NCBI RefSeq assembly: GCF_001510895.1
Contig: NZ_LPWA01000057.1
Span: 62,001 to 126,000 of the forward strand
DNA: 64,000 nucleotides
Origin: Mesorhizobium loti
Lineage (GTDB): Bacteria > Pseudomonadota > Alphaproteobacteria > Rhizobiales > Rhizobiaceae
Direction: 5' to 3'
Shown here: one piece after another, positions 1 to 64,000 of the stretch
Layout of the letters: every line of letters starts with the position of its first letter
How positions within the stretch are numbered: position 1 is the first letter of the stretch
Translations under genes and position numbers: made by a program
The notes under the pieces: generated by a model
The model's database searches: none
What the model was told of the DNA's origin: nothing
The model's input: only the letters and a program-made list of their open reading frames with translations

Positions 1-1202
1 ACCAGATCGTTGCCGAAGTCGTAGCTGGCATCGGTGCCGGCCACATAGCCGTTCTCGCCTGCCACCGTGCCGGAATGGCCGCTGGTCATGACGCCGATCG
101 CGCCTGCCAGGCGAACTTCGATATTCGGCTTCGGCGTGTAGGCAACGCCGCCACCAAACGTCCAGGTGTCGGTCTGCGAGCCGTACCCGTGCGAGGTGCC
201 ACGATCCCAGGACAGTTGACCGGCAGCGCTCCACTGGTCGTTGAACTTGTGGCCGATGCCGCCCGAAACCGTCCAGCCGTCGCGATACATCAGATCCAAA
301 GACGTCACCTGGGCCGAATGAGCGTCGTCGCCCGTGACGCACAGCCCAGCGGGCGTACCCACCACACAGATCGGAACGCTTTGCAGAACGCTCCAATTGA
401 CCCACTTGATCGAACCGAAGGCAAGCCAGCCGGGCGCGATGCCCGACTGCAGTTTCAATTCCACCACATCCGGCATGTATTGGGTTGAGCCGTAGATAGG
501 CAGAACAACGCCGCCGACATTCGTGAGATCGAGCGTGCCCGAGATGTTGTCGAGCTTGACCTTCGAATTGTAGACGAGGCTCGCGCGCAACGCGATGTCG
601 GGGATCTCGTAGGCGAGGCCCGCGCGCCAGCCCCAACCGCTGCTGGTCAGATCAACGCGGCCAGTGCCGCCGAAGTCGGGCACCAGCGGTGACACCAGGC
701 TTTCCTTGAAGCCGAAGACCTTCTGATAGAAAACACCACCGATAAAGCGGAGCTGACCCTTGCCCGCATCCATCTTGTAAGAGCAGGTCGCGGCGTAGTT
801 GTCGCTCTTGATGTCGGTTTCCATGTTGGAAAACGCACCGTTCCAGACGCCGGGCGCCGTATGCGCGCCCCAAGGCTGCGAATAGTCGACCATACAATCG
901 ACGCCCTGTACGACCTGGACCTTCGCTCCGATGCGTGGGACCCAATAGTCCTCGGCTCCGTCGGCCGTGGTCCCGAAGCCGAGGTCAAGCCCTCCCGGAC
1001 CGCGCGCATTTTTATACTTGCGATCCGGCATCACGAAGGTCGCTTCGGCTTCGGTGGCGAACGGCGCCGGATCGAACAGGAGGTCGATGTCGTAGCCGCC
1101 GCGCTCCAGGCCGCCGGCATGCGCCGGATGCATCGCCGCTCCGACCAAGGCTAGCGAAAAGCACCCCGCGCCCAGCAGTGCTTTGAGCCGCAAAATATTC
1201 AT
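1..1202 (-). CDS. Outer-membrane transport protein, OMPP1/FadL/TodX family (C-terminus cut off)
   Basis: An open minus-strand frame starts with ATG at 1202 and runs off the left edge, giving about 400 codons. The N-terminus MNILRLKALLGAG is followed by a hydrophobic stretch ending near AHA (a signal peptide). The mature start GLERGGYDIDLLFD is typical of rhizobial FadL-like proteins. The rest is rich in alternating beta-strand sequence (for example GWGWRAGLAYEIPDIALRAS), as expected for a 14-strand barrel that moves hydrophobic compounds such as long-chain fatty acids across the outer membrane. FadL proteins are about 420 residues, so only the last strands are missing. The substrate cannot be told from sequence. 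It stands alone, 360 bp beyond the valS stop. Confidence 0.85.
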   Translation of the reverse strand, partial: MNILRLKALLGAGCFSLALVGAAMHPAHAGGLERGGYDIDLLFDPAPFATEAEATFVMPDRKYKNARGPGGLDLGFGTTADGAEDYWVPRIGAKVQVVQGVDCMVDYSQPWGAHTAPGVWNGAFSNMETDIKSDNYAATCSYKMDAGKGQLRFIGGVFYQKVFGFKESLVSPLVPDFGGTGRVDLTSSGWGWRAGLAYEIPDIALRASLVYNSKVKLDNISGTLDLTNVGGVVLPIYGSTQYMPDVVELKLQSGIAPGWLAFGSIKWVNWSVLQSVPICVVGTPAGLCVTGDDAHSAQVTSLDLMYRDGWTVSGGIGHKFNDQWSAAGQLSWDRGTSHGYGSQTDTWTFGGGVAYTPKPNIEVRLAGAIGVMTSGHSGTVAGENGYVAGTDASYDFGNDL

Positions 1203-1562
1203 GGAGTCCCTCCCCGAAATACCAGTGAGGCAAGCTAGAACCAATTCGGGTTAACGGCGCAACTATGAATTCAAGAGTTGTACACGTACACCTTGACAGC
1301 TCGCATTTTTGCCATGGTGCCCCGCCGCGAAATCGAGCCTAATCGCGGCTTAACAGGCATCGAATGACAGGAAAAAGCTGCGAAAACCTTTCAATACAGC
1401 CCGAAAACAGGCCATTTTGGGAGAAATAGGCCCCATTGTTACATTATGGCAACAATGGGGCGCAAAGTTTCCGTTTACGTCAAAATTAACGCAACGGCAT
1501 GCCTATCTCCGATTGAGATTACGCTCCGGAAAGCTGCTCTTCGACGGAGCGAATCTTGCCCC
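1203..1562. promoter_or_regulatory. FadL-valS intergenic region with candidate operator and hairpin
   Basis: No convincing gene lies in this 360-bp stretch, which is more AT-rich than its neighbours. TGTAC-AC-GTACA at 1279-1290 is a short palindrome about 80 bp upstream of the FadL-type start and could be an operator. GCCCCATTGTT (1430-1440) and AACAATGGGGC (1451-1461) form a perfect 11-bp stem with a 10-nt loop about 100 nt beyond the valS stop. It could end valS transcription or act on the FadL leader. No T-run of terminator quality follows it on either strand. Confidence 0.4.
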
Positions 1563-4344
1563 TCAGCCGGCGTCGCGAACCCTGGTCAAAGCGACCGAAA
1601 GCTTCTCTTGCGCCTCGCGATATTCGGCGAGCTTCTCGCGCTCGGCCTCGACCACCTCTTCGGGCGCGTTGGCGACGAACTTCTCGTTCGACAGCTTCTT
1701 GTGCAGGCGGGCGATCTCCTCGGTCACCTTTGCCAATTCCTTCTGCAGCCGGGCGGCTTCGGCCTGCAGGTCTATCAGGCTGCCGAGTGGCAGGCAGATG
1801 GTCGCTTCGTTGAGGACGATCTGGGCCGAGCCTTTGGGCGGCGTTTCCGCGAGCGATATGCTGCCGACACGGGCCAGGCGTTTGATTGCCTGATCGTGGC
1901 GTTCGAGCCTCTCCCTCGTCGTCGCGTTGGCGCCGATCACCGCCAGAGGCGCGATCGCCGCCGGCGGCACGTTCATTTCCGAGCGCACCGAGCGGATGCC
2001 GGAAACCAGATCGACCAGCCAGTTGATGTCGGCAGCCGCGCCATCGTCCTCGAAATCGGGCGACGGCCAGGCGGCATGGCAAAGCAGCGACTCCCGCTCC
2101 TTGCCCTCGCCCGCCGTCTGCGCCCAGAGCTCCTCGGTAATGAACGGCATCATCGGGTGGAGCAGCTTGTAGATCTCGTCCAGCACGAAGGCGACGCAAG
2201 CCCGGCTTTCCGCCTTGGCGGCCTCGTCGGTGCCCATGAACACCGGCTTCAGCAGTTCCAGATACCAGTCGCAGAACAGGTTCCAGACGAAGCGGTAGGC
2301 GGCGCTCGCCGCCTCGTTGAAGCGGTAGGTGGTGATGCCTTCAGTGACCGCGCGCGCCGCCCGCGTCAGTTCCGTCAGGATCCAGCGGTTGACCGCGAGC
2401 TTGGCGTCGTTCAGCCAGAAATCGTCGTTCCTGGCGACCTCGTTCATTTCGGCAAAGCGCGTCGCATTCCAGAGCTTAGTGCCGAAATTGCGGTAGCCGG
2501 CGATGCGCGCCGGATCGAGCTTCACGTCGCGCCCCTGCGCCGCCATCACGGTCAAGGTGAAGCGCAGCGCATCGGCGCCATACTCGTCGATCAGGTCGAG
2601 CGGGTCGATGACGTTGCCCTTCGACTTCGACATCTTCTGCCCGTTCTTGTCGCGCACCAGCGCATGGACATAAACCGTGTGGAACGGCTCCTCGTCCATG
2701 AAATGCAGGCCCATCATCATCATGCGGGCCACCCAGAAGAAGATGATGTCGAATCCGGTCACCAGCACGTCGGTCTGGTAGTAGGTCTTGAGCTCCGGCG
2801 TCTGGTCGGGCCAGCCGAGTGTCGAAAACGGCCACAGCGCCGAGGAAAACCAGGTATCGAGAACGTCCTCGTCGCGGGTCAGGATCTCGCCCGGCTGGAA
2901 ATTTTCCAGCCTGTCCTCGACCCAGGCCTTCCACGGCCCTTCCAGCGCCAGATAATACTCAACGGCGGCGGCAAGCGCCTCTTCCTCGGTTTTCTCGACG
3001 AAGACGCGTCCGTCCGGCCCGTACCACGCCGGAATCTGGTGGCCCCACCAGAGCTGGCGCGAAATGCACCAGGGCTGGATGTTCTCCATCCAGTCGAAAT
3101 AGGTCTTTTCCCAATTCTTCGGCACGAAGCGGGTAGCGCCCTCGCGCACCGAGGCGATCGCCGGCTTGGCGAGCTCGGCCGCGTTGACGTACCACTGGTC
3201 GGTCAGGAACGGCTCGATCGGCACGCCGCTGCGGTCGCCATGCGGCACCGTGTGGCGATGCGGCTCGACCTTTTCCAGGAAGCCGCCGGCTTCCATCAGC
3301 TCAACAATCTTCTTGCGCGCCACGAAGCGGTCGAGCCCGTCAAGTTCGTCCCAGACCGCCTGGTGCACGGGCGTTACTTCGAGACCGGCGAGGAAGTCCT
3401 CATTGTCCTTGAGCTTGACGGCGGCCTCGACGGTCAGGATGTTGATCGCCGGCAGCTTGTGGCGCTTGCCGACCTCGAAATCGTTGAAGTCATGCGCCGG
3501 CGTGATCTTCACCGCGCCGGAGCCCTTCTCCGGGTCCGAATATTCATCGGCGACAATAGGGATCCGCCGGCCGACGATCGGCAGGATGACATTCTTGCCG
3601 ACCAGATCGCGAAACCGTTCGTCATCGGGATGCACGGCCACCGCCGTGTCGCCGAGCATGGTTTCGGGGCGAGTCGTCGCGACCGTGATGAATGTCTTCG
3701 GGTTCTCAGGGTCGAACACCGCGCCTTCGACCGGATAGCGGAAATGCCAGAGATTGCCGTTGACCTCGTGCTGCTCGACCTCGAGGTCGGAGATGGCCGT
3801 CAGCAGCTTCGGATCCCAGTTCACAAGGCGCTTGTCCTTGTAGATCAGGCCCTCCTTGTAGAGGGTGACGAAGACCTCAAGCACGGCCTTCGACAGACCC
3901 TCGTCCATGGTGAAACGTTCGCGCGACCAGTCGGCCGATGCGCCGAGCCGCTTCAGCTGGTTGAAGATCGCGCCGCCGGATTCGGCCTTCCACTCCCAGA
4001 CCTTTTCGATGAACTCCTCGCGCGTCAGATCGCGGCGGTGGATCTGCCTTTCCATCAGCTGGCGCTCCACCACCATCTGGGTGGCGATGCCGGCATGGTC
4101 CATGCCGGGCTGCCACATCACGTTCTTGCCGCGCATGCGCTCGAAGCGCACCAGTATGTCCTGCAGCGTGTTGTTGAGCGCATGGCCCATATGCAGCGAG
4201 CCGGTGACGTTCGGCGGCGGGATGACGATGGTGAAGGCCTCGGCCCCTTCCTCCGCGCCGGCGCGCGCGGAAAGCGTCGGCCTCTTCCCAGATTTTGGCG
4301 ATCTTCGGCTCGACGGTTTTTGCGTCGTAGGTTTTATCAAGCAT
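1563..4344 (-). CDS. valS: Valine--tRNA ligase, reading frame broken near the N-terminus
   Basis: This cytoplasmic class Ia aminoacyl-tRNA synthetase charges tRNA-Val. The HIGH-type motif lies in [17 protein letters not shown] and the KMSKS motif in [15 protein letters not shown], with a C-terminal coiled-coil arm rich in Lys and Glu. The true N-terminus [20 protein letters not shown] begins with ATG at 4344 in one frame, and the rest of the protein from [10 protein letters not shown] onward is in another. The switch falls in the CG-rich run around 4256-4268, where two bases appear lost (or one gained). With a two-base correction the product is 927 residues, normal for ValS. The enzyme is essential, so the break is probably a consensus error. 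A longer open frame reaching 4463 has an unrelated N-terminus and is rejected. Confidence 0.93.
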
Positions 4345-4536
4345 GGAGGAAGTCCGAACTGTCGGGAACAAGCGTCCGGTGTAAATCGGAAGCTCTTGGC
4401 CGAGTCAACCGCGAGAAGGATTAGGCCTGCCTCGCCAGATAGGCTTGCCGCGATCGACGGCAATCCCGCGGCCGCATTTCCCGGAACGAAAGCACCGCCC
4501 GATGGCGGCGCCTTTACCTCGAACGGTCAGGCTAAA

Positions 4537-5358
4537 TCACTGCGCGCCGCGCGCCACGCGCTCGATTTCCTCGCGCACCAGCCGCTCGACCAGTGTCGGC
4601 AGATTGTTGTCGAGCCAGTCCTGCAGCATCGGCCGCAGCATCTGCTCGGCCATCTCGTCGAAGGTCTTCTTGCTGCGGCTGGCGAAGGCATCGGAAAGCT
4701 CGCCGAACGCCGCCGCGACCTGCCGGCCCGTATGCTCGGACAGGATCGCCGGACGGGCTGGCGGCAGGTCGGCCGAGGATGGCCCTGAGACGTTGTCGGG
4801 TGCCGCGGTTTCGACCGTTGGCGTAGCAATATCCTCCTCGCCGATCTCGACTTCGGGCGCCGCTTCCGGCGGGCGGGTTGCCACCTTCGCCTTGACCGAG
4901 CTTCCGCCCACGGCGGTGATCTCGCGTCGCCAGTCGGCAACGATGGTATCGGCGCTTTGCGGCGCGGTTGCCGCGGCTCCCACATCCGCCGGCTTATCGG
5001 ATTCGGCGGCGACGCTTGTCCCGACTTCCGCCAGGGTGGTGGGTGCAGGCGCGGTCTTCACCGGTTCGGGGCGCGTCTCGGCGCGCGCGACCGCCTGATC
5101 GGATGACGCGAGCTGGGCTTGGATCTCTGCCAGGCTCACCGGCTTCCTGGAGGTGGATTCCGCGTTCAGCTCGGAGCGGAAGGCGTCAACGTCGGCGGCC
5201 GGCGCCACCGTCGGCTGGAGGTCCTGGCGCAAGTCACCATTGTCGGCCGCTGGCTGCTTGCGGCCGGTGTCGCTGTCCTCGATGATCCTTCGGATGGAAG
5301 CAAGAATCTCTTCCATGGAAGGTTCGCGCTGTGCGCTGCTTGCCGTCGCCATCGTCAC
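4537..5358 (-). CDS. popZ: PopZ-like polar organizing protein (DUF2497)
   Basis: The 273-residue product has the bipartite layout of alphaproteobacterial PopZ. A conserved N-terminal helix (PSMEEILASIRRIIEDSD, residues about 14-31) is followed by a long low-complexity Pro/Ala/Glu-rich linker and a conserved C-terminal oligomerisation region, including MAEQMLRPMLQDWLDNNLP. In Caulobacter and rhizobia PopZ forms polar condensates that anchor ParB-parS and recruit cell-cycle regulators. It lies between tolC and valS on the same strand, an arrangement I recall as common in Rhizobiales. The start at 5358 (MTMATASSAQ) may be two residues early, because a second Met follows. Confidence 0.85.
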   Translation of the reverse strand: MTMATASSAQREPSMEEILASIRRIIEDSDTGRKQPAADNGDLRQDLQPTVAPAADVDAFRSELNAESTSRKPVSLAEIQAQLASSDQAVARAETRPEPVKTAPAPTTLAEVGTSVAAESDKPADVGAAATAPQSADTIVADWRREITAVGGSSVKAKVATRPPEAAPEVEIGEEDIATPTVETAAPDNVSGPSSADLPPARPAILSEHTGRQVAAAFGELSDAFASRSKKTFDEMAEQMLRPMLQDWLDNNLPTLVERLVREEIERVARGAQ

Positions 5359-5534
5359 ATCCGCCGCCCTTGTGACCCATTGCAGATTTCCATTCCGGCC
5401 CGGCCGGAATTCGAATCAATGGCGACAGCGTAACCGACCGATCGTCATCCGAGAATCCCCAATCTGGGGAGACGTCGGGTTTCAACAGATTAGCTGGCTC
5501 CGTGCCAGCAGCCGACTGTTTGGTGCTCAAATGC

Positions 5535-5570
5535 AAAAACGCCGCGATCCATCGGACACGCGGCGCTTTT
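5535..5570 (-). terminator. Rho-independent terminator downstream of tolC
   Basis: AAAAACGCCGCG (5535-5546) pairs with CGCGGCGCTTTT (5559-5570) across a 12-nt loop, with one mismatch near the base. Read on the minus strand it is a GC-rich hairpin followed by TTTTTGC, 18 nt beyond the tolC stop. It would also work in the plus direction. Confidence 0.7.
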
Positions 5571-5587
5571 GAAAGTCTACAAAAGGA

Positions 5588-6981
5588 TCAGCGGCCGTCC
5601 GGCGTGCGCAGTCCGATCCACTTGTCCTTGACGGCGTTGTAGTGCTCTTCCGGCTTGTATTTCGCGACCGCCAGGCCGAGCCGGTCGACCGACAGGCGGC
5701 CGATCGCCGACAAGATGGCGTAGCTCGCCACGACGACGTCGCGCTCGGAGCTGGCCTGGTTGATCTTGGCCGTGATCACGGCGTTCTGCGCGTTGAGCAC
5801 GTCGAGGGTGGTGCGCTGGCCGACATTGCGCTCCTCGATGACGCCGTTGAGCGCCAGTTGCGCGGCGGCGATCACCTGCCTGTTGGCATCCACGCTTTCG
5901 CGGGCTGCCGTGTATTGCGTCCACGCCGAGGCCACCGCCTGGCGCACCTTGTCGCGGTTGACGTCGACCTCGATGCGGGCCTGGCTGAGCGATTCCTTCG
6001 ATTGGCGAACCAGCGCCGAAGTGCGGCCGCCCGAATAGATCGGCACGGTGAGCGTTGCGCCGATATTGGCCGAATTGGTCGTCCCTTCGGACGACGACGA
6101 CGCAAAAACGCCAGGCGTGGTGTTGCGATACTGGCTCGAAACCCCGCACTAGCGGAAAGCTGCGGCAAAAGCGCCCCTTCGGCAGACTTCACCGAAAACG
6201 CCGCGGCGTCGACAAGATGTTCCGTGGCGAGGATGGCCGGATGCTCGGCGGCGGCAATGGTGAAGGCGCCATCGAGGCTCCCCGGCAACAGCTTGCCCAT
6301 CGGCGCGGCCGCCTTGAGCTTGCCCGGCTCGTCGCCGACGACCTGGTGATAGGTCGCCGCGGCGGCCAGCGCCGTCGCACGAGCGCTGGCGAGTTGCGCC
6401 ACCGCCGTGGCGCGCGAGGCGTCGGCCTGCGCAACGTCGGTGCGGGTACCCTCGCCGACTTCGAAACGCGACCGTGCGGCGCGCGCCTGCTCGGTCAGGA
6501 ACTGCAGGTTCTGTTCGGTCAGCACCGCGATCTGGCGATCGCGGATCACGTCCATATAGGCGCTTGCCGCGTTGAACAGGATGTTCTCTTCGGTGTTGCG
6601 CAGGCTTTCTTGCGAGGCGCTGACCTGCGCTTCGGCGGCGGCGACATTGTTCTTGGTCTGGAAACCGTCGAACAGCGTCTGGTCGATCTCAACCCCAAAG
6701 TTGCCTGTCGTTATATTCAAGGTTTGACCCAGCCTGTTGGCGTGGCTGCTTGTGTAATCGATGCTCGCCGATCCCTTGATCGTCGGGCGGTAGCCCGACT
6801 TGGCGATGGCAACGCCTTCATCGGTGACACGGGTGCCGGCACGGGCGGAGTTCAGCTGGGAGTTGTATTGATAGGCTTTGGCGAGCGCGCCGGTGATGGT
6901 TTCTGCCGATGCGGCCAGCGGCGAAAGCGCGGTCGCCGAAACGAGCATGGCTGTTAGAAAAGTCTTGTGTAGGGGCGGCAC
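5588..6981 (-). CDS. tolC: TolC-family outer-membrane efflux channel, frameshifted
   Basis: TolC-type proteins form trimeric outer-membrane/periplasmic channels for type I secretion and RND efflux. A signal peptide (residues 1-26, ending ASA) precedes ETITGALAKAYQYNSQLNSA, a typical first OEP repeat. The C-terminal repeat includes VPIYSGGRTSALVRQSKESL. The two halves are in different frames: one base appears lost in the CCCC run at 6142-6145, after LLPQLSASAG and before SSQYRNTTPGV. With one base restored the protein has 464 residues, normal for rhizobial TolC. The start is GTG at 6981 with GAGGGA seven bases upstream. It follows pcm on the same strand, and a terminator follows the stop. Confidence 0.92.
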
Positions 6982-7166
6982 GTATTATCCCTCATTCGTT
7001 TTGCATGGGAACCACGCCACGTCAGCCCACCCTTACGGACCGGCCAGCGCCGCGTTGGTATCGTTCCCCCGCTGACAGCCCCCGAAAATGCCCGGTCAAG
7101 CAAATCAGCAACGATTGTTCAAGCGCAAGCGATCATGAGAGCGCCTTCGCTGCAAGGCAAAACCGC

Positions 7167-7841
7167 TTAAAATTCGAATGCATGGACACGTTCGAAGCCC
7201 GGTAGTGGCTTAATTGCCGCATTAAATGCGCGTCTACCGGTTACAACCCCCCCCGCCTTGAAAAATAGCCGGGCCACGCCAGAGTTGCCCTGCCCTTCGA
7301 CCACAACCAGCCGTCCGTCCTCGGCGAGCTGGCCGAGCAATGCCGCAGGCACTTCCTCGACGCTGCCGCCAATGAAGATGACATCATAGGGCGCGTTGCC
7401 GGCATGACCTTGCGGCAAAGGCCCGGTCACCACCGTCACGTTCTGGCAAGCCAGTGTCGAAAGCGTCGACTTCGCGGCTTCCGCCAGCGCCGGGTCGCTC
7501 TCCAGCGCAACCACAGATTTTGCGATTCGGGAAAGCAGGGCGGCCGAATAACCGGGGCCACAGCCGACATCGAGCACCGAATCGCTGTCGCTGATCTCGG
7601 CCAGTTGCAAAAGCTTGGCGAGCGGCGACGGTTCCATCAGGTAGCGGGCGCCGCTGCCATTGGCGCCGCCGGAGACACGGATGTCTTCGTCAATATAGGC
7701 AAGATCGCGTTGACCGGCGCCGACAAATGCTTCACGCGGCACGGAGAGCATCGCTTCGATCAGCGGCGCGCTGGTCACGTCGGTGGTGCGAATCTGGCCA
7801 TCGACCATCTTCACGCGGCGTTCGGAAAAATCAGCGTTCAT
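7167..7841 (-). CDS. Protein-L-isoaspartate O-methyltransferase family protein
   Basis: The 224-residue product contains the SAM-binding motif VLDVGCGPGYSAALLS, the PIMT-family N-terminal segment MVDGQIRTTDVTSAPLIEAM, and a later ALESDP acidic strand. Family members methylate isoaspartyl residues during protein repair. Rhizobial copies upstream of tolC are divergent, so the substrate is uncertain. I chose ATG at 7841 because longer open frames run into tRNA-Cys and show no conserved sequence. It is probably co-transcribed with tolC. Confidence 0.8.
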   Translation of the reverse strand: MNADFSERRVKMVDGQIRTTDVTSAPLIEAMLSVPREAFVGAGQRDLAYIDEDIRVSGGANGSGARYLMEPSPLAKLLQLAEISDSDSVLDVGCGPGYSAALLSRIAKSVVALESDPALAEAAKSTLSTLACQNVTVVTGPLPQGHAGNAPYDVIFIGGSVEEVPAALLGQLAEDGRLVVVEGQGNSGVARLFFKAGGVVTGRRAFNAAIKPLPGFERVHAFEF

Positions 7842-7943
7842 GTCCCAACCAACCCGCTTCCCGCGCCAATTCGCCACCCGCATTAGATCCGCGGGCAAAT
7901 TCGACCGGAACCTGACGCTCCGGCGCGACGGCGCCGGAGCATT

Positions 7944-8017
7944 TGGAGGCCTCGCCCGGAATCGAACCGGGGTGCAAGGATTTGCAGTCCTCTGCGTAAC
8001 CACTCCGCCACGAGGCC
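7944..8017 (-). tRNA. tRNA-Cys (GCA)
   Basis: The minus strand folds as a full cloverleaf. The acceptor arms are GGCCTCG and CGAGGCC, the discriminator is U, and the CCA end is encoded (7944-7946). The anticodon loop CTGCAAA gives GCA, and the T-arm contains GGTTCGATTCC. U73 is the known cysteinyl-tRNA synthetase identity base, which supports the call. Confidence 0.96.
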
Positions 8018-8045
8018 TTCCATGCTCCCGGCGTTCCGAGCGAAC

Positions 8046-8074
8046 TCATTATGTTGGCGGTGAAAGGTCGTCAA
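8046..8074 (-). promoter_or_regulatory. Probable sigma-70 promoter of tRNA-Cys
   Basis: On the minus strand TTGACG (8074-8069) and TAATGA (8051-8046) are separated by 17 bp and sit about 30 bp upstream of the tRNA-Cys 5' end. Confidence 0.5.
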
Positions 8075-8192
8075 GCACCGGCAAGTCATTCCCGATGCTT
8101 TCCCATACGTCATCGGAAACAGTGGTTGCCAATCGCTTGCGGCCGGTCTCGACGGCACTTTCGGAGCTTTCCGGAGCTCTTCTGACAAGCTT

Positions 8193-8452
8193 TCAGTCGG
8201 GCCGGCGCCGGCGCTGCCACCAAACGACGAAGCGTCGCCTGTGGCGACGCACCAACGCGAATTCGTAGGACAGGACCAGCAGGCCCAGCGGAATCATCCA
8301 GAAGCCGAGAATCGGCAGAAAGCCGAGGATACCGCCTATGGTGAGCAGCACGCCGATTGCGATCCGCGCCCCCGCGAGCGGGGCATGGTGAATTCGCGGC
8401 CCAAGATCGTGATCTTCCGTGCCGGGGCGTTATCGTCGTCAGTTGCCGTCAT
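8193..8452 (-). CDS. Small hydrophobic membrane protein, frameshifted
   Basis: No single frame covers this gene. ATG at 8452 opens MTATDDDNAPARKITILG, and the frame then switches at the C run 8369-8373. Restoring one base there gives an 86-residue protein with a hydrophobic centre (IAIGVLLTIGGILGFLPIL, then FWMIPLGLLVLSYEFAL) and a basic tail of repeated Arg ending at a TGA at 8193. That is one or two membrane helices with a positively charged cytosolic end. The corrected length being an exact multiple of three and the continuous hydrophobicity support a real gene. I do not know its function. It lies alone between the two tRNA genes. Confidence 0.6.
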
Positions 8453-8613
8453 TCAAAGCCAGATCCCATCTGTGCGGCTGCAGCCGTCAGTGCCAAAGGT
8501 AACAACCGGCAGCTTTGTTCCGTGCCAGTGTGAACCCGTTCATATGTGGGCACGCCGAAACGATGCCACAAATGGCCGCACGAAAAACTGGAGAAAAATT
8601 GCGAATTGCTGCT

Positions 8614-8642
8614 TTGCAAAGCCGAAAGGTGTTTGCTATAGG
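8614..8642 (+). promoter_or_regulatory. Probable sigma-70 promoter of tRNA-Asn
   Basis: TTGCAA at 8614-8619 and TATAGG at 8637-8642 are separated by exactly 17 bp, with tRNA-Asn starting 27 bp downstream. The same -35/-10 pattern recurs before the tRNA-like pair near 57 kb. Confidence 0.6.
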
Positions 8643-8669
8643 CTGCGCCACTCACATCAGAGCCTCCGT

Positions 8670-8744
8670 TCCCCGGTAGCTCAGTGGTAGAGCAACCGGC
8701 TGTTAACCGGTTGGTCGCTGGTTCGAATCCGGCCCGGGGAGCCA
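8670..8744 (+). tRNA. tRNA-Asn (GUU)
   Basis: A complete cloverleaf: acceptor TCCCCGG pairs with CCGGGGA, the discriminator is G and CCA is encoded at 8742-8744. The D-arm is GCTCAGTGGTAGAGC, the anticodon loop CTGTTAA gives GTT, and the T-arm contains GGTTCGAATCC. Confidence 0.96.
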
Positions 8745-9146
8745 AATATTTTTCAAAGCCTTACGGATTTTTACGCATTCCCAGTAGTTTGCGCGTCGCT
8801 GCTCCGGGCAACGCCTGAGGAAACACGGAACGATTTGCCTTTCGCCATTCTCCCTGGCTATCGGAGACGATCCATTTGAGGACTCGTCGCACCAGTTCTC
8901 TGCTCCCCAAAAGACTGACCGCATGATGCCCGCGCACAATCAGTCGTGAGGGATCGGCATGAGGCGCGTCTGCTCCAACAGTTATTTTGCCGCTGGTGTG
9001 CTCCGTCTTACCCGGTTGGGGCCAGCAGAACCTGGTTACGCTGAGTGACTACCGGCTGTTCGAACGCCTGTTCGTCAAGGTCGCGGAAAAACGCGCGTAC
9101 CGATTCAAATGCCGCAGGGAACCGACCCGAGGGTGAGGAAGGGGGG
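8745..9146. other. Gene-free stretch 3' of tRNA-Asn
   Basis: About 400 bp with no open frame that looks like protein and no strong hairpin. Because it borders the 3' end of a tRNA gene it is a possible site for decayed integrative elements. I found no direct repeat of the tRNA 3' end elsewhere in the window. Confidence 0.4.
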
Positions 9147-10052
9147 TTATTGTTGGGCCGCTTTGGTCCGACGGCTATCTTTATCCACGTACATCGCCTC
9201 GTCGGCTTCTGCGATCAAATCGGCGACAGATTTCACCGTTTCCGTTGTCGGATTGTGGTGGGCGAAGCCTAAACTGAGGGCCAGCGGCGGCTCCGCCGCC
9301 GCTTGGCGATTGTGATCTTCCACGGCGCTCGTGAGGCGGCGACGCAGAGGTTCGACTGCTGCCCGGTCGACGCCGTCCGTCATCGCAATGAACTCGTCGC
9401 CGCCGAGCCGGGCGATCACGTCGGATGCCCGGAAGACGGAACGCAGAACCCTCGCGGTCCTGATCAACGCCCGGTCACCGACCTCATGGCCAAAATGATC
9501 ATTGATGCGCTTCATGCCGTCCAGATCGACGAAGGTCACCACCAGCCCCGTTCCGGTCCGGGCGGCGCGCTTGACCACCTCTCTGGCGAGCACCGCGAAG
9601 CCGCGACGGTTGTGAAGGCCGGTAAGTTCGTCGACGAGCGACAGGTCCCTAATCTGCAGCACCATTCTATGACGCTCCCGGGCATAGCGGATTGCGCGAA
9701 CGATTTGCTGCCCGTCGATTTGCCCTTTGACGAGATAGTCTTGTGCGCCGTCGCGAACCGCTTGAATCGCTGACGCTTCGTCGTTGAGACCAGTCAGCAC
9801 GATAACAGGGACGTCGGGGCCGGTCTCCTGAAACCGCCGAAGTGTATCCAAACCCGTACTGTCGGGGAGAAACAAATCGAGCAATACGAGGTCGAAGCTC
9901 TGATCAGCGATTTGCTCGAGGCCGTGGGCCAACCGATCCGCTGTCGAGATTATGAAAGCCTTCGTGCTGCCGTCCGCAAGCAGCTCCCGGATCAGACTAG
10001 CGTCACCAGGATTGTCTTCAACGAGGAGGATGTTCAGCGGACCTTCCGTCAA
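9147..10052 (-). CDS. Response regulator with GGDEF diguanylate cyclase domain
   Basis: The 301-residue protein has an N-terminal receiver domain (residues about 6-125; phosphoacceptor Asp in LVLLDLFLPDSTGLD; conserved Lys in QDYLVKGQ) and a C-terminal GGDEF domain with intact RLGGDEF. A product-inhibition I-site RASD sits five residues before GGDEF. It should make c-di-GMP when phosphorylated. It is the last gene of a four-gene minus-strand operon, six bases after the single-domain receiver, so the sensor kinase of the same operon is the likely phosphodonor. Confidence 0.92.
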   Translation of the reverse strand: MTEGPLNILLVEDNPGDASLIRELLADGSTKAFIISTADRLAHGLEQIADQSFDLVLLDLFLPDSTGLDTLRRFQETGPDVPVIVLTGLNDEASAIQAVRDGAQDYLVKGQIDGQQIVRAIRYARERHRMVLQIRDLSLVDELTGLHNRRGFAVLAREVVKRAARTGTGLVVTFVDLDGMKRINDHFGHEVGDRALIRTARVLRSVFRASDVIARLGGDEFIAMTDGVDRAAVEPLRRRLTSAVEDHNRQAAAEPPLALSLGFAHHNPTTETVKSVADLIAEADEAMYVDKDSRRTKAAQQ

Positions 10053-10058
10053 CTCGCG

Positions 10059-10505
10059 CTACTCCGGTGGCAGTTTTACAATCGAGAGCCAGAAGTTCTC
10101 GATCCCCCGCACGACCCGCACGAATTCATCCAGGTCGACGGGCTTGGTGATGTAGCAGTTGGCATGCAGGTTGTAGCTGGTCAGGATATCTTTCTCGGCC
10201 TGCGAAGTGGTCAGCACCGCAACCGGGATACGTCGCAAGTTTTCGTCCGCCTTGATTTCGGCGAGAACCTGACGGCCGTCCATTCGGGGCAGATTGAGAT
10301 CAAGCAGGATCAGGTCAGGACGTGGTGCGTCGGCGTAGCGCCCTTCTCGCCGTAGCAACGACATGGCCTCGACTCCATCCTGCACGACGTTGAGTTCATT
10401 GCGCACCTTTGCGTCTCGCAACGCCTCGATCGTGAGTCGAGCGTCGCCGGGATTATCTTCGACGAGGAGGATGTTGATGGCGCGTTCAGTAGAGCTGATG
10501 TTCAT
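10059..10505 (-). CDS. Single-domain response regulator (Rcp1-like)
   Basis: A 148-residue stand-alone receiver domain: [15 protein letters not shown] holds the acidic pocket, [13 protein letters not shown] the phosphoacceptor Asp, [10 protein letters not shown] the Thr switch and [10 protein letters not shown] the Lys. Such small receivers usually partner phytochrome-type kinases or relay phosphate. Its start overlaps the kinase stop by four bases (ATGA), implying translational coupling. Confidence 0.93.
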
Positions 10506-12478
10506 GCCGGATCCATTTGGGGTGTCGAAGACGTGGGAGTCAACTTCCGTGCCTGGTTGGTGTCCTCTATATCCCGGCAGGGAAGCGTGAAGAAGAAGGT
10601 CGAGCCATGATTGATCTCAGACTCGACCCAAATTCGACCGCCGTGGCGTTCGACAACTTTCTTGCAAATGGCAAGACCGATGCCAGTCCCCGGATATTCG
10701 GCGCGTGTGTGCAAGCGCTTGAAAACGGTGAAAAGCTGCTCAATGTACCTGGCATCAATCCCGATGCCGTTGTCCGCGATCGAGAATAGCCATTCCGTGC
10801 CGTCTCGCCGCGCCGCGATCTCAATTTCCGGGACGCGCTCGCCACGGAACTTGATCGCATTGCCAATCAGGTTTTGGAACAGTTGAACCAGCTGGAATCG
10901 ATCGGCATCGATTTTCGGCAGCTCGGACTTTCGGATGATTGCGCCGCTTTCGGTCAACGCCGCCTTGAGGTTCGTCAAGGCGCGCTCGACCACAAGGTTG
11001 CAATCGATCGCCTCGAACGCGCTGCCCTGCGTGGTGACACGTGAGTAGACCAGCAGGTCATTGATCAATTGCTGCATCCGCGCAGCGCCATCCACCGCGA
11101 AATGGATGAACTCGTCGGCATCGACATCCAATCGCCCCTTGTAACGTCTGCCAAGCAGTTGAGTATAACTTGCCACCATTCGCAGCGGCTCCTGCAAGTC
11201 ATGCGAGGCGACATAGGCGAAGCGCTCCAGCTCGATGTTTGACCGGGCCAGCTCACTTGCCCTCAGGTCAAGCTCGCGCGTCTTTTCGGCGACGCGCTGC
11301 TCCAGGGTGGCAGCATGCGCGTACAACTCGGATTCCCGGCTTTTTAGCGCGGTTGTCATTCGATTGAAGGCACGCGCCAAGCGACCAAGCTCGTCGCTCG
11401 ATGACTGAGCCAGCACCACATCCCGCTCGCCCGCCTCGACTCTTCTGGCGCCCGCTTCGATGCGCCGAATGGGGTTGGTAATGGTTCGCGACAACAAGCC
11501 CGACGCCGCCGATGCGACGAGCAAAAGCAGGCCGCCAGCGATCGCAAGGCTCCGGCCGAGTTGATAAACAGGGGCAAAGGCTTCGGCCTTGTCGAGCTTT
11601 GTGATGAGACACAAGCCAAACTTCGGCATCCAGCGATAAACGGTGATCGCCGGAACGCCGCGGTAGTCATTCGAGAGATCCAGCCCATCATTGTGTTCAA
11701 GGCAGAGCCGGGCCGCCGCGCTTTGGTCCGAGGTAAGGGTGCTCGCGTCGGCGTCGGTCAGCAGGCGCGGTCTGCTGACAAACTGCTTATGCGTATCGAT
11801 CAAATATGCTTCGTCGGTCGCGCGGAGCCCCGCCCGACGATCGACGGTGCTAGCCAAACTCTCCGTTCCGAGACGGGCGACCAGAACGGCAACAAGTGCA
11901 CCGTTCCGGGCACGAAGCGGTGCGGACAAGATCGGCGACAACAGGGTGAGGTCCCTTGAACGGTCCGGCACCAAGTAGAGGCCAGCGCTGATCTTGCCAT
12001 TGGTGAAATAAGGCTTGCCTGCGCCCTGTCGGCCGCGATCGGTGGGATCCGTCGCCGTCAGCACTCGACCCGCTTCCGGTTCCATCACAAAAAGAGCAAC
12101 AAAGTCCTGGCCCTCTCCAGTGCGAGCCGCAAGGTCGTCGCGGACGTCAACCCAATTGTCAGGCGTCGCATCCGCGGGAAGACCGGTAAGCTTAGTGACG
12201 TCGTCGACAATGTGGGGCGATTCGCTGAGGCCGCGCAGCTCGCTCAGCTGCCCGTCGAGCCAGGACCCGATCGCGGCCTGTTTTTCCAGTGCTCGCGCTT
12301 GGACCTCGGCAACAACGCTGCTCTCGAGCGCCGCCCTGCCCTGGTCGAAGGCCAGCCATCCGGTCGCGGCGAGAAGAATTGCGGCGAAGAGCGCAAAAAG
12401 CAGGGTAAGCTTTTGTGAAATCCCAAGCCGGACGAGCGGCAAGGTCTCTTGCGGATCAACATGCGATCGCGTGCTCAT
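10502..12478 (-). CDS. Membrane sensor histidine kinase with periplasmic sensor and HAMP domains
   Basis: ATG at 12478 overlaps the upstream stop as ATGA, giving 658 residues. TM1 spans about residues 24-44, a Cache-like extracytoplasmic region about 45-305, and TM2 about 309-330. HAMP runs about 331-385, a coiled coil to about 415, then HisKA with His426 in [16 protein letters not shown] HATPase domain ([10 protein letters not shown], then [18 protein letters not shown]) closes the protein. It has no receiver of its own and presumably phosphorylates the receiver and REC-GGDEF proteins encoded after it. The ligand is unknown. Confidence 0.92.
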
Positions 12479-13398
12479 TCCGCACTCGGCCGCCCACCGC
12501 GGCGAAGCAACAGCAAACCGACCCCCAACCAAGCGAGAGCCAGCGCTGCCAAGGCAGCGGGCAGCCAGATCTTTGCCGCCAATATGCGCCGTCGGACCGC
12601 AGTCGCCACGCCGAACAGCTCGGCCTTGGCCTGCGCGGAATACCTGGCCTGCCAGACACTAAAGTCTCCCATCGACTTCCCCGTGGCAGGATCGACGAAA
12701 AAGCTGTGACCATTATCCGTCATGTCGACGAGGGTGCCCGAGACGGGCTCGACCCATAGAAAGCCGTCGCCGTCTGTCCCGACCCCGAAGCGCTCGGGTA
12801 CGTCGGGGAGATAGTCATAAGTCTTTGTCTCGTCGAGGTTCGCAATCGTGAAGCGGTACACTGCGAGCGTCAGACCATCGACCACCTCATTGCGATCGAA
12901 AGCCAAGTGACGTGGACCGCCATAATAGGGGTCCCAGACCTCATCGGTAACGCCCCTCAGCTGCGGCGGGAACATGAATTGCCCGCTGCGGCTAAGGTCG
13001 CCATAGCCTGCCACATTCCGGCGGGTCTTGCGATCAACGCCATAAAGGCCGGTGGTTTGATAGTTCACCTGACCGGTGTCGGTCGTCCAATCGATATGGC
13101 TCTGAACGATGGCGACGTCGCCGGTGGCGCTCAGCACTTGGTCGACACGACGGCCCTCCTGGTGGAACGCGGAGAAGGCCGCATCCGGCGTTTGCCGAAA
13201 GCGGCTGTCCGATTCGAGTACGATGCTGGCGGTGTAGTCAGCCGGCAGCCTCTCGAAGGCTGGTCCAAGGCCCGATCGAACAATCGCTGCGGCAGCGATC
13301 AAGAGCGCTGGCGGCGCAAGGACCCACAGGAAAGGTATCGAGCGCCGCGCCTGCGGCGCATTCCCCATTGCCGATGCATGCGGAGCATCAGCTCCCAT
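12475..13398 (-). CDS. DUF3068 (PorA-family) membrane protein
   Basis: The protein has an N-terminal membrane helix (FLWVLAPPALLIAAAAIV), a roughly 240-residue extracytoplasmic region and a C-terminal helix (LPAALAALALAWLGVGLLLL) followed by Arg residues. This layout and the segment FERLPADYTASIVLESDSRF match my memory of DUF3068, annotated as porin PorA family in actinobacteria. A pore is not evident from the sequence. It is the first gene of the kinase operon and overlaps the kinase by four bases, so an extracytoplasmic sensing or accessory role is a reasonable inference. I prefer MGADAPHAS at 13398; MGNAPQ 30 bases later is possible. Confidence 0.65.
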   Translation of the reverse strand: MGADAPHASAMGNAPQARRSIPFLWVLAPPALLIAAAAIVRSGLGPAFERLPADYTASIVLESDSRFRQTPDAAFSAFHQEGRRVDQVLSATGDVAIVQSHIDWTTDTGQVNYQTTGLYGVDRKTRRNVAGYGDLSRSGQFMFPPQLRGVTDEVWDPYYGGPRHLAFDRNEVVDGLTLAVYRFTIANLDETKTYDYLPDVPERFGVGTDGDGFLWVEPVSGTLVDMTDNGHSFFVDPATGKSMGDFSVWQARYSAQAKAELFGVATAVRRRILAAKIWLPAALAALALAWLGVGLLLLRRGGRPSAE

Positions 13399-13647
13399 CG
13401 TTGCTCCCTTGGCTCGCCAACGGCAATCGGGTTGCGGCACGGATCGCTCCTATGCCGACCAATATTCCACGCATACGTTCAGTCTATCTGCGAGCGGTCC
13501 TAGGCTAACTGCTTCCCACAGAGCGATCAAGATCAAGGACCTATTGCCGCTTGCAATTGCCTCGTCTTACCTGCGGTATAGATAAGCTTCTGCTTACGAT
13601 TTCGCCCTTAAGCGGCATTCACTGCCCGGTTCGGCGTGATCACACAC

Positions 13648-14328
13648 CTAGCAATTCGAAATCGGCTTTCTCGAATATCTGGCCTTCAGCCATGTTCTAG
13701 ACGGTCCGCTCCGGTAGCGGCTGTCGGCGCGTTTCGAAATGACGCCATTAAGCCCGATTTTCTCGATGGCGCGAAAGACCGACAGTGCGTCGCCCTCAAA
13801 ATGCTCGCTGTATTGGATCTTGCCGACGCCAGGCTCAACCAATTGCCGCAGCGCTTGCTTGCGCTGCAGCAAGGGCAAGGGGGCAAGATTGCGACCGTCG
13901 AGATGGAGGATGTCGAACGCGACAAACACCAGCCGGCTCGGCTCGTTCCAGATAGTGGCTTCCAACTCAGGGGAACCGGGCGTACCCCGCTCACCTGACA
14001 CAATCACCTCGCCGTCGAGGATGGCGGCCCGGCATGACAGTTCGACTGCCAGAGCGATGGGCCAGTATTTTGTCGTCCAGTCCCTGCCGCTCTTGCTGTA
14101 GAGATGCACGCCGCCCTTATCGATGATGATCTGCGTCCGGTAGCCGTCGAGCTCGGCTTCGTGAACCCACTCCTCACTTTCGGGCGGCTGCTCGACAAGA
14201 GTAGGCATCTGCGGCGGAATGAACTCGAGCCGTCCGCCGTCGACCTTGGCACGCTTACTCAATGACGCCACCACCTTTGACGGACAAGGGTGGCGCGACC
14301 GGCACAGGCGAACCGATATTCCCCCCAA
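13648..14328 (-). pseudogene. Decayed ATP-dependent DNA ligase (LigD-type nucleotidyltransferase domain)
   Basis: The frame matches the adenylation domain of LigD-type ligases: LSKRAKVDGGRLEFIPPQMP, WVHEAELDGYRTQIIID, AILDGEVIVSGERG, FVAFDILHLDGRNLAPLPLL and GVISKRADSRYRSGP. Two defects suggest it is not a working ligase. The KxDG lysine that carries AMP is replaced (HEAELDGYR where HEIKxDGYR is usual). The protein also stops right after TWLKARY, so the OB-fold domain is missing. The motif III region (PELEATIWNEPSRL) is partly preserved. No ATG precedes the conserved part; TTG at 14328 lies inside a duplicated segment. Ku is not encoded nearby. Confidence 0.75.
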
Positions 14329-14529
14329 CTTGGAAACCTGCCGCCTGTGCCGAGCCCCCGCTAAGCCATTCTGCTACGAAATGAACTCTAGCCGACCGCC
14401 CCCAGCCTTGGCACGCTTACTCAACTACGCCACCATCTTTGACCAATAGCGGTGGCGCGATCGGCACAGGCGGACCGATATTCCCCCCAACTTGGAAACC
14501 TACCGCCTGTGCCGAGCCCCCGCTAAGCC
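14219..14529. repeat. 162-bp-period tandem duplication with an inverted repeat in each copy
   Basis: Copy 1 (14219-14367) and copy 2 (14381-14529) are both 149 bp, align without gaps and are close to 90% identical by eye. Each holds the ligase N-terminal codons (LSKRAK..GGRLEFI on the minus strand) and an inverted repeat. The arms are CGGCACAGGCG at 14300-14310 and CGCCTGTGCCG at 14342-14352 in copy 1. In copy 2 they are 12-bp arms at 14462-14473 and 14503-14514. The conserved loop includes CGATATTCCCCCCAACTTGG. Confidence 0.85.
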
Positions 14530-14764
14530 GTCACGAACATCTATGAACAAGCGCGCATTGTCGTTAGCTGCGCATCCAAATACTTATCCCGGCGTACATA
14601 TCTCGATATCGGCGCTCCGTCCGCGTCCGAGTGCTTGTGTTATTTGGGTTGCCATCAGCCCACGCAGTTGCCTCGCTCAACAGCGGGATTGCTTGGTAGC
14701 CGGAAGAAATCCAGGTGGCATTCTTATGAAACCGGAAGTGTCTCAACCGCCGGCGACGCCCTGC

Positions 14765-15781
14765 TCAGCTTCCAAGGGCCTTGAGCCAGTCTTCAAAGGA
14801 AGCGGCCTTCTCGCGCTCGCCGAGCGAAACAGAGTGGGCGGGGCGCGGCAGTACCATCGTCCTGCGGCCTTCGCGGGGGCTGTAACCGAATTCCTTGCTG
14901 AACGCTCGGCTGAAGTTTGCCGCGGAACTGAACCCGAAGGCTTCCGCAATTTCAACAATGCGTCGGCTGTCCGCCGGATCGCTAAGCGCAAGATGGGCTG
15001 CCAAAAGTCGGCGACTTTGAATGTAATGGAGAACACCACCGCTCGGTTCGAACAACTGATAGAGGCGAGATCGCGAAACGCCGAGCGCCCGGCAAATAGA
15101 ATCCGGTGTCAGATGAGCCGCGTCCAGATTGTTTTGGACGTATCGACGCGCTCGCTCCATTAGCGCGACACTCGCCAGTTGTTCGGCCGCCGCCGCATGT
15201 TCCGCGGGAGGCGCAAGGCAGGCAATGATCATGCTGCGTGTTGCGTGTACGATGCGGGGCAGATCTTCCGCGGTGAGATTGCGCAGTCTCGTTACGACGC
15301 TGTTGACGTAGTCGATCAAAAGGTCAGCAAAGTTACCGGACAAAATTGAATTGTTGTTTGCGTCGAGGATCCCTGCCGCATCGGCGAACAAATCGCGCGG
15401 CAAATAGAGAAAGAGACCTTCGAACTCAGTTGTCCTTCCGCGAAACGGGTAGCCAAGCGATCTGATCTCCAATTTGCCCGGCTGGCCCTCCGCGACGCGG
15501 CGATCAACCTCCGTCCATGACCGACCGGTATGCGGCAAGACGACATACCAGTGATCGATCGAGCTGGACCGCAGCTTCGCGGCAGAACGCATATAACTGT
15601 GCGCGGGCACGCGCTGTTCAACGATCAGCATGCCACCAAGATTCCAGGCCGTGTGGTCGGCGGGAAAGCCGTCGTCCAGCGATCTGTTATCCGGCAACCC
15701 CACCTCAACGAGCGGCGCCACATGCGCTTGCCAGGCGCTGAATTGATCCTCTGGTGCTAGTTCGAGCGTTGAAAACGCCAA
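14765..15781 (-). CDS. AraC-family transcriptional regulator
   Basis: The 338-residue protein has an N-terminal AraC-binding-like domain (residues about 1-210) and a C-terminal double helix-turn-helix. HTH1 lies around LTPDSICRALGVSRSRLYQL and HTH2 around IVEIAEAFGFSSAANFSRAF, followed by the family signature FGYSPREGRR. It resembles the FeaR-like group in length and layout. No target is identifiable: the flanking sequence holds no divergent operon. It lies in the accessory pocket. Confidence 0.88.
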   Translation of the reverse strand: MAFSTLELAPEDQFSAWQAHVAPLVEVGLPDNRSLDDGFPADHTAWNLGGMLIVEQRVPAHSYMRSAAKLRSSSIDHWYVVLPHTGRSWTEVDRRVAEGQPGKLEIRSLGYPFRGRTTEFEGLFLYLPRDLFADAAGILDANNNSILSGNFADLLIDYVNSVVTRLRNLTAEDLPRIVHATRSMIIACLAPPAEHAAAAEQLASVALMERARRYVQNNLDAAHLTPDSICRALGVSRSRLYQLFEPSGGVLHYIQSRRLLAAHLALSDPADSRRIVEIAEAFGFSSAANFSRAFSKEFGYSPREGRRTMVLPRPAHSVSLGEREKAASFEDWLKALGS

Positions 15782-16126
15782 CGGTTCTAGCGCCGGCGCG
15801 AGTGGTGGAGCGACCTCGTTGTTAGGTTGACTGTCTCGCGGCCAACGACTCGCTCACGCTCCGGTGCTTGCCCAGCATGCGCCTTGTCTTGCCTCTTAGC
15901 GTCCATCGCGCGTGGTGCCATATCCGATTCCGGTATGCCCATGCCCCCGCAATCATGTGGTGTATCCCGGGCCTGTGGCAAGCCTGTCGGCCGCATCGAC
16001 GATCACGCTGGATTACAGCAAGAAATGCATCCCGAGATAAGTTTCTGGATGCGAAGATAACGACACTCCTCAGGCTGGCGCGTATAGAATCCGGTATCGT
16101 GAAAGCGATGTTGAGGAGACCACGAA
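15782..16126. other. Intergenic region between the AraC gene and a small HTH-like gene
   Basis: No gene is supported in these 345 bp. The right end carries GAGGAG seven bases before the ATG at 16127. The stretch should hold both divergent promoters, but I could not fix their boxes with confidence. Confidence 0.4.
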
Positions 16127-16417
16127 ATGAACGAAAAGCTCAAAGGAGAAACTCGCCGCAAGATAATTCTGGATGGATACGTTAACAACGAACCATTGAA
16201 AGATATTGCGGCAAAGCTCGGATGCTCACTGGCGAGTTTGAAAGTCAGCGCCAGCAAACTTGGCTGCACTAGAACACCAAAAGAGGCGGCGGATTTTCGG
16301 CGCGGCTTTCATATACCGGAAAACAAACGGCAAGACTATCACCAATTGATGACCTCAGGGCAGTATAGATCTCGCGAATGCGCGCAGATTCTGGGAATAT
16401 TGACATCGGATTCGTAA
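16127..16417 (+). CDS. Small helix-turn-helix-like protein of unknown function
   Basis: A 96-residue protein with a good ribosome-binding site (GAGGAG, spacing 7-8). The N-terminal half, with PLKDIAAKLGCSLASLKVSA, reads as a helix-turn-helix. The second half (RRGFHIPENKRQDYHQLM, then SRECAQILGIL) recalls small rhizobial and phage proteins with a second helical motif. Codon use is more AT-rich than in the core genes, consistent with the accessory setting. I cannot name a family. Confidence 0.6.
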   Translation: MNEKLKGETRRKIILDGYVNNEPLKDIAAKLGCSLASLKVSASKLGCTRTPKEAADFRRGFHIPENKRQDYHQLMTSGQYRSRECAQILGILTSDS

Positions 16418-16480
16418 TATTTCGATCAATATTGCCACGATACTATTGACGATATCAACGCTCAAGTCTCAGTGATAAAA

Positions 16481-16507
16481 GCCCGCCGCCGGGCAAGGGC
16501 GGCGGGC
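16481..16507. terminator. GC-rich hairpin, terminator-like
   Basis: GCCCGCCGCC (16481-16490) and GGCGGCGGGC pair around a short loop. AAAA precedes it on the plus strand, so the T-run lies on the minus-strand side. In the plus direction it sits between two small genes and has no clear T-tail. Confidence 0.5.
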
Positions 16508-16523
16508 CTGAAAGGCTCGCTCA

Positions 16524-16760
16524 ATGCTGCGTCAGCGTTTTAATCGCACCTGCCTCAGTCCTCTCGATCTGGCTGTTTGCGAACGCGTGTTCAATCAGGT
16601 CTGCGCGGATGAACAGCTCGACCCTTTGGATCCGGACGCCGAAATTTTAGCGGTGATGGTTGTGGCCATTTTTCGAAATGCTCACACCAGCGAGCGCGAA
16701 CTGCTGGAGGCGGTCAGATCTCACCGGCAAAAGTCATGGGGATCGCGCGAGAAGCAATAA
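16524..16760 (+). CDS. Small conserved hypothetical protein
   Basis: A 78-residue acidic helical protein beginning MLRQRFNRTCLSPLDLAVCE, with a block VFNQVCADEQLDPLDPDAE and a segment ending SERELLEAVR. The layout resembles short rhizobial proteins I have seen annotated only as hypothetical. No catalytic motif, membrane segment or signal peptide is visible. The start could be a few codons later. Confidence 0.55.
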   Translation: MLRQRFNRTCLSPLDLAVCERVFNQVCADEQLDPLDPDAEILAVMVVAIFRNAHTSERELLEAVRSHRQKSWGSREKQ

Positions 16761-17098
16761 CTCCTTCGAATTAGCACTCCCTAATGTGACTAGTTGACAG
16801 AGGCGCCCGATCGGAGCGCGATGCCAGCAATGCCGTCCTCGCCCCTGGCATACGGCAGAGGCCTTCGGTGAATGCCACCCAACAAAGTAACACCGGGCCG
16901 GGCTGGCTCGCGTCTTGTGGAAGCAGGCGCGAGCCAGTTTGGCGTATGGAAGAGACTAGCCAGGGAGCGGCCGCTGCTTCGAAGCCGGTCCTGCACCAAG
17001 GGTGGCTTTTTCCAACACTCATGCAAAGCCTTTCCAGCCCGCCGTCCTTGCGCGCCGATGGCGCCTGGGCGATTTTGCCGATCATTTAGGAGGAAATC
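16761..17098. other. Intergenic region with a 10-bp inverted repeat
   Basis: No gene is supported. CTGGCTCGCG (16903-16912) and CGCGAGCCAG (16928-16937) form a perfect 10-bp stem with a 15-nt loop and no T-run. The right end carries TTAGGAGGAAATC immediately before the cupin start. Confidence 0.45.
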
Positions 17099-17530
17099 GT
17101 GCGCAAAACCCTGGCATCGGCGCTGCTGCTAGCGGCAGCGCTTTCTTCAAGCACCGCCAACGCTTTGGACAGTTCCGGCACGCCGGTCGTCGTGACGCCG
17201 CTTGGCTCCAAGACGACCACGGCATCCGGCCAGCCGATCACGCTGCCGCAAAAGAATGTCGAGGTTCAGGTTTCGGCCTATCAGATCGCACCTGGCGCGA
17301 CGCTTCCGGTGCACAAGCACCCCTTCCCGCGCTATGCCTATGTCGAGGCAGGGACGCTCAAGGTCACCAATGTCGAGACCGGCAGCAGCAACACCTACAA
17401 GACCGGCGATTTCATCGTCGAGATGATCGGCCAATGGCACCAGGCCACCAATATCGGCACCGATCCGGTGAAGCTCCTGGTGATCGACCAGGTCGAACAA
17501 GGCGCCAAGAACACGATCCTGAAGCAGTAG
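17099..17530 (+). CDS. Secreted cupin-domain protein
   Basis: A 143-residue protein with a signal peptide (residues 1-22, ending TANA) and one cupin barrel. Motif 1 is seen in PGATLPVHKHPFPRYAYVEAG (two His and a downstream Glu, as in metal-binding cupins), and motif 2 around GDFIVEMIGQWHQATNIG. The start is GTG at 17099, fixed by a near-perfect AGGAGG six bases upstream. Substrate unknown; periplasmic location is inferred. Confidence 0.82.
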   Translation: MRKTLASALLLAAALSSSTANALDSSGTPVVVTPLGSKTTTASGQPITLPQKNVEVQVSAYQIAPGATLPVHKHPFPRYAYVEAGTLKVTNVETGSSNTYKTGDFIVEMIGQWHQATNIGTDPVKLLVIDQVEQGAKNTILKQ

Positions 17531-17607
17531 CCGGGCAGGTACCCGAGCCTAGTGGATTTCAGGTGTTCCGCAATCAGGCGCCCGCCCCAAGGCGGACGCC
17601 CGACATG

Positions 17608-18062
17608 TCAGCCCCAGGCGCCCACCGGTTGCCGTGTCGGCGCGTTCAGGCGATTGAAGGCGTTGATCAGCGCGATCTGGATCACCAAGCGGCAAGCGCC
17701 TTCTCGTCGTAGTGGCGGGCGGCCTCGTCCCAGACGTCGTCAGGCACCGCGTCGGAGCGGTCGGCCAATCGCGTCGCCGCCTCTGCCAACGCGAGAGCAG
17801 CACGTTCGGCACCGTTGAAGTAAGGCGTTTCCCGCCAGGCGGACACGGCAAAGATGCGCTCGTCCTTCTCGCCCGCCTTCTTCAACTCGCGCGCGTGCAT
17901 GTCGACGCAGACGCTGCAGGCGTTGATCTGGCTGGCGCGCAGATGGACGAGCTTGCGTGTCACATAGGGCAGTTCGGCGGCTTCGGTCGACTTGTCCAGC
18001 GCCAGCAGTGCCTGCAAGGCGCCTGGAATGAGCATCACCGGGTTCTTCAATCTGGCTTCCAT
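17608..18062 (-). CDS. Carboxymuconolactone decarboxylase/AhpD-family protein, frameshifted
   Basis: The conserved redox motif is CSVCVDMHARELKKAG (CxxC plus His), as in AhpD-type alkylhydroperoxidases, with RETPYFNGAERAALALAEA after it. The first frame stops at 17682 after DEKALAAW. Restoring one base near 17687-17688 continues into LVIQIALINAFNRLNAPTRQ and the stop at 17608. The corrected length of 151 residues is typical, which supports a single-base consensus loss. Likely role: peroxide or organic hydroperoxide reduction. Confidence 0.85.
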
Positions 18063-18300
18063 CGTTTGTCTCCTTGGTCTTGCGGCCGATGCCCCGCATT
18101 AGGTTCGCCATTGGCGGCTCGGCCCAACCCATAACTGTCAAGTTATGAATTATCCATAACTTTGCGATTATTGGTTGTCAAGCGACATCGGACAATCTGG
18201 AAGCGGAACGCGACCGCCTTCGTTTGCTGGACCGATCAATGCGGCTTTCACCGCAATCGCACCGATGCTAGGGCTGCGCCTCTCTTGCAAAGACGGATGG

Positions 18301-19062
18301 ATGCCGGTGACCGACGCCCCGAAACCCCTGATCGAAATCTGCGTCGAAGGCATCGACGGGCTGCTTGCCGCGCAGGCCGCCGGCGCCGACCGGGTCGAGC
18401 TCTGCGCCAGTCTGGTCGAAGGCGGCATCACGCCGAGCCTCGGCACGGTGCGCGCAGCGCTCGAACGCGCGACCATCCTCTTCCATGTCATCGTGCGTCC
18501 GCGCGGCGGCGATTTTCTCTATAGCGAGGCGGAATACCGATCGATGCTCGCCGATGTCGGCGCGCTCCGCGATCTCGGCGTGGCCGGCGTCGTCATCGGC
18601 TGCCTGACCCCGGACGGCGCCATCGATGAGGCGCGCATGAGCGCGCTCGTGCAAGCCGCCGGCCCTCTCAATGTCACCTGCCACCGCGCCTTCGACATGA
18701 CACGCGACCCGGCCGAGGCGCTCGAAGCGCTGATCCGCTGCAAGGTCGGCCGCGTGCTGACCAGCGGCCAGCGTGACACGGCGCTGGAAGGCGTCGACCT
18801 GCTCGCGCAGCTCGTTCGCCAGGCTGGCGAGCGCATCATCATCCTCGGTTGCGGCGGGTTGGCGCCCGGCAACATCGCCGAAGTCCTGAGGCGAACCGGG
18901 CTGCGAGAAATGCATTTCGCTGCTCTTGCCGACGTGCCGAGCGCCATGCGCTATCGCAACCCGCATGTCGGCATGGGCGGCGCCGATCTCGATCGCGAAT
19001 ACCGCAACACCGTGACCGACGAATCCCTCGTGGCGGCAACGATCGCGGCCGCGAGGGCGTGA
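18301..19062 (+). CDS. cutC: CutC-family protein (copper homeostasis)
   Basis: The 253-residue TIM-barrel protein begins MPVTDAPKPLIEICVEGIDG and carries the family blocks GADRVELCASLVEGGITPS, HVIVRPRGGDF and FHRAFD-like CHRAFDMTRDP, ending with GMGG. CutC is named for copper tolerance in E. coli, but its enzymatic activity is not established. The stop shares one base with the next gene (TGATG), so the two are translationally coupled. Confidence 0.9.
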   Translation: MPVTDAPKPLIEICVEGIDGLLAAQAAGADRVELCASLVEGGITPSLGTVRAALERATILFHVIVRPRGGDFLYSEAEYRSMLADVGALRDLGVAGVVIGCLTPDGAIDEARMSALVQAAGPLNVTCHRAFDMTRDPAEALEALIRCKVGRVLTSGQRDTALEGVDLLAQLVRQAGERIIILGCGGLAPGNIAEVLRRTGLREMHFAALADVPSAMRYRNPHVGMGGADLDREYRNTVTDESLVAATIAAARA

Positions 19063-19565
19063 TGGCTGAGACGATGTCGAAAGATCCGATCGAACGCGTC
19101 TCGCCTGCCGACGAGGCCGCCATCCTCGTCCTCAACAATCAGCATGCGGCCGAATTGTCCTGGCTGGAGCCGGAGCGGCTGTCGTTCCTCATCGGGCAGG
19201 CTTTCTACGCGCGCCGCATCGGCGCGCTCGAAGCCTTCATCATGTGCTTCGACCAGGACGGCCGCTACGACAGCCCGAACTTCCTGTGGTTCCGCGAGCG
19301 CTATCCACGCTTCGTCTATGTCGACCGGGTGGTGGTCGCGGCCGCGGCGCGTGGCCGTGGCCATGCCCGTCGCCTTTATGAGGATCTGTTTGACCATGCT
19401 CGACGCGCCGGCCACACGATCGTCACCTGCGAGGTCAATGCCGATCCGCCGAACCCCGCCTCGGATGCGTTCCATGCGGCGCTCGGCTTCGCCGAGGTCG
19501 GCGATGCGGTGATCCATGGCGGCAAGAAGTCGGTGCGCTATTACGCCAAGCCAGTCGCCGGCTGA
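19062..19565 (+). CDS. GNAT-family acetyltransferase
   Basis: The 167-residue protein begins [18 protein letters not shown] with ATG at 19062 overlapping the cutC stop. The acetyl-CoA binding stretch is [20 protein letters not shown] (the R/Q-x-x-G-x-G/A pattern), followed by [20 protein letters not shown]. The substrate is unknown. Confidence 0.85.
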
Positions 19566-19636
19566 CCGACAAAGATTGCTGGTCCCAAAAACAAGCCAGA
19601 GCTAATGTGGCCGCTGCGCTGGCTGAGGGCCATATC

Positions 19637-20122
19637 ATGCCGAGCAACGTCTTCCGCTTCGACGAGAGCTGGGACATTCCAGAGGGGACGCCACAGGAAG
19701 TGTGGGACGTCCTGTCCGATGCCGAGTTGCTGCCGCTCTGGTGGGGCGACGCCTACAAGGAAGTCGAGCCGCTCGACAAAAAAGGCAGAGGTGTCGTCGG
19801 CTCGCGGGCGAGAGCCAGAGCGCGAGGCGCCCTGCCCTACGAGCTTAACTTCATCATCGAGGCCGCCGAGCTCGAGCCAGGCCGTCTGGTGGTGGTGAAG
19901 ACCTTCGGCGATTTCGATGGCCTATGGCGAGCAGAATTGTCGCCATCCGGAACCGGCACGCATGTGAATCTCGCCTGGCAGGTCACGGTGGAAAGGCCGA
20001 TCCTCAAACTGCTCGCGCCCCTGCTCAGGCCGGCATTCGCGTGGAATCACCGCTGGACCACGCCGCGCGGCGAAGCGGGACTTCGCCGCTATCTGGCCGC
20101 TCAAAAGAATGGCAAGGCCTGA
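19637..20122 (+). CDS. SRPBCC (START-like) family protein
   Basis: The 161-residue protein starts [40 protein letters not shown] matches the first helix and strand of polyketide cyclase/SRPBCC folds, which bind hydrophobic ligands. An upstream in-frame start at 19607 adds ten non-conserved residues. It lies downstream of the GNAT gene on the same strand. Ligand unknown. Confidence 0.75.
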
Positions 20123-20125
20123 AAC

Positions 20126-21148
20126 TCACCAGTTGCGGTTGAGCCAGCCGCGGGCCGGTTTTTCGACGATGTAGTAGCTCGCCAGCGCGCAGGCGAAGAC
20201 CGCGGCCAGCATCGGGATCGGCGCGCTGTCCCGGTCATAGACGAATTTGTAGAAGGGCTGCTGCCAGAGATAGAGCGAATAGGACCACAGCCCCAGCATC
20301 ACCATCGGCCGCGACGACAGCATTCCGGTGAGATACCCGCCGGCGAAGTCGAGCGTGTTGACGGCAAGCGCGAGCAGCGGCACGCCCAGCAGGTAGTGCA
20401 CCGGCGTCGGCACCGGATCGAGGAACAACAGCACCGCACCCGCGGCCGCAGCGATCGCCACATGCTGATTCTTCAGGAAAGCCGGCAGCCGTCCGTCGGC
20501 CTTGAGCAGGCAGATCGCCGCCGAAAGCAGGATCGAGGCGATATGCACATCTGTGCGCCAGTAGCTGGTCTCGTAGTCCATGCCGAAGACCCAGTAGGAG
20601 ATGGCGCCGTTGGCCATGGCAAGCAGCGCCAGCGCAACGAGCAGCCGCACGACATTCGCGCGTCCCGAAATCACCACGCTGATCAGCGCGAGCAGGATGT
20701 AGGAATGCTCCTCGACGCAAAGCGACCAGATATGGTCGAGCGCGCCGGCGCGGTTCACGAGAATGCCGGCGTAGTTGTAGGTGAAGGTCAGCGCCGTCAG
20801 CGCCGCCTTCCATTTGAAGGCGACGAAGGTGCCGGCGAGCCCGACCATGGCGGCGATCACGAACACCAGCAGCGCCGGATAGATGCGCGAGAAGCGGCGC
20901 TTGAAGAATTTCTTCAGCGGAAAGCGTTCGATGAACAGGATCTCACCCATCAGCCGGCCGCTGAGCACGAAGAAGAACTCGACGCCAAGCACGCCAAGAT
21001 TGATGCCGGGAACCGGAAAGAAGTGGCCGATGAGCACGAGCGCGATCGAAAGGCCGCGCCAGCCGTCGAGATAGGCCAGTCTTGTCCGTGCCGCTCTGTC
21101 GGCTGCGGCTCGCGGCAGGACACGGGCCGTCGCGGAGATGTCGGTCAT
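20126..21148 (-). CDS. Acyltransferase family 3 (OafA/YrhL-like) membrane protein
   Basis: The 340-residue integral membrane protein carries the family signature YLDGWRGLSIALVLIGHFFP (catalytic His in the RGxxxxxxxxxH context) and GVEFFFVLSGRLMGEILF. It has about ten hydrophobic segments and a typical C-terminal YYIVEKPARGWL. Members O-acylate surface polysaccharides or lipids in the inner membrane. I use MTDISATARV at 21148; a longer frame adds a Pro/Arg-rich extension of low likelihood. Confidence 0.88.
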   Translation of the reverse strand: MTDISATARVLPRAAADRAARTRLAYLDGWRGLSIALVLIGHFFPVPGINLGVLGVEFFFVLSGRLMGEILFIERFPLKKFFKRRFSRIYPALLVFVIAAMVGLAGTFVAFKWKAALTALTFTYNYAGILVNRAGALDHIWSLCVEEHSYILLALISVVISGRANVVRLLVALALLAMANGAISYWVFGMDYETSYWRTDVHIASILLSAAICLLKADGRLPAFLKNQHVAIAAAAGAVLLFLDPVPTPVHYLLGVPLLALAVNTLDFAGGYLTGMLSSRPMVMLGLWSYSLYLWQQPFYKFVYDRDSAPIPMLAAVFACALASYYIVEKPARGWLNRNW

Positions 21149-21303
21149 GCCCGTCCTTCGCAACTCGGGGCCCGGCACGGATGGCCGTGCCTGGAACCGC
21201 TTCGTTTCCCGCCGCATTTATTTTGCAGTGCGGGATAATCTTGTGCAAGTGCGAAGCCGCGAATTCTCAGGCACTTCCTGCCAAGTGGTTGCGAATGCGA
21301 AAG

Positions 21304-21330
21304 AAAAAGGGGCCGCGACGGCCCCTTTTT
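21304..21330 (-). terminator. Rho-independent terminator after the cox genes
   Basis: AAAAAGGGGCCG (21304-21315), loop CGA, CGGCCCCTTTTT (21319-21330): a perfect 12-bp stem ending in a T-run on both strands. It begins 18 bp beyond the coxM stop on the minus strand. Confidence 0.9.
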
Positions 21331-21348
21331 CATCCAGGCTGAGCGCGT

Positions 21349-22146
21349 TCAGGCGTTGGCCGCAGCCACCGCGCGCTTCGCCATCACCGCGATCAGATTG
21401 GCGCGGTAGTCGGCAGAAGCATGGATATCGCTCATCAGGCCCTTTGCCGGCACCTTGAGGCCGTCCAGCGCCGCGGCGTCGAACTTCTTCGCCAGCGCCG
21501 CCTCGATTTCCCTGGAGCGGAAGACACCATCGTCGCCGGCGCCGGTCACCGCTGCCCGAACGCCATCCTTGCCTTTGGTTACGAACACCCCGACGATCGC
21601 GTAGCGAGAGGCCGGGTTGCGGAATTTTTGATAGGCCGCCTTGGCGGGCGCGTTGAAGGTCACCGCCGTGATGATCTCGCTCTCCTTCAGCGCTGTTTCG
21701 AACAGCCCCTTGAAGAACTTGTCGGCGGCGATCTCGCGCTTGTTGGTGACGATCGTTGCGCCAAGCGCCAGCAGCGCCGCCGGATAATCGGCCGCCGGAT
21801 CATTGTTGGCGATCGAGCCGCCGATCGTACCCTTGTAGCGCACCGCCGGGTCGCCGATCAGCGAGGCCATATGGGCGAGCGCCGGGCAAGCCTTCTTCAG
21901 CTTCTCGTCATTGGAAACGTCGTAATGCGTCGTCGCCGCCCCGATGGTGACCGTCTTGCCGGACACCTTGACGCCCTGCAGCTCCTTCAGCCGCGACACG
22001 TCGACCAAATCGGAAGGCGCCGCGAGCCGCGTCTTCATGGCGGGGATCAGCGTCATGCCGCCGGAGAGCAGCTTGGCATCGCCGCTCTTCAACAGCTTGG
22101 CGGCCTCAGCGACCGAGGCGGCGCGGTGGTAATTGACCGAATACAT
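21349..22146 (-). CDS. coxM: Molybdenum hydroxylase FAD-binding (medium) subunit, CoxM-like
   Basis: This 265-residue subunit passes electrons between the iron-sulfur subunit and FAD. FAD-binding signatures are LLSGGMTLIPAMKTR (near residues 27-41) and TIGGSIANNDPAADYPAAL (near 107-125). It is third in the transcriptional order S-L-M. The spacer to the L gene holds a long palindromic repeat. Confidence 0.9.
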   Translation of the reverse strand: MYSVNYHRAASVAEAAKLLKSGDAKLLSGGMTLIPAMKTRLAAPSDLVDVSRLKELQGVKVSGKTVTIGAATTHYDVSNDEKLKKACPALAHMASLIGDPAVRYKGTIGGSIANNDPAADYPAALLALGATIVTNKREIAADKFFKGLFETALKESEIITAVTFNAPAKAAYQKFRNPASRYAIVGVFVTKGKDGVRAAVTGAGDDGVFRSREIEAALAKKFDAAALDGLKVPAKGLMSDIHASADYRANLIAVMAKRAVAAANA

Positions 22147-22170
22147 TGGCTTTCTCCCTTCGGGGAAAGA

Positions 22171-22257
22171 GCGAATAGGGAGTAGCGAATAGCGAATAGA
22201 ACCTATCCCTTCGCATCGCGCTTTTCCCGTATTCGCTACTCCCTATTCCCTACTCGC
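22171..22257. repeat. Palindromic intergenic repeat between coxL and coxM
   Basis: GAATAGGGAGTAGCGAAT at 22173-22190 is a perfect 18-nt inverted match to 22231-22248, inside an AT-rich spacer built from GCGAATAG/GAGTAG units. It is related in sequence and structure to the repeat at 24632-24725. Confidence 0.85.
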
Positions 22258-22261
22258 TTTT

Positions 22262-24613
22262 TCAGTGCTTCTTCTTGGCCCGGATGGCCGCCCATACGGT
22301 CGACGGCGACGCCGGCATGGCGATGTCGACGACACCGAGCGCATCGGTGATGGCGTTGATCACCGCCGGCGGCGAGCCGATCGCGCCGGCCTCGCCGCAG
22401 CCTTTGACGCCGAGCGGATTGCCGGGACACGGCGTGTTCGACGTCGAGACCTTGAACGACGGCAGATCGCCCGCGCGGGGCATCGTATAATCCATATAAC
22501 TCGCCGTCAGCAGCTGGCCGCTGGCGTCGTAATGGGCGCCTTCCAGCAGCGCCTGGCCGACGCCTTGCGCGATGCCGCCATGCACCTGCCCCTCGACGAT
22601 CATCGGATTGATGATGTTGCCGAAGTCGTCGGCCGCGACGAACTGGATGATTTCCGTTACGCCGGTTTCCGGATCGATCTCTACCTCGCAGATGTAGCAG
22701 CCGGCCGGGAAGGTGAAGTTGGACGGATCGTAGAAGGCCGTTTCCTTCAGGCCCGGCTCCATGCCGGCGGGCAGGTTGTGGGCGGTGTAGGAGGCAAGCG
22801 CCACCTGGAACCAGGGCAGGCTTTTGTCGGTGCCGGCGACCTTGACCTCGCCATTCTCGATGACGATGTCGCCCTCGTCCGCTTCGAGCAGATGCGCCGC
22901 GATCTTCTTGGCCTTGGCCTCGACCTTGTCGAGCGCCTTGGCCACCGCCGACATGCCGACGGCGCCCGAGCGCGACCCGTAAGTGCCCATGCCCATCTGC
23001 ACCTTGTCGGTGTCGCCATGGACGATCGAGACCGAATCGATCGGCACGCCGAAGCGCTGGGTGACCAGCTGCGCGAAAGTCGTCTCGTGGCCCTGGCCAT
23101 GGCTATGCGAGCCGGTCAGCACCTCGATCGTGCCAACCGCATTGACGCGCACCTCCGCCGATTCCCAAAGACCGACGCCGGCGCCGAGCGAACCGACCGC
23201 AGCGGATGGCGCGAGGCCGCAAGCTTCGATGTAGCAGCTCATGCCGATGCCGCGCAGCTTGCCTTGCTTGGCGGCGTCCGACCGCCGCTTGGTGAAGCCG
23301 GCATAGTCGGCGGCCTTCATCGCCGCATCAAGCGAGGCGGCATAATCGCCAGCGTCATAGTTCATAATCACCGGCGTCTGGTGCGGGAAGGAGGTGATGA
23401 AGTTCTTGCGCCTGAGCTCCGCCGGCGACACGCCAAGCTCGCGCGCGGCGGTCTCCATCATGCGCTCGAGCACGTAGGTGGCTTCCGGCCGCCCTGCCCC
23501 GCGATAGGCATCGACAGGTGCGGTGTTGGTGTAGACCGTGCGCACATTGGCGTGGATCGCCGGGATGTTGTACTGCCCCGACAGCAACGTCGCGTAGAGA
23601 TAGGTCGGCACGCAGGACGAGAACAGCGACATATAGGCGCCGAGATTGGCGATTGTGTCGACCTTGAACCCGGTGATCCGGTTATCCTTATCGAAGGCCA
23701 TTTCCACCGTCGACACGTGGTCGCGGCCATGCGCGTCGGAGAGGAAGCTTTCGGTGCGGTCGGCGACCCATTTGACCGGAACACCGGTCTTCTTCGATGC
23801 CCAGAGACACACGATCTCTTCCGGATAGATGTAGATCTTGGAGCCGAAGCCGCCGCCAACGTCGGGCGCGATCACCCTGAGCTTGTTTTCCGGCGCGACA
23901 TTGTAGAAGGCACTCATCACCAGCCGCGCCAGATGCGGGTTCTGCGACGTCGTCCAGCAGGTATAGTGGTCCTCGGCCTTGTCGTAATGGCCGAGAGCCG
24001 CGCGTGGCTCCATCGCGTTCGGCACCAGCCGGTTGTTGACGATCTTCATGCGCGTGACATGAGCCGCCGACTTGATCGCGGCGTCGGTCGCCTTGCCGTC
24101 GCCGAGTTCCCAGTCGAAGATCAGGTTGTTCTCGGCCTCGGCATGGACCTGCGGCGCGCCCTTTTCGAGCGCCTTGGTTGCCTCGACCACCGCCTTCAGT
24201 TCCTTGTAGGTGATCTCGACCGCTTCCGCCGCATCGCGCGCCTGACCCTTGGTGTCGGCGATGACGATGACGACGGCGTCGCCGACATAGCGCACCTTGT
24301 CCACCGCGAGCGGCGACCAGGCGCCCATCTTCATCGGCGTGCCGTCCTTGGAATGGATCATCCAGCCGCAGATCAGATTGCCGATCCCGTCGGCCTTGAG
24401 CTCCTTGCCGGTCAGCACACCGACGACGCCGGGCATCGCCTGCGCTTGTCTCACATCGATCTTCTTGATCTGCGCATGCGCGTGCGGGCTGCGCACGAAC
24501 ACGGCATGCTTCATGCCAGGCACCACCATGTCGTCGACATAGCGGCCGCCGCCGGTGATGAACCTCTTGTCTTCCTTGCGCGCCACGCGAGCGCCGACAC
24601 CTTCGATACCCAT
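22262..24613 (-). CDS. coxL: Molybdenum hydroxylase large subunit, form II CoxL-like
   Basis: The 783-residue subunit binds the molybdopterin cytosine dinucleotide cofactor. The active-site loop reads AYRGAGR (residues 369-375). That is the form II signature; form I, the proven CO dehydrogenases, reads AYRCSFR. CO oxidation is therefore not assured, and another substrate is at least as likely. Other family blocks are [20 protein letters not shown] at the N-terminus and [17 protein letters not shown] near the C-terminus. It lies between coxS and coxM. Confidence 0.93.
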
Positions 24614-24631
24614 TGCGGAAATTCCTCCCGT

Positions 24632-24725
24632 AAATAGCGAGTAGTGAGTAGCGAGTAGTGAATGGTTGGAGCGAACAATGGTCAGAAGAAACTGACTATT
24701 CGCTACTCCCTATTCGCTACTCGCT
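24632..24725. repeat. Palindromic intergenic repeat between coxS and coxL
   Basis: AGCGAGTAGTGAGTAGCGAG (from about 24635) and ACTATTCGCTACTCCCTATT (from about 24695), each extended by further TAG/CTA units, form an imperfect inverted repeat of about 28 bp per arm. It is the same family as the repeat at 22171-22257. Confidence 0.8.
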
Positions 24726-24731
24726 CGGGCC

Positions 24732-25231
24732 TCACGCAGCCTGTTTAGCCTTTCCCTTGGCCCCCTTCGACATCGCTTGCGATGCGGCTAGGATCGCTTG
24801 ATGATGTTGTGGTAGCCGGTGCAGCGGCAGATATTGCCGTCGAGTTCGGCGCGCACGGTGGCCTCGTCGAGGCCTTCCGGATGGTGCGCGATCATGTCCG
24901 TCGCCGCCATGATCATGCCCGGCGTGCAGAAGCCGCATTGCAACCCGTGATGCTCCTTGAACGCCGCCTGCACTGGGTGCAATTCGGCGCCGTTCGCCAG
25001 CCCCTCGATGGTGACGACCGTCGACCCCGAGGCCTGGACCGCGAGCATCGTGCAGGATTTCACGGCTCTGCCGTCGACATGCACGACGCAGGCGCCGCAT
25101 TGCGAGGTGTCGCAGCCGACATGGGTACCCGTGAGGCCGAGATGTTCCCGTAAGAAATGCACCAGCAGTGTTCGGTCCTCGGCGTTCCCGCTGACCCGCC
25201 TGCCATTCACAGTCAACGACACTTCCGACAT
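24732..25231 (-). CDS. coxS: Molybdenum hydroxylase [2Fe-2S] (small) subunit, CoxS-like, frameshifted
   Basis: This subunit carries two [2Fe-2S] clusters. The plant-type site is CDTSQCGAC with a later Cys in SCTMLAV, and the second site is CGFCTPGM plus [10 protein letters not shown]. The first frame stops at 24788 after HNIIKRS. One missing base next to 24797 (AAGCG where AAGGCG is expected) restores [18 protein letters not shown] and the stop at 24732, giving 166 residues. It starts at ATG 25231 ([10 protein letters not shown]) and is the first gene of the S-L-M cluster. Confidence 0.9.
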
Positions 25232-25509
25232 GCAACCTCCCCTGGGTATTACCTTGGTTATCGCGTTGCCGATGCCGTTCTGATGCTTCGGCAGTGCGTT
25301 ATTTGCACACCGTACAACGGTCAAAACAGCGCTGCCAGCGCCGCCTCCATTGTACTTTCGATCATGGCAAAAGCATCGTGCAGCGCAGCAACCGGCCCCA
25401 TTGCCAAAACCAGGATTGAAGGCAAAGATGGCGTCGACGCACGCGTGCCGGACACGCACAAGAAGACACGCACAAAAACAGCGTCGGAGGAACTACGGGA
25501 GGAGGCAAG

Positions 25510-26679
25510 CTGGCCAGTTCGAGCACGCGTTACGCATGTGGCCTCTCGGCGCTCACCACGGATGAGCCCGATCCAGATGTCTTTGCCAGGGCCATCGCGG
25601 CCGAAGCGGCAGCCGTCGATGCCGGCTTCGCGCTGATCTTCTTCTCCCAAAGCCTCGTCGACGCATCGGCATTGGCGGATGCGCTGAAGCTGCATGCCCC
25701 TTCACTTGCCTATGCCGGCTGCTCGACCGCCGGCGAGATTACACCGCAAGGGCTCGAGGACGGCCATATCCTGGCATTGCTTCTGCCCTCGGCATCGTTT
25801 TCGACCGCCAGCACCATGGTCGAGAACCTCTCCTCCTCCAGCATGGACAGGATCACCGGCGAGGTCGCCTCGCTGCGACGCCTCCTGCGCAGCCGCGCCG
25901 GCCATGAGCGTGCGAAGAGCGTGTTCGCACTCTGCTTCATCGACGGGCTGTCCTATGCCGAGGAAGCGGTCACCTCGGCCATCCACTGGGGACTGGATGA
26001 CATTCCGCTGATTGGCGGCTCGGCGGGCGACGACCTGAAATTCGAAACGACAAGGCTGATCTCGAACGGCAAGGTCACTTCCGACAGCGCCATCGTCGTG
26101 CTGATCGCGACCGAGATCCCCTTCCATGTCTTCAAGACCGACAATTTCATTCCCACCGACGAGAAGCTGGTGGTGACGGCGTCCGATCCCGATCATCGAA
26201 TCGTGCGCGAATTCAACGCCACCAACGCCGCGGAGGAATACGCCACCTCCGTCGGCATGGTGCCCCAGGCGCTAACACCGCTGAGCTTCGCGTCCCACCC
26301 TGTCGTGGTGAAGGTTGGCGGCGAATATTATTGCCGCTCGATCCAGCGGATGCATGCCGATGGATCGCTGTCCTTCTTCTGCGCCATCGACGACGGCGTC
26401 GTTCTGTCCATCGCTCAGCCCAAGAACATGGTCGAGACTACGCGCGCCGCCCTGCTGGATGTCGAGCGCAAGCTTGGCGGTATCGACATGGTGCTCGGCT
26501 TCGACTGCGTGCTGCGCCGGCTCGACGCGCGCAACCGCCAGGTCTTCCGCGATATTTCCGAGCTCTACCGGACCAACAACGTCATCGGTTTCGGCACCTA
26601 TGGCGAGCAGTACCGCTCGATGCATCTCAACCAGACTTTCACCGGCATCGCTTTCGGTGAGCATCGGGCGGCCGAGTGA
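25510..26679 (+). CDS. FIST N- and C-domain sensory protein
   Basis: The 389-residue protein matches FIST proteins, predicted small-ligand sensors coupled to signal transduction. The N-domain includes SLAYAGCSTAGEITPQG and DDIPLIGGSAGDDL. The C-domain includes LGFDCVLRRLDARN and VIGFGTYGEQYRSMHLNQTF. No ATG, GTG or TTG fits the conserved N-terminus. CTG at 25510 directly follows GGGAGGAGGCAAG, so the gene either uses CTG or has lost the A of an ATG. A kinase gene begins six bases after its stop. Confidence 0.85.
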   Translation: MASSSTRYACGLSALTTDEPDPDVFARAIAAEAAAVDAGFALIFFSQSLVDASALADALKLHAPSLAYAGCSTAGEITPQGLEDGHILALLLPSASFSTASTMVENLSSSSMDRITGEVASLRRLLRSRAGHERAKSVFALCFIDGLSYAEEAVTSAIHWGLDDIPLIGGSAGDDLKFETTRLISNGKVTSDSAIVVLIATEIPFHVFKTDNFIPTDEKLVVTASDPDHRIVREFNATNAAEEYATSVGMVPQALTPLSFASHPVVVKVGGEYYCRSIQRMHADGSLSFFCAIDDGVVLSIAQPKNMVETTRAALLDVERKLGGIDMVLGFDCVLRRLDARNRQVFRDISELYRTNNVIGFGTYGEQYRSMHLNQTFTGIAFGEHRAAE

Positions 26680-26685
26680 ACTGCC

Positions 26686-28024
26686 ATGCCGCTTCGTGAT
26701 ATCGACGACCTTGAGAAGCTGAAGAAGATCAACGCCGCTCTCGTCAGTCGCGTCGAACGCTCGATGGACCAGCAGGTCAACGCCTTCTCTTTGTTCCAGA
26801 CCGCGATCTCGCTGGAGAACCAGGTGCGCACGCGCACCGAGGAGTTGCATACGACGCTGCGCCGGCTCGAGCGGTCGAACGTCGATCTCGTCGCCGCCAA
26901 GGAAACGGCCGAGCTGGCGAACCTTTCCAAGACCAGGTTTCTCGCCGCCGCCAGCCACGACGTGCTGCAGCCACTCAATGCCGCGCATCTGTCGGTCTCC
27001 GCGCTCGCCGAGGTCCAGACCAGCGAGGAAGGCAAGAAACTGGTGCGGCACGTCGAGCGTCGCTGGAGACGATGGAAGATCTGCTGCGTACGCTGCTCGA
27101 CATCTCCAAGCTCGACGCCGGCGTGGTGCAGCCGGAAATCGGCGATGTCAGCCTGGAGGCGCTGTTTTCCTCATTGCGCTCGGATTTCCTGCCTGAGGCG
27201 CAGAAGAAGGGCCTGTCGCTGAAATTCCGGCCGGTCAATGTCGTCGTGCGCTCCGACCGCACGCTGCTGCGCCGCATCCTGCAGAACATCCTGTCCAACG
27301 CGCTGCGCTACACCCGCTCAGGCGGCGTTCTGGTCGGCACCAGGCATCGCGGCGACACCATCCGCATCGATGTCGCCGACACCGGCTGCGGCATCCCCGA
27401 CGACCAGCGCGAAGCGGTGTTCGAGGAGTTCCATCGCGGCACCTCGACCCTCGTCGATGCCGGGCTGGCCGGCGGATTGGGCCTCGGCCTCGCCATCGTG
27501 CGCCGCATGGCGGCCGCACTCCGCCATCCCGTCACCTTTTCGTCGAAAGTCGGGCGCGGCACGATCTTCCACATCGATGTGCCGGTCGGCATAAGCGCCG
27601 CGGCTGAGCCGGCAGCAAGCATCGGCGATTTGGAACGACCGCGCGGCTACGGCCTGTTCGGCACCAGGGTGCTGCTGGTGGAAAACGACACCGACGTGCT
27701 GAGCGCCATGACCTCGCTGCTTGAGCGCTGGCAATGCCTGGTGCGCGCCGCGACCTCGACCGACGATGCGCTCGACCTGCTCGGCGACACCGCCTGGGTG
27801 CCCGACATCATCATCGCCGACCAGCATCTCGACGCGGCGACCTCGGCACCGCGACGATCGCCGAGGTACGCGACTATCTCGGCCGCCCTGTCCCGGCGTT
27901 GATCGTCACCGCCGACGGCTCCGAGCTCGTCGCCAAGGCCGCCCGCGCCGCCGGTATCGAGCTGATGCGCAAACCGCTGAAGCCGGCGCAATTGCGGGCG
28001 CTCTTGGCGCATCTGCTGGCTTAA
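26686..28024 (+). CDS. Hybrid sensor histidine kinase with C-terminal receiver, two frameshifts
   Basis: No membrane helix: a soluble kinase of 446 residues once corrected. An N-terminal coiled coil (about 1-85) leads to HisKA with His91 in ASHDVLQPLNAA. HATPase follows (NILSNALRYT, VADTGCGIPDD, GGLGLGLAIVRRM), and then a receiver domain (VLLVENDTDVLSAM, IIADQHLD, LMRKPLKPAQL). One base is missing near 27058 (VERS/LETMEDLL junction) and one near 27838 (HLDGGDLGTA). The FIST gene immediately upstream suggests the FIST protein supplies the input. The LuxR regulator converging from the other side is a likely output. Confidence 0.85.
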
Positions 28025-28122
28025 AGCATGTCTCCCGAAAGTGGGTTTCGGGACAAAGACATGCGTAAAATCGAAAACCTAAAGCGCACGGAGCGAATTT
28101 GAAAGATCGCGACGCGCTTTAG
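28022..28122. repeat. Rhizobial two-hairpin intergenic repeat
   Basis: It begins TAAAGCATGTCTCCCGAAAG and ends GACGCGCTTTAG. One hairpin pairs CCCGAAA with TTTCGGG and CATGTC with GACATG; a second pairs AAAGCGC with GCGCTTT. I recognise the type as a widespread rhizobial intergenic element. It lies between converging kinase and regulator genes. Confidence 0.75.
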
Positions 28123-28131
28123 GAGTGCCCC

Positions 28132-28815
28132 TCAAAACCCCGCCTGATCCCTGAACAGCTCCGCATTGTCCAGCTTCGACACTTCGATCACCGCCTGCGT
28201 CCGGCTATAGACATTGAGCTTCCGCAAAATCTCCGAGACATGCGCCTTGACCGTGGTCTCGCCGACCTGAAGCTCATAGGCGATCTGCTTGTTGAGCATG
28301 CCTTGGCGCAGCATCTGCAAAACTCTCAGCTGCTGCGGCGTCAGCGTGGCCAGGCGCTGCACCATGTCGGCGCGGTCGGTGCTGTCGGGGTCCGCCGGCT
28401 GGCCTTCGTAATTTTCCGGTACATAGACCGCGCCGTCCATCACCGAGCGGATGGCGGCGGCGAGGTCGCCTTTCCTTGCCGATTTCGGAATGAAGCCGGC
28501 GGCGCCGTAGGACAGCGCCTCGGAAATGATCTTCGGCTCCTCATAGCCCGACACGATCACCACCGGCAGCCGCGGATAGCGGGTCCTGAGCTGCAGCAGT
28601 CCCTCGAAGCCATGCACGTCGGGCATGCTCAAATCGAGCAGCGCGAGGTCGAACGGCTTTGCGTCGGCCAGAAGTTCGATTGCCTCCGCGATCGAGCGCG
28701 CCTCGACCGTGTCGACGTCGGGATAGGCCATTTGCACAGCGCTGTGCAGCGCCTCGCGAAACAGCGGGTGGTCGTCGATGATCAAAAAACGGGCGCGATC
28801 GCTGACGGCGGTCAT
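28132..28815 (-). CDS. LuxR-family (NarL-type) response regulator
   Basis: The 227-residue protein begins MTAVSDRARFLIIDDHPLF. The receiver spans about 1-125 (Asp in LALLDLSMPDVHGFE, Lys in GFIPKSARKGD). The C-terminal HTH (about 160-220) includes LTPQQLRVLQMLRQGMLNKQ and ETTVKAHVSEILRKL. It converges with the FIST/kinase pair and is the obvious candidate output of that module. A longer frame to 28938 has no conserved sequence. Confidence 0.9.
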   Translation of the reverse strand: MTAVSDRARFLIIDDHPLFREALHSAVQMAYPDVDTVEARSIAEAIELLADAKPFDLALLDLSMPDVHGFEGLLQLRTRYPRLPVVIVSGYEEPKIISEALSYGAAGFIPKSARKGDLAAAIRSVMDGAVYVPENYEGQPADPDSTDRADMVQRLATLTPQQLRVLQMLRQGMLNKQIAYELQVGETTVKAHVSEILRKLNVYSRTQAVIEVSKLDNAELFRDQAGF

Positions 28816-29021
28816 TTTATTGGTTCGGGCATCGGTTCGGTTTCGTTGGTCACAGGATAGTCCCGCGACCATGGCCAGATTATTGCCAAATAGTACATCG
28901 CCCCGAAAGTCGCGGTGTCGGCAAAACGACAGGGCCAATGGTTTCGCGACCCTAATGCCTTGCCCACCCGTCGAAATCGGCCGAAGGTGCGGGCAGATTC
29001 ATGCCAACGCAGAGACAGCCC

Positions 29022-29720
<699 letters not shown>

Positions 29721-29724
29721 TCCG

Positions 29725-30375
29725 ATGAGCGACCTTGTCCTTCATAACTACTATCGCTCCTCCACCTCCTACCGGGTGCGGATCGCGCTGGAGATGAAGG
29801 GATTGAGCTACACTTACGTGCCGCATCACTTGCGCCACGGCGAGCATCTCGAGCCCGCCTATCTCGCGGTCAACCCGCAAGGCCTGGTGCCGGCGCTGGT
29901 GCTGGATGACGGCACGCTTTTGACGCAGTCGCTGGCGATCGTCGAATATCTCGACGAGATTGCGCCCGAGCCGCCGCTGCTGCCCAAGGACGCGCTAGGG
30001 CGGGCGCGGGTCCGGATGCTGGCGCAGATGATCGCCTGCGACATCCACCCGGTGAACAATCTGCGTGTGCTGACGTCTTTGCGCACCCTCTTCGGCGCCG
30101 GCGACGAGGATGTCGTCAACTGGTTCCGGCACTGGGTGAACGAAGGTTTCCAGCCGCTTGAAAAGATCCTGGCCTCGTCGCCCGAGACCGGCACATTTTG
30201 CCACGGCGACACGCCGGGGCTGGCCGACATCTGCCTCGCCGCCCAGGTCACCAACAATGCCCGCTTCGGCGTCGACATGACGCCCTACCCGGTGATGTCG
30301 CGCATCCACGCCGCCTGCATGGCGCTGCCGGCCTTCCAGAAGGCGGCGCCTCAGAATCAGATCGATGCCGAATAA
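29725..30375 (+). CDS. maiA: Maleylpyruvate/maleylacetoacetate isomerase (zeta-class GST)
   Basis: The 216-residue protein has the zeta-GST signature YYRSSTSYRVRIALEMKG near the N-terminus (SSxSxR), NPQGLVPALVLDDG with the cis-Pro, and QSLAIVEYLDE. It is co-directional with the hydrolase before it, with a 4-bp gap. The pairing favours maleylpyruvate over maleylacetoacetate as substrate, but both are possible. Confidence 0.88.
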   Translation: MSDLVLHNYYRSSTSYRVRIALEMKGLSYTYVPHHLRHGEHLEPAYLAVNPQGLVPALVLDDGTLLTQSLAIVEYLDEIAPEPPLLPKDALGRARVRMLAQMIACDIHPVNNLRVLTSLRTLFGAGDEDVVNWFRHWVNEGFQPLEKILASSPETGTFCHGDTPGLADICLAAQVTNNARFGVDMTPYPVMSRIHAACMALPAFQKAAPQNQIDAE

Positions 30376-30393
30376 CCTGCTGAAGGACTTGCC

Positions 30394-31437
<1,044 letters not shown>

Positions 31438-31450
31438 CCAAACAGCGCCG

Positions 31451-32344
31451 TCACTGCTCGGCTGCGCGCGGTGACGGACTCGGCTTTGCGAACTTCTTCG
31501 CCCCGAACACGCAAGCCACCACGCCGAGCGTGACGACCACCATCAGCGGGCTGACCTGCTCATGCAGCAGTGTCGCCGCAAGCGCCAGGCCGAAGAAAGG
31601 CTGCAGCAACTGCAATTGCCCGACAGCGGCGATGCCGCCTTGCGCCAGGCCGCGATACCAGAACACGAAGCCGATCAGCATGCTGAACAGCGAGACGTAA
31701 GCGAGGCCGATCCATGCGTCGGAGCCGACGCCTGTGAAGGATAGCGGCCTAGTCGCGAAAGCCAGCGCCAGCATGACCGGCAGCGACAGCGCCAGCGCCC
31801 AGCAGATCACCTGCCAGCCGCCGAGCTTGCGCGACAGCGCGGCGCCCTCGGCGTAGCCGAGCCCGCAGGCGATGATTGCCGCGAGCATCAGCGCATCGCC
31901 GACCGGCGACACTGTCACGCCCTGCAGCAGCGCAAAGCCCGCGACCAAAGCGCTGCCCAGGCATGAAAACAGCCAGAAGGCCGGGCGTGGACGGTCGCCG
32001 CCGCGCAGCACGCCGAAGATCGCGGTCGCCAAGGGCAGCAGGCCGACAAAGACGATGGAGTGCGCCGCGGCGACATGTTTGAGCGCCAGCGCCGTCAGCA
32101 AGGGAAAGCCGACTACCACCCCCAGCGCCACGATCATCAGCGAAACCAGATCGCCGCGCTCGGGGCGCTTCTCACGGAACAGAACCAGCATCGCAATCCC
32201 GAGCAGGCCGGCGATCGCCGCCCGGGCCGAGGTCAGGAAGGTCGGGTCGAAATCCATCACCGCCACGCGCGTCGCCGGCAGCGAGCCGCTGAAGATCAGC
32301 ACGCCGATGAAGCCGTTCAGCCAGCCGTTCAGACCCTTATCCAT
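31451..32344 (-). CDS. EamA/DMT-family transporter
   Basis: The 297-residue protein has ten hydrophobic segments in two EamA repeats (GVLIFSGSLPATRVAVMDFD in the first; WIGLAYVSLFSMLIGFVFWY in the second) and a charged C-terminus. It is divergent from a MocR regulator, a pairing typical of regulated exporters. It starts at ATG 32344 (MDKGLNGWLNG). Confidence 0.88.
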   Translation of the reverse strand: MDKGLNGWLNGFIGVLIFSGSLPATRVAVMDFDPTFLTSARAAIAGLLGIAMLVLFREKRPERGDLVSLMIVALGVVVGFPLLTALALKHVAAAHSIVFVGLLPLATAIFGVLRGGDRPRPAFWLFSCLGSALVAGFALLQGVTVSPVGDALMLAAIIACGLGYAEGAALSRKLGGWQVICWALALSLPVMLALAFATRPLSFTGVGSDAWIGLAYVSLFSMLIGFVFWYRGLAQGGIAAVGQLQLLQPFFGLALAATLLHEQVSPLMVVVTLGVVACVFGAKKFAKPSPSPRAAEQ

Positions 32345-32447
32345 CCATCTGCTCCGTTTGCGCTTCCGTACCGTTGCGGCGCATGGAATTGCCAGAGACA
32401 ATGGAGTACAATTCGGCAAAACTGTAATGGTCTGCGGAGGAGTACAG

Positions 32448-33848
32448 ATGGACACGCCCGACCCGAATGCAGCCGGCGGAACGCTTGTCGAGACGGTCAT
32501 GGCGGCAATCCGGCAGCGGATTGCTGCGCGTGTCCTGACGCCGAGCGCCCGCCTGCCTTCGATCCGCGCCTTCGCCGGCACCATGCAGGTATCGAAGTCG
32601 ACCGTGGTGGAGGCCTATGAACGGCTAGCGGCGGAAGGCTCGATCCGCTCACGGCCCGGTTCCGGCTTCTATGCCGCCGGCCCGCTAGCGCCGCTGTCGC
32701 TGGCAGAGATCGGGCCGCGGCTTGATCGCGCCGTCGATCCGCTCTGGGTCTCGCGGCAGTCGCTGGAAGCAGGCGACGAGATGCTGAAACCGGGCTGCGG
32801 CTGGCTGCCGGCCTCGTGGATGCCGCAGGCCGCCTTGCGCCGGGCATTGCGCAGTGCCGCGCGCACTGAGGACGCGACGCTTGCCGACTACGGCACTCCG
32901 CTCGGTCTGCCAGCGCTGCGGCAGCTTCTCGCCCGTCGTCTGTCGGCGCATGGCGTCGAGGCTTCGCCGGATCAGATCATGCTCACCGAATCCGGAACGC
33001 AGGCGATCGATCTTCTGTGCCGGTTCCTGCTCGAGCCTGGCGACACCGTGCTGGTCGACGATCCCTGTTACTTCAATTTTCACGCGCTGCTGCGCGCCCA
33101 TCGGACGAAAGTGGTCGGTGTCCCCATGACGCCGTCAGGGCCTGATATCGACCTGTTCGCGCAGGCGCTCGCCGAGCATCGGCCGCGCCTCTACATCACC
33201 AATTCGGCGCTTCATAACCCGACCGGCGCGGTCCTTTCGCCCGTGATTGCGCACAGGCTGCTGAAGCTCGCCGACCAATCCGACCTCGCCATCATCGAAG
33301 ACGACATCTTTGCTGATTTCGAGCACACGCCGGCGCCGCGGTTGGCCGCCTTCGACGGCCTCGGCCGCGTCGTCCAGATCGGTTCTTTTTCAAAGACGCT
33401 GTCGGCCTCGGTGCGGTGCGGCTTCATCGCCGCACCCCGCGACCGGATGGAAGGGCTGACCGACCTCAAGATCGCGACCTCTTTCGGCGGCGGGCGGCTG
33501 TCCTCCGAGCTGGTGCTGACCCTGCTCAAGGACGGCAGCTATCGCAAGCATGTCGAGCAGCTGCGCGCCCGGCTGGCGCGCGCCATGGCCGAGACCGCCG
33601 GCCGGCTGAAAGCGATGGGCATCATGCCCTGGATCGACCAGCCCACCGGCATGTTTCTGTGGTGTCGCCTGCCCGACGGCATCGACGCCGCCAACGTCGC
33701 CCGCCACGCGCTCTCGGACAATGTCGTGCTGGCACCGGGCAATGCCTTCAGCCTGTCGCATACCGCCGGCCGTTTCATGCGCTTCAACGTCGCCCAATGC
33801 GGAGATGAGCGGATTTTCAGCACGCTCGGGAAAGCGATGGCAAACTGA
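32448..33848 (+). CDS. MocR-type regulator (GntR HTH plus aminotransferase-like domain)
   Basis: The 466-residue protein has an N-terminal winged helix (RLPSIRAFAGTMQVSKSTVV, residues about 30-50). It is followed by a fold-I aminotransferase-like domain with the PLP-lysine segment IGSFSKTLSASVRCGFI and upstream NPTGAVLSP. It starts at ATG 32448 after GGAGGAG. MocR proteins often control a neighbouring divergent gene, here the EamA transporter. GGAGTACA occurs twice in the 100-bp intergenic stretch and could be part of the operator. Confidence 0.9.
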   Translation: MDTPDPNAAGGTLVETVMAAIRQRIAARVLTPSARLPSIRAFAGTMQVSKSTVVEAYERLAAEGSIRSRPGSGFYAAGPLAPLSLAEIGPRLDRAVDPLWVSRQSLEAGDEMLKPGCGWLPASWMPQAALRRALRSAARTEDATLADYGTPLGLPALRQLLARRLSAHGVEASPDQIMLTESGTQAIDLLCRFLLEPGDTVLVDDPCYFNFHALLRAHRTKVVGVPMTPSGPDIDLFAQALAEHRPRLYITNSALHNPTGAVLSPVIAHRLLKLADQSDLAIIEDDIFADFEHTPAPRLAAFDGLGRVVQIGSFSKTLSASVRCGFIAAPRDRMEGLTDLKIATSFGGGRLSSELVLTLLKDGSYRKHVEQLRARLARAMAETAGRLKAMGIMPWIDQPTGMFLWCRLPDGIDAANVARHALSDNVVLAPGNAFSLSHTAGRFMRFNVAQCGDERIFSTLGKAMAN

Positions 33849-33878
33849 GGCTAGACGCCCTGGAAAGCTGCCTGCCGC

Positions 33879-34376
33879 TCAGGATGTTGCTCGCTTGCGG
33901 CGCTCATACATCATCACCAGCGTCTCGGCGGTCAGCGCCGGCTTCTGCTCGCCTTCGATCTCGACGGTGTTGGCCGCCTTCATCAGATACTGGCCGGGGC
34001 CGCGATCCTCCATGGAAAGCAGCGTCGTGCGCAGCCTGATGCGGGCGCCGGACTTCACCGGCGCCAGGAAGCGCACCTTGTCGAAGCCATAGTTGAAGGC
34101 GGCCTGCGTGTTTTCCGGCACGATGCCCATCTCCAGCGCCAGCGCGCCGATGATCGACAGCGTCAGATAGCCATGCGCGATCGTGGTGCGGAACGGGCTC
34201 TGCCGCTTCGCACGTTCGGGGTCGACATGGATCCACTGATGGTCGCCCGTGCATTCGGCGAACTGGTCGATGCGCTGCTGGTCGACCGTCGTCCAGTCCG
34301 ACACGCCGATCTCCTGGCCGGCCATTGTCCGCAACTGTTCGAAGGTCGGCGGCGTTCTCGGCCGATTTTCCGTCAT
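33879..34376 (-). CDS. MaoC-family dehydratase
   Basis: The 165-residue hot-dog-fold protein has the hydratase-2 signature QFAECTGDHQWIHVDPERAK (catalytic Asp and His) and TIAHGYLTLSIIG. Members hydrate trans-2-enoyl-CoA to (R)-3-hydroxyacyl-CoA, a link to polyhydroxyalkanoate metabolism. That fits the phasin-like gene about 150 bp upstream on the same strand. Confidence 0.87.
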   Translation of the reverse strand: MTENRPRTPPTFEQLRTMAGQEIGVSDWTTVDQQRIDQFAECTGDHQWIHVDPERAKRQSPFRTTIAHGYLTLSIIGALALEMGIVPENTQAAFNYGFDKVRFLAPVKSGARIRLRTTLLSMEDRGPGQYLMKAANTVEIEGEQKPALTAETLVMMYERRKRATS

Positions 34377-34529
34377 TCCTGCTTTCCCGGTGGCTTCTGC
34401 CAGTCTCCCGACCATGAACCGGCGGCTCCTGTCAATTCGCGGCCCTACGATTTCACTCTTGGACGCGATTTCGCTCTTAGAGTTGACGGCTTTACGGCAG
34501 GCTGGGAACGCGGGACCGCGTGCGCCGGT

Positions 34530-34955
34530 TCAATTCCTGTCGTAGCCGGCGCGGATTTCCGCCATCGCGTCCTTGATCCTGTGCAGGATTTCGATCGATT
34601 CGGTGCCGGACTTTTTGACGAGTTCGGCCACCTCGCCGGCATTCTTCAGCGTTGTTTCGAAGGATTTCCTGGCAAATTCCACCTGCTTTGTCATCAACTC
34701 CTGCGGATTGCCCGGAGCCTGGTAGTTCTGCGCCATCCGAGTAATTTCGCCGAGTGCCTCCTGCACCATCTCGTGCTGCCTCGACAGAACGGAGGTTGCG
34801 CCGGCGGCACTTGCCCTGGCCGACTTTTCCAGAGCCTCGAGATTCTTGCGGTGATGGTCGAGGATCGCCTGAACGTCGACCTTCGGCAGCTTCAGGTCGC
34901 GGCCGAACCTGCCGAAAATGTCGAGGAAAGAGTCGGATTCCGGTCGTCTTGCCAT
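34530..34955 (-). CDS. Phasin-family protein
   Basis: A 141-residue, mostly helical protein without cysteine. Conserved phasin blocks are AILDHHRKNLEALEKSARAS and MVQEALGEITRMAQNY, then KQVEFARKSFETTLKNAGEV. Phasins coat polyhydroxyalkanoate granules. The neighbouring MaoC hydratase supports that setting. The start at ATG 34955 follows GGAGGCGAC. Confidence 0.82.
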   Translation of the reverse strand: MARRPESDSFLDIFGRFGRDLKLPKVDVQAILDHHRKNLEALEKSARASAAGATSVLSRQHEMVQEALGEITRMAQNYQAPGNPQELMTKQVEFARKSFETTLKNAGEVAELVKKSGTESIEILHRIKDAMAEIRAGYDRN

Positions 34956-35022
34956 GTCGTCGCCTCCCGATCTGCCGCATCTGCGGCGCCCGCTAGGGAG
35001 AATAGTGCGCGCCCGGCCCGCG

Positions 35023-36318
35023 TCAATTGACGAGAAACAGCCGCTCCGCCGTGTAGAGCACCAGACCGGCCAGGCCGCCGATCACCATGCCGTTGAAGCG
35101 GATATATTGCAGGTCCTTGCCGATGTTGATCTCGATCAGCCGCGTCAGCTGTGCCAGGTCCCAGCGCTTGACCTGATCGGCGATGAACTTCGACACGCCG
35201 CTCTTCTGGCTCTCGACGAACGAAGCCAGCGCCACGACAAAACCCTGGTTCATGTCGGCCCTGATCTGGGCATCGTCGGCCAGATGCCGGCCGACCTCGA
35301 CGAACATGTTGGCAAGATGCTCGCGGATCATCGAATTCGGCGCGTTGGCATCCTGCTCGATGAACAGGCGCATGCTTGCCCACGTGTCGCCGGCCAGCGC
35401 CCTGACTTCCGGACGGCCAAGGAAATCGCGCTTCAGCTTCTCTGCGCGCCTTGCATATTGCTTGGATGTCCTGAGCCGCTCGATGAAGGCGAGCGCAAAA
35501 CGGTCGAATTCGGCGCGCATCGGATGATCGGGATCGGCCCGCACCTCATCGAGCAGCGACCCGGCGGAAGCGACGATCTTCTTCAGCAGATAGGCGTCGG
35601 CGCGAAACAGGTTGAAGAGCGACGGCAATTCCTCGCGGATCTTCTCACGCATCGTCGCCAGGGCCTTCTCGTCGTTCAGGAAACGCCCGACCACCCTGGT
35701 GAACTCGTCGAACAGCTTTTGATGACGGCGGTCGTCGGTGAGTGCCGACAACAGCTCCGCGGCTAAAGGCGCCAAAGGCACCTTTTCGATCTGCTCCAGC
35801 ATGCGGCTGGTGACGAAGTCGCGCAGCCCCGACTGCTCGACCGCGGCTAGAGTCTGCGGCACGAGCCGGGCGACGAACCGCGACAGCCCTGCGGCGCGTT
35901 CAGCGTCCGCCAGCCAGTCGGCAACGAGAGCTGCAAAGTCAACCTCGGCAAGCTTTTCCCGCACCGGCTCCGGCGCGAGGAAATTGGCTTCGATGAAGCG
36001 GCCGAGATTGTCCGCGATGCGGTGCTGGTTCTCCGGGATGATGGCGGTGTGCGGGATTGGCAGGCCGAGCGGCCGCCTGAACAGCGCGACGACCGCATAC
36101 CAGTCTGCGAGGCCGCCGATGGTCGCCGCCTCGGCGAAGGCAGCGACGAAGCCGAGCCATGGATGGCTGCCCTGGAAAGATTTTGCGAACGCGAAGACGA
36201 GGATGCATAGAGCAAGCGCCGCGCCGGCGATGAACTTGGTCCGCCGCAATGCCGAAAGCTTTGCCTGCGCATCGGCGTCGAATCGAACCGGCGCGAGCGC
36301 CTGAACTGATTGTGACAT
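35023..36318 (-). CDS. DUF445-family membrane protein
   Basis: The 431-residue protein begins MSQSVQALAPVRFDADAQAK. It has an N-terminal membrane helix (FIAGAALALCILVFAFAKSF), the family segment IGGLADWYAVVALFRRPLGLPIPHT, a long charged helical region, and a C-terminal hydrophobic hairpin near MVIGGLAGLVLYTAERLFL. DUF445 proteins are conserved but of unknown function, with coiled regions on one side of the membrane. Confidence 0.85.
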   Translation of the reverse strand: MSQSVQALAPVRFDADAQAKLSALRRTKFIAGAALALCILVFAFAKSFQGSHPWLGFVAAFAEAATIGGLADWYAVVALFRRPLGLPIPHTAIIPENQHRIADNLGRFIEANFLAPEPVREKLAEVDFAALVADWLADAERAAGLSRFVARLVPQTLAAVEQSGLRDFVTSRMLEQIEKVPLAPLAAELLSALTDDRRHQKLFDEFTRVVGRFLNDEKALATMREKIREELPSLFNLFRADAYLLKKIVASAGSLLDEVRADPDHPMRAEFDRFALAFIERLRTSKQYARRAEKLKRDFLGRPEVRALAGDTWASMRLFIEQDANAPNSMIREHLANMFVEVGRHLADDAQIRADMNQGFVVALASFVESQKSGVSKFIADQVKRWDLAQLTRLIEINIGKDLQYIRFNGMVIGGLAGLVLYTAERLFLVN

Positions 36319-36424
36319 GGAAGGGCCGTTTCCTCTTTGCACCCGGACTCATCTAGTGCCTGCGCCGGCGAAACGCTCGCTCAAAGCGAATTGGGCCGCT
36401 GACGCGCCGGCATGCACAAAAAGT

Positions 36425-36439
36425 TGACACGTTTATTCA
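36425..36439. promoter_or_regulatory. Candidate iron-responsive operator (IRO box) upstream of rirA
   Basis: TGA-CACGTTTAT-TCA fits the TGA-N9-TCA consensus bound by RirA. It lies 80 bp upstream of the rirA ATG and suggests autoregulation. A palindrome TGGAA-TTG-TTCCA follows at 36459-36471. Confidence 0.65.
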
Positions 36440-36519
36440 GCTATGTGCCGGTCCAGTCTGGAATTGTTCCAAACTATGGGCCATATTCGGCCCAAGCTAA
36501 TGTTTTCGCGAGGTTTACC

Positions 36520-36981
36520 ATGCGGCTCACGCGCCAGACCAACTATGCGATGCGCATCCTGATGTATTGCGCCGCGAATACCGACAGGCTGAGCCGCATC
36601 CCTGAGATCGCCGCCGCCTATTCGGTTTCGGAACTGTTCCTGTTCAAGATCCTGCAGCCGCTGGTCGAGGCCGGCCTGGTCGAAACGGTGCGCGGCCGCA
36701 ACGGCGGCGTGAGGCTTGGCCGCCCGGCCGAACAGATCAGCCTGTTCGATGTCGTGCGTGTCACCGAAGAGAGCTTCGCCATGGCCGAATGTTTCGAAAA
36801 CGACGCCGCTGAATGCCCGCTGGTCGACAGCTGCGCCTTGAATTCGGCACTGCGCGAGGCACTCAACGCCTTCTTTGCCGTGCTTTCCCGCTACACGGTC
36901 GCCGACCTCGTCGCCGCGCGCCCGAACGTGCGCCATCTGCTCGGCATCGACCTCTTGGAGCAGCGCGCTCCGGCGGCTTGA
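36520..36981 (+). CDS. rirA: Rrf2-family iron-responsive regulator RirA
   Basis: RirA is the rhizobial iron-sulfur repressor that shuts off iron-uptake genes when iron is sufficient. The 153-residue product starts MRLTRQTNYAMRILMYCAAN, has the winged-helix block EIAAAYSVSELFLFKILQPL and carries three cluster cysteines at positions 91, 99 and 105, the known RirA spacing. RGRNGGVRLGRPAEQISLFD is the wing. It converges with the hmu operon. I chose ATG 36520 over an upstream start because conservation begins there. Confidence 0.95.
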   Translation: MRLTRQTNYAMRILMYCAANTDRLSRIPEIAAAYSVSELFLFKILQPLVEAGLVETVRGRNGGVRLGRPAEQISLFDVVRVTEESFAMAECFENDAAECPLVDSCALNSALREALNAFFAVLSRYTVADLVAARPNVRHLLGIDLLEQRAPAA

Positions 36982-36982
36982 A

Positions 36983-37771
36983 TTAAGCTGCCGATTGCGG
37001 CAGCACGAAAGGCATATTGGCTGAAGGCAGCACCCCGACCTTCAGCCGACAGTCGAACACCCTTTCGATCAGCTCGTCGTTCAGCACATCTTGCGGTGAG
37101 CCGGCAGCAGCCAGCTGGCCGCGATGCAGCACGAAAATGCTATCGGCATACATCGCCGTCAGATTGAGGTCGTGCAGGATCGCCACGACACCGCCGCCGC
37201 GACGGGCAAAGTCGCGCGCTATATTCATGATGATGAGCTGATGCTTGACGTCGAGGCTGGAGACCGGCTCATCGAGAAAGAGATAGCGCGGCCTCCCCTC
37301 CAGCACCGGCGCCCAGACCTGGTAGAGCACCCGGGCAAGCTGCACGCGCTGCTGCTCGCCGCCTGAAAGCTCCTGATAGAAGCGGCCGGCAAAACCGTCG
37401 AGATCGACGCGCGCCAGCGCCCGCTCCGGCAGCCGCGCATCCTCGCCGGGCAGCACGCCGGAGCGGCCGCAGATCAGGCCGAGGCGCACGATCTCGCGCA
37501 CCGTGAAGGGAAAGGACAGCGAGGTCGACTGCGGCAGCACCGCGCGAAGCGTCGCTGCTTCCACCGGTTTCATGGCGGACAGATCGCGGCCGTTGAGCGT
37601 GACCGTGCCGGTATAGGAAAGCTCACCCGTCAGCGCCTTGAGCAGGGTCGTCTTGCCGGACCCGTTCGGGCCGACGATTGCCGAGAACTCGCCCGGTCGC
37701 GCGGTAAAATCGATATGCGACACGATGCGCCTACCGCCGATCGCCACGGAGATGTCACGTGCTTCGATCAT
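36983..37771 (-). CDS. hmuV: Haem ABC transporter ATP-binding protein
   Basis: The 262-residue ATPase has Walker A GPNGSGKTTLLKAL, signature ELSGGEQQRVQLARVLYQ, Walker B YLFLDEPVSSLD and the switch His in AILHDLNL. It begins at ATG 37771 (MIEARDISVAIGG), 7 bp after the hmuU stop. The broken hmuU frame makes U and V appear fused in one frame; they are two genes. It is the last gene of hmuPSTUV and converges with rirA two bases away. Confidence 0.94.
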   Translation of the reverse strand: MIEARDISVAIGGRRIVSHIDFTARPGEFSAIVGPNGSGKTTLLKALTGELSYTGTVTLNGRDLSAMKPVEAATLRAVLPQSTSLSFPFTVREIVRLGLICGRSGVLPGEDARLPERALARVDLDGFAGRFYQELSGGEQQRVQLARVLYQVWAPVLEGRPRYLFLDEPVSSLDVKHQLIIMNIARDFARRGGGVVAILHDLNLTAMYADSIFVLHRGQLAAAGSPQDVLNDELIERVFDCRLKVGVLPSANMPFVLPQSAA

Positions 37772-37778
37772 CGGCAGC

Positions 37779-38878
37779 TCACAAATCGACGATGCCGCGC
37801 TTGCGCAGCAGGATCCACAGGAAGAACGGCGCGCCGGCGACCGCCGTGACGATGCCGATCGCAGCTCAGCCGGAGCGACGACAGTGCGGGCGACCGCGTC
37901 GGCGAGCAGAAGCAGCGAGGCACCGAGCAAGGCCGAGGCCGGCAGCAAATAGCGGTTGTCCGGACCGATCGCGAGGCGCAAGAGATGCGGCACGACGATG
38001 CCGATGAAGCCGATGCCGCCGCTGACGGCAACCGACGCGCCGACCGCTGCCGACACCGCGACGATGGCCGTGTATTTCAGCCGCTGTACCGGAATGCCGA
38101 GATGGCCTGCGGTCGCTTCTCCAAGCGCCAGCGCGTTGAGGCCGCGTGACAGGACCGGCATCGTCGCCAGCGCCAGCACGATCACCGGCCCGACCGTGCC
38201 GATCTTCGGCCATGTCGCGCCGGCAAGCGAGCCGAGTTGCCAGAAGGTCAGGTCGCGCAGCTGCCGATCGTCGGCTATGAAGACGAGGATGCCGACGAGC
38301 GCCATCGCCAGCGCGGAAATCGCCAGGCCGGCAAGCAACATCGTGGCCACAGACGTCTGGCCTTGGCGCGTCGCGATCGCGTAAAGCAAAGACGTCACCG
38401 CCAAGCCGCCGAAGAAAGCCGCCAACGGCAAAGCGAACGCGCCGAGACCGAGCGTGACGGGCGCAAGCCAGGTCGCGCCGAGCACGATGATCGCCACCGC
38501 GCCGAGGCTCGAGCCGGCGGAGACGCCGATCAGGCCGGGGTCGGCAAGCGGATTGCGGAACAGGCCCTGCATCACCGCGCCCGAAACGGCGAGCGCGGCG
38601 CCGATCAGCACGCCGAGCAGCACGCGCGGCATGCGGATGTCATAGACGATCAGTTGGTCGCGGGCAGCGAGCGCCGCATCCGCCGGCGCGGCTCCGGTGA
38701 GCCAGTCGCGAATGACGCGAACCGCGGACGCGTCCGAAGCACCCGAGGTCAGCGACAGCAATATCGATAGCGCAAGCGTGAGCGACAAAAGCAGGATGAC
38801 AACCCTTGCCCGTGCCGAGCGATCGCCATCGGCTGCCATCACCCTGTCCGCCGGACCGGCAATCGACTGATCGGCCAT
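37779..38878 (-). CDS. hmuU: Haem ABC transporter permease, frameshifted near the C-terminus
   Basis: A FecCD-type permease with about ten membrane helices: GVLIGAALAVSGAVMQGLFR, NPLADPGLIGVSAGSSLGAV, GGIGFIGIVVPHLLRLAIGP. One base is missing near 37860 (GAGCTGCGATC where GAGCTGCCGATC is expected). Restored, the protein continues IGIVTAVAGAPFFLWILL and ends at 37779 with 366 residues, normal for HmuU. It sits between hmuT and hmuV. Confidence 0.92.
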
Positions 38879-38884
38879 GGCTGC

Positions 38885-39772
38885 TTAGTCCGTGACCTGG
38901 TTGCCGTAGAGCGAGACGGCAAGGTCGTGGATGGCCTCGGCCGTGCGCGGCCCGAAGCCCAGCAGATAGCCGCCGTCCATGCTGATCACCTTGCGGGCGG
39001 CACCCGCCGGCGTCGAGGCGATCGACGGGTTTGCGAACAGCTCGTCTTCCGAAATCGGCGGTCCGGCGTTCTTCATCGTCAGGATCACATCCGGCCTGGC
39101 GGTGACGATCGCCTCGTCCGACATCTGCTTGTGGCCGGAAAAACCCTCGACCGCGTTGACCGCGCCGGCGAGCTTGATGATGCCGTCGCCGGCGGTGTCG
39201 CTGCCTGCCGCAAGGATCTTGCCGCCCTGCGTCGACAACACGAACAGGATGCGCTTGCGCTCCTTGATGGACGCCGTCTGCTTCTCGGCCGACTTCAGTT
39301 TTGTGTCCATCTCGGCCGCCAGTCGTTCGGCCTTGGCGTCGACGCCGAGCGCCCTGCCGACGATGCGGATCTTTTCGAGGATGCCTTCATGGCTGTAGTG
39401 CTCGGGCACTTCGATGAAGGGCACGCTCGATTTCTTCAGCACATCGACCGCTTCCTTCGGTCCGCTGCCATGCAGCGCCAGGATTCCGGTCGGATTGACC
39501 GACAGGACCCCCTCCGGCGACAGCGCGCGCATGTAGCCGACATCGGGCAGCTTGAGCGCGGCTTGCGGGAAATAGCTGGTCGAATCGCGGGCGACGAGAT
39601 GCTCCTCTTCGCCAAGCGCGTAGACGATCTCGGTGATGGAGCCGCCGATGGAGGCGATCCGCGAATTGTCCGAGAAGACCGCCGCACTTTCGTTGGCCCC
39701 GGCGGGCAGGACAGCGAGCAGAACGCCGAGCACCGGCGCGAGCGCCGAGCGGAAACTGAAAACCACACGCAT
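38885..39772 (-). CDS. hmuT: Periplasmic haem-binding protein
   Basis: The 295-residue class III substrate-binding protein has an N-terminal signal peptide (FRSALAPVLGVLLAVLPAGA) and family blocks RIASIGGSITEIVYALGEEE, GVLSVNPTGILALHGSGP and FIEVPEHYSHEGIL. It hands haem to HmuUV. Its ATG at 39772 is 10 bp from the hmuS stop, and its own stop is 6 bp from hmuU, so the genes form one operon. Confidence 0.93.
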   Translation of the reverse strand: MRVVFSFRSALAPVLGVLLAVLPAGANESAAVFSDNSRIASIGGSITEIVYALGEEEHLVARDSTSYFPQAALKLPDVGYMRALSPEGVLSVNPTGILALHGSGPKEAVDVLKKSSVPFIEVPEHYSHEGILEKIRIVGRALGVDAKAERLAAEMDTKLKSAEKQTASIKERKRILFVLSTQGGKILAAGSDTAGDGIIKLAGAVNAVEGFSGHKQMSDEAIVTARPDVILTMKNAGPPISEDELFANPSIASTPAGAARKVISMDGGYLLGFGPRTAEAIHDLAVSLYGNQVTD

Positions 39773-39782
39773 TCGTCTTGCC

Positions 39783-40844
39783 TCACGCAGCCGTCGGGTT
39801 GGGAATGCGGGGCAGGTTCTCGGCGAGGAAGCGCCAGTCTTCCCGCTCGCCCTCGCCTTCATGGCGCCTGCCGAAGAACTGGATGATCATGCCGCCCTTG
39901 GCGTCATAGGCCTCGAGCGAGGTGACATGGCCGTCCTTGGTCGGCTTGCGCACTGCCCAGACTTCGTGGATGTGATCGGTCCTGAGATGCAGGTGGAAGG
40001 TTTCGTCGAGCACGTTGATCCACGGTCCCATCGGCTTGACCGACTTGATCGGACCGGAATGGATCTGGATGCAGCCGCGGTTTCCGACGAAGCACATGAT
40101 CGGCATCTCACCTTCCGCCGCGTGGTGGAACATGGCGCCGACGGCATCATTGTCGAGCAGCCAGGCATAGTCCTGGCCGACCATGCGCACCGCCTCGCGG
40201 CGGCTGAGCTTCAGTGTCTTCAGCATGCCGAAGAACTGATGCACGTCGGTCATCCGGCTCCAGCGGTCGCGCAGGTCGTCGATCGAGGCAACCGAGCCCT
40301 GGTTCTCCCCTTCACCTTCCGCCGCGCTTGAAGCGATTGCGACAGCCGGTTCCTGGTTCGACGACTCGAGGCTCGCCACCAGCTTCTGGTAGGCATAGAG
40401 GTTCGACGCGGGCCGCAGATGCACCTTGTGCACCGCCTCGCCGGCGGCATCGAAGAACTGCAGGCTGCGGCGAATCTCGCCACCGTCGCGCTTCTCGACG
40501 GCAAAGCCATGCGCCCACACCTTCGGGAAGATGCGCAGGTCGATGTTCTCGCCGAGCACCATGGCATTGTGATTGCCGGTGACGACCTTGTCGTAGACGC
40601 CGATCTTCTCGTGCACGGCGCTTTCGTTGCGGGTCAGCGCCATCACCTCGCCAACCGCTTCGAGGCCGGTCAAAAGATCGTTGACGCGCGGCTCGACCCG
40701 CACGACCCCGTGGCCGCAATGCGCCGCGACCAGCTCCGCTTCCGAAATGCCGAGTTGGGCCGCGAGATCGCGCTCGCGCATCTTCGGATTGTCTTCCCGT
40801 GCCCGCCGGATCTCTTCCGGCGACGGCTTCACGCGCTGGTCCAT
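39783..40844 (-). CDS. hmuS: Haem-handling/degrading protein HmuS
   Basis: The 353-residue cytoplasmic protein has the duplicated HemS/ChuX fold: VHEKIGVYDKVVTGNHNAMV in the first half and FVGNRGCIQIHSGPIKSVKP in the second. It carries haem from HmuUV to breakdown enzymes or participates in it. ATG 40844 (MDQRVKPSPEEIRR) is preferred; a GTG nine bases upstream is possible. Confidence 0.93.
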   Translation of the reverse strand: MDQRVKPSPEEIRRAREDNPKMRERDLAAQLGISEAELVAAHCGHGVVRVEPRVNDLLTGLEAVGEVMALTRNESAVHEKIGVYDKVVTGNHNAMVLGENIDLRIFPKVWAHGFAVEKRDGGEIRRSLQFFDAAGEAVHKVHLRPASNLYAYQKLVASLESSNQEPAVAIASSAAEGEGENQGSVASIDDLRDRWSRMTDVHQFFGMLKTLKLSRREAVRMVGQDYAWLLDNDAVGAMFHHAAEGEMPIMCFVGNRGCIQIHSGPIKSVKPMGPWINVLDETFHLHLRTDHIHEVWAVRKPTKDGHVTSLEAYDAKGGMIIQFFGRRHEGEGEREDWRFLAENLPRIPNPTAA

Positions 40845-40893
40845 GTCGTCCACCTACCCCACCCTTCCGTCTGCTCTATTCGCCTGATCATGC

Positions 40894-41100
40894 TTACTTG
40901 TTGAGGATCAGCTTGCCCTGGCGGGTGATCTTCAGGTGGTAGAGCGCGCCGTGATGCTCGATGCCGATCTCGTGCTCGCCCTGGAACAGCGCGTTGCTGG
41001 AGAGCGTGCGCACCGCCATCGGCACGCGCTCGAAACGTGTCGGCATATCGTCTGAACGGCGGACGCGATAGCGGAAGTCGTTGGGATTGTGCGTGTTCAT
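40894..41100 (-). CDS. hmuP: Hemin uptake protein HemP/HmuP
   Basis: A 68-residue protein ending LYHLKITRQGKLILNK, the characteristic HemP C-terminus, with VRTLSSNALFQGEHEIGIEH before it. In Bradyrhizobium HmuP is a coactivator needed for expression of the haem receptor gene. It lies divergent to hmuR across a 200-bp promoter region, and hmuS follows 49 bp downstream. Confidence 0.92.
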   Translation of the reverse strand: MNTHNPNDFRYRVRRSDDMPTRFERVPMAVRTLSSNALFQGEHEIGIEHHGALYHLKITRQGKLILNK

Positions 41101-41165
41101 CGGGTCGGTCCTTCTGCTGTGCCGGCCGTCTGGCCGGATGCCTCGTAAAATGCCGATTCAATTCT

Positions 41166-41180
41166 TGACTCTAATAATCA
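41166..41180. promoter_or_regulatory. Candidate IRO box between hmuP and hmuR
   Basis: TGA-CTCTAATAA-TCA fits TGA-N9-TCA and lies in the AT-rich divergent promoter region, about 65 bp from the hmuP start and 120 bp from the hmuR start. Being symmetric, it could serve both directions under RirA control. Confidence 0.65.
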
Positions 41181-41300
41181 TGTTTACTAGTCAGTGCATT
41201 ACCGGAGTAAATGAGTCAACATTTAAGACGCCGGACGTGATCAAAAATGCGAGCGAGCCCGCGCCAGCCAGCATCGCGCCTGAAAATCTGGAGTTGGGGC

Positions 41301-43510
41301 ATGGGGTTGGTGAATTGGGGACGGACGGGCCTTGCGGATGCGGGCCCGGGCTTCCGATCGACGGCAAGCGGCATTGCCATATTGATGGCCGGAGCAGCGG
41401 CAATCGCGCTCGGCGTACCGGCCGCGAAGGCGCAACAGGCGGCACAGCCGGCGACCGATCAGCAAGCCGACCAAAAGAAGAAGGCCGGTGAGAAAGCCGC
41501 AGCCGAAGGAACGCTGCTCGACAAGATCCTGGTCATCAGCCGCACCGGCGAGACCGCGATCCAGTCGCTGGCCTCGGCCAGCCACGTCGACCAGGAACAG
41601 CTCGACCGCCGCATGGCGACGACACCGAACGAGATGCTGCTCGGCGTGCCCGGCGTCACCGTCCAGGCCGACGCGCGCCGCGTCAGCTCCAGCATCAACA
41701 TCCGCGGCCTGCAGGATTTCGGCCGCGTCGCGGTGATCGTCGACGGCGCCAGGCAGGATTTCCAGCGCTCCGACCATGGCACGCAATCGACCTTCTATGT
41801 CGATCCCGAGCTCATCAAATCCGTCGACGTGATCCGCGGCCCGGTCGCCAACACCTATGGCTCCGGCGCATCGGCGGCGTTGTGTTCTTCGACACCAAGG
41901 ACGCCGAGGATTTCCTCAAGCCTGAGGAGACCTGGGCCGCTTCCATCACCGGGCGCTATGAAACCAATGGCAAAGGCTGGACCACCAGCGCCAGCGGCGC
42001 GTACCGCTTCAACGAGAACTGGGACGCGCTGGGCAACATCGTCTACCGCGACTACGGCGACTACAAGAATGGCGGCGGCAACACCGTTGCCGGCACCGGC
42101 TTCGACGTGCTGAGTGGCCTGCTCAAGACCACCATCCGTCCGAGCGAGAACAGCGAATTGAAGCTCGGCTGGGTCGGCTCGAGCGACGGCTGGACGGAGA
42201 CCAGCCGCGGCGTGCCCGCCAACGATGTCGACCTCAAGTCGAACACCTTTACCGCCCGCTACAACATCGCCGACGACGCCAGGAGCTGGCTCGACCTCCA
42301 CATCAACGCCTCCTACAACAAGACTGTTCTCGATCTGACGACGCTTGTTCCGCAGAACCGGTTTGATCCGGTCACCGGCCTTCCTGTCGTGCTGCCGGCC
42401 GGCTCGCTGTCGACCTTCGATGTCGGCACGACCGGCATCGACATCTGGAACACGTCGCGCTTCGAGACCGCCGGCATCGCGCATGAGCTGACCTATGGCG
42501 GCGACTGGGTCGGCGACGATGTCGAGACCGGCGGAACGGCCGGCGGCGACAGCTTCTACACGCCGTCGGGCAAGCGCAACGTCTCCGGCGCCTATATCCA
42601 GGACAAGCTGACCTGGGAGTGGCTCGAGGTCATCACTGGCCTGCGCTATGACAACTACAGCCTGAAGGACTCCGAGCACGAGACATCGGGTGACCGGCTG
42701 TCGCCGCGTGTCACTGTCGGTGTCTCGCCCTTCGAAAGCGCCGGCCTCGCGGGCCTGCAGTTCTACGGCACCTATGCGGAAGGCTACCGCTCACCCTCGC
42801 TAACGGAGACGCTGATCAGCGGCAACCATCCGGCCGGCGTCACCTTCCCGTTCCTGCCCAACCCCAATCTCAAGCCGGAAACCGGCAAGACCGTCGAATT
42901 CGGCGTCAACTACAAGCAGAACGATATTCTCGAAGCCGGCGACGCGCTGCGGCTGAAGGCCGCCTACTTCAACAACAATGTCGAGGACTATATCGACGGC
43001 GTCACGCTTTCAGCCTTCGACCCGACCAGCGGCTGCCCGTTCGGCCCCGGCATCCCGATCTGCTTCCAATACCAGAACTTCGCCAAGGCCAAGATCAACG
43101 GCTTCGAACTGGAAAGCGTCTACGACGCCGGCTGGGGCTATGCCGGCCTGTCGGCTTCCATCATCAACGGCCACACCATCTCGTATGAAGGCGAGCGGGC
43201 CGATCTCGCCAGCATCCCCTCCTCGCAGGTGACGGCGCAGCTCGGCCTGCGCTTCCTCGAAGACAAGCTGACCGTCGGCGGCGAAGTGCAATACAACGGC
43301 AAGCCCAAGGGCAATCCGGTGGCCAAGGACTACACGCTGGTCAATGCCTTTGCCAGCTACCAGGCGACCGACAATCTCAAGGTCGACTTCCGTGCCGACA
43401 ATCTGTTCGACGTCAAATACACCAACCCGCTGAACGGAAGCTCGACCGCCGTCATCTATGAACCCGGCATTACGCTGAAGTTGGCGGCAACCATGCGCTT
43501 CGGAGGCTGA
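41301..43510 (+). CDS. hmuR: TonB-dependent haem receptor, frameshifted
   Basis: The outer-membrane haem receptor: signal peptide (GIAILMAGAAAIALGVPAAKA), TonB box region DKILVISRTG, plug domain (TTPNEMLLGVPGVTVQADAR, SINIRGLQDFGRVAVIVDGA) and a barrel ending LKLAATMRFGG. One base is missing at 41869 (GGCGCATCGG where GGCGCCATCGG is expected). Restoring it joins NTYGSGAIGG to VVFFDTKDAEDF. The corrected length is 736 residues. Receptor motifs FRAP/NPNL-like YRSPSLTETL and NPNLKPETGKTVEFG are visible. An earlier ATG at 41247 is less likely. Confidence 0.92.
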
Positions 43511-43516
43511 CCGGAA

Positions 43517-43996
43517 ATGCCGTTTTCAACGACAACGCTTCGTCTCGTGACCTCGGCGCTGGCGATGTCGCTTGGCCTGGCGCCGGCGTGGGCCCAGTCC
43601 GCGCCGGCTCCGGTCCCGATCCAGGCCGCCCAAGCCCAGGCCCCAGCCAAGGCATTGAGCCTCGAGCTCAACGCCGCGCAGCCTTCCGACAAGGGCTGCC
43701 GGCTGACCTTCGTCGTCAACAACGCGCTCGGCGCCGACCTGTCCAAGGCGGCTTTCGAGATCGCGCTGTTCAACGAGACCGGGGTCGTCGATCGCCTCAC
43801 CGTGCTCGACTTCAAGGACCTGCCCGCCGGCAAGACCAAGGTGACGCGCTTCGACCTCGCCGGCGCCGACTGCGGCAAGCTCAGCCGCGTGCTGATCAAC
43901 AGTGCCACGGAATGCGCCGGCACCGGCGTCGAGCCGGCCGCGTGCATGCGCGGCCTGAAGACCTCGACCAAGACCGGCATCGCCTTCGGAGTCTAG
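43517..43996 (+). CDS. Secreted four-cysteine protein of the hmu locus, function unknown
   Basis: The 159-residue protein has a clear signal peptide (LVTSALAMSLGLAPAWAQS). The mature domain has four cysteines (DKGCRLTF, AGADCGK, SATECAG, PAACMRG), suggesting two periplasmic disulfides. It has a beta-rich middle (LTFVVNNALGADLSKAAFEI). It begins 6 bp after hmuR and precedes tonB, so it is probably iron-regulated with them. I know no characterised function. Confidence 0.8.
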   Translation: MPFSTTTLRLVTSALAMSLGLAPAWAQSAPAPVPIQAAQAQAPAKALSLELNAAQPSDKGCRLTFVVNNALGADLSKAAFEIALFNETGVVDRLTVLDFKDLPAGKTKVTRFDLAGADCGKLSRVLINSATECAGTGVEPAACMRGLKTSTKTGIAFGV

Positions 43997-44123
43997 GGGT
44001 GGGATTGCATCCGGCCTTCCCGCAAGACGCCATGGCGCGGCCTGCCCACGGTGCGCCGCCATGGACGGCAACCGATCTTGATTTGACAATCCCATATCGA
44101 GCGCGGCAGTCTCGGCGCGAGAC

Positions 44124-45083
44124 ATGCAGGACATCAATCACCCTTCCGATGCAGGCAGTGAACTGGCGATCAAGCCGGCCGAACCGCTCATGCAGGCGCG
44201 GCAATCCGCCGGAGACCGTAGATGGACGGTGGCGATCATCGCCTCCGGCCTGCTCCATGGCGCCGCCGCGGCGGCTTTTCTGATCGCACCCGCGGGGACA
44301 TTCGACTCTGCAGACGTGATACGAGCCGAGGGCGCCGACCAGTCCGGCGCCAACGTCATCGGCAGCGCCTTGGATGACCAGGCGTCCGGCGCGGTGGATG
44401 TTACCTTGGTGCCGGATCCGCAACCGGCAAAACGCCAGACCGCCCAGCCCGCTCCGCCGGCCGAGGCGCCGCAACCGGCAAGTGAACAGGTGACGCCTCC
44501 GCCGGAGGCCGTCAGGGAGCCGGCCCCCACGCCGGATATCTTGGCGATCGCCACGCCGCGCCAGGACGATCAGAGTGTCCTTACAGGTGGCGAGCCGGCT
44601 CCTGCAATCGAGCCACAAAGCGCAGAAGCGCCCCCTGCCGAACCCGAGCAATCACCAGCCCCGAGCGCGACTTCGAGCGCGCCAGCAGGATCGGCTGGAT
44701 CAAGCGAAACCATCGAATCGCGCGGAACGGCAGATGGCGACGCGCGCGATGCGCCGGTCATTGCCAGCAAGGGCAAGAAACAGGCCGCCGCCGGCAATGC
44801 CCTGGAATCCCGCTACAGCGGTGAAATCCAGAAGAAGCTTGCCCGCGCCAACCGTCGGGTTTCGAAATCGATCCAGGCCAAGGCTCGCAACAATGCCAGG
44901 GTGGTTTTCGTCGTCGCGGCCGACGGCAGCGTCAGCGACCTTCAGCTCGCTGAAAGTTCAGGGTCCGCCGAGCTCGATCAGTTCGCTTTGACGCTGGTGC
45001 GCAAGCAAGCCCCATTCCCGCCTATCCCACCCGAAACCGGACGGTCAAGCTGGGTGTTCAAAGCGCGGATCGGTCCTTTCTAG
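44124..45083 (+). CDS. tonB: TonB-family energy transducer
   Basis: The 319-residue protein has one membrane helix (WTVAIIASGLLHGAAAAAFLI, residues about 34-56), a Pro/Ala/Glu-rich periplasmic linker (about 90-215) and a C-terminal TonB domain with NARVVFVVAADGSVSDLQLA and SWVFKARIGPF. It would energise HmuR. ExbB and ExbD are not encoded in the window. Confidence 0.9.
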   Translation: MQDINHPSDAGSELAIKPAEPLMQARQSAGDRRWTVAIIASGLLHGAAAAAFLIAPAGTFDSADVIRAEGADQSGANVIGSALDDQASGAVDVTLVPDPQPAKRQTAQPAPPAEAPQPASEQVTPPPEAVREPAPTPDILAIATPRQDDQSVLTGGEPAPAIEPQSAEAPPAEPEQSPAPSATSSAPAGSAGSSETIESRGTADGDARDAPVIASKGKKQAAAGNALESRYSGEIQKKLARANRRVSKSIQAKARNNARVVFVVAADGSVSDLQLAESSGSAELDQFALTLVRKQAPFPPIPPETGRSSWVFKARIGPF

Positions 45084-45141
45084 GCCTCCGCGATTGAAGC
45101 CGTCATACACCGTCAGAATTCGTCCATTTGAAAGGAAGCCG

Positions 45142-45456
45142 ATGTACATCGCCATGAACCGCTTCAAGGTCCAGAACGGCTCGGAAGACGCCTTCGAGGA
45201 CGTCTGGAGGAATCGCGATTCCAGCCTCTCCGAAATGAAGGGTTTCAGGGAATTCCACTTGCTGCGCGGCCCGGTGAACGAGACCGAGGGCTATACGCTG
45301 TTCGCCTCGCACACGGTCTGGGCGAGCCAGGAGGATTTTGTCGCCTGGACGAAGTCGGAGAATTTTCGCGCCGCCCATCGCAATGCTGGCACCTCCAAGG
45401 TGCACTATCTCGGCCATCCCCAGTTCGAGGGATTCTCGGTGGTCGAGGGCGCGTAA
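45142..45456 (+). CDS. hmuQ: HmuQ/IsdG-type haem-degrading monooxygenase
   Basis: The 104-residue ABM-fold protein begins MYIAMNRFKVQNGSEDAFED. Asn6, the Trp residues in HTVWASQEDFVAWTKSE and the His in FRAAHRNAG correspond to the Asn-Trp-His set used by IsdG-type enzymes. Rhizobial HmuQ and HmuD degrade haem to biliverdin and release iron. It follows tonB by about 60 bp on the same strand. Confidence 0.88.
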   Translation: MYIAMNRFKVQNGSEDAFEDVWRNRDSSLSEMKGFREFHLLRGPVNETEGYTLFASHTVWASQEDFVAWTKSENFRAAHRNAGTSKVHYLGHPQFEGFSVVEGA

Positions 45457-45482
45457 GACGCGCCCTCGAAGAGCGAGATCGT

Positions 45483-48400
45483 TTACGCCGCCGCCAGCAG
45501 GCTGGCATTGCCGCCGGCGGCGGTGGTATCGACGCAGACCGCGCGCTCATGCGCATAGGCCGCCGGGTTCAGCACTTCACTGACCAGCGGCACAATCGGA
45601 CCGGCGCGCTCGGCGATCACCTTGCGCACGATGCGCGCCACTTCCGGCGTGCCGGAGAAGGCGACGACATCGACGCGCAGCGAACGCGCCTCGACCGGGT
45701 CCGGCCGCCCGTCGATCGCCGCAAGCGGCAGCCCCTTGCCGGTCAGTGCCGACAGCGCCGCCGGCGCGCCGGGCGCCACCGCCAGCACCGCATTGCCGGC
45801 TGCCAAAGCCTGGATCGTCTGCGCAAGCAGCGTGTCGGCATCTGGTCCGAGGCAAAGCACGCGGCCGCGCGGCGACAGCGACAGCGTGTTGGCCTCGCCG
45901 GTCGGGCCCGGCAGGTCGACCTGACCGAAGTCGAGGCTGGCGGCGGCAGCAATTGCCGCCGCACCCTTGCCGCGCAGATGTTTCCTCAGGATCGCCACGC
46001 GATCCGGCCGCGTCGACCAGCCGCCCAGCGTCGGGTCCGGCAGATTGTCGGCGAGCTCGGTGGCCGTCACCTTGTGGCCTTCGCCAACCTCCGTGCCCGC
46101 CTCCGGTCCCTTGCGGAAGCGGCGCAGATAATGCGGCCCGCCGGCCTTCGGCCCAGTGCCGGACAGCCCCTCGCCGCCGAAAGGCTGCGAGCCGACCACG
46201 GCGCCGATCTGGTTGCGGTTGACGTAGATGTTGCCGGCATGGATGCCGTCGACAAAGTGCTGGACGCGGCCCTCGATGCGGGTGTGCAGGCCGAAGGTCA
46301 GGCCATAGCCCTTGCGGTTGATGGCGGCAATCACCGCGTCGATATCGTCGGCGTCGAAAGCGGCGACATGCAGCACCGGGCCGAACACCTCGCGCTCCAT
46401 CTCCTCGATGCCTTTGACGCGGAAGACATGCGGCGCGACGAAACGGCCGTTTTTCGGCGCTTCCAGCTTGGCGATCAGCCGGCCCTCCAGCCCCTTCTTC
46501 GTGCAATAGTCGCTGATCGAGCCTTGCGCTTCCTCGTCGATCACCGGGCCGACATCGGTCGAGATTGCCCAGGGATCGCCAACAGTGAGCGCTTCCATCG
46601 CGCCCTTCAGCATTTCCAGCATCTTCTTCTCGACGTCCTTTTGGACGTAGAGCACGCGCAGCGCCGAACAGCGCTGGCCGGCGCTCTGGAAGGCGGAAGC
46701 GAGGATGTCGCGCACCGCCTGCTCGGGCAGCGCCGTAGAATCGACGATCATGGCATTCAGTCCGCCGGTTTCGGCGATCAGCATGGCGTCGGGCGCGGCG
46801 GTCTCGGCCAGTTGCTTCTCGATCAGCTTTGCGACCTCGGTCGAGCCGGTGAAGCAGACGCCGGCGATGCGCGGATCGGCGGTGAGCGGCGCGCCAACCG
46901 ACGGGCCGTCGCCCGGCAGAAGCTGAATGACATCTTCAGGAACGCCGGCTTCGCGCAACAGCTCGACGGCGCGGAAGGCGATCAGCGGCGTCTGTTCGGC
47001 GGGCTTGGCGATCACGGTATTGCCGGTACCGAGCGCGGCGGCGATCTGGCCGGTGAAGATCGCCAGCGGGAAATTCCAAGGCGAGATGCAGACGATCGCG
47101 CCACGCGCCTCCGTGCCTGCTTCGGCATTCGCCGCCTCGGCCGCGTAGTAGCGCAAGAAGTCGACCGCCTCGCGCACCTCGGCGACACCGTCTGCCAGCG
47201 ATTTGCCGGCCTCGCGGGTGGCCAACGCGAAGAACTCGGCCGCATTGGTTTCATACAGATCGGCGGCGCGGTTGAGGATGGCAGCGCGCTCGGCAACCGG
47301 GCGCTTCGCCCAGGCCGGCTGCGCGTCGACAGCGATGCGCACGGCGGTCGCCACCTGCTTGGCCGCCGCCTCATGCACCGTGCCGACGACTTCGTCGGGC
47401 TTTGCGGGATTGACGATCTGGCGCTGCTTGCCGTAGCCGGCCGCGCGGGTAACCGGCTTGGCATGCCAGCGATCCGTTCCGGCAAATTCCGCCCTCGCTT
47501 TGTCGATGGCCGCAAGCGTCACGGTATCGGTGATGTCGAACCCCTTGGAATTGCGCCGGCCGGCGCCGAAGATCGTGGCCGGACGCGCGATTGCCGGATT
47601 CGCGGCCGGGCCTTGTTTCTCCACCGTCTCCAGCGGATCGAGGGCGATCTCCTCCGGCTCGACCTCCTCGTCGGTCAACTGATGGACGAAGGAGGAGTTG
47701 GCGCCGTTTTCCAAGAGCCGCCGCACCAGATAGGCGAGCAGGTCGGAATGCGCTCCGACCGGCGCGTAGATACGGCAACGCGTGCCCTCGGCCTTGCGCA
47801 CCGTCTCATGCAGCGCTTCGCCCATGCCGTGCAGGCGCTGGAACTCGAACGAATCTCGGTCCTTCGCCATCGACAGGATCGCCGCCACCGTGTGCGCATT
47901 GTGGGTGGCGAATTGCGGGTAGATGCGGTCGGTCATCGACAGCAGTTTTCGCGCACAGGCGAGATACGAGACGTCGGTGTTGGTCTTGCGGGTGAAGACC
48001 GGATAGCCGGCGAGACCGAGCGTCTGCGCCCGCTTGATCTCGGTGTCCCAATAGGCGCCCTTCACCAGCCGCACCATGATGTTGCGGTCGTACTTCTTCG
48101 CCAACGCGTAAAGCCAGTCGATGGCGAAGGCCGCGCGTGGCCCATAAGCCTGCACGACGACGCCAAAGCCGTCCCAGCCGGCGAGTTCCGGCTCGGCCAG
48201 GACGCGTTCGATGACGTCGAGCGAGAGATCGAGGCGGTCCGCCTCCTCGGCGTCGATGTTGAGACCCATGCGCGAATGCCGGGCTGCGAGCGCCAGCGAC
48301 AGGAGCCGCTCGGCCATCACCGGCAGCATCTTTTCCTTCTGCGCCACCTCGTAGCGCGGATGGAGTGCGGAGAGCTTGACCGAAATGCCGTGGTTGTAGC

Positions 48401-49091
48401 GGATGTCTGGTCCATTCGCCCCGGAATCGAGCGAGGAAATCGCGTCCGCGTAGGCGCGGTGGTAGCGCAATGCATCGGCCTCGGTGCGAGCCGCCTCGCC
48501 CAGCATGTCGAAGGAATAGAGATAACCCTTCTGGGTCATCGGCCGGCCGCGCTTGATGGCTTCGGCGATGGTGCGGCCGAGCACGAACTGCTCGCCCATT
48601 TCGCGCATCGCCGCAGCAACCGCTTTGCGGATCACCGGCTCGCCGAGCCGACGCACCATGGCGCGCAGCGTGCCTTCGATGCCACCCTCGCCCTCGTCGA
48701 GCACGCGGCCGGTCAGCATCAGCGCCCAGGTCGAGGCGTTGACGAAGATGGAGCTCGAACTGCCTGAATGCGCCGACCAGTCATGCGGCGCGATCTTGTC
48801 GGCGATCAAATCGTCCATCGTCTCGGCATCGGGCACGCGCAGCAGCGCCTCGGCCAGGCACATCAGTGCGACGCCTTCCTTCGTCGACAGGCCGTAGGCC
48901 GAGAGGAAAACCTCCATCAGCCTCGGATCGGTCGAGCCACGCACCGCGCGCACCAGATCGGCGGCGCGGGCCGAGATCGCCTTGCGATCTTCCGCCGAAA
49001 GCCCGGCCGCCGCGGACAGTCGCTTCACCGCCTCGTCTTCGTCGGGCAAATAATTGGCGCGGATCTGCTGGCGGATGGCATCGAGCGGCAT
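45483..49091 (-). CDS. putA: Bifunctional proline dehydrogenase/glutamate-semialdehyde dehydrogenase
   Basis: The 1202-residue flavoenzyme oxidises proline to glutamate. The PRODH barrel includes GYPVFTRKTNTDVSYLAC and QFATHNAHTVAAILSM. The ALDH domain includes CISPWNFPLAIFTGQIAAAL, GSTEVAKLIEKQL and the catalytic Cys in SAGQRCSALRVLYV. The C-terminal extra domain runs past residue 980. The N-terminus (MPLDAIRQQIRANYLPDEDE) lacks a ribbon-helix-helix domain, so this PutA does not repress its own gene. The divergent Lrp-type gene fits that role. Confidence 0.95.
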   Translation of the reverse strand: MPLDAIRQQIRANYLPDEDEAVKRLSAAAGLSAEDRKAISARAADLVRAVRGSTDPRLMEVFLSAYGLSTKEGVALMCLAEALLRVPDAETMDDLIADKIAPHDWSAHSGSSSSIFVNASTWALMLTGRVLDEGEGGIEGTLRAMVRRLGEPVIRKAVAAAMREMGEQFVLGRTIAEAIKRGRPMTQKGYLYSFDMLGEAARTEADALRYHRAYADAISSLDSGANGPDIRYNHGISVKLSALHPRYEVAQKEKMLPVMAERLLSLALAARHSRMGLNIDAEEADRLDLSLDVIERVLAEPELAGWDGFGVVVQAYGPRAAFAIDWLYALAKKYDRNIMVRLVKGAYWDTEIKRAQTLGLAGYPVFTRKTNTDVSYLACARKLLSMTDRIYPQFATHNAHTVAAILSMAKDRDSFEFQRLHGMGEALHETVRKAEGTRCRIYAPVGAHSDLLAYLVRRLLENGANSSFVHQLTDEEVEPEEIALDPLETVEKQGPAANPAIARPATIFGAGRRNSKGFDITDTVTLAAIDKARAEFAGTDRWHAKPVTRAAGYGKQRQIVNPAKPDEVVGTVHEAAAKQVATAVRIAVDAQPAWAKRPVAERAAILNRAADLYETNAAEFFALATREAGKSLADGVAEVREAVDFLRYYAAEAANAEAGTEARGAIVCISPWNFPLAIFTGQIAAALGTGNTVIAKPAEQTPLIAFRAVELLREAGVPEDVIQLLPGDGPSVGAPLTADPRIAGVCFTGSTEVAKLIEKQLAETAAPDAMLIAETGGLNAMIVDSTALPEQAVRDILASAFQSAGQRCSALRVLYVQKDVEKKMLEMLKGAMEALTVGDPWAISTDVGPVIDEEAQGSISDYCTKKGLEGRLIAKLEAPKNGRFVAPHVFRVKGIEEMEREVFGPVLHVAAFDADDIDAVIAAINRKGYGLTFGLHTRIEGRVQHFVDGIHAGNIYVNRNQIGAVVGSQPFGGEGLSGTGPKAGGPHYLRRFRKGPEAGTEVGEGHKVTATELADNLPDPTLGGWSTRPDRVAILRKHLRGKGAAAIAAAASLDFGQVDLPGPTGEANTLSLSPRGRVLCLGPDADTLLAQTIQALAAGNAVLAVAPGAPAALSALTGKGLPLAAIDGRPDPVEARSLRVDVVAFSGTPEVARIVRKVIAERAGPIVPLVSEVLNPAAYAHERAVCVDTTAAGGNASLLAAA

Positions 49092-49200
49092 GTCGGGTCC
49101 GTGAAAGCGAGCGTTAGTGTGCGGTCTGGCGGCCACCGGACCGATTGGCGCAAGCTAGCACAGCCAAGGGCGCAGGGCGGTCCAAAGAAATCGGCAGCGC

Positions 49201-49214
49201 AGTCCATTTGGACT
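49201..49214. promoter_or_regulatory. Palindrome in the putA-putR divergent promoter region
   Basis: AGTCCA-TT-TGGACT is a perfect 14-bp inverted repeat 42 bp upstream of the Lrp-type gene and 110 bp upstream of putA. Lrp/AsnC regulators often act from such shared sites; direct binding is an inference. Confidence 0.45.
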
Positions 49215-49255
49215 ATGATATAGGTTCAATTCCGATCATTTTGACCGCCAGATCG

Positions 49256-49708
49256 ATGACCGAAGACCAACTGGACCGCATCGACCGCAACATCCTGTCC
49301 GCGCTCGGGCGCGACGGCAGGCTTTCCATGTCGGAACTGGCAGCCAAGGTCGGCCTGTCGAGGACGCCGGTGCAAGCGCGGGTGAAGCGGCTGGAGAAGG
49401 ACGGCTATATAAGGGGCTATCGCGCGATCATCGACCGCGAGCGCATGGGCGAAGGCCATGTCGCCTTCGTCCAGGTGAAGCTCTCCGACACGCGTTCAGC
49501 AGCGCTCGACGCCTTCAATCGTGCCGTTCAGGGTGTGCCGGAGATCGAGCAGTGCCATATGATGGCGTCGAGCTTCGACTACCTGCTCAAAGTCCGCACC
49601 ACCGACATCGCCGCCTATCGCCGCGTGCTCGGCGAGCGCATCTCGGCCCTCCCCCACGTCGCCCAGACCTCGACCTTCGTGGCGATGGAAACGGTGAAGG
49701 ACCGATAG
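49256..49708 (+). CDS. putR: Lrp/AsnC-family regulator of proline use
   Basis: The 150-residue protein starts MTEDQLDRIDRNILSALGRD, has an AsnC HTH (LSMSELAAKVGLSRTPVQAR, residues about 21-40) and a C-terminal RAM ligand-binding domain (VPEIEQCHMMASSFDYLLKV). It is divergent from putA, the setting in which rhizobial PutR activates putA with proline. An earlier start at 49145 would place coding sequence across the operator region. Confidence 0.87.
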   Translation: MTEDQLDRIDRNILSALGRDGRLSMSELAAKVGLSRTPVQARVKRLEKDGYIRGYRAIIDRERMGEGHVAFVQVKLSDTRSAALDAFNRAVQGVPEIEQCHMMASSFDYLLKVRTTDIAAYRRVLGERISALPHVAQTSTFVAMETVKDR

Positions 49709-49709
49709 C

Positions 49710-50918
49710 TCACTCCGACAGTGTCTTGAGAAATGCCACCAGCGCCGCTCGCTCGCGATCGGAAAGATCGAGAGGGTGGACTTCAGAAACGCCTTCGATA
49801 CTCGCCGGCGCCTTCGAATAATGCGCGACCACCTCGTCCAGCGACGAAAACTGCCCGGCATGCATGTAAGGTGGACGTGTGGCCGCCCCCCTTAGCGACG
49901 GCGTTTTATAAGCACGCACCAGCTGCTGCCCGTCCTTCACTATGAAACGCAGCTCGCGGCAGGCGCTTTCATCGCCATCGCGGAACTTGCCGAAGCAGTT
50001 GAACGGATCGGCCTGAACCTGAGCCACACCATCGACCCGGCCGCGATCCGGCGGCAGGTCCTTGACCGGCGGCACGCCGGTGTTGTGGAAAGCGTTGTCG
50101 GTGAAGCGCGGACCGTTGTGGCAAGTCACGCAATTAGCCTTGCCGATGAACAGCTTCAGCCCAAGGATCTCTTCCGGCGAGAACGCCGCCTCACCCTCGG
50201 GCTTGGAGCCGGTAGCCAGGTCGATGGCAAAGCGGTCGAAGCGCGTCTGTTGCGGCTCGATCGACCGCTCGAAAGCGGCGATCGCCTTGCCGATATTGGC
50301 AAAGACGCGGTTGACGTCATCGGCCTGGCTGGCCGGCATGGCGTTCCACGCAGCCTTCTCGGCATCAGTGCCAAGCGGGCTGGCATTGGCCGGGACGGTG
50401 GAGAGATCGGGCAGCGGTCCGAAGATGCGCTCATAACGCTCGCCGAACCGGTTCTTGATGTAATGCGCGAAGGCGGCGCGGTTGCCGGCCTGCTCAAGCG
50501 GATTTTCGAGCGGCGTCAGCGCCTGCGCCCAAAGGCTGTCGCGCCGTCCATCCCAGAAGAACCATGGGTCGCGCGCCACGCCGGCCAGCGGCATGGTGCG
50601 ACGGTTGGTGCGGCCGACGCCGACGGCTTGCGGCAGGTCGTCCTGGAACTGGCGGTCTATTTTGTGGCAGGTCGAGCAGGACACGGTGCCGTCGCGGCTC
50701 ATGCCGACATCGAAGAACAGCGTCGATCCGAGCGCCGCCGCGGCCGGCACGTCGGCATATTGGTTCGTTGTGTCCGCTTTGAGCGCCGGCAGCGTGTTCA
50801 GCGCCAGCGAGGCGACGGTTTTCTTCTCGGCATCGCTGAACTGAGGCTTGCCGCAGCCGTCAAGCAGAGCGAGCGCGGTCAGGGCAGCCAGGCTTGCGAC
50901 GCGGGCGAGACGCCTCAT
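49710..50918 (-). CDS. Di-haem cytochrome c peroxidase/MauG-family lipoprotein
   Basis: The 402-residue protein has a lipoprotein-type signal (ALALLDGC, Cys22) and two haem c sites, CSTCH at 81-85 and CVTCH at 263-267. Blocks LPQAVGVGRTNRRTMPLAGV and YKTPSLRGAATRPPYMHAG are usual in bacterial CcpA/MauG proteins. It could be a periplasmic peroxidase or a MauG-like maturation enzyme. It follows a FixH-like gene by 7 bp. Confidence 0.9.
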   Translation of the reverse strand: MRRLARVASLAALTALALLDGCGKPQFSDAEKKTVASLALNTLPALKADTTNQYADVPAAAALGSTLFFDVGMSRDGTVSCSTCHKIDRQFQDDLPQAVGVGRTNRRTMPLAGVARDPWFFWDGRRDSLWAQALTPLENPLEQAGNRAAFAHYIKNRFGERYERIFGPLPDLSTVPANASPLGTDAEKAAWNAMPASQADDVNRVFANIGKAIAAFERSIEPQQTRFDRFAIDLATGSKPEGEAAFSPEEILGLKLFIGKANCVTCHNGPRFTDNAFHNTGVPPVKDLPPDRGRVDGVAQVQADPFNCFGKFRDGDESACRELRFIVKDGQQLVRAYKTPSLRGAATRPPYMHAGQFSSLDEVVAHYSKAPASIEGVSEVHPLDLSDRERAALVAFLKTLSE

Positions 50919-50925
50919 CGGCCAC

Positions 50926-51414
50926 TCACAACACGATGTTGAAGACGACTGAATCGGAACCCGCCGCCGCCGAGATGGCGAAGCGCAGCTGCCACCAGCC
51001 GCTCATGGTGAATTTCACGCCATCTATTCGGTAGCGTCCTTCGCCCAGATAGTCGGTCGCCTGCGGACTGGTCGGCAGGCCGTGATTGTGCTGGGGCATG
51101 CCACCCGAAACGGTGATCGCAGCACCCTCCACCGGGGCGCCGGCGGCGGTTTTCAGCGTCAGCAGCCAGGACTGCAACTCGCCTTGCCGGATGACGCCGC
51201 GTTCCGGCTCGAAGCTTGCGACGAACAGGCCGCTCGCCGTCTTCTTCGAGCGCGAGGTGTCGGGCCCTGGCGCCGAGTGCGGCGCCGTCAGATAGACGAC
51301 TGCCAGGATGCCGACCAAAAGGGCAGCCAGACCGAGACCCGCAAGAATGTAACGCCATATCGATGCCAACCCGGTTCCTCTTCGGCTGATAACGTCGCGG
51401 GCTGCGTACCGCAT
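50926..51414 (-). CDS. FixH/YtkA-like membrane-anchored protein
   Basis: The 162-residue protein has an N-terminal membrane helix (YILAGLGLAALLVGILAVVY) and an extracytoplasmic Ig-like domain ending GVKFTMSGWWQLRFAIS, as in YtkA/FixH proteins. GGMPQHNHGLPTSPQ holds two His near a Met, a possible copper or metal site. It is transcribed with the di-haem peroxidase, so a role in metal delivery or maturation is plausible but unproven. Confidence 0.72.
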   Translation of the reverse strand: MRYAARDVISRRGTGLASIWRYILAGLGLAALLVGILAVVYLTAPHSAPGPDTSRSKKTASGLFVASFEPERGVIRQGELQSWLLTLKTAAGAPVEGAAITVSGGMPQHNHGLPTSPQATDYLGEGRYRIDGVKFTMSGWWQLRFAISAAAGSDSVVFNIVL

Positions 51415-51525
51415 CCCGCCCCGCCTGTGGGAAATCGCTTCTGGCGCAAAAATCGACCTTAGCCAAGCATGGCGCTGGCCGTTGCAAAAAGCTACAGCAG
51501 CACGGCGTCAGGAGAAAAGAGATAC

Positions 51526-52446
51526 ATGGCTGCCAACGGTATTGCGTCGATCGGCGAATGCATGCTCGAACTGTCGGGCCAGAGCGGCCCGAATTGGCGC
51601 ATGGGCTTTGCCGGCGACACCTTCAACACGCTTTGGGCGCTGCATGCGCTGAGCCCGGACCGGCCGGCGACCTATGTCTCGGCCTTCGGCGATGATCCCT
51701 TCTCGCGCGATCAGATCGACTTCTTCGCCCAGAACGGCATCGGCATCGGCAACAGTCCGGTCATTGCCGGCGCAAGGCCCGGCCTTTACGCCATCACGCT
51801 CACCGGAGCCGAGCGCGCCTTCACCTACTGGCGAAGCGATGCGGCGGCGCGCCAGCTCGCTTCAGACCCGGCCGCGCTGGCCAAAAGCCTTGAAAATCAG
51901 GCGCTTGTCTATTTCTCCGGAATCACCCTGGCAATTCTGGACGATGCGGCGCGCAAAACGCTGCTTGCGGCCGTTGCGGCCGCCCGTTCGGCGGGCTCGC
52001 TCGTCGCCTTCGACCCGAACTACCGCCCCAGGCTCTGGCAGAGCCGCGAGGCGGCGCAGGCCGCGATCCTAGAGGCGCTTGCCGTCACCGATATCGCGCT
52101 GCCGACCTTTCCCGACGAACAGATGCTGTTCGCAGACGAGACACCGCAGGCGACCGCGGAAAGGCTTGGGAAGCTGGTCGGCGAGGTCGTCGTCAAAAAT
52201 GGCGAGCAGCCGGCATTGATTGCCGCGAGCGATGCCTCGCAAACCGTTGCGGCCGTGCATGTCGCCACGCCCGTCGACACTACCGGCGCCGGGGACTCCT
52301 TCAATGGCGGCTATCTCGCAGCCAGGCTCGCCGGCCATGCGCCCGCCGATGCGGCTCGGCGCGCCCATCAAGTTGCTGCAGCCGTCGTTCAGGTTCGTGG
52401 CGCGCTAGCACCGTTCGAGACGCTTAGAGCTGGTTTCGACGGCTAA
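51526..52446 (+). CDS. kdgK: 2-dehydro-3-deoxygluconate kinase (PfkB family)
   Basis: The 306-residue sugar kinase has the N-terminal block ASIGECMLELSGQ, a substrate lid with FTYWRSDAAARQL typical of KdgK, and the PfkB signature DTTGAGDSFNGGYLAARLAG with the catalytic Asp. It phosphorylates KDG in hexuronate breakdown. It ends tail to tail with an aldose epimerase gene, one base apart. Confidence 0.88.
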   Translation: MAANGIASIGECMLELSGQSGPNWRMGFAGDTFNTLWALHALSPDRPATYVSAFGDDPFSRDQIDFFAQNGIGIGNSPVIAGARPGLYAITLTGAERAFTYWRSDAAARQLASDPAALAKSLENQALVYFSGITLAILDDAARKTLLAAVAAARSAGSLVAFDPNYRPRLWQSREAAQAAILEALAVTDIALPTFPDEQMLFADETPQATAERLGKLVGEVVVKNGEQPALIAASDASQTVAAVHVATPVDTTGAGDSFNGGYLAARLAGHAPADAARRAHQVAAAVVQVRGALAPFETLRAGFDG

Positions 52447-52447
52447 G

Positions 52448-53466
52448 TCAGGGGAGCCGGAACCGGTATTCCGTAACCTGATGATAGATTTGTCCAGGCC
52501 ACAGCGTCGCTTGGGGGAAATAGGGCCGGTTCGGCGCGTCGGGCCAGGCCTGCGCTTCAAGGCAAAAGCCGGAGAACGGTTTGTAGCGCCGGTCATCCAG
52601 CCCCGGCGACGACGGCGCGACATGTTGGCCGATATAGAGCTGCAGACCGGGCTCCGTCGTCCAGACTTCCATCTCGCGCCCGAATTGGCCCCTTGCACCC
52701 AGGCCGCCTGGTGAAGCGGTCCACGGCTGGAGGCGAGGCAGAAATTCACGTCGTAGGGAAGCTGCTCGCCTTCCGTTTCCATGCGCAGCGGCCGCGCCTG
52801 GCGGAAGTCATAAGGCGTGCCGTCGACCGGCTTCACCGCGCCGGTCGGGATCATCTCGCCATCGACCGGTGTGTAGGCACCGGCATTGAGCATCAGCCGG
52901 TGGTCGAGGATGTCGCCCGCGCCGCCATCGTCGAGGTTGAAGTAGGAGTGCTGCGCGAGATTGCACAGCGTCGGCTCCTCGCAAGTCGCGGTCAGCTCCA
53001 TGCTGAGCGTGCCGGGGATCTTCAGCCGGTAGGTGCAGGTTACGTCCAGCGCGCCTGGAAAGCCCATCGTGCCGTCCGGATCGTGCAGCGTCAGAGTCAC
53101 GAAATCGCGCCCATGCAGCGAGACGGTCCACGGACGGTGGAAATAGCCTTCCGAGCCGCCATGCAGCGTGTGCTTGCCGAGAAAATTGCGTTCGGTCTGA
53201 TAGCGGTTGCCGGCGATGGTGAAGCGGCCGTCGCGAATGCGGTTGGCGAAGCGGCCGACCACGGCGCCAAAATAGGCGCGATCGGTTTCGTAGGGTTCGA
53301 AGCGGTCGTAGCCCAGCACCAGCGGCGCGTCATGGCCGGTGAGCCTGAGATCCTGGACGATCGCGCCGAGCCCAATAATGTTGGCGGTGAGGCCGCCGCC
53401 GCGGATGGTGAAGCGGCGAACGGCCTCGCCCGCCTGCGTCGTGCCGAAGACCTCACCGTCCTTCAT
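52448..53466 (-). CDS. Aldose 1-epimerase (galactose mutarotase), frameshifted
   Basis: Aldose epimerase blocks are GAIVQDLRLTGHDAPLVLGY, VVGRFANRIRDGRF, NFLGKHTLHGGSEGYFHRPW (catalytic His region) and NLAQHSYFNLDD. One base is missing near 52676 (GGGCGCGAG where GGGCCGCGAG is expected). Restored, it continues MEVWTTEPGLQLYIGQHV and FSGFCLEAQAWPDAPN and stops at 52448 with 339 residues, the usual size. It would interconvert sugar anomers. Confidence 0.9.
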
Positions 53467-53568
53467 CGCTGTGCCCGAAACGTCAGTTCGTTGATCCGGG
53501 GACTTTGGCCGGCTTTGTCTCGTCCGGCAAGGCAGGCAACATACCCGCCCTGCCCCTCGGGTAGGCTG

Positions 53569-55026
53569 TCAGAGACCGAGGCCGCCGATGCAGACATATT
53601 TGGTGTCGAGGTAGTCCTCGATGCCCTGATGTCCGCCTTCCTTGCCGAGGCCCGATTCCTTGACACCGCCGAACGGCGCCTCGGGTGTGGTGATCAGGCC
53701 TTCATTGACGCCGACCATGCCGTATTTCAGCCCTTCCATGACCCGGAAGGCGCGGCCGAGGTCGCCGGTATAGAAATAGCAGGCAAGGCCGAATTCCGTG
53801 TCGTTGGCTAAAGCGATCGCCTCTTCCTCGGTCTCGAACTTGAACACGGGGGCGACCGGCCCAAAGATCTCTTCCTTCATGAAGCGCATTTGCGGCGTCG
53901 CATTGGAAATCACGGTCGGTTGGAAGAACGAGCCGCCCAGCGCATGGCGCTTGCCGCCGGCGACGACCTTGCCGCCCTTCGACGTCGCGTCGGCGATCAG
54001 TTCCTCGACCTTCTCGACCGCCTTCTCGTCGATCAGCGGCCCCTGCTGCACACCTTCTTCGAGGCCGGAGCCGACCTTGAGGCTGTTGCTGGCGGCGGCA
54101 AGCTTCTCGACGAACTTGTCATAGACGCCCGCCTGGACGAGGAAGCGGTTGGTGCAGACGCAGGTCTGGCCGGAATTGCGGTATTTCGCGGTGATGGCGC
54201 CGGTGACGGCACGATCGATGTCGGCGTCGTCGAAGACCAGGAACGGCGCGTTGCCGCCGAGTTCCATCGACACTTTCTTGACGGTGACCGACGACTTCTG
54301 GATCAGGATCTTGCCGACCTCGGTGGAGCCGGTGAAGGTGATCTTCTTGACCAGCGGATTGGCGCAGATCTCGTCGCCGATCTCGCCGGCCGAGCCGGTC
54401 AGGATGTTGATCACGCCCGTGGGGAAGCCGACCTCCTCGGCGAGCGCGCCCCAGGCGAGGCCCGAATAAGGGGTCTGCGAGGCCGGCTTGACGACCGCCG
54501 TGCAGCCGGCGGCCAGCGCCGGCCCGAGCTTGCGGGCAAGCATCGAGGACGGAAAATTCCACGGCGTGATGGCGGCGATGACGCCGACCGGCTCCTTGGT
54601 CACCAGGATGCGGCGGTCGCCCCAGGGCGACGGCACGATGTCTCCATAGGTGCGGCGGCCTTCCTCGGCGAACCACAGGATGTAGCTCGCGGCCGAGCCT
54701 ATCTCGCCCTTGGACTCGAATAGCGACTTGCCCTGCTCGATGGTGAGCAGCTCGGCCAGAACGTCCTGATTGTCCATCATGGCGTCGTGCAGCTTGCGCA
54801 ACAGCTTCGAGCGCTCGAGCGCGGTGGTCTTGCGCCAGCTCTTGAAGGCTTCCTCGGCGGCCTCGATGGCGCGGCGGGTTTCGGCCTTGCCGGCCTTCGG
54901 CACGGTGCCGATCTTGAGGCCCGTGGCCGGATTGTTGACGTCGACGGTCTGGCCGCTGTCGGCCTGCACCCATTCGCCGTTGATGAGATTGGCCTGGCGC
55001 ATGAAATGGCTGGTTTTCTGAAGCAT
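53569..55026 (-). CDS. gabD: Succinate-semialdehyde dehydrogenase
   Basis: The 485-residue ALDH has AAITPWNFPSSMLARKLGPA, FTGSTEVGKILIQ, MELGGNAPFLVFDDAD (general base Glu) and the catalytic Cys in NSGQTCVCTNRFLV, the CVC signature of GabD-type enzymes. It oxidises succinate semialdehyde to succinate in 4-aminobutyrate breakdown. The start at ATG 55026 is MLQKTSHFMRQANLIN. No gabT lies nearby. Confidence 0.9.
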   Translation of the reverse strand: MLQKTSHFMRQANLINGEWVQADSGQTVDVNNPATGLKIGTVPKAGKAETRRAIEAAEEAFKSWRKTTALERSKLLRKLHDAMMDNQDVLAELLTIEQGKSLFESKGEIGSAASYILWFAEEGRRTYGDIVPSPWGDRRILVTKEPVGVIAAITPWNFPSSMLARKLGPALAAGCTAVVKPASQTPYSGLAWGALAEEVGFPTGVINILTGSAGEIGDEICANPLVKKITFTGSTEVGKILIQKSSVTVKKVSMELGGNAPFLVFDDADIDRAVTGAITAKYRNSGQTCVCTNRFLVQAGVYDKFVEKLAAASNSLKVGSGLEEGVQQGPLIDEKAVEKVEELIADATSKGGKVVAGGKRHALGGSFFQPTVISNATPQMRFMKEEIFGPVAPVFKFETEEEAIALANDTEFGLACYFYTGDLGRAFRVMEGLKYGMVGVNEGLITTPEAPFGGVKESGLGKEGGHQGIEDYLDTKYVCIGGLGL

Positions 55027-55192
55027 GGTCTGGCCTCCGTTCGGCGCGCTGATCGGCCGTTTTTCTGGATATTCGATGGCGTGCAGGGCCGCACGCTGGC
55101 GCATTGCTCTTACCTAGGGAAAGCCCGGCAAGCAATCACAAGATGGCATATAGGGGTTGGGCCAGCAAAAGCGAGCGTGGTGGCCTTGGCCG

Positions 55193-56143
55193 CTATCCAA
55201 AAATATGGACGACCACCGTCAGCCAGAAGGACGTGGTGAGCACCGCGCTTGCCGTGGCGATGGTCATCTGGTTCGACGCCAGCGCCTGGCCGGTGTTGAA
55301 CTGCACGGCGATCAGATAGGAATTGATGCCGGAAGGCAGCGCTGCCACCACCACGGCCACCTTTGCCGTCAGTGGCGGCAAGCCGAGCAGCCGAACCAGG
55401 AGAAGAACAACCGCCGGCATCAGGAAGAGCTTGAGCACCGACAGCGCGAGCGCCGGGCGGACGTTGCCGGAGATGCCGAAACGGCGCAGGCTGAGCCCCA
55501 TGGCGAACAGCGCCACCGGCCCTGCAGTGTCCGCCAGCGCGTCGACCAACCGCCCGATCAGTTCCGGCAGCGGTGCGCCGGTTAGACGCCAGGCAAGCCC
55601 CGCCAGAATGCCGATGATCAGCGGATTGACGAACAGCCGCCTGAGAAAATTCCTGATGACACGCAGCGGATGCACTTGCTCGCCACTGCTGCGGCCAAAC
55701 ATCTCGAACAGCACGATCGAGGCCATCATCATGATCGGCAGGTGGACCGAGACCAGCAGCGACAGCACCTCGAAGCCGCTCGCACCGAATATGCCCAGGA
55801 TGAAAGGCGCGCCAAGCAGCACCACGTTGGAATAGGCCGAGGAAACGCCGCCGACGATGCCGGCGCGGGCGTCGCGGCCGAAGATGCGCGTCATGACCAG
55901 ATGGCCGCAGGCCCAGGTAATGGCGACCGCGCTGAAATAGGCGCCCCATAGCAACCACGGCGCCACGCCGTGGAAATCCGACTTCACCATCGTCTGGAAG
56001 AGCAGCAGCGGCATCGCCACGTTGACGGCGAATTCGGATATGCCCTCGCCGCTCGCCGGCTTCAGATAGCCGGTGAACCCGGCGAGATAGCCGAGCGCGA
56101 CGAGGCTGAAGACGAAGAGGACGGTTGCGACGAGCGGAGACAT
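55193..56143 (-). CDS. AEC-family permease
   Basis: The 316-residue membrane protein has ten helices in two inverted halves. FAVNVAMPLLLFQTMVKSDF and SSAYSNVVLLGAPFILGIFG are typical of the auxin efflux carrier family. Members export or import organic acids and small anions. The substrate is unknown. The start is ATG 56143 (MSPLVATVLFVFS). Confidence 0.85.
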   Translation of the reverse strand: MSPLVATVLFVFSLVALGYLAGFTGYLKPASGEGISEFAVNVAMPLLLFQTMVKSDFHGVAPWLLWGAYFSAVAITWACGHLVMTRIFGRDARAGIVGGVSSAYSNVVLLGAPFILGIFGASGFEVLSLLVSVHLPIMMMASIVLFEMFGRSSGEQVHPLRVIRNFLRRLFVNPLIIGILAGLAWRLTGAPLPELIGRLVDALADTAGPVALFAMGLSLRRFGISGNVRPALALSVLKLFLMPAVVLLLVRLLGLPPLTAKVAVVVAALPSGINSYLIAVQFNTGQALASNQMTIATASAVLTTSFWLTVVVHIFG

Positions 56144-56298
56144 TTTTCCCGTGATAGGCGAGCCCCGATCGCCGTGCAATCGGCCTTCGGTTCTGCCTTC
56201 CACCCATCGGCCGGGCTGCTCCGCTTGTTTTTCAGCCTGCTTTGCGGTCCCTATATGCCAGTCATGGCCCCGGTTCTCGGGCCGCCATAAGGATTCTC

Positions 56299-56847
56299 AT
56301 GCTGCGACTTGCCCTGGCGCTTTTCCTGCTTGCTGCTCCGACCCTCGCCCACGCGACCGACGCGGGCTGGGCGCTGCTGCGCGACGGCGGCCATATCGTC
56401 CTGCTTCGCCACGCTTTCGTCACCGGGGCGACCGATCCGGCGAATTTCGACATCGACAATTGCGCCAGCCAACTCAATCTCTCGGAGCGCGGCAAGCAGC
56501 AGGCGAGCCGCATCGGCGCCCTCTTCGCGGCGCGCGCGGCCCCTATCGAGCGCGTTCTCTCCAGCCGCTACTGCCGTTGCCTCGACACCGCCCGCATCGC
56601 TTTCGAGGCCGAACCGGAACCATTTGCGCCGCTCGATCTGCTCAAGACCGATCCAGAGCAGAAGGCCGCCCAGATGGAGGCGGTGATGAAGGAGATCCGC
56701 GGCTATTCCGGTTCCGACAATCTGGTGCTGGTAACGCATCTGGAAAACATCGAGGCACTCACCGGCATCGCGCCACGCGAGGGCGAGGCCGTGGTCGTGG
56801 CGCCGGAAGGCGACGGGCTCAAGGTGCTCGGCCGCGTCACTTTTTGA
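56299..56847 (+). CDS. Secreted histidine-phosphatase family protein
   Basis: The 182-residue protein has a signal peptide (LRLALALFLLAAPTLAHA), the phosphohistidine motif IVLLRHAFVTGAT, a second active-site block SSRYCRCLDTARIAFEAEPE and the distal His in VLVTHLENIEALTG. A periplasmic phosphatase is inferred; the substrate is unknown. Confidence 0.85.
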   Translation: MLRLALALFLLAAPTLAHATDAGWALLRDGGHIVLLRHAFVTGATDPANFDIDNCASQLNLSERGKQQASRIGALFAARAAPIERVLSSRYCRCLDTARIAFEAEPEPFAPLDLLKTDPEQKAAQMEAVMKEIRGYSGSDNLVLVTHLENIEALTGIAPREGEAVVVAPEGDGLKVLGRVTF

Positions 56848-56866
56848 CGACCCGCGCGCTTTAGCT

Positions 56867-56886
56867 CTGTGGCCGAAATGCCACAG
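56867..56886 (+). terminator. Hairpin after the histidine-phosphatase gene
   Basis: CTGTGGC-CGAAAT-GCCACAG forms a perfect 7-bp stem 20 nt beyond the stop. It has no T-run, so it is a weak terminator candidate. Confidence 0.4.
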
Positions 56887-56922
56887 CCGAAAGAACCCGC
56901 AAATCCGCCGCGACAATGCCGC

Positions 56923-56951
56923 TTGCGACAACCCGTCGCAGGGTCTATAGG
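56923..56951 (+). promoter_or_regulatory. Probable sigma-70 promoter for the tRNA-like region
   Basis: TTGCGA (56923-56928), a 17-bp spacer and TATAGG (56946-56951) match the tRNA-Asn promoter at 8614 in both boxes and spacing. Transcription would begin about 100 nt before the first tRNA-like sequence. Confidence 0.5.
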
Positions 56952-57064
56952 CGCGCTCCCGGTCACGAAAACCGAAGCGAGCACAACGGTTGGAGCTTTC
57001 GTCTCCGCCCGCGCAGACGGCTTTGCCGCGCTGTGTACGGCGCCGTTTCGGAGTGTTGGGACTT

Positions 57065-57130
57065 GCGGGTGTAGCTCATGGAGAGCGCCGGATTTGGATC
57101 CGGAGGCAGGGTTCGATTCCCACACCCACG
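57065..57130 (+). tRNA. Degenerate tRNA-like sequence 1 (about 66 nt)
   Basis: The ends GCGGGTG and CACCCAC pair with one mismatch. The D-stem GCTC/GAGC is kept, but its loop is only 5 nt. The anticodon stem CCGGA/TCCGG encloses just 6 nt (TTTGGA), so no anticodon can be assigned (Gln TTG or Pro TGG if one base were lost). The T-loop TTCGATT is intact, but the T-stem keeps only three pairs. No CCA is encoded. Too many defects for a normal charged tRNA: it may be a relic, a phage-type tRNA or a tRNA mimic. Confidence 0.55.
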
Positions 57131-57204
57131 ACACGGATAGCTCAGCTTGGTTAGAGCATCAGACTGTTAATCTGATTGTCGAAGGTTCGAATCCTTCTCC
57201 AACG
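57131..57204 (+). tRNA. Degenerate tRNA-Asn-like sequence 2, abutting the first
   Basis: The D-arm (GCTCAGCTTGGTTAGAGC), anticodon arm (ATCAGA-CTGTTAA-TCTGAT, anticodon GUU) and T-arm (GAAGG-TTCGAAT-CCTTC) are perfect. The acceptor stem is not: ACACGGA can pair with TCCAACG only over three bases, and no CCA follows. It starts at the base after tRNA-like 1. A three-arm body without an acceptor is what a tRNA mimic or a damaged phage tRNA would look like. Confidence 0.6.
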
Positions 57205-57550
57205 GCCTCATAAGCCGACACCTTCAGGTGGTGTTATCCAAAAACGGTCCGGGGACCGGAATGCGAGGACTTCATGGACGGCAGGGCTCGGCCTCGCCGG
57301 CCCGCGATCTCCTGCGCCTTCGGCTCGCGGCCAGGCCCGCGGTGACGATCAAGGCGCGGCAATGCCGGCAAAGGAGCTTCGGCTCCGGCGCCCGCTTTGC
57401 CGCCCCGCGATCCGCTCCCGAAGGCCCGCCGCTTGGCGATGCCACCGGTCTCCGGATCATTCGTGCCGGGAAAGGAAACGAGAAACGAAAGGACGATCGA
57501 CGCATGACGTGACGCCTCGCATGGGGCCATGCCCGACAGGAGTAAAGACA
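57205..57550 (+). other. Structured non-coding stretch between the tRNA-like pair and the slipin gene
   Basis: No convincing gene. CGGCAAAG (57366) and CTTTGCCG (57395-57402) form outer arms around GGAGC-TTCG-GCTCC, a stem closed by a stable UUCG tetraloop. CGGTCC/GGACCG near 57246-57259 is a second palindrome. The end carries AGGAG eight bases before the slipin ATG. It may be a long structured leader or a separate small RNA. Confidence 0.5.
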
Positions 57551-58696
57551 ATGAAGACCATTCTCGAAAAGCTTCTTGGACGCCTGCGCGTCCTCGTGAA
57601 GGAAAATGAGCGTGCCGTCGCCCTCTACAAGGGCGAGATCCAGGCTGTCCTGATGCCGGGCGAACATTGGCTCGCCAACCGGCGCGGCAACCTGGAAATC
57701 TCCAGGCACGACCTGAAGAACCCGGAATTCGTTTCGGCCTACGAGAAGGCATTGTTCGACAAGCTCCCGGATGTGGCCGCGCGTCACTTCACCGTCGTTC
57801 GCACCGGGCGCACCGACATTGCCGTTATCGAGCGCGACGGCGCCCTCCATGCCGTTCTGGTCCCGGACCGCAAGCTCGTGCTGTGGACGGACGCCGGTCC
57901 GTGGAAGGTGACGTCTGTCGACACGGCGGCCGATCTGGCTGTCGATCCGGCCTTGATGCGCCGGATCGGCCAGGCCCGGAAGACGGAACACATGTTCCTG
58001 CATCCGGTCGTGGACGGCCAGGTCGGGCTGCTGTTCGTGGATGGCGTCTACGCCCGCACGCTTGCCGCGGGCGCGCACGCCTTCTGGAATGTCGGCCGCA
58101 TGGTCCAGGTGAAGGTCGTCGATCTCAAGCGCCAGTCGCTCGATGTCGCCGGGCAGGAAATGCTGACCAAGGATCGCGTGACGATCCGAGTCAACATCGC
58201 CGCCGAATACCGGGTCGTTGACCCGGTGACGGCGGTGAGCACGGTGAAGGACTTCTCGGAAGCCCTCTACCGCGCCCTGCAGTACGCCTTCCGCAAGACG
58301 CTAGGCGCGCTCACGCTCGACCAGATCCTCGACAAGAAGGTGACGGTCGACGAGGAGGCGGCGGCCAAGGTGCGTACCGACATGGCCGCGATCGGCCTCG
58401 AGGTCAGCGATATCGCGCTCAAGGATGTCATCCTGCCGGGCGAGATGCGCGAGATCCTCAACCAGGTGGTTTCGGCCGAGAAGCAGGCCGAGGCCAACGT
58501 CATCCGTCGCCGCGAGGAGACGAACGCCACGCGTTCGCTGCTCAACACGGCCAAGGTGATGGCCGAGAACCCGGTGATGCTGCGCCTGAAGGAGCTCGAG
58601 GCTCTCGAGGCCATCGCCGACAAGGTCGAGCGGCTCACCGTCCACAACGGTACCGGCGGGCTGCTCAACGACCTGGTCAAGCTCCGCGACAGCTGA
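57551..58696 (+). CDS. Slipin (SPFH/band-7 family) protein
   Basis: The 381-residue protein has an N-terminal extension (MKTILEKLLGRLRVLVKENE) and a second unusual block up to about residue 150. The SPFH domain follows (VDLKRQSLDVAGQEMLTKDR, VTIRVNIAAEYRVVDPVTAV, LEVSDIALKDVILPGEMREI), then a helical C-terminus. There is no obvious N-terminal membrane helix, unlike classic stomatins. I recall slipins with this longer N-terminus from RtcB-type RNA-repair gene clusters; no rtcB or rtcR is in this window. The upstream tRNA-like sequences make that association worth testing. Confidence 0.85.
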   Translation: MKTILEKLLGRLRVLVKENERAVALYKGEIQAVLMPGEHWLANRRGNLEISRHDLKNPEFVSAYEKALFDKLPDVAARHFTVVRTGRTDIAVIERDGALHAVLVPDRKLVLWTDAGPWKVTSVDTAADLAVDPALMRRIGQARKTEHMFLHPVVDGQVGLLFVDGVYARTLAAGAHAFWNVGRMVQVKVVDLKRQSLDVAGQEMLTKDRVTIRVNIAAEYRVVDPVTAVSTVKDFSEALYRALQYAFRKTLGALTLDQILDKKVTVDEEAAAKVRTDMAAIGLEVSDIALKDVILPGEMREILNQVVSAEKQAEANVIRRREETNATRSLLNTAKVMAENPVMLRLKELEALEAIADKVERLTVHNGTGGLLNDLVKLRDS

Positions 58697-58717
58697 GCTG
58701 ACGGTGCGGCAAATGGG

Positions 58718-58746
58718 AAGGGCCGCCGGGCCGACCGGCGGCCCTT
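58718..58746 (+). terminator. Terminator after the slipin gene
   Basis: AAGGGCCGCCGG, loop GCCGA, CCGGCGGCCCTT: a perfect 12-bp stem followed by CTTGCG, 21 nt beyond the stop. Confidence 0.75.
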
Positions 58747-58874
58747 CTTGCGTTCGCAAAGCCGGCATCCCATCTGCGCCCGGCGTATCAGGCCTTTTCC
58801 TGCCCGGAAAAACCGATTAGACAGCGCCCAAACAAGATGCGGACAGATTCCGCCCGCAACCGAAGGAAGAGCCC

Positions 58875-59155
58875 TTGTCCAGCACATTCGAGAAAGTCGC
58901 CAAGATCATTGCCGACACCAGCGAGATCGATATCAACACCATCACGCCCGAAAGCCACACCATCGACGATCTCGCATCGACAGCCTCGATTTCCTCGACA
59001 TCGTCTTTGCCATCGACAAGGAATTCGGCATCAAGGTGCCGCTGGAGAAGTGGACCCAGGAGGTCAATGACGGCAAGGCCTCGACCGACGACTACTTCGT
59101 CATGAAGAACCTCTGCGCCAAGATCGACGCGCTCGTCGCCGCCAAGGCCGCCTGA
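58875..59155 (+). CDS. acpXL: Acyl carrier protein for very-long-chain fatty acids, frameshifted
   Basis: AcpXL carries the growing C28 acyl chain later attached to rhizobial lipid A. The N-terminus [20 protein letters not shown] and the C-terminal half [20 protein letters not shown] are in different frames. One base is missing near 58972 (CTCGCATCGAC where CTCGGCATCGAC is expected), just before the phosphopantetheine serine in GIDSLDF. Corrected length is 93 residues. The start is TTG at 58875 after AAGGAAG. Confidence 0.93.
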
Positions 59156-59184
59156 GCGGCTTGGGCGCGGTCTTGACGTGCCCA

Positions 59185-59232
59185 GCGCATGACCCTGAAA
59201 ATCGGCATCGATTTTCGGAACGGATCATGCGC
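59185..59232. repeat. Palindromic repeat between acpXL and fabF2XL
   Basis: GCGCATGA (59185-59192) pairs with TCATGCGC (59225-59232), and inside it GAAAATCG pairs with CGATTTTC around GCAT. I recognise it as a common rhizobial intergenic palindrome. It occupies the place where fabZXL would be expected. Confidence 0.8.
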
Positions 59233-59267
59233 AAAATCGAAAGCTACCTGACCCACAACAGCCGCTC

Positions 59268-60455
59268 ATGAGTTCCCACGACGTCGTCATCACCGGCATC
59301 GGCCTTGTCTCTTCGCTGGGAGAGGGTCCGGATGCGCATTGGCAGAAGCTGACCCAGCCGGGCCTTGAGCCGGTGCTCGACGCCACGCGCTTTGCGCCCT
59401 ACACCATTCACCCCCTGCCCGAGATCGACTGGAACCTGCAGATCGCCAAGCGCGGCGACCAGCGCCAGATGGAGACCTGGCAGCGGCTCGGCACCTATGT
59501 TGCGGGGCTGGCGTTGGATGACGCGGGCATTAAGGGCAATGACGAACTTTGCGCCACGATGGACATGGTTGTCGCTGCCGGCGGCGGTGAACGCGACGAG
59601 GCCGTCGACACTGCGATCCTCGCGGCTTCCGAGGCCCGCAATGACCGCGATGTGCTGCTCAACGAGAAGCTGACGACGGAACTGCGGCCGACGCTGTTCC
59701 TCGCCCAGCTTTCCAACTTGCTCGCCGGCAACATCTCCATCGTGCACAAGGTCACCGGCTCGTCCCGCACCTTCATGGGCGAGGAAGGGGCCGGCGTTTC
59801 GGCGGTCGAGACGGCGGCCGCCCGCATCCGCTCCGGCCAGTCGACGCATGTCCTGGTCGGCGGCGCCTTCCAGACCGAACATTCCGACATGCTGCTCGGC
59901 TACGAGCTCGCCGGCTATCTGCATCGCGGCTCCTGGAAGCCGGTGTGGCAACGGCAGGGCTCTGAAGGCGGCGGCGTGGTGACCGGCTCCGGCGGCGCCT
60001 TCCTGGTACTCGAACAGCGCGAGCACGCACAGAGCCGCGGGCGTAAGATCTACGCTGAACTTGGCCCAGTCGTTTCCGGCCGTGCTCGGCGCCGGCGCGG
60101 CGAGTTGAACGCCGAGATCGCGGCGCTGCTGAAGCAGGCGGCGCTGCCTGCCGGCGAATTGCTGACGATTTCCGGGACCTCCGGCGCCCATGCTGCCACT
60201 GCGGCCGAGAAGGAAGCGTTCGACGCAAATCCGGCCCTTGCCGTGCGCGCCTTCTCGACGCTGACCGGCCACATGAAGGAAGCGCAGTTTCCCTTTGCGG
60301 TTGCGCTCGCGGCGCTCGCTGTCGACCGCAAGGCCAGCTACCCTGTCTTCGATGCAACAGTGGAGCGGCAATTCGAGGGCGCTCCCAAAACCGTTCTTGC
60401 AACGGCAATCGGCTATCACCAATTCGAGGGCCTGGGGCTGATCAAAGCCGCTTAG
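59268..60455 (+). CDS. fabF2XL: Ketosynthase-like protein lacking catalytic residues, FabF2XL
   Basis: The 395-residue protein has the thiolase fold of beta-ketoacyl-ACP synthases (start SHDVVITGIGLVSSLGEGPD). The usual active-site TACAS is TGSSR (residues 163-167), so the nucleophilic Cys is Ser. The first catalytic His (HGT) is replaced in TISGTSGAHAA, while the GH of the second is kept in LTGHMKEA. It therefore probably cannot condense alone and may be a partner of FabF1XL, like the chain-length factor of type II polyketide synthases. It belongs to the acpXL operon. Confidence 0.88.
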   Translation: MSSHDVVITGIGLVSSLGEGPDAHWQKLTQPGLEPVLDATRFAPYTIHPLPEIDWNLQIAKRGDQRQMETWQRLGTYVAGLALDDAGIKGNDELCATMDMVVAAGGGERDEAVDTAILAASEARNDRDVLLNEKLTTELRPTLFLAQLSNLLAGNISIVHKVTGSSRTFMGEEGAGVSAVETAAARIRSGQSTHVLVGGAFQTEHSDMLLGYELAGYLHRGSWKPVWQRQGSEGGGVVTGSGGAFLVLEQREHAQSRGRKIYAELGPVVSGRARRRRGELNAEIAALLKQAALPAGELLTISGTSGAHAATAAEKEAFDANPALAVRAFSTLTGHMKEAQFPFAVALAALAVDRKASYPVFDATVERQFEGAPKTVLATAIGYHQFEGLGLIKAA

Positions 60456-60457
60456 AT

Positions 60458-60515
60458 TTGTTTTACGCAATTCCGGACGGAAGACCGCGACGCACTGTTC
60501 CCGGAATTGCACTAG
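60458..60515. repeat. Palindromic repeat between fabF2XL and fabF1XL
   Basis: GCAATTCCGG (60467-60476) and CCGGAATTGC (60501-60510) are perfect 10-bp arms of a rhizobial intergenic element that begins TTGTTTTACGCAATTCC. Confidence 0.75.
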
Positions 60516-60533
60516 ACCGAGGCAGATAACAGC

Positions 60534-61803
60534 ATGGCCAATTTCAAGACCATATGGGCAGGCCGATCGTCGCCGTGACCGGCATCGGCGTGGTGACCTC
60601 GCTCGGCGTCGGCAAGGCCGACAACTGGGCGGCGCTGACCTCGGGCAGGTCCGGCATCCACCCGATCACCCGCTTTCCGGTCGACCACCTCAACACCCGC
60701 ATCTCCGGCATGGTCGATTTCCTGCCGTCGAGCTCCAAGGGTGCCAGCCCTCTCACCTACGAACTGGCCGAGACCGCGGCCCAGGAGGCGGTGTCGGAGG
60801 CAGGTCTCGATTCCGGTGATTTCGGCGGACCGCTGTTCCTGCTTCGCCGCCGGTCGAGCTCGACTGGGCCGACCGTTTCTCGCTCTACAATTCCGACAAA
60901 AAGGAAAGCGGTTCCGAACGGCTGCTGAGGGTGGCGCGCGGGCTGAAGGAGCTCGACATCTTCGAGACCACCCAGTTCGGCTCGATCGCCGACCGCCTGG
61001 CCGACCGTTTCGGCGCCCGCGGTCTGCCGATCACGCTCTCGACCGCCTGCGCTTCCGGCGCCACAGCGATCCAGCTCGGAGTCGAGGCGATCCGCCGCGG
61101 TGAATGCGACAAGGCGCTGTCGATCGGTGCCGACGGCTCGGCCACGGCCGAGGCGCTGATCCGCTTCTCGCTGCTCTCGGCGCTTTCAACCCACAACGAC
61201 ATTCCCGAGAAGGCCTCAAAACCCTTCTCCAAGGATCGCGACGGCTTCGTGCTGGCCGAAGGCTCCGGCGCGCTGGTTTTGGAATCACTGGAGGCCGCGC
61301 TTGCTCGTGGCGCGACCATCCTCGGCATCATGCGCGGTTGTGGCGAAAAGGCCGACGATTTCCATCGCACCCGCTCCAAGCCCGACGGATCGCCTGCAAT
61401 CGCCGCCGTGCGAGCTGCCCTTGCCGATGCGGGCCTTAGCGAGGGCGAGATCGACTACGTCAACGCGCACGGCACCTCGACGCCGGAAAACGACAAGATG
61501 GAGCATCTGTCGCTGTCGACCGTCTTCGGTGAACGGATAGGCTCGATGCCGATCTCGTCGAACAAGTCGATGATCGGCCACACGCTGTCGGCAGCCGGCG
61601 CGGTCGAGGCCGCGTTCTCGCTGATGACGATGCGCGAAGGCGTAATTCCGCCGACGATCAATTACGACAATCCCGATCCGGCGATCGTGCTCGACGTGGT
61701 GCCGAACAGGAAGCGCAACGCCGAAGTCGGCACGGTTCTGTCGAACTCCTTCGGCTTCGGCGGCCAGAACACCTGCCTTGTCATGGCGCGGGAACCGGTC
61801 TAA
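60534..61803 (+). CDS. fabF1XL: Beta-ketoacyl-ACP synthase FabF1XL, two frameshifts
   Basis: The 423-residue (corrected) condensing enzyme has all catalytic residues: Cys in STACASGATAIQLG, His in NAHGTSTPENDKME, and Lys/His in NKSMIGHTLSAAGAVEA. The start MANFKDHMGRPIVAVTG needs one base restored near 60548. A second is needed near 60841 (LFL-ASPPVELDWADRF). It elongates the AcpXL-bound chain towards C28. Confidence 0.92.
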
Positions 61804-61840
61804 GCGGATTTTTTCCGCCTCCACAATACCGACAGGCCAA

Positions 61841-62865
61841 ATGCGCGCATTGCAACTTATCGAGGACCGCCGCCTTGAAACGGTGGACCTGCCGCCTCCC
61901 CCACCGCCTTCGCTCGGCGAAGTGACGCTTCGCATCAAGGCGGTGGCGCTCAACCATATCGACGTCTGGGGCTGGCGCGGCATGGCCTTCGCCAAGCGTA
62001 AGCTGCCGCTGGTCGTCGGCGCGAGGCCTCGGGCGAGGTCGAGGCAGTCGGACCAGGTTTCTCCAACCTCCTGCCCGGACAACTGGTCTCAATCTACGGC
62101 GCGCGCACCTGCGGGCTTTGCCGCGCCTGCCGCGAAGGCCGCGACAATCTCTGCGAGCACGTTTCCGGCGTCCACGGCTTCCATCTCGATGGCTTCGCCC
62201 AGGAAAAGATCAACCTGCCGGCTCGCCTTCTGGTGCCCGCTCCGCCCGGCGTCACCGAAATCGGCGCCGCGGTCGCGCCCGTCACCTTCGGCACGGTCGA
62301 GCACATGCTGTTCGACAATGCGAAGCTGGAGCCGGGCGAGACCATCCTCGTCCACGCTGGCGGCTCTGGCATCGGCACCGCCGCGATCCAACTGGCGAAG
62401 CGCATGGGCTGCACGGTCATCACCACGGTCGGCTCGAACGACAAGATCGACAAGGCGAAGGCGCTTGGCGCCGACCATGTCATCAACTACCGCGAGGACC
62501 GGTTCGAAGGCGTCGTGCGCAAGCTGACCAAGAAGAAGGGCGTCGATGTCGTGTTCGAGCATGTCGGCGCCGATACCTTTGCCGGTTCGATGCTCTCCTT
62601 GAAGCGCGGCGGCCGTCTCGTCACCTGCGGCTCGACCTCCGGCGTGTCGACGCAAGTCAACCTGATGCAGCTTTTCCAGCAGCAGCTGAAGCTGCTCGGC
62701 TCCTTCGGCTGCCGCATGGAGAACATGGCCAATGCCATGCAGAAGATGGCGGCCGGCCTCGTTGCTCCGGTCATCGATACCGAAGTCGGCTTCGACGACA
62801 TCGACGCCGCGCTGAAGCGTATGGAAGGCCGCGACGTCTTCGGCAAGATCATCCTGCGCGTTTAA
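61841..62865 (+). CDS. adh2XL: Zinc-binding dehydrogenase of the acpXL cluster, frameshifted
   Basis: An MDR-family oxidoreductase beginning MRALQLIEDRRLETVDLPPP, with zinc-lobe cysteines in YGARTCGLCRACREGRDNLC and NADP-binding VHAGGSGIGTAAIQLAKRMG. One base is missing at 62022 (GGCGCGAGGCC where GGCGCCGAGGCC is expected), joining LPLVVGA to EASGEVEAVG. Corrected length is 341 residues. It is thought to act as an enoyl reductase-type step in VLCFA synthesis, inferred from position. Confidence 0.88.
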
Positions 62866-62867
62866 AA

Positions 62868-63854
62868 ATGGTCGGCAAAGTGCTCAAGAAAGCCCGCCGG
62901 GACTTCATGTTCCGCTATGGCCGGCGGCTGCGCCAGATGGAGTACTGGCTGGTCGCGCGGCTCGCCATGGCGATGATCGGCCTGCTGCGCCTTCTGCCGC
63001 CGGACAGGGCGCTCAACTTCGCCGACCGCGTAGCCCGCCGCATCGGGCCGATGGTCGGACGACATCGGGTGGCCGTGAACAATCTGCGTCTCGCCTATCC
63101 GGAGAAGAGCGATGCCGAGATCGACGCCATCGCTTCCGATATGTGGGGCAACATGGCTCGCCTTGCGGCCGAATACATCTTCCTCGACGCCCTCTTCGAT
63201 TTCGACCCCAACGCCGCCAAGCAGGGCCGGGTCGAGGTTCGCGGCATCGACCATTTCGTCGAGATCGCCGGTGAGAAGAAGCCGCATATCCTGTTCACCG
63301 GCCATCTCGGCAACTTCGAGCTGCTGCCGGTGGCGGCCGCCACTTTCGGCATGAACATCACCGCGCTGTTTCGTCCGCCCAACAATCCATACCTTGCCGA
63401 CTACATCCATTCGACGCGCCGCTCGACCATGGGGGGCCTGTTGCCCTCCTCGACCGGCGCGTCGTTCGCCCTCGCGGCAATCCTGGAGAACGGCGGCAAC
63501 ATCGGCGTGCTGGTCGACCAGAAGTTCACCAACGGCGTCGAGACGACCTTCTTCGGCCGCCCCTGCCAGAGCAACCCCGTGCTGGGCATGCTCGCCCGCC
63601 ATTATGACTGCGATGTCTATCCGGCCCGCTGCGTCAGGCTGCCGGGAAACCGGTTCCGCCTCGAGATCGAAGACAAGCTCACCCTGCCGCGCACCGAAGG
63701 CGGCAGCGTCGATGTCCACGCCACCACCCAGCTGCTCGCCGACGTCGTCGAACGCTGGGTGCGCGAGGATCCCGGACAGTGGATGTGGTTCCATAAACGC
63801 TGGGAGATGAGCGGACGCCGCCGCAAGCGCGGGCAGGTCAAAGAGGTCAGTTGA
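62868..63854 (+). CDS. lpxXL: Very-long-chain acyltransferase of lipid A, LpxXL
   Basis: The 328-residue membrane-associated enzyme transfers the C28 acyl group from AcpXL to Kdo2-lipid IVA. It belongs to the LpxL/HtrB family, with the catalytic HX4E motif HLGNFE in LFTGHLGNFELLPVAAATFG and the later blocks NIGVLVDQKFTNGVETTFFG and WMWFHKRW. It starts at ATG 62868, 2 bp after the adh2XL stop, and is the last gene of the cluster. Confidence 0.94.
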   Translation: MVGKVLKKARRDFMFRYGRRLRQMEYWLVARLAMAMIGLLRLLPPDRALNFADRVARRIGPMVGRHRVAVNNLRLAYPEKSDAEIDAIASDMWGNMARLAAEYIFLDALFDFDPNAAKQGRVEVRGIDHFVEIAGEKKPHILFTGHLGNFELLPVAAATFGMNITALFRPPNNPYLADYIHSTRRSTMGGLLPSSTGASFALAAILENGGNIGVLVDQKFTNGVETTFFGRPCQSNPVLGMLARHYDCDVYPARCVRLPGNRFRLEIEDKLTLPRTEGGSVDVHATTQLLADVVERWVREDPGQWMWFHKRWEMSGRRRKRGQVKEVS

Positions 63855-63915
63855 GCTTCGGTTCTCCGACTTGATCAACCAGTCCGAGCACAAGGATGCC
63901 GATGTTTGCGCAAGG

Positions 63916-63947
63916 AAAAGCCGCGAAGATCGATCTTCGCGGCTTTT
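63916..63947. terminator. Bidirectional terminator after lpxXL
   Basis: AAAAGCCGCGAAGATC followed by its exact complement GATCTTCGCGGCTTTT: a perfect 32-nt palindrome with T-runs on both strands, about 60 nt after the lpxXL stop. Confidence 0.9.
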
Positions 63948-63953
63948 GTCCAG

Positions 63954-64000
63954 CTAGGCTACCAGAAAACTGGCTGCGTGATTTCCTAGAGGAACGGCAC
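63954..64000 (-). CDS. Possible C-terminal end of a minus-strand gene
   Basis: A minus-strand frame enters from the right edge and ends AVPLGNHAASFLVA-stop at 63954. Its position facing lpxXL across a bidirectional terminator fits a convergent gene, but 15 codons are too few to identify it. Confidence 0.25.
   Translation of the reverse strand, partial: AVPLGNHAASFLVA

Follow-up and report, generated by a model that had tools for sequence, protein, structure and literature searches.

A structured leader RNA with two adjacent tRNA mimics precedes a slipin gene in Mesorhizobium and other Proteobacteria: a possible bait or sentinel in the response to tRNA damage

The window analysed here is a stretch of 64,000 nucleotides from Mesorhizobium loti (positions 62,001 to 126,000 of contig NZ_LPWA01000057.1, from an assembly of 7.46 Mb in 185 contigs). 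On its forward strand, which carries all the features described below, lies a gene for a slipin of 381 amino acids (57551..58696), recognised by its SPFH/Band_7 domain (PF01145, E 2.4e-28) and with up to 98% identity to the slipins of named Mesorhizobium relatives. This is the slipin that the original prediction had placed downstream of two abutting tRNA-like sequences. The promoter-like box that had been noted upstream of these is present at 56923..56951, with a -35 element TTGCGA (56923-56928), a 17-nt spacer and a -10 element TATAGG (56946-56951). Its assignment comes from the consensus match alone; the TTGCGA-N17-TATAGG box is kept in the Mesorhizobium leaders, and TATA-like boxes occur at a similar spot in several other families. 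The tRNA-like pair is part of a structured slipin leader of approximately 560 nt, a point missed by the original prediction. In a scan of 56840-57600 with E values up to 1, no Rfam 15 family other than tRNA was found above its cut-off, and the sole sub-threshold match besides tRNA was RF04351 on the opposite strand, with 24.5 bits versus a cut-off of 68. The proposed likeness to a YrlA-type RNA found no support: no Y-RNA family was matched in the Rfam 15 scans of the window, of 56840-57600 or of 20 slipin loci.

The first tRNA-like domain, TL1 (57065..57133, covarying helices 1-4), is matched by the Rfam tRNA model at 57065-57130 with 44.0 bits. The second, TL2 (57131..57204, covarying helices 5-8), is matched at 57135-57200 with 55.6 bits, over model positions 5-66 and hence without the outer acceptor. 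Both scores exceed the Rfam tRNA cut-off of 29 bits, so that the covariance-model scan proposed as a check recovers both units, and they do meet without a spacer, at 57065-57204: the 7 nt ahead of U8 of TL2 (57131-57137) overlap the last bases of TL1. ARAGORN calls TL1 alone, as tRNA-??? with a 2-nt anticodon. The D loop of TL1 is short in the window, its variable loop and T arm are reduced, and its anticodon loop measures 6 nt (TTTGGA, 57093-57098); the 3' end reads GACA, where relatives usually have NCCA. The shortening that had been described is therefore true of the window but is confined to one Mesorhizobium sub-group (L007-L012 type), most relatives having a fuller TL1 with an encoded CCA. 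For TL2, the intact D, anticodon and T arms and the missing CCA were described correctly; the anticodon stem is formed by 57159-57163 and 57171-57175, and the loop CTGTTAA (57164-57170) contains the anticodon GUU (57166-57168). The acceptor is short, with approximately three pairs in the window.

The same division is seen in the units collected by a structural finder, a procedure in which leaders with degraded units are under-represented. NCCA is encoded in 61 of 75 distinct TL1 units, 65 of the 75 have at least six acceptor pairs, and the anticodon loop measures 4-7 nt, with 7 nt in only 22. Of 86 distinct TL2 units, 80 have a 7-nt loop, and 24 anticodons are represented; among these 80 loops T33 is found in 62, A37 in 69, T36 in 54 and A34 in 9. 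TL1 is the bearer of the acceptor and CCA end, with an odd anticodon loop, while TL2 has a real-looking anticodon loop, an acceptor of about 4 bp and no CCA. The pair shares with tRNA genes the cloverleaf, the T loop and the D stem, as well as the usual CCA of TL1 and the real-like anticodon loop of TL2, but neither unit is complete, the anticodon is not conserved and both are embedded in a large structured leader. Neither is a canonical tRNA gene, given the odd loop length of TL1, the short acceptor of TL2 and an anticodon that differs between close strains.

The conservation of this fold was evaluated in an alignment of the pair from 31 sequences, with loci picked by a finder that requires 5/5 anticodon-stem, 4/5 T-stem and 3/4 D-stem pairs and in which the acceptor merely adds to the score. 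Paired bases fill 97.5% of its 1207 cells, and 26 of the 39 pairs show compensated changes; compensated cells number 206 versus 47.6 in shuffles, and structures slid along the alignment are at most 47.5% paired. The acceptor stems of TL1 and TL2 (4 bp in the latter) are paired in 92% and 94%, respectively. The tRNA-like arms are thus conserved next to slipin homologues, and the relatives show no two normal tRNA genes at the site, two comparisons which the original prediction survived. A covariance model of both units, built from 31 sequences with the window excluded and the Mesorhizobium locus L019 included, gives the window 117.5 bits (E 2e-35), whereas the best real tRNA in the window reaches 60.8 bits. 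Given that the model was built without the window, this score indicates that the pair is not a product of chance.

The pair is flanked by further structure. Upstream lies a 5' domain (56956..57064) with a long closing stem and two hairpins, the transcription start being guessed from the -10 box. An alifold of 15 sequences gives 22 pairs in this domain, 15 of them with compensated changes; the 5' domain of the window alone folds barely better than its shuffles (z -1.26, 23/200 as stable). After TL2, the fold of the window shows two short hairpins (57203-57217 and 57218-57234), which vary among relatives, with CGGC/GCCG and TGGC/GCCA versions. These are followed by a 3' domain (57246..57458) closed by a long-range helix of 14 bp (57246-57259/57445-57458). 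With the first post-TL2 hairpin included, an alifold of 15 sequences gives this domain 61 pairs, 36 of them compensated, and the 3' domain of the window is more stable than all of its shuffles (z -3.6, 0/200 as stable). The closing helix is found in many lineages with 14-19 bp and a sequence that differs by lineage, in a survey based on the longest stretch of complementarity in each leader, for which no shuffled sequences served as control and which gave only 8-9 bp in some leaders (e.g., L060, L124, L126 and L139).

Ahead of the slipin, and preceded by AAAGGA, lies a mini-ORF consisting of a start, one codon and a stop (ATG ACG TGA, 57504..57512). Of 113 distinct leaders, 93 have such a start-NNN-stop element no more than 100 nt from the slipin start; among control windows farther upstream, the count is 78 of 1032. 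tmRNA, too, is a large RNA in which a tRNA-like portion is joined to long-range helices and a very short ORF, three elements also seen in the leader; the leader differs in having two separate tRNA-like domains, and ARAGORN finds no tmRNA in the window. The position of the mimics within the slipin leader, the common occurrence of the mini-ORF and the strongly structured 5' and 3' domains are all in line with a role in the slipin mRNA itself. The tRNA folds would then be devices for processing or control (RNase P or RNase Z sites, stability, or translation together with the mini-ORF), with anticodon loops that drift unread. This is the main rival to the reading of the leader as a tRNA bait, and it is a serious candidate, albeit on balance an unlikely one, for reasons found in the anticodon loop and given below.

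The mini-ORF, with its variable middle codon, also calls to mind a T-box-like or tRNA-sensing leader, with either cis pairing between the anticodon loop and a codon-like element or a read-out of tRNA supply by the mini-ORF codon. Within Mesorhizobium, neither pairing of this kind nor a kissing loop stood out from the shuffled control in any leader window when TL2 anticodons were compared across alleles, and the codon of the mini-ORF does not track the anticodon. Neither the window nor the leader scan gave an Rfam match to the T-box family, and tRNA sensing of this kind seems very improbable.

The leader is not peculiar to the window. When 61 genomes were searched at the DNA level, 21 of the 37 that belong to the same genus, that of the window included, gave a match to the pair of at least 140 bits, and a weaker match turned up in another family (L028). 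The slipin lies beside the pair in 21 of the 22 loci taken (L007-L028), and L009 stops at a contig edge. The covariance model was then applied to 62 sources, which include the window and some mutual duplicates: in 48 the slipin leader reaches 82 bits or more, in 13 the score is 22-65 bits, no higher than that of single real tRNAs, and one (L198, with a leader cut at 70 nt) gives no score. Thirteen of the 48 leaders, with 82-92 bits, are within the reach of ordinary tRNAs and, therefore, rest on their place before the slipin. A leader RNA with two tRNA mimics ahead of a slipin thus occurs in many proteobacteria.

Among 99 Mesorhizobium genomes, 59 have a single match of at least 114 bits, the next best being 93 bits on what had been marked as an ordinary tRNA. 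The slipin is found in 58 of the 99, all of them among the 59 with the pair, which indicates that the module is gained and lost as a unit. The search for adjacency in relatives that had been suggested accordingly returned the pair beside the slipin, with all 58 slipin-bearing genomes having it; in G1170 the two are on separate contigs, and the one exception is G019, where the pair lies at a contig end and the slipin was not found. The slipin is preceded by a conserved multi-domain leader with two adjacent tRNA mimics that comes and goes with it. The slipin gene itself is split in G1133 and G1135 and has a stop inside in G1165. In Mesorhizobium genomes without the module, the end of the phosphatase and the upstream region of the next gene lie within 192 nt in 7 of 10 cases; L232 has 723 nt of other DNA at the site and L226 gave no upstream match. 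L224 has retained a slipin relic of 138 nt, which shows that loss of the module occurs. As a mobile cassette the module was rejected: in the plasmid collection the slipin (E up to 1e-20) is found in 9 records, all typed as non-mobilizable and 7 of them over 1 Mb.

Tandem tRNA-like units without normal ends could also be the relic of a phage tRNA array, the plain alternative named from the outset, or a pair of decaying tRNA genes. The covariation across Proteobacteria and the fixed place ahead of the slipin speak against such a relic, a phage collection gave one weak partial slipin match, and in IMG/VR 1 of 38 pattern matches (one contig) encodes a relative. Covariation, slipin linkage and near absence from phage collections together refute this origin.

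Of 14 loci outside the class of the window, with neighbours assigned by tblastn and by Pfam on samples, 13 have rtcB next to the slipin and the remaining one has RlaP; rtcR is also adjacent in 6, and 9 of the 14 have the pair at 89 bits or more. KptA lies directly downstream of the slipin in eight Roseibium-type loci, two of them (L041 and L118) with identical sequence. When the neighbours in 40 loci were clustered (ORFs of at least 100 aa, the 25 largest clusters listed), KptA was the recurrent immediate neighbour tied to RNA repair, in 7 loci. A second recurrent cluster, in 5 loci (L131_9918), lies at +1.4 to +2.1 kb. In some rtcB- or RlaP-type loci (L203, L207 and L212) TGGCACG boxes are visible, which we take to be sigma54-like. 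PADLOC gave no match for three slipins. The slipin leader of relatives thus sits beside tRNA-repair genes, and the suggested tie between slipins, tRNA-like RNAs and RNA-repair loci stands.

The version without rtcB that had been proposed for the window is also real: the pair and slipin have no rtcB next door, and RtcB has no match in the genome of the window (93% complete), in G015 or in G030. KptA and RlaP have no match in 7 of 7 Mesorhizobium genomes tested, that of the window among them. Across the class of the window, in a sample that is not random, RtcB is present in 20 of 40 slipin-bearing genomes versus 8 of 40 in which no slipin was found; the 20 slipin-bearing genomes that lack it count against a bait function. 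The same holds for Escherichia coli, where a 638-nt stretch that extends into the slipin is present over 80% or more of its length in 1620 of 5426 genomes, and where the slipin is followed by a nucleotidyltransferase in one annotated record: the leader there has just a T-arm-like remnant, and the covariance model finds no pair.

Associations of this kind have precedents. The YrlA and Y RNAs of rsr-yrlBA-rtcBA operons are non-coding RNAs with a tRNA-like domain in RtcR/RtcB repair loci; a decoy role has been proposed for them and RtcR is reported to be activated by cut tRNAs (PMC7790460). The present RNA differs in that it has two tRNA-like domains, each with an anticodon arm, that its anticodons are hypervariable, and that it lies in line, as the leader of a slipin. 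In Pseudomonas aeruginosa, the SPFH gene of PaFlo8 is embedded in an rtc locus with RtcA, RtcB and RtcR, and the word tRNA is absent from the main text on PaFlo8 (PMC13086221). In Anabaena, TrcR acts as the repressor of rtcB, of a tRNA array and of genes among which is the slipin alr0740 (of alr0739-alr0740), and derepression affects slipin, rtcB and extra tRNAs jointly; that system has a separate array of 26 tRNA genes rather than a pair of mimics in the slipin leader (PMC10272220).

The slipin matches PDB stomatin with E ~1e-30 over residues 149-355, and its AF2 model (pLDDT 83.8) has three small repeats, read as beta-sheet, ahead of the SPFH domain. In VIA-align, the model is similar to stomatin 9z7u_B with Z 15.3 (rmsd 10.0, 223 residues) and 9zd2_E with Z 15.0 (rmsd 3.5, 158 residues). 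Together, the Band_7 domain and the predicted structure place it in the SPFH family, with a modelled stomatin fold. SPFH proteins form rings and cages, and the RNA and slipin travel together in the 99 genomes; the RNA could, therefore, be the structural partner of a slipin ribonucleoprotein, in which the TL domains would hold tRNA-binding enzymes on a ring or cage of SPFH protein. The whole model also aligns with major vault protein at Z 10-11, some alignments spanning the N-terminal repeats and the SPFH part (residues 13-339). Nonetheless, stomatin aligns better, at Z 15, and the N-terminal half alone has no vault-specific match, its best being a weak one to an SPFH N-terminal repeat (Z 5.8, rmsd 3.4, 50 residues). 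The ribonucleoprotein with tethered enzymes is considered rather improbable.

The variability of the TL2 anticodon had also been missed by the original prediction. When changes were counted on the slipin tree in 50 Mesorhizobium leaders, the D, anticodon and T stems of TL2 showed none over 28 positions, while loop positions 32-38 showed 9, 7, 17, 17, 9, 5 and 4. Fourfold sites of the slipin gene have a mean of 3.7 changes over 125 sites, with one site at 17 or more, and of the 567 columns of the MAFFT leader alignment, three reach 17: TL2 34, TL2 35 and the last base of the TL1 loop. Positions 33, 37 and 38 change less (7, 5 and 4), as in a genuine anticodon loop. In Mesorhizobium the anticodon of TL2 is thus hypervariable, whereas its frame is nearly frozen. 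Eight strain pairs have slipin genes that are 97% or more identical in nucleotide sequence, and in five of these the TL2 loop differs; alleles of the loop follow the phylogeny only slightly (25 changes versus 29.4 when shuffled, with a minimum of 26). Close strains differ in further leader loops and hairpins too.

The loops of TL2 resemble those of real tRNAs. Among 45 distinct 7-nt loops, of which a few come from single units that were scored as TL2 and may be TL1, 12 are identical to a real tRNA loop of the genome of the window versus 6.4 with shuffled triplets (P 0.003), the real set being 42 loops with two odd ones left out and without tRNA-Ile(GAU); TL1 loops show no excess (1/20). This resemblance beyond shuffling, together with TL2 34 and 35 being among the three fastest of all columns with 33, 37 and 38 held, speaks against loops that drift unread in a device of the slipin mRNA. 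The high variability of other loops is what such a device would have: position 59 of the T loop of both units has 15-16 changes, and for TL2 the D loop has 30 string changes versus 25 for the anticodon loop. These values also count against a bait, given that relaxed constraint may explain much of the anticodon variability when the T-loop 59 and the D loop are nearly as fast. A further count against it is that, out of 80 TL2 loops, A34 is present in 9 and U33 missing from 18, so that the loops do not copy real tRNAs strictly.

An anticodon that varies by strain on a nearly frozen frame suggests a bait or sensor for tRNA-cutting enzymes. Whereas the structure of the leader and its linkage to the slipin are well supported, the bait role is an inference from sequence. 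The reading tentatively preferred here, at somewhat less than even confidence, is that leader RNA and slipin together serve in the response to tRNA damage, with the tRNA mimics as bait or sentinel. In its more specific form, which is held more tentatively still, the large structured RNA would display tRNA mimics with allelically shuffled anticodons as a putative bait for anticodon nucleases, coupled to a slipin scaffold; the nucleases might come from phage defence, toxin-antitoxin or competitor systems, and the anticodon would be the variable, antigen-like site of an RNA in an arms race.

In such a bait, TL2 would present a proper anticodon stem-loop to anticodon-loop nucleases and, being unchargeable because of its short acceptor and missing CCA, could be bound or cut at no cost to the cell, while TL1 would present an acceptor and CCA end with an anticodon loop unusable for decoding. 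Variation of the anticodon would reflect the different nucleases that strains encounter. Once bound or cut, TL2 would titrate the nuclease, open the leader upstream of the slipin, or both, and the slipin would organise the response to cut tRNAs. Where RtcB, RlaP or KptA is next door, repair would follow; in Mesorhizobium, RNA and slipin would act without them. For the tRNA-like domain of YrlA, competitive inhibition of an anticodon nuclease has been proposed, and the same report states that the nuclease under study did not cut YrlA in Salmonella, which counts against the bait (PMC7790460).

A tRNA-like RNA in an RNA-repair setting is already known, and the bait reading would be categorically new. 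In the titles and abstracts searched there was no description of a tRNA-like pair ahead of slipins, of which earlier mention in the comparative literature is possible, and none that joined 'tRNA decoy' with 'anticodon nuclease'.

Cutting of tRNAs is a common weapon among bacteria and between phages and bacteria, and how it may be buffered beyond ligation is an open question. Even if the bait reading fails, the leader is a widespread structured RNA, absent from Rfam 15 beyond its tRNA-like parts and tied to RNA-repair genes, and it provides the slipins of rtc loci with an RNA partner. If the reading is true, the leader couples a tRNA-shaped bait to a scaffold protein, and the anticodons of sister strains would be a readable record of the anticodons that have been attacked.

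The slipin gene of the window is preceded by a mini-ORF made of a start codon, a single codon and a stop (57504-57512), which encodes Met-Thr and has its own AAAGGA-like box. Such a mini-ORF, also with its own AAAGGA-like box, precedes slipin in most of the closer relatives, and the middle codon in most other leaders specifies Thr, Ser, Pro or Arg. The stretch 59179-59238, which lies beyond the gene for acyl carrier protein, holds a dispersed repeat of approximately 55 nt, with several to dozens of matches per genome in all 12 Mesorhizobium genomes searched.

In the module-less Mesorhizobium genome of locus L224, the empty site still carries 138 nt of slipin 3'-end sequence, equivalent to window 58559-58696. 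This relic shows that the module has been lost. In other genomes the RNA pair is kept while slipin is disrupted, being split into two frames in G1133 and G1135 and carrying an internal stop in G1165.

A second tRNA-Arg(UCU)-like gene in the window's genome is truncated (L192, G000:C99:6075-6143; 43.5 bits), and the same genome contains odd Thr(CGU)-like and Gln(UUG)-like units. Outside the class, a three-unit arrangement was seen at one locus (L211, 1105-1319), where the three tRNA-like units have rtcR on one side and slipin on the other.

The E. coli locus L234, located between DUF3811 and lysC, is a reduced version of the slipin/leader module. It consists of a sigma54-like box, a short leader that holds a T-arm-like remnant, slipin (L234 5001-6113) and a nucleotidyltransferase; at least 80% of the E. 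coli query stretch is present in 1620 of 5426 genomes.
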